Shown here piece by piece: positions 1 through 21,051 of a stretch of DNA of 21,051 nucleotides (the first letter of the stretch is position 1; each line of letters begins with the position of its first letter). The translations under genes and the position numbers were made by a program. The notes beneath the pieces are model-generated. The model was not told the origin of the DNA, searched no databases, and saw nothing but the letters and a program-made list of their open reading frames with translations. Source of the DNA: a virus; IMG/VR virus record IMGVR_UViG_3300027806_000182, positions 1 to 21,051 of that record; one strand, 5' to 3'.

Positions 1-44
1 GGTGCAACTCCGCAGGCGGAAGGCTGAGCGTGACGGTGATGGGT

Positions 45-449
45 TTAGAAGGGGATGTCGGCATCGTTGATTTCCTGTGCCTTTGCCGCCGGTGCTGACG
101 CCGCCTGACCGCTGGGCTTCTCGCGCGGTGAATCGGTGGGCACGAATGAGTAATGGTGGAGGTAGAACTTGAGGCGGGTCATGGTCTTCCCGTCCTTCTC
201 CCATTGATCTTGGAAGACTTCGCCGTTGGCGACGATCACTTTGCCCTTGTGGAAGTGCTTGGCAATCGCCTCGGCCATCTTGCCGAACGCAACCCAGTCG
301 GTGTAGACGACCTGCTCCCGGTCCTCGCCAGCGGTGGTTTTGTACTTCTTGTTGGTGGCGACCGAGATATTGCACACCGGGCTGTTGCTGTTGGTGTAGC
401 GGATTTCCGGGTCGCGGGTGAGGCGGCCCATCAGGGTGACAACGTTCAT
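45..449 (-). CDS. ssb: single-stranded DNA-binding protein (SSB)
   Basis: 134 aa. It coats single-stranded DNA during phage replication and recombination. The N-terminus (MNVVTLMGRLTRDPEIRY) is the classic first strand of the SSB OB fold, followed by an NISVATN strand and a DWVAFGK segment. The C-terminal third is a low-complexity Ala/Pro/Ser linker ending in the acidic tip DADIPF, which in bacterial SSBs docks partner proteins. I chose the ATG at 449 rather than the upstream in-frame start because it overlaps the recombinase stop as ATGA, has an AAGGAG site about 6 nt upstream, and gives the normal SSB N-terminus. It is the last gene of a three-gene recombination cassette (exonuclease, annealing protein, SSB). 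The 44 nt beyond its stop, to the window edge, hold no recognisable gene. Confidence 0.96.
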   Translation of the reverse strand: MNVVTLMGRLTRDPEIRYTNSNSPVCNISVATNKKYKTTAGEDREQVVYTDWVAFGKMAEAIAKHFHKGKVIVANGEVFQDQWEKDGKTMTRLKFYLHHYSFVPTDSPREKPSGQAASAPAAKAQEINDADIPF

Positions 450-1300
450 GCTTGCTCCTTTTTGGATGCGTTGATCTTCGCCCGCGTCGGCTCCCATTTG
501 CCCGCCGCGAGCGTTTCGGTAAACCGTGCCCGCATGTCAACGGGAACGGCCTTCGCGTCGGTAAATCCCTTCGCCCGCAGGATCGCGGCAAAGACCGCAT
601 CGAACTCTTCGGGTGCATACCGCTGCTCGTGCGCGATCGTGTCCAGTTCCTGACGCCACGCCTGAAACGCATCCTCATCGAACGCGGGCTCGGGCTTTTC
701 GTCTGCGGCCTCGGGGGAGCCGGGCACACTCACGACCACGTTGGGCTTCGGCTGCTCGGGGTACATGTGGAGTTCTTCCTCCGTCGCCAAACCGCTCAAC
801 TCTTCGGGAAAGGCTTTGCGGAGTGCGTGCGTTTCGGCACACTTGGCCAGCATGTGGGCGGGCATGGTCTTCCATTTGTTCTGGTCGCTTCCGAACTCTG
901 ACCAGTGGACCACGCCCCAGATCGGTTCAGCGTTGCCCTTCATCAGCACGCCGACGCGAGCTGCGGTGGGCTGGCCCTTTGCGGTCCACACGTCCACCCA
1001 CTTCCCATCCGGCCCACACCAGAACGGGCCAACTTGGCCTGCGTATTGGCCCGTGCGCTGGGCAGTCAACCGGAACCCGTCCACGCTGGTGACGATCGCA
1101 AACCTGTTCCCGTACTTCGTGAAGTAGGCTTGTTTGAGCAGCGGGTTCAGCCGCCGGTGCTGGCAGATGTGCATGAACAGTTTGAACTCAACATCGTTCG
1201 CGTCCTTGGCGACGGTCTGCCGGATAAGTTGAATGTCCTCCGGGGTGAACATCTCCACCCGCGCCAGCGTCCCGCCCTGTGCTTTCACAATCTCGTTCAC
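446..1300 (-). CDS. bet: RecT/Bet-family single-strand annealing protein
   Basis: 284 aa. It promotes annealing of complementary single strands exposed by the neighbouring exonuclease. Family-typical segments are visible: LFMHICQHRRLNPLLKQAYF (about residues 41-60), VTSVDGFRLTAQRTGQYAG (70-88), a W-rich core, and KTMPAHMLAKCAETHALRKA (144-163) followed by FPEELSGL and an EE pair. The last 100 residues are a charged helical tail that looks variable. The start is GTG at 1300, sharing GTGA with the exonuclease stop, and is preceded by GGAGGTGA, a near-perfect anti-16S match, so translation should be strong. The pairing with an exonuclease upstream and SSB downstream supports a lambda Red/RecET-type system. 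It could be labelled RecT in some databases; Bet-type is the better match by motif. Confidence 0.94.
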   Translation of the reverse strand: MNEIVKAQGGTLARVEMFTPEDIQLIRQTVAKDANDVEFKLFMHICQHRRLNPLLKQAYFTKYGNRFAIVTSVDGFRLTAQRTGQYAGQVGPFWCGPDGKWVDVWTAKGQPTAARVGVLMKGNAEPIWGVVHWSEFGSDQNKWKTMPAHMLAKCAETHALRKAFPEELSGLATEEELHMYPEQPKPNVVVSVPGSPEAADEKPEPAFDEDAFQAWRQELDTIAHEQRYAPEEFDAVFAAILRAKGFTDAKAVPVDMRARFTETLAAGKWEPTRAKINASKKEQA

Positions 1301-2151
1301 GATTCACCTCCGTTTGTGTACTCAACCTCGAACTGCTTCAACTCCCAGGCGTCGGGAGTCAGCAGTAATCCGCCTTTTTCCGCATACGCCGGGTAGTACC
1401 CCGTTTTCAAGCACTGTGCCCACTTCGCTAGCACGGGCTTGTACTTCGCGCGGCCCAAGGCCAAGTAGCCAGCATCGCATCGGTACGGAGTGACGACCGG
1501 ACGGCGCACCTTTGCGTCCTTGTCCTTTGGCGGTTTCTTCTCTACCACAATCCACCAATACTCGGGGCATTTGCCCGTGATCTTGGTGATTGCGTCCACT
1601 CGCATCGCAGCAGCAATGTCCCAGCCGTTCTCACGAATCACGCGGCGAAGTGCCCTTGGTGAACCTCTGACAGCGGTCTTGAACTCAAGGACGACGTTGC
1701 CATCGGGGATGTAGCGGTCGAGGCGCGACTTGCACGCGACGCCGCTCTCTTCGTCGGTCCAGGTCAGGCAAGCCTCGGTTATGCCCTTCATGCCCACCAT
1801 CGCCGAACACGTCCGGCTGTCCGCGACCGCATCGGCCATTTCTTGAATTTCTTCCAGGTCGTCGGCGTGAAGAGGAATCTTGCCAGCGGCTTCCGCAGTG
1901 GCCTTATGTTCCTTCCACGCTTTCGTCAATTTCGACCCATCCGCGAACACCGAAACAGTCTCGGCGAACCGCCCGGCCTCGAACACCATCATGTGCGTGA
2001 GGGTGCCGATGACCATCGCCTCAGTGGGAGGTGATGAATCTTCTTTCTCGTAGAGCATGTGGAGCATGGAGAGTTGATCGCCGTATGTAACAAGCGAAGG
2101 GTTGATCGCGTCCAGTGCCGTGTAGTCCGCCCATGACAGCTCGCGGATCAT
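1297..2151 (-). CDS. RecE-like PD-(D/E)XK exonuclease
   Basis: 284 aa. Predicted 5'-3' double-strand-DNA exonuclease that makes the 3' overhangs used by the adjacent annealing protein. An early MVIGTLTHMMVFE segment (about 46-58) matches the G-x-x-x-H-x-x-x-x-E signature of the phage PDDEXK (DUF3799/RecE-like) family. The catalytic core is visible as KSRLDRY (D145) and VVLEFKTA (E156, K158), the D...ExK arrangement. A GWDIAAAMRVDA stretch (176-187) stands where these nucleases usually carry a substrate-binding helix. Length fits stand-alone phage versions, not the large E. coli RecE. The ATG at 2151 shares ATGA with the preceding gene, and the stop overlaps the recombinase GTG. The assignment rests on motifs and on the recombinase neighbour. 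Confidence 0.92.
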   Translation of the reverse strand: MIRELSWADYTALDAINPSLVTYGDQLSMLHMLYEKEDSSPPTEAMVIGTLTHMMVFEAGRFAETVSVFADGSKLTKAWKEHKATAEAAGKIPLHADDLEEIQEMADAVADSRTCSAMVGMKGITEACLTWTDEESGVACKSRLDRYIPDGNVVLEFKTAVRGSPRALRRVIRENGWDIAAAMRVDAITKITGKCPEYWWIVVEKKPPKDKDAKVRRPVVTPYRCDAGYLALGRAKYKPVLAKWAQCLKTGYYPAYAEKGGLLLTPDAWELKQFEVEYTNGGES

Positions 2152-2384
2152 CGCTTGTCCTCCAGCGGCCTGTGCAGTTTGTGTCGCAGCTCCAGAAGCC
2201 TGTATTGCAGTTCAATCACGATCTTCCGCTCGGGTCGGTTGTGTGTCGTGTTCAAATACTCAACAAGCACCTCTTCCATCGCTTTGATGGTGTGATCCAC
2301 CGCCACGTTCCATGAATCGGTAACGAGTTGCTTGGTGATCTGATACGCCGACGAAACGGCGTCATCGGGTGGTTGGTTGTTCAT
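2148..2384 (-). CDS. hypothetical helical protein, 78 aa
   Basis: 78 aa, not recognised. The sequence looks almost wholly helical: residues 10-45 carry hydrophobic residues at a heptad-like spacing, and the C-terminal half is Arg/Lys-rich (RKIVIELQYRLLELRHKLHR). No membrane segment, cysteine motif or catalytic motif is visible. The ATG at 2384 shares ATGA with the preceding gene, and the stop overlaps the exonuclease start in the same way, so it is translated as part of the recombination operon. The larger frame that extends further upstream is rejected as the start because it would run deep into the neighbouring gene. A small accessory or DNA-binding role is possible but unproven. Confidence 0.72.
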   Translation of the reverse strand: MNNQPPDDAVSSAYQITKQLVTDSWNVAVDHTIKAMEEVLVEYLNTTHNRPERKIVIELQYRLLELRHKLHRPLEDKR

Positions 2385-2605
2385 GCTTCCCCCGGTATTT
2401 CGATGATGCGGATGTTGCCGACGCTGCCGCCAGTCTTGGCAAGGGATGTTGCAAATCGTACTGCTTCTTCCGATGATGGAATCGCCGTGGTAACCCAAGG
2501 ACTAGGCTTGTTCCCAAACGGAATAGACATATACGCCACGACCCAAACGGTGGGCATCTTCGGACCATCCACCACCTCAACAACCTTCGCTTTGACAGTT
2601 GCCAT
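2381..2605 (-). CDS. hypothetical protein, 74 aa
   Basis: 74 aa, not recognised. It begins MATVKAKVVEVVDG and alternates predicted beta strands (VWVVAYMSIPFG, IRIIEIPGEA) with one helix (SSEEAVRFATSLAKTG), giving a small alpha/beta fold. No catalytic motif can be named. The ATG at 2605 has a good AGGAG site 7 nt upstream, and that site lies immediately after the tRNA-like element at 2619-2731. This is therefore the first protein gene downstream of that RNA, and its translation could be affected by the fold. The stop overlaps the next start as ATGA. The position suggests a minor replication or recombination accessory protein, which is an inference from context only. Confidence 0.72.
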   Translation of the reverse strand: MATVKAKVVEVVDGPKMPTVWVVAYMSIPFGNKPSPWVTTAIPSSEEAVRFATSLAKTGGSVGNIRIIEIPGEA

Positions 2606-2618
2606 GTTTGCTCCTAAT

Positions 2619-2731
2619 CCTCCGGGCCGGAGTCGAACCGGCTTACTGGGTTTCCCGTCTATTTATGGCGTGCCCACACCTAGCCCAGTTGATCGGCACG
2701 TCTAGCGTGTCGCCGTCCACGCCGCCGGAGG
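2619..2731 (-). ncRNA. tRNA-like RNA element (atypical, 113 nt)
   Basis: Fills almost all of the 132-nt gap between two genes. On the minus strand a 7-nt CCTCCGG (2725-2731) pairs perfectly with CCGGAGG (2619-2625). The 3' half is a textbook T arm: a 5-bp stem (2638-2642 with 2626-2630) around loop TTCGACT, stacked directly on the acceptor-like stem. Two nt inside the 5' strand is a D-arm-like hairpin (GCGTG/CACGC, 2705-2722) whose 8-nt loop contains GG. The middle does not fit a tRNA: instead of a 5-bp/7-nt anticodon arm there is a 5-bp stem (2684-2688 with 2646-2650) holding a nested hairpin (2667-2680). No CCA is encoded. It could be a divergent or dead tRNA, or a tRNA-like regulatory structure. 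I cannot assign an anticodon. Confidence 0.6.
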
Positions 2732-2737
2732 TGTTGA

Positions 2738-3109
2738 CTACCCAATCTTCAACTTGGCGTTGGCCTCGGCGGGCCTAAACCACTTGTCGCCCTCAATGAT
2801 GTGGCCGATTCCCGTGATCTTGGCATCAAACTCATCGCTCTCGCGCTCAACGCGAATGGCCTTGCCGGGTAGTTGGTCCAGCCGTTCAACGCCAGCGGCA
2901 CGCAGCACGCCGACAATGTGTTCTGCGGCGATGTTCGGTTGCGTTGCATGGCGGCCTGCCGCAATGCCCGGTACGCCGCCGAGGACGTATCCCCCGAACC
3001 CCTGCACGCCGCCGTCCTCGTGCTTAACGAATACCCACAGACTGAGAAAGGCGTCTCGGTCAAAGCCGAGGTGTGCCGACGTGATGATGCCGTTTGTGAT
3101 CTTCGCCAT
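2738..3109 (-). CDS. conserved phage protein of unknown function, 123 aa
   Basis: 123 aa. The pattern is familiar from many phage and prophage early regions: MAKITNGIITSAHLGFDR at the start, an HEDGGVQGFGGYVLGG segment (about 31-46), a helical middle (AAEHIVGVLRAAGVERLDQL), then GKAIRVERE and IGHIIEGDKWFRP near the end. In that family the N-terminal beta strands and the QGFGGY motif are the best conserved parts. No function is established that I can name. The ATG at 3109 has an AAAGGA site 6 nt upstream. It is the last protein gene before the tRNA-like element. Family recognition is from memory of the motif pattern, so I am sure of the gene and moderately sure of the family. Confidence 0.85.
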   Translation of the reverse strand: MAKITNGIITSAHLGFDRDAFLSLWVFVKHEDGGVQGFGGYVLGGVPGIAAGRHATQPNIAAEHIVGVLRAAGVERLDQLPGKAIRVERESDEFDAKITGIGHIIEGDKWFRPAEANAKLKIG

Positions 3110-3119
3110 GTGTTTCCTT

Positions 3120-3356
3120 TCAGACTTTGGCGTAACTCACGCCGGTGTAACCACTCTCGAACCCGCGCCGGGGCGACCATGCCCAGGTCAACGCTCGGGC
3201 GACGTGCCACGCCGCGAAACCGCAAAGCACGGTCGGCACCGCCCAGACAATCCCAGACTTGACAGGCTCGGGGGCTTCCACTCCGACGATGTACCCGAGG
3301 CCCACGCCGACCAAGGCGGCGCAGGTGGTGGTGATGTAGCGTTCGCCGGTGGTCAT
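3120..3356 (-). CDS. small two-helix membrane protein, 78 aa
   Basis: 78 aa. Two hydrophobic segments are visible: residues 8-26 (ITTTCAALVGVGLGYIVGV) and about 35-58 (IVWAVPTVLCGFAAWHVAR onward). They are separated by a short acidic turn and followed by a basic, aromatic tail (WSPRRGFESGY). This is the build of a small inner-membrane protein with a cytoplasmic tail. A class II holin has a similar shape, but no endolysin is next to it, so lysis is only a possibility. I chose the ATG at 3356, which shares ATGA with the upstream gene, over a much longer in-frame extension that would read through that gene. Confidence 0.7.
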   Translation of the reverse strand: MTTGERYITTTCAALVGVGLGYIVGVEAPEPVKSGIVWAVPTVLCGFAAWHVARALTWAWSPRRGFESGYTGVSYAKV

Positions 3357-3673
3357 TGGGCACCCCATTGCGCTTTGGCGATGGCGTCGTAGATCATCTT
3401 GGCCGCGTCGCCGACTGCGGTCTTCGTGTTCGTCGGAAGTGAATCCAGTTGGGGAACCATGCCAGTCGCTACAGCAGCCTTGCACGCGGCAAGCAGGTCG
3501 GGCGCGGCGGCGATGAGGCGGGCGTTGGCATCTCTCGCCGCATCGTCTGGGCAATCTGGCAAAACTTCTGCAACCATGTATGTACATTGAGGCTTGTACG
3601 GCGCGACAATGCGTGCGCCACCCATGCGAGTCGGCCCGTCGATACTCCACGGCCCCGGTGTGTGCTTGCTCAT
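3353..3673 (-). CDS. conserved phage protein (HTPGPW / ANARLIAAAPDLL type)
   Basis: 106 aa. It starts MSKHTPGPWSIDGP and carries DANARLIAAAPDLLAACK in the middle (about residues 50-67), two signatures that recur together in small proteins of many temperate and virulent phages. The first part looks beta-rich and the second is helical. The biochemical role is not established as far as I know. The ATG at 3673 is chosen because it shares ATGA with the zinc-ribbon gene upstream and gives the typical family N-terminus; the longer frame reads into that gene. The stop overlaps the membrane-protein start, so the three genes are translationally coupled. Confidence 0.85.
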   Translation of the reverse strand: MSKHTPGPWSIDGPTRMGGARIVAPYKPQCTYMVAEVLPDCPDDAARDANARLIAAAPDLLAACKAAVATGMVPQLDSLPTNTKTAVGDAAKMIYDAIAKAQWGAQ

Positions 3674-3951
3674 TCGTCCCTCCCGATCAGGTCGGTGTTG
3701 CCCTCGGCCTGCGTGAAGTCCTCCGGGTGAACCGCCCACGCATGGAGCGTGCCGCAGTCATCGCACCACCACCCCGGAGGCTGGTCTGAGTCGGTGTCGG
3801 GCTCGTAGATGCCCTCTTCCAGCACCAACTCACCGCCGCAGTGTTCGCACTTGGCGTCCTCAATGTCCTTGATTACCCGGTCGAGGGCCTTTGCCTCGGT
3901 CTGGTCAGACTTGGCCGCTTGCAGCTCGCGATTGACTTGTTCGTGTCGCAT
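3670..3951 (-). CDS. zinc-ribbon protein, 93 aa
   Basis: 93 aa. A charged N-terminal helix of about 33 residues (VNRELQAAKSDQTEAKALDR) precedes two CxxC knuckles, CEHCGG (C35, C38) and WWCDDCG (C63, C66), 25 residues apart. The pair is the expected ligand set for one structural zinc in a zinc ribbon. H70 and H75 follow closely. The ribbon suggests binding to DNA, RNA or a protein partner, but the target cannot be read. The ATG at 3951 has a strong GGAGG site 5 nt upstream. It is the first gene after the 93-nt gap at 3952-4044, so it probably opens the accessory and recombination transcript and could encode a regulator. That role is an inference. Confidence 0.83.
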   Translation of the reverse strand: MRHEQVNRELQAAKSDQTEAKALDRVIKDIEDAKCEHCGGELVLEEGIYEPDTDSDQPPGWWCDDCGTLHAWAVHPEDFTQAEGNTDLIGRDE

Positions 3952-4044
3952 GTTGCCTCCGTAGGAAAAGATATCGGCTACAAAGCACTTTGCCTACAGG
4001 ATGTAGAGTGTTTTTCCCCAAATACACAGAATCGAGGGGAACCC
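3952..4044 (-). promoter_or_regulatory. intergenic gap with nested repeats, possible promoter or operator
   Basis: This 93-nt gap separates the tail genes from the accessory and recombination genes, where a new promoter would be useful. On the plus strand it holds an inverted repeat CTACA-GGA-TGTAG (3994-4006), another CAAAG-CA-CTTTG (3981-3992), and a second CTACA at 3978-3982, so CTACA recurs every 16 nt. On the minus strand a weak TTGGGG-17 nt-TGTAGG pair could be -35 and -10 boxes, but it matches the consensus poorly. An AGGGG-AA-CCCCT repeat at 4035-4046 overlaps the upstream stop codon, without a T run, so it is not a convincing terminator. Confidence 0.3.
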
Positions 4045-4359
4045 CTAGCGTGCCCAGCGCTTCAGCCGGAGCCAGCGGAGTTTCAAGCCCGCGATGCACC
4101 CGCACCCTTCCAAAACTGAGCCATTTACGCCGTGATCGAGGAGGATCGCACGCACGGGCCACGGGATGCCCACCCACGTCAGGCCCAACCAACGCACGCG
4201 CGGGGTGCCGTACTTCCGCCCCGGAAGCACCCAGGCTCCCCTAGAGCAACCCCCGAAGACCACCCTCATCGCGGCTTCGGCCTGCTGCGCGGGCGTGACG
4301 CGCCGCACCCGTCGCCCGGGAGCCTTGCAGATTGGCCCAGATTCGCATCCACACGCCAT
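4045..4359 (-). CDS. cysteine-containing basic protein, 104 aa
   Basis: 104 aa, function unknown. It starts MACGCESGPIC and has six cysteines: C3, C5 and C11 at the N-terminus, C38, and a second CxC pair at C86 and C88 (EGCGCIAGLK). The rest is strongly basic, with a Trp-rich middle (VRWLGLTWVGIPWPVRA) and a cationic C-terminus (LRWLRLKRWAR). The paired CxC ends would suit metal binding or disulfide cross-linking. The ATG at 4359 follows the upstream TAA directly and has a GGAG site about 7 nt away, which supports a real gene. It follows another cysteine-rich protein, so the two may act together in the tail. It is the last gene of the structural run. Confidence 0.68.
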   Translation of the reverse strand: MACGCESGPICKAPGRRVRRVTPAQQAEAAMRVVFGGCSRGAWVLPGRKYGTPRVRWLGLTWVGIPWPVRAILLDHGVNGSVLEGCGCIAGLKLRWLRLKRWAR

Positions 4360-5352
4360 TTACGGCTCCGGTAGGAAGTCCAGCGGGTTGCCCGCGTTCA
4401 CGGCCTCGATGCCCGGTACAGACGCGCCGTAGCAGTCACAGATAGCGCCGGTCTGCTTGGCAATGACGGTGTACTGGTGGGTGACGTACTGGTACGTCCG
4501 ATACCCGTATGTCACAAAGTCAACACTCGTCGTGTCGTTATACAGGTATGTCGAACTGAACGTCCCCGTGGTGCAAGTCGCGGACGCGGACTCCGAATAC
4601 GTTTCGTTGGGGCTACCGACCGGCTGAGAGAAGATCACCGATGGCACTGATCGGGCGGCGCTCCGGGCAAGCTCTTCCATCACCGCGCGGCCGCAGAACC
4701 CGCCCGGCGCAAACACCGGAAGTAGTGGCAATGGGTACGACCGTGAGTAGTTCGCCAGCGGGTCGCCGGTGTCGGTGTAAACTTCGGTGCCCGTGCCCCC
4801 GCTTCCGTTGTAGACCAGATCCACGACCAGCCGTTGCGTAGCCCGCCCTGTCAGGCCAAACTGGTAGTCGATCAGCGATTCGGCGTGGGTTGAACCGACG
4901 ATCGCTAAGCGGTCCTGAATGGGGCCTGACTCGACCGACGAACAACAGCAGTATTCAAAGGTGCCGTTGTAGAACCCGGGCGCATACTGGCACGGGCTGT
5001 CACTAATCGCGCTGCCTAGGCACTGGCAACAGTTCTGGTATTGGGAGAAGCTCGACCCTTGCGGAAGGCTGATGTCCCCCGCAGGAATCTCTGAAAGCGG
5101 CTTGATAACACCCGAACCGCAGTAGCACCGCAACGGCCCGTTGGGAAACGGTTGAAGCAGCGCCGCGCCGGCGTTCGGATCGACCGCCAGCACTGACACC
5201 CAAACCGGCGTTCCACCTGGGTAGCCGCATGGGTTGAACCGCATGTAGAGCGGGCCGGTTGGACCACAACAAGGGCAATCCTGCGTGCCGATGGACAAGA
5301 GCCGCCGCGCGGCTGATACCAGCACCTTGCCCTGCTTGATAAGCAGTTTCAC
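4360..5352 (-). CDS. cysteine-rich putative distal tail or fibre protein
   Basis: 330 aa with 17 cysteines, 13 of them between residues 26 and 137, in clusters CPCC (26-29), CYC (76-78), NCCQC (107-111) and YCCC (134-137); others are at 42, 121, 220, 260, 305 and 307. The N-terminus MKLLIKQGKVLVSAARRLL has no signal-peptide hydrophobic core. After the cysteine region comes Gly/Ser/Thr/Tyr-rich sequence with predicted beta strands, as in fibre or adhesin proteins, ending LDFLPEP. It lies at the end of the tail gene run. The cysteines may bind metal or lock the particle with disulfides outside the cell. The start is GTG at 5352, sharing GTGA with the upstream gene. I do not recognise a named family. 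Confidence 0.75.
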   Translation of the reverse strand: MKLLIKQGKVLVSAARRLLSIGTQDCPCCGPTGPLYMRFNPCGYPGGTPVWVSVLAVDPNAGAALLQPFPNGPLRCYCGSGVIKPLSEIPAGDISLPQGSSFSQYQNCCQCLGSAISDSPCQYAPGFYNGTFEYCCCSSVESGPIQDRLAIVGSTHAESLIDYQFGLTGRATQRLVVDLVYNGSGGTGTEVYTDTGDPLANYSRSYPLPLLPVFAPGGFCGRAVMEELARSAARSVPSVIFSQPVGSPNETYSESASATCTTGTFSSTYLYNDTTSVDFVTYGYRTYQYVTHQYTVIAKQTGAICDCYGASVPGIEAVNAGNPLDFLPEP

Positions 5353-6188
5353 AGCACCAGCGTATCCGTTTCAGCACCCAAAATCGTGACATTGGTCACG
5401 GTGACGGTCGCCAGCGGGTTGGAGTTGCTCTTGAACACCGACCGCTCGTAGGTGGGCCGGTCGATGATGAGGTTGGTGATGGTCAGGCTCGCGGGCACGC
5501 CGCTGAGGTCGATAACGGAGTTGAGCCCGATCAGTGTGTCGATGTTGCCGCCCTGGTAGATCAGCTTTGCACCAAACACGCGGCACACACCGCTATTTCC
5601 TGATCCGGTGATCGTGGGAATGCTGCCGGCGACGGTGGTTGTACGCTTCATCGTGACAACCGCGCCGCCGGTGATTTCGATGGTAGAGCCGCTGTGATTT
5701 GAATCCGTGCCGCGTCCGAGTGTTGCAACACCGCCGGAGATTCGACAATGCTGGAACCCGTCGGCGCTGGTGATGTAGTCGGCAAACACCGTCGCGCCCG
5801 AGCTGACCAACTGAGTAGCGATTGCTCCCGCCGCGATGGTTACAGACCCGTTCGATGCCTCGACCGAGGCATGGGTACCCCCGGTCAGGCTGAGGTTCTG
5901 ATTGGACAGCAGTTTGATCCGGGTGGTATTCCCGCTCTGCATCCACGATCCGCCGGAGCCGTTGAGACTCAACAGCGTGTTGATCGGGGTCGTGACCGGC
6001 CCGGTGGTGGCGTTGCCCACGGTGACGTTCGCAAACTTGCCCACATAGACGCTGGCAAGGTTGGAAACTCCGCCCGCGAAGAGCGTGGTGACGTTCTGAC
6101 CGCCCTCGTTGAAGAGGACGCTATCGCCGGTTGAAATGCTCAAAGACGAAAGGTCGGTAGTTCCCTGCGGGACGACGACAGTTGCCAT
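5349..6188 (-). CDS. beta-solenoid-like tail or fibre protein
   Basis: 279 aa, with no family I can name. Nearly the whole chain consists of short beta strands rich in Thr, Ser, Val, Gly and Asn with repeating turns (for example LLSLNGSG, RIKLLSNQNLSLTGGT, SGGVATLGRG, SLTITNLIIDRP, TVTVTNVTIL). That pattern is typical of a right-handed parallel beta helix or related solenoid. Only two cysteines are present. Such proteins are common in phage tail spikes and fibres, often as trimers binding cell-surface glycans; no catalytic residues can be assigned. The ATG at 6188 follows an AGGAGT site inside a 14-nt sequence shared exactly with the leader of the tail-tube gene, which suggests strong translation. 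Confidence 0.72.
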   Translation of the reverse strand: MATVVVPQGTTDLSSLSISTGDSVLFNEGGQNVTTLFAGGVSNLASVYVGKFANVTVGNATTGPVTTPINTLLSLNGSGGSWMQSGNTTRIKLLSNQNLSLTGGTHASVEASNGSVTIAAGAIATQLVSSGATVFADYITSADGFQHCRISGGVATLGRGTDSNHSGSTIEITGGAVVTMKRTTTVAGSIPTITGSGNSGVCRVFGAKLIYQGGNIDTLIGLNSVIDLSGVPASLTITNLIIDRPTYERSVFKSNSNPLATVTVTNVTILGAETDTLVL

Positions 6189-6189
6189 A

Positions 6190-6570
6190 TCAGACTCCTA
6201 CTTCGTAGCCGCCGGACGAACGATCGCCGCCGGGCATGAGGTTTGATTCGACGCCTTCACCGTAAACACTCACGGCGAACATTGAGGTTGAACCCTTGGG
6301 GGTGGACACTTCGATACAGCCCATCTTTGCCGCGAACACCGTGATCGCGGCGGACGTGACACCATCGGCGGTCAGCACTGACGGGGTGGAGAGTGACGAC
6401 CAGATGATGCCGTCATGGCTGATCTTCAGTTCAAACTGGTACGCACCGCTTACGGCGTCCATTTGACGGATCGACCATGTGATTTGGTCGATGCCCTCAA
6501 CGCTGAACATCGTGCGGTTTGATGCCGCGCCCGCGTCCAGCATGTCGTTATGGCGAAGTTGCTTTCTCAT
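6190..6570 (-). CDS. putative tail protein, 126 aa
   Basis: 126 aa, not recognised. After MRKQLRHNDMLD it runs as a beta-rich domain (FSVEGIDQITWSIRQMD, AYQFELKISHDGIIWSSL, AITVFAAKMGCIEVSTPKG, FAVSVYGEG). The ISHDGIIWSSL segment resembles the beta-sandwich modules found in phage adhesins and decoration proteins (compare the SNDNTNWTDV stretch in the gene at 12329-12757). It ends GGYEVGV, and those last codons also hold the Shine-Dalgarno site of the next gene. The ATG at 6570 shares ATGA with the upstream gene. A longer open frame through the upstream gene is a shadow and is rejected. Tail location is inferred from neighbours. Confidence 0.7.
   Translation of the reverse strand: MRKQLRHNDMLDAGAASNRTMFSVEGIDQITWSIRQMDAVSGAYQFELKISHDGIIWSSLSTPSVLTADGVTSAAITVFAAKMGCIEVSTPKGSTSMFAVSVYGEGVESNLMPGGDRSSGGYEVGV
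6192..6205 (-). repeat. 14-nt repeat holding a Shine-Dalgarno site (copy 1)
   Basis: The minus-strand 14-mer CGAAGTAGGAGTCT spans the last codons of the gene ending GGYEVGV (6190-6570), including the first base of its stop, and the AGGAGT site for the beta-solenoid gene at 5349-6188. An identical copy lies at 9587-9600 before the tail-tube gene. Confidence 0.75.
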
Positions 6571-6860
6571 GGTGTCGTCTGCCCGCAAATCTCGGACTCT
6601 GGTTGTGCGCGGTAGTCTAGGACGATTTGGTCGTTTACAAGGAAGCCAAGCACGGACTGACCCGTCGGATGCGGCCTGCATAGCACACTCAAAGGCCAGC
6701 GGCGCGGGAGGGCTTGCGTATCGCCGGTGATGCGGATGACCACGCCGTCCGGCATGTCCACGTCCACATCGTACTGGATGCTGAGTTCGTCCCCAGCCTC
6801 GTTCTGGGCGCTCGGCACGTTGGACGCGACGACGACGGCATGGATCGGTTGGGAAGCCAT
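6567..6860 (-). CDS. putative tail protein, 97 aa
   Basis: 97 aa, not recognised. It opens MASQPIHAVVVASNVPSAQ, then an acidic strand region (ELSIQYDVDVDMPDGVVIRI), a Pro/Arg-rich middle and a VLGFLVNDQIVLDYRAQPE segment. Most of it is predicted beta structure. The C-terminus is polar (ESEICGQTTP). The ATG at 6860 overlaps the upstream TAA as TAATG, and its own stop overlaps the next start as ATGA, so it is tightly coupled within the tail operon. A small baseplate or fibre-attachment protein would fit the position, but the sequence itself does not prove this. Confidence 0.72.
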   Translation of the reverse strand: MASQPIHAVVVASNVPSAQNEAGDELSIQYDVDVDMPDGVVIRITGDTQALPRRWPLSVLCRPHPTGQSVLGFLVNDQIVLDYRAQPESEICGQTTP

Positions 6861-7804
6861 TAGCCACCACCACCGGGGCCGGGAATCGTGACGGGTAGGA
6901 ACGCGGTCGCGTCGTAGCCGGGCAGACCCGCCGGGCCGTTCTCGTCGTAAACGAACGGGCGAAAGGATCGGAAGTGAGGTTTGGGCTCAAATAACTGCCC
7001 GACCGGGGCCGGACGACGAAGCATCAGCAGCGTGGTAAATGGGGCTCGCACATAATCCCAACTATCGCCCGGAAGCATTGACAACTGAGTTTGCATAGGC
7101 CACGCAAGATCAATTTGTTCCTCTGGGTTTGTCGTTACCTCGTCGCTGGTCGGTAAAGGCTTTGGCAGCGTCTTCACGCCGGGGTCGGTCAACCATGAGT
7201 AGGTCACTTCCATAAGCGAGTTTGTGACCTGTACGACCGAGCCCACGTCGAACTGCGCGTAAATAGCGGTGCCGCCGGGTGTTGATACGCCCGACGTTCC
7301 GCCGACAGTAATCTTGTGAATCTTGCCTTTCTGGTCCGCGACGTAGGCCGCATTGACAAGGTACTCATCCTTGTCCACCCGCACCTTCATCGACCAGCGC
7401 ACGGCGTTCACTTGCACGTTCAGTTTTCGCTCACGCCAGACGTACGAACCGACCGTGACGTTGTTCACCGTGCGGGTGGGCACACGCTCCGCAAAGGGGA
7501 TTTCGGTAGTGCGGGTGACGTTCTCGACACCAACCTCGGGCCGGTACCAATCGTTTGTGTAGATGGCAACCGCCTCGATCAGCGTGCCCGATTGGCTGAC
7601 GGCGTACTGCTCAAGTTTCTGGCCCTCCCATATGCTGTCGTATGCCGGTAGCGAGCTTCCATCGGTGAGGGTGATGTACTCGGGGTTGGTGATGATCTGC
7701 TCGGGCTGGATGTTCCCGAACAGGCGGAACACGCGCACGGCGCGTTTGCGTCCCCAACGGTCGCCGACGAATGGCCCACGGTCGATGTATTCAATGCCGC
7801 CCAT
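6860..7804 (-). CDS. putative distal tail / baseplate protein, 314 aa
   Basis: 314 aa, no confident family. The N-terminus is MGGIEYIDRGPFVGDRWGRK. The body is beta-rich with many Tyr, Trp and Val residues: LIEAVAIYTNDWYRPE, NVTVGSYVWRERKLNVQV, VRWSMKVRVDKDEYLV, AIYAQFDVGSVVQVTNSLMEV. A Pro-rich C-terminal part ends in a short Gly run (GPGGGG). It is the first gene after the tape-measure-like protein, where siphoviruses usually encode the distal tail protein and tail-tip components, so a tail-tip role is the working inference. The ATG at 7804 overlaps the upstream TAA as TAATG. It is longer than most Dit proteins, and I see no Dit hallmark. Confidence 0.72.
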   Translation of the reverse strand: MGGIEYIDRGPFVGDRWGRKRAVRVFRLFGNIQPEQIITNPEYITLTDGSSLPAYDSIWEGQKLEQYAVSQSGTLIEAVAIYTNDWYRPEVGVENVTRTTEIPFAERVPTRTVNNVTVGSYVWRERKLNVQVNAVRWSMKVRVDKDEYLVNAAYVADQKGKIHKITVGGTSGVSTPGGTAIYAQFDVGSVVQVTNSLMEVTYSWLTDPGVKTLPKPLPTSDEVTTNPEEQIDLAWPMQTQLSMLPGDSWDYVRAPFTTLLMLRRPAPVGQLFEPKPHFRSFRPFVYDENGPAGLPGYDATAFLPVTIPGPGGGG

Positions 7805-8706
7805 TATTGGGTGTTCCTGTTGATGGCCTTGAGTTCCGCCAGCACGGACAGCATGGTCTTATTCACGTCCGCAAAGGCCGCGTCGGGTGATTGGCCGGGG
7901 CCGATGGTTTGGCCGCTGATCTGGCCAAATATGCCTTGCACTGTTTGATCTAATCGCCCATAAAAATCCTGCTGTTGCGCAGTCTGAATAAGCCCTGTGG
8001 TATCTGCGGCTCGCTTGCGGGCTTTATTCACACGTTCCGCAGTTTTGGTAGGTGTTTCAATACCGAAAAACTCGGACACTGACTGCCCGAGGTAGTATTC
8101 TGCAACTCCCGCAACCTTTCCAGAAAACGAGTTTATTCTTTCAGCGGCTTTTGCGGCTTCTTGGTCAATTTCATCCTGCTGCTGAGAGAGCAAGTCACGC
8201 AATCTGAAATAGTTTTCGTGTCCTTCTGGTCGTTGTGTCAACGCCTCTTGCCGAGCGCGTGCACGACGCGCCGTGCCCTGCGCTGACTCAACATCTTCGG
8301 ATGCTATTCGTCCACGGGCGCTCAACACGGCATCAATGCCGAACGCCGCCGCGACGCCAAGGCCCACGCCAGTAGCCGCCGCGCCTACCCCAGCGCCAAG
8401 CCGACCAAGCGTGCCAGCGCCGCCGATTCCCCCAGCGTCCAGCCCAGCGGTTCGCGCCAGCCCTCCGCCGATCTGCCCCGCAACCCCGCCGAACCCCGAG
8501 AACCCGCCCCGCACCGAGTTGAACAATCGGCGGAAAGCACTCTCGCCCTTGTTGGCGGCTTGCTCCATCGCCGTACCGGCCTGTTCAGCCTTCGCTTTGA
8601 GGTCCGTACCAATGGCGTTCCCGGCGGCTTGCACCGATTGGGGGTCCATCTTGGCCGTGACCTTGATGAACGCTTCGCCGACCTGATTGGAGTTGTTCAG
8701 CGCCAT
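7804..8706 (-). CDS. short tape-measure-like protein
   Basis: 300 aa. The N-terminus NQVGEAFIKVTAKMDPQSVQ has the pattern that opens many phage tape-measure proteins. A Gly/Ala-rich, hydrophobic stretch follows (about 65-130, including GRLGAGVGAAATGVGLGVAA), then a long charged helical and coiled-coil region (about 140-240) and a C-terminal helix. Tape measures fix tail length and pass through the cell envelope. The position after the tail-tube candidate and before the distal tail genes is right. The length is very small: at about 0.15 nm per helical residue it would set a tail near 45 nm. Another internal tail protein is the main alternative. No gene for paired tail-assembly chaperones lies in the 12-nt gap upstream. 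Confidence 0.68.
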   Translation of the reverse strand: MALNNSNQVGEAFIKVTAKMDPQSVQAAGNAIGTDLKAKAEQAGTAMEQAANKGESAFRRLFNSVRGGFSGFGGVAGQIGGGLARTAGLDAGGIGGAGTLGRLGAGVGAAATGVGLGVAAAFGIDAVLSARGRIASEDVESAQGTARRARARQEALTQRPEGHENYFRLRDLLSQQQDEIDQEAAKAAERINSFSGKVAGVAEYYLGQSVSEFFGIETPTKTAERVNKARKRAADTTGLIQTAQQQDFYGRLDQTVQGIFGQISGQTIGPGQSPDAAFADVNKTMLSVLAELKAINRNTQ

Positions 8707-8718
8707 GCTGGTGCCCTA

Positions 8719-9582
8719 TCAGTTCGTGGTAAGTGTTCCGCAGCCTTGGTACCGGATTGAGACAGTGACGGGTTGACCGACCGCGCAGGCGAGCGAGAAG
8801 CGGGTGATAAACCCGTCCTCACCAACAAACGTCCGCGCGCCGTTCTTGCTCGCCAGCGTGATCGGGCCAACGGGCGATGATGCGCCGTCAGTCCATAGGG
8901 GGAGCCCGATCGAGCCACCGGGCCACACGGGAGCCGTGCCCGCGCTGGTGGGGTTGCCGATACCCCTAAACCCGATGTTCGCCATAGCCACCTGACCACG
9001 CCCGATCATGTAGGCGGTGGATTCGGTGATGATGGAGCCCGAGAACGATTCATCGGTAGCCGAATCGCCGTAAACCAGCGTGATCGTGGGCGGCGATGCC
9101 GCCCCGGTCTGTCCCGTGCCCGTGTTTGCCACTGAGGGCACGATCGGGGCCGTGGTATCGCTCAACTTTGCCGCATACGAACCGGACCACACGCCCAGAT
9201 CGGGCATGTACGTACGCCACGTCGGGATCGTGCCCCCGACCGTTTCACGCAGCGAAGTCACGTCATGGATCGGGTACTCCAGTGTGAACACGAACCCCTC
9301 GATGAACTTTGCGTAGCCACCAGCAGACCACGTAACCAAACCCGCGTTACCGATGCGGGGTGCGGTGTACGCCTCAAACTCCATATCAACCACCCACGAA
9401 CGCAAGCCAGCGACGTGCGAGGCGATGGTTGCAAGTGGCGCGGACACGTTGTAGTTCTCGCCAGTCACAACCAGATTGGCTGACTTGAAGTTCATGCGAG
9501 ACAGCATCGTGACGTACTGGTTGCTGTTTGCGCCCCACGATGAGAGGTTGCATGAATATCCGCCAAGAGGTGCGTCGGGCAT
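8719..9582 (-). CDS. putative major tail (tube) protein
   Basis: 287 aa. It starts MPDAPLGGYSCNLSS and is beta-rich, with segments such as RSWVVDMEFEAYT, FVFTLEYPIHDV, SGSIITESTAYMIG and a final VGQPVTVSIRYQGCGTL. Tail-tube proteins are beta-barrel proteins of similar size. Its place directly between the tail-terminator-like gene and the tape-measure-like gene is the standard slot for the tube protein, and that order is the main evidence. I chose the ATG at 9582, two nt after the upstream TAA, because an AGGAGT Shine-Dalgarno site precedes it at 7 nt; the longer in-frame extension reads through the upstream gene. The leader contains a 14-nt sequence also found before the gene at 5349-6188. 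Confidence 0.72.
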   Translation of the reverse strand: MPDAPLGGYSCNLSSWGANSNQYVTMLSRMNFKSANLVVTGENYNVSAPLATIASHVAGLRSWVVDMEFEAYTAPRIGNAGLVTWSAGGYAKFIEGFVFTLEYPIHDVTSLRETVGGTIPTWRTYMPDLGVWSGSYAAKLSDTTAPIVPSVANTGTGQTGAASPPTITLVYGDSATDESFSGSIITESTAYMIGRGQVAMANIGFRGIGNPTSAGTAPVWPGGSIGLPLWTDGASSPVGPITLASKNGARTFVGEDGFITRFSLACAVGQPVTVSIRYQGCGTLTTN

Positions 9583-9584
9583 GG

Positions 9585-10070
9585 TTAGACTCCTACTTCG
9601 GTGCAAAGCACCCGAAAGCGGTGGATGGTGTGGAATACCCCGAGTTCGTTTGCTGGCGTGGAATCGAGAAGGCCGCACATATCGGCAACCCAACCGCTCC
9701 CGGTCAGGGTCATCGTCCAGCGGTCAAGCCCGTACGTCGGGAGCCGTGATGCCTGCTGCGGCCAGTCGCCGGTGATCCTTGCGTCGATATCACTGATTCG
9801 CTGCCAAGGGTCTGCGGAAGACAACTGTTCCTGCACGTAGGTATGAACTTGAAACACCAGCTCACGCACGCGGGCATTGAACGCATCGGACGCGAGATTG
9901 GATTCGATGTTGTACAGCACGTACGGGAACCCAGCGGCCTCGGGCGCGATGGTGTTGTAGATCGGAGCGGGCTGACCTGGCGCGGTGGTTTGCAACAGTG
10001 ACAGCAACCCCGAATCAGCCGAGAGGCGGGCGTAAATCTGTGCCCAGACTTTCGGGAACTGCTGTGCCAC
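9585..10070 (-). CDS. tail terminator / completion protein (DUF3168-like)
   Basis: 161 aa. The first helix (VWAQIYARLSADSGLLSLLQ), the PAPIYNTIAPEAAGFPYVLYN strand region and the later VFQVHTYV and QRISDIDARI segments follow the usual order of the DUF3168-type tail completion proteins, which cap the tail tube and join it to the neck. The 161-aa length is near the family norm. I place the start at GTG 10070, whose G is the last base of the upstream TAG and which has a GGGAGG site about 9 nt upstream; the longer open frame runs back through the upstream gene. It ends TEVGV, and those codons contain the ribosome binding site of the tail-tube gene. Family assignment is by pattern and position. 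Confidence 0.78.
   Translation of the reverse strand: MAQQFPKVWAQIYARLSADSGLLSLLQTTAPGQPAPIYNTIAPEAAGFPYVLYNIESNLASDAFNARVRELVFQVHTYVQEQLSSADPWQRISDIDARITGDWPQQASRLPTYGLDRWTMTLTGSGWVADMCGLLDSTPANELGVFHTIHRFRVLCTEVGV
9587..9600 (-). repeat. 14-nt repeat holding a Shine-Dalgarno site (copy 2)
   Basis: Identical 14-mer to 6192-6205. It covers the codons for EVGV at the end of the tail-terminator-like protein and supplies the AGGAGT site of the tail-tube gene starting at 9582. Both copies join a gene ending in EVGV to a gene that is probably highly translated. Confidence 0.75.
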
Positions 10071-10702
10071 TAGGCGATACCTCCCAGCTTGGAACGCACG
10101 ACGGACACGAACCGCCGAAGCATCGCCCCACGCGCTCGAGCAATGCCCAGCCGCGCCCAAGGCCTCGGCGCGATATGGATCGTCTTTGACGTGAGCAGAA
10201 ACCACGCTTCGCCGCTCTTGGTGCCTCGTGCAAGCCCGCGTTTGACCTTGCCGCCGGTATCCAGAATCACCACCACGCCGCTATTGCTACGGCGGAAGGT
10301 GACAACGCCCATGCCCTTGAGGGCGTTGATGGCCTCGCGGATAGACCCGCCGGACCGGCGAACGAGCGTCTTTGCCTGCGGTATGAGCGGAATGCCCAGC
10401 GCCTTGCCCTTCTTCGGGCTGATTGACGCTCCGTTGTTGAGGTAGCGGAGATACGGCACGTCCGACCCAACCAACGCGAACCCGTCGCCCCTGACGGTGG
10501 CGAACGACGCCCGCGCGATGCCCGTTTGCGAGTTGGGGAAAGCCCCTGGCGATGACGGTGCCCCGCCGTGGTTGCTGCCGAACCCGCGCACGATGGCATC
10601 CTGCAACGCAAGCCCGGACGCGAACAAACCATCGTTGACCGCACCCCGCACGGTGGCGAGAAACTGCTGAGCGTCGATCTTGATGGACACTTCGGCGCTC
10701 AC
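10070..10702 (-). CDS. HK97 gp10-like neck/tail-completion protein
   Basis: 210 aa. The HK97 gp10-type family is seen in an N-terminal helix over an IKIDAQQFLATVRG start, GAPSSPGAFPNSQTG (residues about 47-61), VPYLRYLNNG, and a C-terminal IAPRPWARLGIARARGAMLRR (final helix after a PRPW turn). These proteins help join the head and tail during assembly. A basic insertion (about 105-165, RRSGGSIREAINALKGMGVV onwards) makes it longer than the common 120-150-aa members and looks like an added domain of unknown use. The start is GTG at 10702 overlapping the upstream stop as GTGA. The order connector, head closure, gp10, terminator is the standard siphovirus neck order. Confidence 0.82.
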   Translation of the reverse strand: MSAEVSIKIDAQQFLATVRGAVNDGLFASGLALQDAIVRGFGSNHGGAPSSPGAFPNSQTGIARASFATVRGDGFALVGSDVPYLRYLNNGASISPKKGKALGIPLIPQAKTLVRRSGGSIREAINALKGMGVVTFRRSNSGVVVILDTGGKVKRGLARGTKSGEAWFLLTSKTIHIAPRPWARLGIARARGAMLRRFVSVVRSKLGGIA

Positions 10703-11058
10703 GGTTTGGTAAAGCCCTCCACCAGTTCAGCGGACACGCGGAGGTATTCGCCTCGGCCCGCGTCGTCGATTGGGGCTGAGGTGACGGTAAAGAACTTGCC
10801 GTTGTACGTGCCGGTGGTGACGGACAGATAGGAGTTTGCGGTCAACTGGGTGTCAATCGGCACGTAGAACGTGACGCGGAAGATGCCTCGGTCGGAACCG
10901 TCCATGCGAGTCTCGGAAGGCCCGGCGCTCTGAATCGCACAGGGGATACCGGACTCGTTCAGCGTATAGCCGACGGTATATCCGCCCGTGTTGTTGTTGA
11001 ACGTGTTGTCTCGGTAGTACACGTCCACAAGATCAGTCATAAGGCCGACAGCACTCAC
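10699..11058 (-). CDS. head-closure / head-tail joining protein (gp16-like)
   Basis: 119 aa from a GTG start at 11058. It is a small beta-barrel type sequence: TDLVDVYYRDN, a GYTVGYTLNESGIPCAIQ strand pair, FRVTFYVPID, TYNGKFFTVTSAPIDDAG and EYLRVSAELVEG. This matches the SPP1 gp16 / head-tail joining family, which seals the neck after DNA packaging, in order and length. The GTG start gives a GTGA overlap with the upstream stop and has a GGAGG site 8 nt away; the ATG at 11040 (MTDLVD) is the alternative and would drop six residues. The longest open frame starts within the upstream gene and is not believable. It sits between a small membrane protein and the gp10-like gene. Confidence 0.78.
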   Translation of the reverse strand: MSAVGLMTDLVDVYYRDNTFNNNTGGYTVGYTLNESGIPCAIQSAGPSETRMDGSDRGIFRVTFYVPIDTQLTANSYLSVTTGTYNGKFFTVTSAPIDDAGRGEYLRVSAELVEGFTKP

Positions 11059-11237
11059 GCGAAGGCCCTCCACAAAATCCAGCCGCAGACGCCGACAACC
11101 ACCCACGCGCGGATGAACTTGAACCAGTTGATACGGATGCGCAACCGCTTCTCGGCAAGCCGATCCTCGAGGATGTGCATGGCTTCGACCATGTTGCGGC
11201 GGCTCTTGTACTCGTTGATGGCGTCGATGTTCTTCAC
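11055..11237 (-). CDS. small single-pass membrane protein, 60 aa
   Basis: 60 aa. Residues 1-37 are charged and helical (SRRNMVEAMHILEDRLAEKR), then a basic amphipathic patch (RLRIRINWFKF) leads into one hydrophobic segment, about 41-59 (FIRAWVVVGVCGWILWRAF), which ends the protein. This is the layout of a tail-anchored membrane protein. It starts at GTG 11237, overlapping the connector stop as GTGA, and its stop overlaps the head-closure start in the same way, so it is fully embedded in the neck operon. Its role is unknown. A holin-like, antiholin or membrane-associated assembly factor are possibilities, none proven. Its tight coupling on both sides argues that it is a real gene. Confidence 0.72.
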   Translation of the reverse strand: MKNIDAINEYKSRRNMVEAMHILEDRLAEKRLRIRINWFKFIRAWVVVGVCGWILWRAFA

Positions 11238-11977
11238 GGGATGTTGCTCCCCATGACCGGGTTGCGGATGTAGTCCCCGACCAGCTCGCGAAGGTGGGCG
11301 TTGAGTTCCTTGGCCTGTGACCCGCTCAGCCCCGGCCCGCCGTTGGTGTACGAATACTGCCCCAGCGTTTCAGATTGGACCATCGTGTTGCCAAGGCGGT
11401 ACCAATCCCAAATCTTCTTTACGCCGGAGATGGCCGCGAACTGCAAATCGTCGGGCACGATCGGGGTATCGGTGGCAAAACTGGTGTCAACGGCGGGGTT
11501 GTAGTCGGTGGGCTTGTACCCGCCGGTGTACGTGACCGTGACGCCGAGGTACACGTTGCCCAGTGATGGGCGCGGGGTCCGCCGGCCCGGAATGCCCCAC
11601 GGCGTAGACCACTGGTAATCCTCACTCTGCGCCCACTTGAACCGCACGATTCCCGCCGCGTAGTCCACCGCGTACTCGGTTGAGGCGATCGCGTTCCCGC
11701 TCGAATCGGTGATGCTGAAAGACGACGCTGCGGACACGGGCGAGAAGGTAAGGATTGCGCTGGGGCCGTCGAACCCGGTGAACTTCTCGGTTGCCGCACG
11801 CTGGATGAAAGCGCAATACCCGCCCGAGTAGGCGGGCGGGTTGTTGCGGTTGCAGATCGTTTCAATCATGGAAGTCACTTTCTTTACGTACGACAACAGA
11901 CGCGCGTCGTACGTGGTCACGGTGATACCAAGATCGGCTTTCACGTCGGCTACGGAAGTCAGATACGGGTTCGCCAT
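11234..11977 (-). CDS. head-tail connector protein (gp6-like)
   Basis: 247 aa. It begins YLTSVADVKADLGITVTTYDARLLSYVKKVTSMIETICNR, the helical pattern of gp6-like connectors that form a ring under the portal. The middle is beta-rich with segments such as FTGFDGPSAILTFSPVS and GNVYLGVTVTYTGGYK. A C-terminal helical part resumes at PDDLQFAAISGVKKIWDWYR. It is longer than the minimal connector of about 100 aa, because of the inserted beta domain (about 60-175). The ATG at 11977 has a GGGGGG-rich site 4 nt upstream. It opens the neck gene group, which agrees with its role. The helices around the beta insert mark it as the connector; the insert may contact other neck proteins. Confidence 0.82.
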   Translation of the reverse strand: MANPYLTSVADVKADLGITVTTYDARLLSYVKKVTSMIETICNRNNPPAYSGGYCAFIQRAATEKFTGFDGPSAILTFSPVSAASSFSITDSSGNAIASTEYAVDYAAGIVRFKWAQSEDYQWSTPWGIPGRRTPRPSLGNVYLGVTVTYTGGYKPTDYNPAVDTSFATDTPIVPDDLQFAAISGVKKIWDWYRLGNTMVQSETLGQYSYTNGGPGLSGSQAKELNAHLRELVGDYIRNPVMGSNIP

Positions 11978-11986
11978 TGGCCCCCC

Positions 11987-12247
11987 TTACTTGCTCTCGG
12001 GCTCGTCCTCGTACTCGATAGTCGGCTTGGCCTTGGCGTTGGTCTTCTGCGCGGGCGGGAAGTCGCCCCAGCCGAACTCGCGGCGGATGTCGCCAACCGT
12101 CCGCTCGGTCGCCATGACCAGATCGGACACGATGATTTCCACGGCCTTCTTGTCCTTGACAAGCTGGATGCCCTGGTTCCCGTCGATGTCAACGATCGAG
12201 CCCTTCTCGCCAACGTACTTTACAGTCTCCGTCAACTTGATGCGCAT
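11987..12247 (-). CDS. hypothetical protein, 86 aa
   Basis: 86 aa, not recognised. The N-terminal half looks like a small beta fold (MRIKLTETVKYVGEKGSIVDI, GIQLVKDKKAVEII), similar in pattern to small proteins that sit between capsid and connector genes in many phages. A helix with DIRREFGWGDF follows, then a Lys/Glu-rich disordered tail (YEDEPESK). I prefer the ATG at 12247 to the one at 12253: the AAGGAG site is 6 nt from the former and directly abuts the latter. Head completion or capsid-associated is a reasonable guess from its position only. The 81-nt gap upstream (12248-12328) shows no further gene or clear signal. Confidence 0.72.
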   Translation of the reverse strand: MRIKLTETVKYVGEKGSIVDIDGNQGIQLVKDKKAVEIIVSDLVMATERTVGDIRREFGWGDFPPAQKTNAKAKPTIEYEDEPESK

Positions 12248-12328
12248 GTGCATCTCCTTTCAAGCCACCGCCAAGGCTTCCGCGCTGGCGGTAGTGGTGT
12301 TGGGATTGGGTGCGGCCCGCTCCCGTGG

Positions 12329-12757
12329 TTACGTGTTGTTCACCGACAGAACCGTTGCCGTCGTTCCGAGCGGAGCCGCAGCCCCGACCGAGCGCAGGTA
12401 GTACACCTCGTTGATGACGGTGTTGACGGCACCGGAAGTCGTCAGGACGACGCGGTAATATCGCGCCGCGCCGCTGACGTTCTTGCGGTTCCAGATCAGG
12501 AACTTGTTGTCGTCGGTGTCGCCGGGAAGAGTCGCCTGGCCACCGCCGGTCACGTCGGTCCAGTTGGTATTGTCGTTGCTGTACTGCAACTTGGCGACGC
12601 TGAGGTTGCCGCCCGCCGCGATCGCGCCAAGCGACACAATCACGGTCACAAAGTCGAAGCCGAGGCAATCGGCGCTGGTGACGTTCACGGACGCGGTACC
12701 GCCGGTGTTGAGCGTGGTACCCGCGATACGGACAGGATCAACGAACTGAGAAATCAT
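12329..12757 (-). CDS. candidate capsid decoration protein
   Basis: 142 aa, beta-rich. Segments such as TASVNVTSADC, FDFVTVIVSLGAI, LSVAKLQYSNDNTNWTDV, ARYYRVVLTTSGAV and INEVYYLRSVG suggest a compact beta sandwich. The LQYSNDNTNWTDV stretch is of the kind seen in discoidin-like or carbohydrate-binding modules of phage particles. It follows the major capsid gene, a usual place for decoration or capsid-stabilising proteins, and the ATG at 12757 has an AAAGGA site. Nothing proves exposure on the capsid. A gene in the same window, at 6190-6570, contains a similar short motif (ISHDGIIWSSL), which may mark a shared module. Confidence 0.68.
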   Translation of the reverse strand: MISQFVDPVRIAGTTLNTGGTASVNVTSADCLGFDFVTVIVSLGAIAAGGNLSVAKLQYSNDNTNWTDVTGGGQATLPGDTDDNKFLIWNRKNVSGAARYYRVVLTTSGAVNTVINEVYYLRSVGAAAPLGTTATVLSVNNT

Positions 12758-12798
12758 GGCTTTCCTTTCGGTGTGGTGTGCGTGTGTTCAGGGGACGA

Positions 12799-14337
12799 TT
12801 AGGACTGGTAGAGTGCGATGACGGGGCCGGGGGTGCTGGTGCTGCCGACCGCCGCGAGGACGTTCACGTCGTGCCGCATGGTGCCCCGGATGCCGATGGA
12901 GTCTTCATCCCAGTACCGCTGGTCGGAGACGTTGATTTCGAGGTCGTTGCGCCGGCCCAGATAGCACGCAGACTTCATCGAACCAAAGAAGCAGTCAATG
13001 GTGCTGGTGCCGGTGCTGGCGGTGCGGTTCATGTTCTCCCAGAACACGACCGGGAAGGACAGGAACGTGGAGCCCTGCAAGGTCAGGACTTCCGTAGCGG
13101 TCGCGCGGGCCGAGGCGATAGCCAGCGGCTTCATCACGCCTTCGTAGAACGCGCGGGTGCAGTGCCAAGCCACGTCGCCTGCAAACTTCTCGTAGACCCA
13201 CTGGGGCAGGGTCGCCGCGACACGCTGGAAGTGGCCGAGGGCGTACCCGCCCCAGTCGCCCGCAGCCGTGCCCGCGTACGTGGTGTTGATCGCACCGGCG
13301 GCGGTGGAGAGCGTCAGCCCCGCACCAGCGCCAGCGGTCGAGAACATCGTCTGCAACCCGATCATGCCGCCGAAGGTGCCGGTACCGTCGCCGTTGATGG
13401 CGGCACGGTCCTCGGCATAAGCGAAAGAACGCGCGATGTCGTCCATCGACTGCTCGGCGAGATTGATCTTGGAGTCTTCCTTCGACTCGCGGGACATCTT
13501 GGTGATGACCATGCCCTTACGCGGGTCAAGCTTGAGTCGGCGATAGTTCGCGTTGGTGTCCGTAACCGTCGTCGCTTCGGGCGGATAGGTGACAGTCAGA
13601 ATCGAAGCCAGCGCCTGGAAGTACGTCGCCGACTGTTCGCTCAGGGGCACAACGTTGAACCGCTGTGCGGTCTTGCCGTAGTCATCCACCTGCTTCAGAA
13701 CGTCAGGGATGATCTGCTCCGTCCCGAGAACGTCAGCGGACCCCGGAGTCATCGTGAGGGTCTTCTTGGCTTCGCGGAGGTGGTTGGCCGCTTCCTCGGA
13801 CTGGCCGAGAGCCTTGGCGCGGAGATACATCATGTAGTCGCCGTAAGCGCTGGCGACCTTGTAGTCGGAGAACTTGGCGGTACCGTCCTTGATGCGACGG
13901 TTGTAGTTCTTTTCGCGGATCGTCATCCCGCCGCCGATTTCGCCGGTGAACTTGAGAACGTGATCTTTCACGGCCTTTTCGAGGTTCTTTTCGACAACCC
14001 CGATGACCTTGGCGGCGATGTCGTTTGTGTCCACGTTCTTGATGACATTGGCGTCGTCGAGGCCCTTTTCCTCGCCGGAATCGCCGCCGGTGCTGCCGGA
14101 CGGCTCGATCATAATGTCGAGCGTGGGGTCGCCCTCAACCAGATTGCCCGCGTCGTCGAGGGAGATGTTGCCGATCTTGATCGACATCACGCCCGACTTG
14201 GTGGTGATCTTGAGGGTGCGGTCCGCGCCGCCCGCCTTCTTGGCGAGGAAATCGCGGATGGCGTCAAGGTTGGACTTGTCGCAAGGGCCGGTGTAGCCCT
14301 GCTTCTTGGCAAAAGCGATCAACTGAGCAAAGTTCAT
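12799..14337 (-). CDS. HK97-fold major capsid protein
   Basis: 512 aa. It forms the icosahedral shell. The first roughly 195 residues are a helical, charged region that probably acts as an internal scaffold (delta-domain) and may be trimmed by the adjacent protease. The capsid part starts near TPGSADVLGTEQIIPDV (197-213). Family hallmarks include SFAYAEDRAAINGDGTGTFG (304-323), a P-domain and A-domain order with FLSFPVVFWENMN, and the late LGRRNDLEINVSD ... GIRGTMRHDVNV segment. The length suits a shell protein with its scaffold still attached. The ATG at 14337 has a GAAGGG site 8 nt upstream. The plus-strand open frame across this gene (12778-14442) is an antisense shadow. Confidence 0.93.
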   Translation of the reverse strand: MNFAQLIAFAKKQGYTGPCDKSNLDAIRDFLAKKAGGADRTLKITTKSGVMSIKIGNISLDDAGNLVEGDPTLDIMIEPSGSTGGDSGEEKGLDDANVIKNVDTNDIAAKVIGVVEKNLEKAVKDHVLKFTGEIGGGMTIREKNYNRRIKDGTAKFSDYKVASAYGDYMMYLRAKALGQSEEAANHLREAKKTLTMTPGSADVLGTEQIIPDVLKQVDDYGKTAQRFNVVPLSEQSATYFQALASILTVTYPPEATTVTDTNANYRRLKLDPRKGMVITKMSRESKEDSKINLAEQSMDDIARSFAYAEDRAAINGDGTGTFGGMIGLQTMFSTAGAGAGLTLSTAAGAINTTYAGTAAGDWGGYALGHFQRVAATLPQWVYEKFAGDVAWHCTRAFYEGVMKPLAIASARATATEVLTLQGSTFLSFPVVFWENMNRTASTGTSTIDCFFGSMKSACYLGRRNDLEINVSDQRYWDEDSIGIRGTMRHDVNVLAAVGSTSTPGPVIALYQS

Positions 14338-14448
14338 GGTGTTCCCTTCAAAGCATGGTGCGAATGCAACACGCTTAGCGGGAACTACCTAGGGGCGCAC
14401 GGGGCGATAACGCGGGTGCGCAGACCGGCAGAATCGGGCTAAGTCAAA

Positions 14449-14479
14449 CCCCTGTGCGGCGGGCTAAACCGCACAGGAG
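14449..14479 (-). terminator. strong hairpin between protease and capsid genes
   Basis: On the minus strand CTCCTGTGCGG pairs with CCGCACAGGGG as 11 bp (one G-U pair) around a 9-nt loop, then only TTTGAC follows. The 9-bp core (14451-14459 with 14469-14477) is perfect. With so few T residues it is a weak intrinsic terminator at best; it could instead be an attenuator, a transcript-processing or mRNA-stabilising structure ahead of the capsid gene. A second hairpin lies 7 nt away on the protease side. Confidence 0.5.
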
Positions 14480-14486
14480 CGGAGGC

Positions 14487-14505
14487 GTGCGCTGAACAAG
14501 CGCAC
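14487..14505 (-). other. second hairpin downstream of the protease gene
   Basis: A perfect 7-bp stem, GTGCGCT with AGCGCAC, around a 5-nt loop (14494-14498) sits 7 nt after the protease stop codon and 7 nt before the larger hairpin. It has no T run. The two could work together as an mRNA processing or stabilising signal, or as a transcription pause site between the protease and capsid genes. Function is inferred from position only. Confidence 0.45.
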
Positions 14506-14512
14506 AAGGAGG

Positions 14513-15208
14513 TCAACCGAAACGAATCCCACAATCATCGTCATTTCCGAACTCGATACCCGTTGAGTATATCGTTCGATCCGCGTCAAGCAACCCGGCA
14601 AGGATGGCGGACTTTCGGCGGATAAGGCCCTTGGTCAGCAGCTCGTCGATCTTCGCGTAGGACTTGTCGTAGTCGGGGGCGATCCCCTCGAGCGCCGCAT
14701 CGGGCAGGCACGGCATGGCGACCAAAGACACCTCCCGCAGCATCACGCGCCGGAGCATCAGTTCGGTGTCTATGCCAAACTTGGACATTTCATCGGGGTT
14801 CGGCGGCGAAGCGTCCAGCACCACCCCGCCGATGGAGTAGTGCCCTACCGCCCCGTGCTGGACCATGATGAGGAGGTCATTGCCGAACGCGGTGGGGAGG
14901 ATGTGCGTAGCCAGATACAGCCCGTCGCCCTTGCGGTAGCAGCGCCGGGCCGTGCCCACGGGTTCCTCTTCAATGTCGTGGTTGAAGTACACCGATTTGA
15001 CCTTGGCGGGGAAGTACGTCGTCAGGTCCAGACCGTCCGCAACAACCACCTCGTTCTCTTGGTCTTTGATCTCCCGCGTGGCCCACCCGTAGACCATGCG
15101 GTTGGACATATCGACGCTGGGGGTAATCTCGCCAGCCTTGACGACGACGTTCCCCGGCGAACACTGTGCGGTCTTTGCGATGCGGGAGCGGACGTTACCG
15201 TAGTTCAT
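14513..15208 (-). CDS. HK97-family prohead protease
   Basis: 231 aa. It is the S78-type serine protease that cleaves the capsid protein scaffold during maturation. The catalytic residues are visible in the expected order: H77 in VYFNHD, S125 in GHYSIGG, and the acidic E159 with the REVSLVAMP motif (158-166). The fold order (beta strands, VYGWATREI near residue 40, a helix after ATHILP) fits the family. The length is within the usual range. The ATG at 15208 lies inside the end of a 48-aa upstream gene (14-nt overlap) and follows a weak AAGGG site. It lies between portal and capsid genes, the standard order. The tail after residue 185 is helical and probably removed or involved in assembly. Confidence 0.93.
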   Translation of the reverse strand: MNYGNVRSRIAKTAQCSPGNVVVKAGEITPSVDMSNRMVYGWATREIKDQENEVVVADGLDLTTYFPAKVKSVYFNHDIEEEPVGTARRCYRKGDGLYLATHILPTAFGNDLLIMVQHGAVGHYSIGGVVLDASPPNPDEMSKFGIDTELMLRRVMLREVSLVAMPCLPDAALEGIAPDYDKSYAKIDELLTKGLIRRKSAILAGLLDADRTIYSTGIEFGNDDDCGIRFG

Positions 15209-15341
15209 GGGGTTTTCCCTTCTTGCAGTTCATCGCTTTCCACTTCTTGTGTGGGGGCTTCGGCTTCGTGAGATTCCCGTAGTACCGACTGAGAAGTTCC
15301 GCGACCTTGCGTTGGTTTTCCGTCAGGTGTACCTCGGCCAT
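15195..15341 (-). CDS. overlooked small protein, 48 aa
   Basis: 48 aa, not recognised. Its sequence begins MAEVHLTENQRKVAELLSRY and ends NCKKGKPHELR. It is strongly basic with one predicted helix (about 6-21) and a Lys/Pro-rich middle (TKPKPPHKKWK). The ATG at 15341 is two nt after the TAA of the portal-MuF gene, with a strong AAAGGGG site, and its TAA at 15195 lies inside the start of the protease gene, which overlaps by 14 nt. A longer open frame on the same strand in another phase covers this stretch but has no ribosome site and runs into the portal gene, so it is a shadow. A small scaffold or DNA-binding role is a guess. Confidence 0.72.
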   Translation of the reverse strand: MAEVHLTENQRKVAELLSRYYGNLTKPKPPHKKWKAMNCKKGKPHELR

Positions 15342-15343
15342 GT

Positions 15344-17908
15344 TTACCCCTTTGCCTCAACAAACACCGCCGCAAGCCCACACCGACAGTTGGGATGCCC
15401 CGGCGGCCCGTCAATGTCCGCGTAATCGTTGACTGCCAGCACGGCCCCGTTCTCGCCGATGATGTTCTGCCCACGGGCGATGAACGGAGCACCGATGGCC
15501 GCGATGCGGTACCGCTTGGACAGCGTGACACAGATCGGGCACGGGTTGCCGCTCAACAGCCATTCTTTGCCAGCGACTTGCCCCGAGTCCTGCCATGCCG
15601 TTTCTCGCCCGATGTGGTAGGCCCGCATCGTTTCGGTATTTGAAATCCGATCGGCAGCGTACTCGGTGCCCGGACCCATGAGTTCCTTGATCGACGATAC
15701 CCGATCGGCGATGGGTTCGCCGGCCGCGATGGACGTTTGCAGCACCTCTCGCACGCGGTTTTCGACGGTCTGCGTGACAGTGGCGAACAGTTTGCCCTGG
15801 TAATCCGCGACCGCCTGACCCGCTCGCGCGGAGAAGGCCGCAATATCGGCGTTCCCGATCCGCTGGACGGGTGCAAGATCGACCGCGACCGCCGCGGCAT
15901 AACCCTCGTTCAGCAGGTCGTAAATCTGACGTGCGGTTGCTTCGTTGAACTGCTTGAAGGCTTCCGGGTCCATCGAGGGTACATACGTCAGTTCGCCAGT
16001 CGCGTAGTTCACGCCCGCGACGACCTTGGGCGCGATCTGGGCGAAGAACGCCCGCAAAGCCTCGGACATGGCCGCTTCGTTGGTGACGATGATGCGGGGA
16101 ACCCCTACGCCACCCTTTTCCATCGATGTGCCGCGACACGCCGTTTCCGGGGTCTGCTCGCAGCATGAACAACCCTTGCGAGTGTGCCAAAACTCGGAAG
16201 TCCGGTAAACAGGCGGCTGAGGTCCATCGTCGAGCCCCTTGGTTGAGTCGTCGGGCGCGGGCGGGTTGTCGTCGGGCGGCGGGTTGGGAATCTCGCTGGG
16301 CTGGTCGTTTTGGTCTTCTTGGGTCTCTTGGGGTCTTCCCGTGGTCTTCTCGGGTGCCTTTGCGGCGGCATCCACCAGCGTTGCGGCGGTTTCCGCGTCC
16401 ACCCCGTACAGGGCGGTGAGGGCAACCTTGGCCGCGTCGGCGGTCAGTTCGCCGCGCGTGACCTTGCCGACAGTCTCCAAAACAGCGTTGGCGTACTCAA
16501 TCGGAACCCGCTGGGGCTTGGCCTCGGGCTGGGTGGTCGTTTCGGTGCTTTGCGTGTTTGTGGCCGTATCGACCGACGTGGTACCGAAGGACAAAGCCCC
16601 AAACGGGTCCGGTGATTCCTTGTATCCGTCGCCCATCGCGTCCGCGTCAAACGACAGTTCGCGCCGGGCCTCGTTCTTGGTGATGATGCCCGCGCCGTAC
16701 AGGCTTGTCATGCGGGTGGACATTTCCAACCAATCCCGGTCTACCGGGTCGTCAAAGGCGAAGAACAGCGTGGGGTCATTGAGCGCGACCCGGAAATCCT
16801 CGATGATTTCCTGGTTGATGATGTCCTCCATCGCCCGGATGCGGGGTGCGATGGTCTGACGCTGCCACATCGGGGTGGCTTCCTTGGCCTGTGCCAACGA
16901 TGCCGAGTCCATCGTCACGAACGCGAGGGGAACCCCCAGCACGTTGCAGATCGTGTCGCGGGTCTTTTCATCGCTGGTCAGGTAGGACAACTCGCGGGTC
17001 TGCTGCGCCCACTGGATTACTTCCACGCCTTCACCCGTCATCACCAGCGGTTTCTCGCTCTTGGTCGAGCCCCGGTACTTCGCTTCAATCACGGCTTCAA
17101 CCTGCTTGCGCTGGTCGAGTGTCGCGCCGGGCATGAGGATCACCAGCCCCGGACGAGCCCCGTTGTCGATGGTCGCCAGGAACATCTGGGAGAACGCGAT
17201 GGACAAATCCTGCTCGCGGAAGCAGGCGGCAATATCGGGCATTCCGTTGAAAGGGTCGAGCGGGTTGAACCGCTGGAAGAACGCAACGTCCTTCCGCTCG
17301 TAGAAGCGCTCGAGGTCCGCCGTGCGGCCAAACACAAACCCGGAAATCCATTGCTGCCGGTTAGGGACCGGGCGGGTATACATCGGGTTCATCGGGTACA
17401 GCTCGCGGGGAGCCGACGACATGCCCCGGACCTTGTACCAGCCGCATTGACCGCCCAGGGCGCAATACGCCTCGGTTGCAAACGCCAGTTCGTGCCAAGT
17501 CGTTTGAGGGTTGGGGTTGTCCAGCAACTTCCGCGCGGGATGCTCGGGGTCGGTGACGACTTCCAACTCGTCGGCCATGTCGATGGCCTTGCGGGTGCCG
17601 ACGCGCGAGGACGCCCGCAACAGAGACTTCCGCGCCGCACTGACCGGGGAAGCCTTGAAAGAACCCGTGCCCTTGCGGGACTTGCGGTAGAGGTTCCACG
17701 GTACCGATGCAACCGCGTTCGCGTTGATTGTGATGCACTTGTAGGCGTACTTGGTGAACCGCTGGACGCCCTCGGCGGCGTTGATCTGCGGGTACCGCAT
17801 CTGCCCCGTGCTGTCCGATGGGCGCACAATCGCGGCGGAGTATTGCTCCTGTGAAGGCTTGGCCTTCGGTGGTACTGCGGTCGGAGTTTTCTTCACCTTT
17901 CGCGGCAT
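15344..17908 (-). CDS. portal protein fused to a C-terminal MuF domain
   Basis: 854 aa. Residues about 40-430 form an HK97-type portal (SVPWNLYRKS at 68-77, then TEAYCALGGQCGWYKV, KEATPMWQRQTIAPRIR and a clip and stem order). Portal rings are the DNA entry channel. A helix pair (470-515) and a disordered Pro/Asp/Gln-rich linker (about 515-565) follow. Next is a CysCys cluster (C580, C582, C583, C591). The end is a MuF head-morphogenesis domain (about 750-843): NTETMRAYHIGRETAW, then C790-P-x-C793 and H838-P-N-C841-R-C843. These are usually two separate genes; here one frame carries both. ATG 17908 is preferred over GTG 17917 because it sits just after the terminase stop (TAA-AC-ATG). Confidence 0.92.
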   Translation of the reverse strand: MPRKVKKTPTAVPPKAKPSQEQYSAAIVRPSDSTGQMRYPQINAAEGVQRFTKYAYKCITINANAVASVPWNLYRKSRKGTGSFKASPVSAARKSLLRASSRVGTRKAIDMADELEVVTDPEHPARKLLDNPNPQTTWHELAFATEAYCALGGQCGWYKVRGMSSAPRELYPMNPMYTRPVPNRQQWISGFVFGRTADLERFYERKDVAFFQRFNPLDPFNGMPDIAACFREQDLSIAFSQMFLATIDNGARPGLVILMPGATLDQRKQVEAVIEAKYRGSTKSEKPLVMTGEGVEVIQWAQQTRELSYLTSDEKTRDTICNVLGVPLAFVTMDSASLAQAKEATPMWQRQTIAPRIRAMEDIINQEIIEDFRVALNDPTLFFAFDDPVDRDWLEMSTRMTSLYGAGIITKNEARRELSFDADAMGDGYKESPDPFGALSFGTTSVDTATNTQSTETTTQPEAKPQRVPIEYANAVLETVGKVTRGELTADAAKVALTALYGVDAETAATLVDAAAKAPEKTTGRPQETQEDQNDQPSEIPNPPPDDNPPAPDDSTKGLDDGPQPPVYRTSEFWHTRKGCSCCEQTPETACRGTSMEKGGVGVPRIIVTNEAAMSEALRAFFAQIAPKVVAGVNYATGELTYVPSMDPEAFKQFNEATARQIYDLLNEGYAAAVAVDLAPVQRIGNADIAAFSARAGQAVADYQGKLFATVTQTVENRVREVLQTSIAAGEPIADRVSSIKELMGPGTEYAADRISNTETMRAYHIGRETAWQDSGQVAGKEWLLSGNPCPICVTLSKRYRIAAIGAPFIARGQNIIGENGAVLAVNDYADIDGPPGHPNCRCGLAAVFVEAKG

Positions 17909-17910
17909 GT

Positions 17911-19254
17911 TTACCACCTTGGATCTTCGGATTCGTCTACGGGTAATGTATTCCCCAGACCACCCATATCAACATCGACCACCGCAGCCGAGTAGCCCGT
18001 GTGCTTGTCAACGTGCATCACGGCGTAGCGCATCGCGTCGCAGCCGTGGTCGTCAACCTTGATCGGTTCTTCCTTCTCGGCCTGACCGTTCTTGGACTTG
18101 GCCCATGAGTAGTTCTCAATCTCCATCTCGGTGCAGGTGGGCTTTTTCTTTTCTTCCAGTTCAGTATCGGCCTGATCGAGCGAATCCCGCAACAGGAACA
18201 GCCGAGCCCGCCCGTTCTCTTGGACTCGAAGCCGGTTGGTAACGGCCTGAATGCCCACACCGACCGACTTGTCCGCCGCGACGGTTTGAATCCCGTGGCG
18301 CTCGAGCGTTGCCCGGTCTTCCGCGTCATGGTCGCTGACGGTGGATTCGATGTTCTCGCCCTCGGAGAGCTTGTTGATGATCTTGGCCCAGTCTTCCACC
18401 AGCCGCCGCGTGCCGTACACCTCGCGGTAGCGGTACATGATCCCGTCGCCGTCAATAGCCCACCACTGGCAGACGAACGGGTTGGTGAACCCGAAGTCAA
18501 TCGTGCGAATCCGCCGCCATGACGCGGGAATCTCGAAGCGGTCAATCAGGTGTACGCTGGCGTCCCAGTTGTCAAACACCAGGCCCTCCGACGACGCCCA
18601 ATGACCCCTAAGCAACCGTTCGCGTCGTGCCCCGGTAAGATTGCTCAGCACGTCGAGGTACTTCCGGCCCGCGTCGGTCCAGTCCCGCCCGTTATGCAAC
18701 ATCGGGTTGTCTTCGTGCCGCGACGGGAGCCGGGTGAGTTTGTTGTCGTCCGCCCGGCGCTTGAGGTGGTGCCCGTTGCCCGAGGGGTTGCAGTCGAGGA
18801 TGAGCTGTTGGTACGGCATGACCCCATTGCGAAGGCGGGACAGCAGCTTTTCAAGGTCGTCCTCGTCGATTTCGGTGGACTCGAAGACCGCGATCAGGTC
18901 ATATTCGGTGGACATGATCCGGTCGGGGTTGTCCAGCCCGCACACGTCAACCTCGGAGCCGTTGGGGAATCGGTACGTTCGCCGCGTGCTGCGCGAGGCC
19001 CCCGCCGACACGGGCGAGTTCTCGGGCAGCACCTTTTCCTCCCACGTAACCAGCGTGGAAGTCGTCATACTGGTGCGCGTCTTACGGCAGATCAGGATTC
19101 GGCATCGGGGATAGTTCGCGGCGCAGATGTACAGTTTTTCCAGCACGCCGCGGGACTTGCCGGTGCCCGCCGGCCCGTCAATCATCACGATTAGGTCTTT
19201 GCAATAGAGAAGGTTCTTGACCGCACCGCGCGGGCAGAACACCGAGGGCTTCAC
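17911..19254 (-). CDS. terL: terminase large subunit
   Basis: 447 aa. It packages DNA into the prohead using an ATPase and a nuclease domain. Walker A is GPAGTGKS (27-34). The Walker B strand with the catalytic glutamate is YDLIAVFES (E125); the residue before it is Phe, where Asp is usual. The coupling motif is LILDCNPSG (151-159). The nuclease domain has TIDFGFTNPF (D253), VSDHDAED (D308) and VDDHGCDAMRYA (D401, D402, D406), the metal-binding acidic set. Length is normal for an HK97-type terminase. The start is GTG at 19254, with an AAAGGA site about 11 nt upstream. It follows the small-terminase-like gene and precedes the portal gene, the standard order. Confidence 0.95.
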   Translation of the reverse strand: MKPSVFCPRGAVKNLLYCKDLIVMIDGPAGTGKSRGVLEKLYICAANYPRCRILICRKTRTSMTTSTLVTWEEKVLPENSPVSAGASRSTRRTYRFPNGSEVDVCGLDNPDRIMSTEYDLIAVFESTEIDEDDLEKLLSRLRNGVMPYQQLILDCNPSGNGHHLKRRADDNKLTRLPSRHEDNPMLHNGRDWTDAGRKYLDVLSNLTGARRERLLRGHWASSEGLVFDNWDASVHLIDRFEIPASWRRIRTIDFGFTNPFVCQWWAIDGDGIMYRYREVYGTRRLVEDWAKIINKLSEGENIESTVSDHDAEDRATLERHGIQTVAADKSVGVGIQAVTNRLRVQENGRARLFLLRDSLDQADTELEEKKKPTCTEMEIENYSWAKSKNGQAEKEEPIKVDDHGCDAMRYAVMHVDKHTGYSAAVVDVDMGGLGNTLPVDESEDPRW

Positions 19255-19268
19255 CTTGGGTTGTTCCT

Positions 19269-19559
19269 TTACACTTTCGATGGATCGAACTCCCCGTAGA
19301 GCTTGACGTTCTCGGTAGACTTCCCTTGGTCGAGGCGTTCGTTGCGGTTGATTTCAATCGCGGAATCGAGGGCCAGTTTCTGGGCTTGGAAGATAAGCTT
19401 GCCCGCGTTGATGCGGTCGCGTTCGGTGGCGGTTTCGTCGTTGGCGATTCTGTGCGCCATCGTGAGCGCGTCAATCGCTCCCTGCTCGGACAGCTCACCA
19501 AGGCGAAGCATCCGCGTGAGCGTTTTCAAAGCCGCCGACATGCCTTCACCGTTGCTCAT
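19269..19559 (-). CDS. putative small terminase subunit
   Basis: 96 aa. It is almost wholly helical: SAALKTLTRMLRLGELSEQGAIDALTMAHRIAND, then RDRINAGKLIFQAQKLALDSAIEINRNERLDQGK, and a C-terminal tail KLYGEFDPSKV. It is immediately upstream of the large subunit with a 14-nt gap, the usual position of a small terminase that recognises the DNA packaging site. The helical build fits, but no helix-turn-helix motif is certain and it is shorter than many. The ATG at 19559 is chosen because it overlaps the upstream stop as ATGA; the longer open frame would read into the beta-helix gene. A non-terminase helical protein is the alternative. Confidence 0.62.
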   Translation of the reverse strand: MSNGEGMSAALKTLTRMLRLGELSEQGAIDALTMAHRIANDETATERDRINAGKLIFQAQKLALDSAIEINRNERLDQGKSTENVKLYGEFDPSKV

Positions 19560-21051
19560 GCTCCCCCGATCGACATGCCGGTAGCCAGACCAGCCGCAAA
19601 GCCCGCAGCCGTTCCGCCGCCACCGTATTGATCTGAACCGTTCTGGAAAGCACCGATGTTGGTGCCCCTGGTGAGATTGACGCCGACGATGGAGTTTTGC
19701 GGGTTTGCTCGGTTCAGCAGTGTTGCCGCGATAAACGCACTGGACGGACGACCGTTTGTAGCCTGAGTGCCACCATCGGGGAAAGCGGGCGAAGTTCCGT
19801 AGACACCCGATGGATCGAGCCCGCGATCTGACGGGTCGATATCGCTCAGCTTGGCAACCGTGTTGTACGTCGATCCGGGCGTGTTTGATGCCCAAACAGT
19901 GCTGGTAGTTCCGATGAAATACGCATTGTGCCCAAAGTCGTAGATCGTGGGCGCGAGTGTGGTCGTCATAATCCCAAGTTGGTCACGGAACAGCCACGTG
20001 TTTGCCGTTCCGGTGTATGTTGCCGCCCCGCTGCGCACGTCGGTAAATGCAAAGAGCGAATCCCGGCATAGAACCCGCGCCGTTGTCGCGGCCATTGAGT
20101 GACGGTGCGCAAACATCGCCTCGCCGCCGGTGCGACCGCTGAGATTTCCGCAATGAAGGACGGTGGACTTGAGGAAGTACAAAGAGTTACCAGCCGGGGT
20201 GCCGTCGCCGGTGGAAATCACACCGAAGCCCGTTGCGGATGCGGTCTGCTGCGTAACCGTGATAAGCGTTCCCGACCACAGAATCGTCGCGTTATTCGCG
20301 CTGGTGCCAAGCCCGATGATTCCACCTTTGCTTGCACTGAAGTTCAGGTCAACCCATCCAGCCCCCGCCGTGTGTACTCCGCTGCGGAAGGCACAATCGT
20401 GGAAGCTCATCGCCGAGCCGGTTCCTGCGCCGGGGGCAAAGGCCCACACACCAAACCCCTGCGCGGTGCATCGAACGTGCCGCGCGGGGTAGGCTTGCCA
20501 GTCCCAGGCATCGCCAAGGAGTGCGCGTGTCTGCCCCACCGCGTAGGCCCGTGCGTAGATAGGACGCGGCCCGCCGTTGGGCGTCATCATGGAGATGTCG
20601 GTGTAAACCGCGCAGTCGCGGACCTCGTAGTCCTGCACGGCGCTGACAGTGCCGTTGCCGTGCGTGTAGAAGCCGTCCATCGAGCCGCTGTAGCTCGTAC
20701 CGTTGTCCGGGGGCAGATGCGTGCCGTCGGGCATGTAGAGCCCGTGCATGTAGGCCACGCACCGATCAAACAGCACACCGGAGACAAGGTTGTCCGAGTA
20801 CGCCACGTAGCTCGTGGACGACCCGAAGTACCCAAGCCCGTAGACCGTGCACCCCCGCACGGTGCCGCTGGTGAGGTTCCCGCCGCCGGTGTTCAGGCCG
20901 ATGTTGTGGTACCCCGCATCGTGGACGATGCAGTTGATGATGAGCGTGCCAAGCCCACTCGAAACGATGCCGTACGCCGCCGAGCCGCGCGGGCTCGCCC
21001 GCCAGATGACCAGCCCGTCGATGCGTGCGTTGGCCCCGTTGCACTCCACCA
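19556..21051 (-). CDS. parallel beta-helix spike or fibre protein (5' end cut by window)
   Basis: About 498 codons are visible, and the frame stays open through the right edge, so the N-terminus lies outside. The sequence is a string of short beta-strand turns: GLVIWRASPRGSAAYGIVSS, LIINCIVHDAGYHNIGLN, SGTVRGCTVYGLGYFG, VLFDRCVAYMHGLYM and others. The recurring pattern of a polar turn then a C-x-V/A strand (NCIVHDA, GCTVYG, RCVAYM, DCAVYTD, DCAFRSG) marks a right-handed parallel beta helix. In phages these are tail spikes or fibres that bind or cut surface glycans; catalytic residues cannot be assigned. The end is Gly-rich (YGGGGTAAGFAAGLATGMS). It lies upstream of the terminase genes, which fits a circular or permuted late transcript. 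Confidence 0.8.
   Translation of the reverse strand, partial: VECNGANARIDGLVIWRASPRGSAAYGIVSSGLGTLIINCIVHDAGYHNIGLNTGGGNLTSGTVRGCTVYGLGYFGSSTSYVAYSDNLVSGVLFDRCVAYMHGLYMPDGTHLPPDNGTSYSGSMDGFYTHGNGTVSAVQDYEVRDCAVYTDISMMTPNGGPRPIYARAYAVGQTRALLGDAWDWQAYPARHVRCTAQGFGVWAFAPGAGTGSAMSFHDCAFRSGVHTAGAGWVDLNFSASKGGIIGLGTSANNATILWSGTLITVTQQTASATGFGVISTGDGTPAGNSLYFLKSTVLHCGNLSGRTGGEAMFAHRHSMAATTARVLCRDSLFAFTDVRSGAATYTGTANTWLFRDQLGIMTTTLAPTIYDFGHNAYFIGTTSTVWASNTPGSTYNTVAKLSDIDPSDRGLDPSGVYGTSPAFPDGGTQATNGRPSSAFIAATLLNRANPQNSIVGVNLTRGTNIGAFQNGSDQYGGGGTAAGFAAGLATGMSIGGA

Follow-up and report, generated by a model that had tools for sequence, protein, structure and literature searches.

A tRNA-like element with a perfect acceptor stem and T arm and no anticodon arm in an intergenic gap of a virus record

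Phage tRNAs evade tRNA-degrading defences, the tRNAs concerned being decoding tRNAs (PMC11555353), and tRNA-dependent lysogeny likewise involves decoding tRNAs (PMC10865867). The gap between gp13 and gp14 of the phiC31-like Streptomyces phages (phiC31, BT1, Vash, Lilbooboo and others) holds a tRNA-like gene, present in 14 records that represent nine distinct phages. The acceptor stem, D arm and T arm of this element are canonical, and the site of the anticodon loop is taken by a conserved internal loop (AAYCCGG/GCAC) and an inner stem closed by GNRA or UUCG tetraloops. Its length is 87 nt in phiC31, 86-89 nt in most relatives and approximately 74 nt in BT1, which has a shorter arm. The tRNA model RF00005 matched these elements at 51-54 bits, with a stretch of 24-26 nt replacing the loop. 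They are mostly unannotated, the sole annotation being tRNA-Gly in Lilbooboo, and the identity assigned by ARAGORN was inconsistent (Gly, Thr, Ala, Arg or Glu). Covariation was evident in eight of the nine phages for the acceptor, the T stem and both the outer and inner stems of the anticodon arm. When six of the sequences were aligned to a structure that we had specified ourselves, 99.3% of cells paired and seven pairs had changed on both sides, compared with a mean of 2.9 after shuffling; slid controls of the same alignment yielded no double-sided pair changes.

The DNA analysed here, referred to as the window, comprises 21,051 nt of IMG/VR virus record IMGVR_UViG_3300027806_000182 (positions 1 to 21,051), which also encodes RecT, an exonuclease, SSB, terminase, portal and major head proteins. 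A tRNA-like element of 113 nt runs on the minus strand from 2731 to 2619 and reads, 5' to 3', CCTCCGG, 82 nt, GCCGG-TTCGACT-CCGGC and CCGGAGG, followed by A (Table 1). It occupies a gap of 132 nt (2737-2606) between genes g2738 and g2381, in the same orientation as both, and begins 6 nt after the stop codon of g2738 (2740-2738). The first-pass annotation had placed it correctly, the reading strand being minus, and its description of an otherwise empty gap filled by an element ending beside a ribosome binding site is confirmed by the 132-nt gap and the AGGAG at 2615-2611. The bounds of g2738 were set from codon-position composition and the PHROG match, and the ORF at 2749-3363 is not the real gene; the family phrog_30930 has a length of 118 against the 123 aa of g2738, and the gene already stops where the family stops. 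A search around the element revealed neither a sigma-70-type promoter nor a terminator.

Table 1. Coordinates of the tRNA-like element, its flanking features and the phiC31 copy of the phiC31-type element
Feature	Position	Strand	Remarks
Acceptor stem, 5' strand (CCTCCGG)	2725..2731	-	7/7 pairs with 2619-2625; pairing probability 0.95-1.0; positions 1-7 of the match to model R1
Acceptor stem, 3' strand (CCGGAGG)	2619..2625	-	Followed by an A73-like A at 2618
T arm (GCCGG-TTCGACT-CCGGC)	2626..2642	-	Canonical T54 T55 C56 R57 A58; G53-C61
D-arm-like hairpin (GCGTG-GACGGCGA-CACGC), weak	2705..2722	-	Pairing probability 0.36; lacks U8 and A14; missed by R1 and RF00005
Long middle, at the site of the tRNA anticodon arm and variable region	2643..2704	-	Two near-equal folds; no tRNA family match
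AGGAG, ribosome binding site of g2381	2611..2615	-	A few bases past A73; direct reading
Upstream gene g2738, 123 aa, phrog_30930 (function unknown)	2738..3109	-	E 5e-9; coding-typical codon-position G+C
Downstream gene g2381, 74 aa, no family	2381..2605	-	ATG at 2605
phiC31-type element, phiC31 copy	L197 339-425		Relatives in L200-L207

The two ends of the element are strongly structured. All seven acceptor pairs are Watson-Crick, the T arm is stacked directly on the acceptor, and together the acceptor and T stem comprise 12/12 Watson-Crick pairs. In the pairing ensemble the T arm reached a probability of 0.99, and the values for both stems fell only to approximately 0.9 within the mRNA context. 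A perfect T arm with a TTCRANY loop arose in 7% of simulated windows, and the combination with a perfect acceptor in one of 1500, a rate of approximately 0.0007 per window that becomes non-negligible if many windows are read; for the acceptor of this element to arise within the allowed range, P was approximately 0.004. Across 2.03 Mb of viral loci, a perfect acceptor stood at the true position beside two of the 16 T arms that were not part of an ARAGORN call, compared with a mean of 0.09 in shifted controls, the two being the present element itself and one in contig L171. The co-occurrence of acceptor and T arm therefore exceeds chance.

The same does not apply to the remainder of the molecule. 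A D-arm-like hairpin with GG in its loop does exist, as had been proposed; it has C at position 8 and no A14, and a competing fold is favoured at 0.6 to 0.36. The claim that acceptor, T arm and D-like arm are jointly non-random thus stands for the first two and not for the third. Two folds of the middle lie within 2 kcal/mol of each other. One, with a probability of approximately 0.35, combines the D-like arm with a 6-bp stem (CGUGCC/GGCACG, 2700-2695 with 2674-2669) that encloses a nested hairpin; in the other, at approximately 0.6, the 5' arm is longer and an ACUGGG/CCCAGU arm forms (2689-2684 with 2650-2645). When the middle was shuffled between fixed ends, 25% of the shuffles folded as stably or better, so that an intrinsic structure of the middle is not demonstrated. 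The first-pass annotation put forward a stem with nested hairpin as the fold of this region; it is one of two near-equal solutions, no better than those of shuffled sequence. The accompanying observation that a normal anticodon arm is absent was borne out: the middle contains no 5-bp, 7-nt anticodon arm with U33, and neither ARAGORN nor Rfam called a tRNA.

Searches with established RNA models agreed with this. ARAGORN, run on the whole window with introns allowed, returned no tRNA or tmRNA, and Rfam gave no match to the element at its cut-offs. RF00005 did not match the element, despite its scores on the phiC31-type elements, and a plain tRNA fold was accordingly not recovered from a covariance model. 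The best weak Rfam match, to tRNA-Sec (RF01852), scored 18.4 bits where the cut-off is 47. There was no match to the tmRNA model RF00023, and pair 3-70 is U-A, so that the G3-U70 alanine identity pair is lacking. A decoding tRNA shares with the element the 7-bp acceptor stacked on a 5-bp T arm with a TTCRA loop; in contrast to phage tRNA genes recognised by RF00005, the element has no tRNA-type D arm and no anticodon arm, is 37 nt too long and matches no model. YrlA bacterial Y RNAs (RF02553), of which a sub-threshold match was seen in viral contig L031, also possess a tRNA-like T arm and acceptor, but in YrlA the module is permuted and a loop closes the acceptor, whereas the present element is unpermuted, gave no RF02553 match and contains neither the permuted tRNA module nor the Ro-binding stem.

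The closest resemblance was to the phiC31-type element. A blastn search gave 22 identities over 23 bases, a stretch extending into the acceptor, in the unannotated gp13-gp14 gap of phiC31, BT1 and Vash, with an E value of 2 that is not significant alone. The acceptor differs from that of phiC31 at base pair 1 only, the T stem is identical and the T loop is one base off. Both elements are intergenic, lie on the sense strand and carry extra sequence in place of the anticodon loop. The window element nevertheless lacks the canonical, conserved D arm, the RF00005 match, the conserved internal loop AAYCCGG/GCAC, the inner tetraloop hairpin and the 87-nt length of the phiC31 type. A covariance model built solely from the phiC31-like elements (R1) yielded a single match on the window with exact ends (2731-2618; 25.6 bits, E 7e-5), in which a search of the whole record concurred. 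Only the acceptor and T arm contribute to the score, and the middle gains no support from the model. Since R1 also finds ordinary tRNAs and is near to the general tRNA model, the match indicates tRNA-likeness at both ends and not descent from the phiC31 type. No homologue of the element, or of g2738 or g2381, was found in the phage and viral collections searched by neighbour proteins and DNA patterns.

A similar element was present in contig L080, whose terminase and RecT relate it to the window. Its 98-nt tRNA-like element (6983-7080, plus strand) carries an insert in the anticodon loop, its first base coincides with the final base of the preceding stop codon, and it scored 28.9 bits with RF00005, just below the cut-off of 29.

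Taken together, these data tentatively suggest that the element is an RNA derived from a tRNA and no longer able to decode. A non-decoding tRNA-like element appears to be the best reading, and other phages offer precedents in which the anticodon arm is altered, namely the phiC31 family and L080. The stems beyond chance, the fit to the gap, the R1 match, both parallels and the lack of an integrase in the record and of a bacterial tRNA sharing the 3' end favour it; the failure to find a homologue in the collections searched, a D arm and middle at chance level and the lack of an RF00005 match count against it. The earlier suggestion of a phage tRNA-like regulator or modified tRNA is partly supported: the tRNA-like, non-decoding character is retained, and the role of regulator is hypothetical. 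The acceptor/T-arm half, a coaxial minihelix, would have been retained, with the anticodon arm lost and a working D arm probably lost as well. Such a minihelix is the main feature recognised by RNase P, and that of the element may still be processed by RNase P and 3' enzymes. The element is likely to be transcribed in a minus-strand operon between g2738 and g2381; RNase P would cut ahead of 2731, with trimming at A73 by either a 3' tRNase or an exonuclease. These cleavages would release a folded RNA of approximately 113 nt, together with a g2381 mRNA whose short leader begins just ahead of the ribosome binding site. If there is a selected function, it could be that of a processing signal, a decoy or a stable RNA.

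The main rival is that the element is a decaying tRNA gene in which the D and anticodon part has been damaged by insertion or replacement and the acceptor and T arm have not yet eroded. This is possible, if rather unlikely. It would account for a D arm without conserved bases and a middle no more structured than its shuffles, and tRNAs and odd tRNAs do occur in phages of this breadth. Decay would, however, have to have left both remaining stems perfect and both ends tightly fitted between a stop codon and a ribosome binding site.

Alternatively, the element may be an intergenic hairpin that resembles a T arm by accident and found a 7-bp partner upstream. Besides the simulated rate given above, an open frame of 43 codons (2643-2774, minus strand) that spans the middle has coding-like codon use, at the 98.7th percentile of off-frame windows. 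This frame has neither a homologue nor a ribosome binding site, g2738 ends where its family ends, the entire element lies within non-coding sequence, and the shifted controls fall well short of the two cases observed. The sequence and position of the element both argue against chance, which is unlikely.

It is considerably less probable that the element is a phage attachment site (attP) consisting of the 3' end of a tRNA gene of the host, for which a host tRNA gene with CCTCCGG...GCCGGTTCGACTCCGGCCCGGAGGA would fit. Fragments of tRNA 3' ends of the attP kind are known to give rise to false tRNA calls (PMC9897764). Partnerless T arms without an acceptor, resembling tRNA 3' halves, lie approximately 1 kb or less from a tyrosine integrase (PF00589) in several further contigs of phages (G001, G023, G026 and G048-G052) and look like attP sites. 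Like the element, such sites are phage-borne and have an orphan T arm of canonical form with a 3' acceptor strand, but they differ in having the 3' half of an anticodon stem and a nearby integrase and in lacking the 5' acceptor strand, which the element possesses. No PF00589 or PF07508 integrase was found in the 21-kb record, which may be a fragment. The 21-nt 3' end of the element occurred in no tRNA of 84,980 genomes, among which the true host may be absent, and its only two matches there were both in what reads as coding DNA. The lack of an integrase in the record and of any tRNA match to the 3' end therefore make an attP site improbable.

A tRNA with a short anticodon-loop intron, the removal of which would yield a decoding tRNA, is scarcely credible: on a short crop, ARAGORN proposed Pro-UGG with an intron of 19 nt, but this call was gone on the whole window, the fold lacks U33, its anticodon stem is mismatched and its variable region is 24 nt long, and no bacterial enzyme is known to remove such introns.

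If the non-decoding reading is extended, phages may repeatedly make tRNA mimics in which the acceptor and T arm are kept and a structured insert takes the place of the anticodon arm, the phiC31 family, L080 and the window being separate examples of one functional class; we regard this generalisation as unlikely as it stands. Were it true, the class could serve, for example, as a decoy against tRNA-cutting defences or as an mRNA processing module, and for the window element a decoy role is only an idea. Should the elements be functional, phage tRNA annotation would both miss and mislabel RNAs that are tRNA-like to processing enzymes and unable to decode. The phiC31 family offers a well-known laboratory phage system in which such elements can be tested directly.

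Further odd tRNA-like elements were encountered in the viral contigs, and those of L094, L097, L099 and L171 shared no common middle with the element. The L171 element (10433-10518, plus strand) is 85 nt long with a perfect acceptor and T arm, received no call from ARAGORN at default settings and showed a weak tmRNA match of 18.4 bits; its contig has no tyrosine integrase. In L097 (220-326, minus strand), an element of 107 nt combines canonical D and T arms with an anticodon region enlarged by approximately 30 nt, and the sole tyrosine integrase match is distant. A YrlA-like Y RNA lies beside a tRNA-Asp in viral contig L031 (6412-6516, plus strand; 34.6 bits against an Rfam cut-off of 69), and in L084 (4649-4728, minus strand) a tRNA-Met is followed approximately 30 nt on by a second, orphan T arm.
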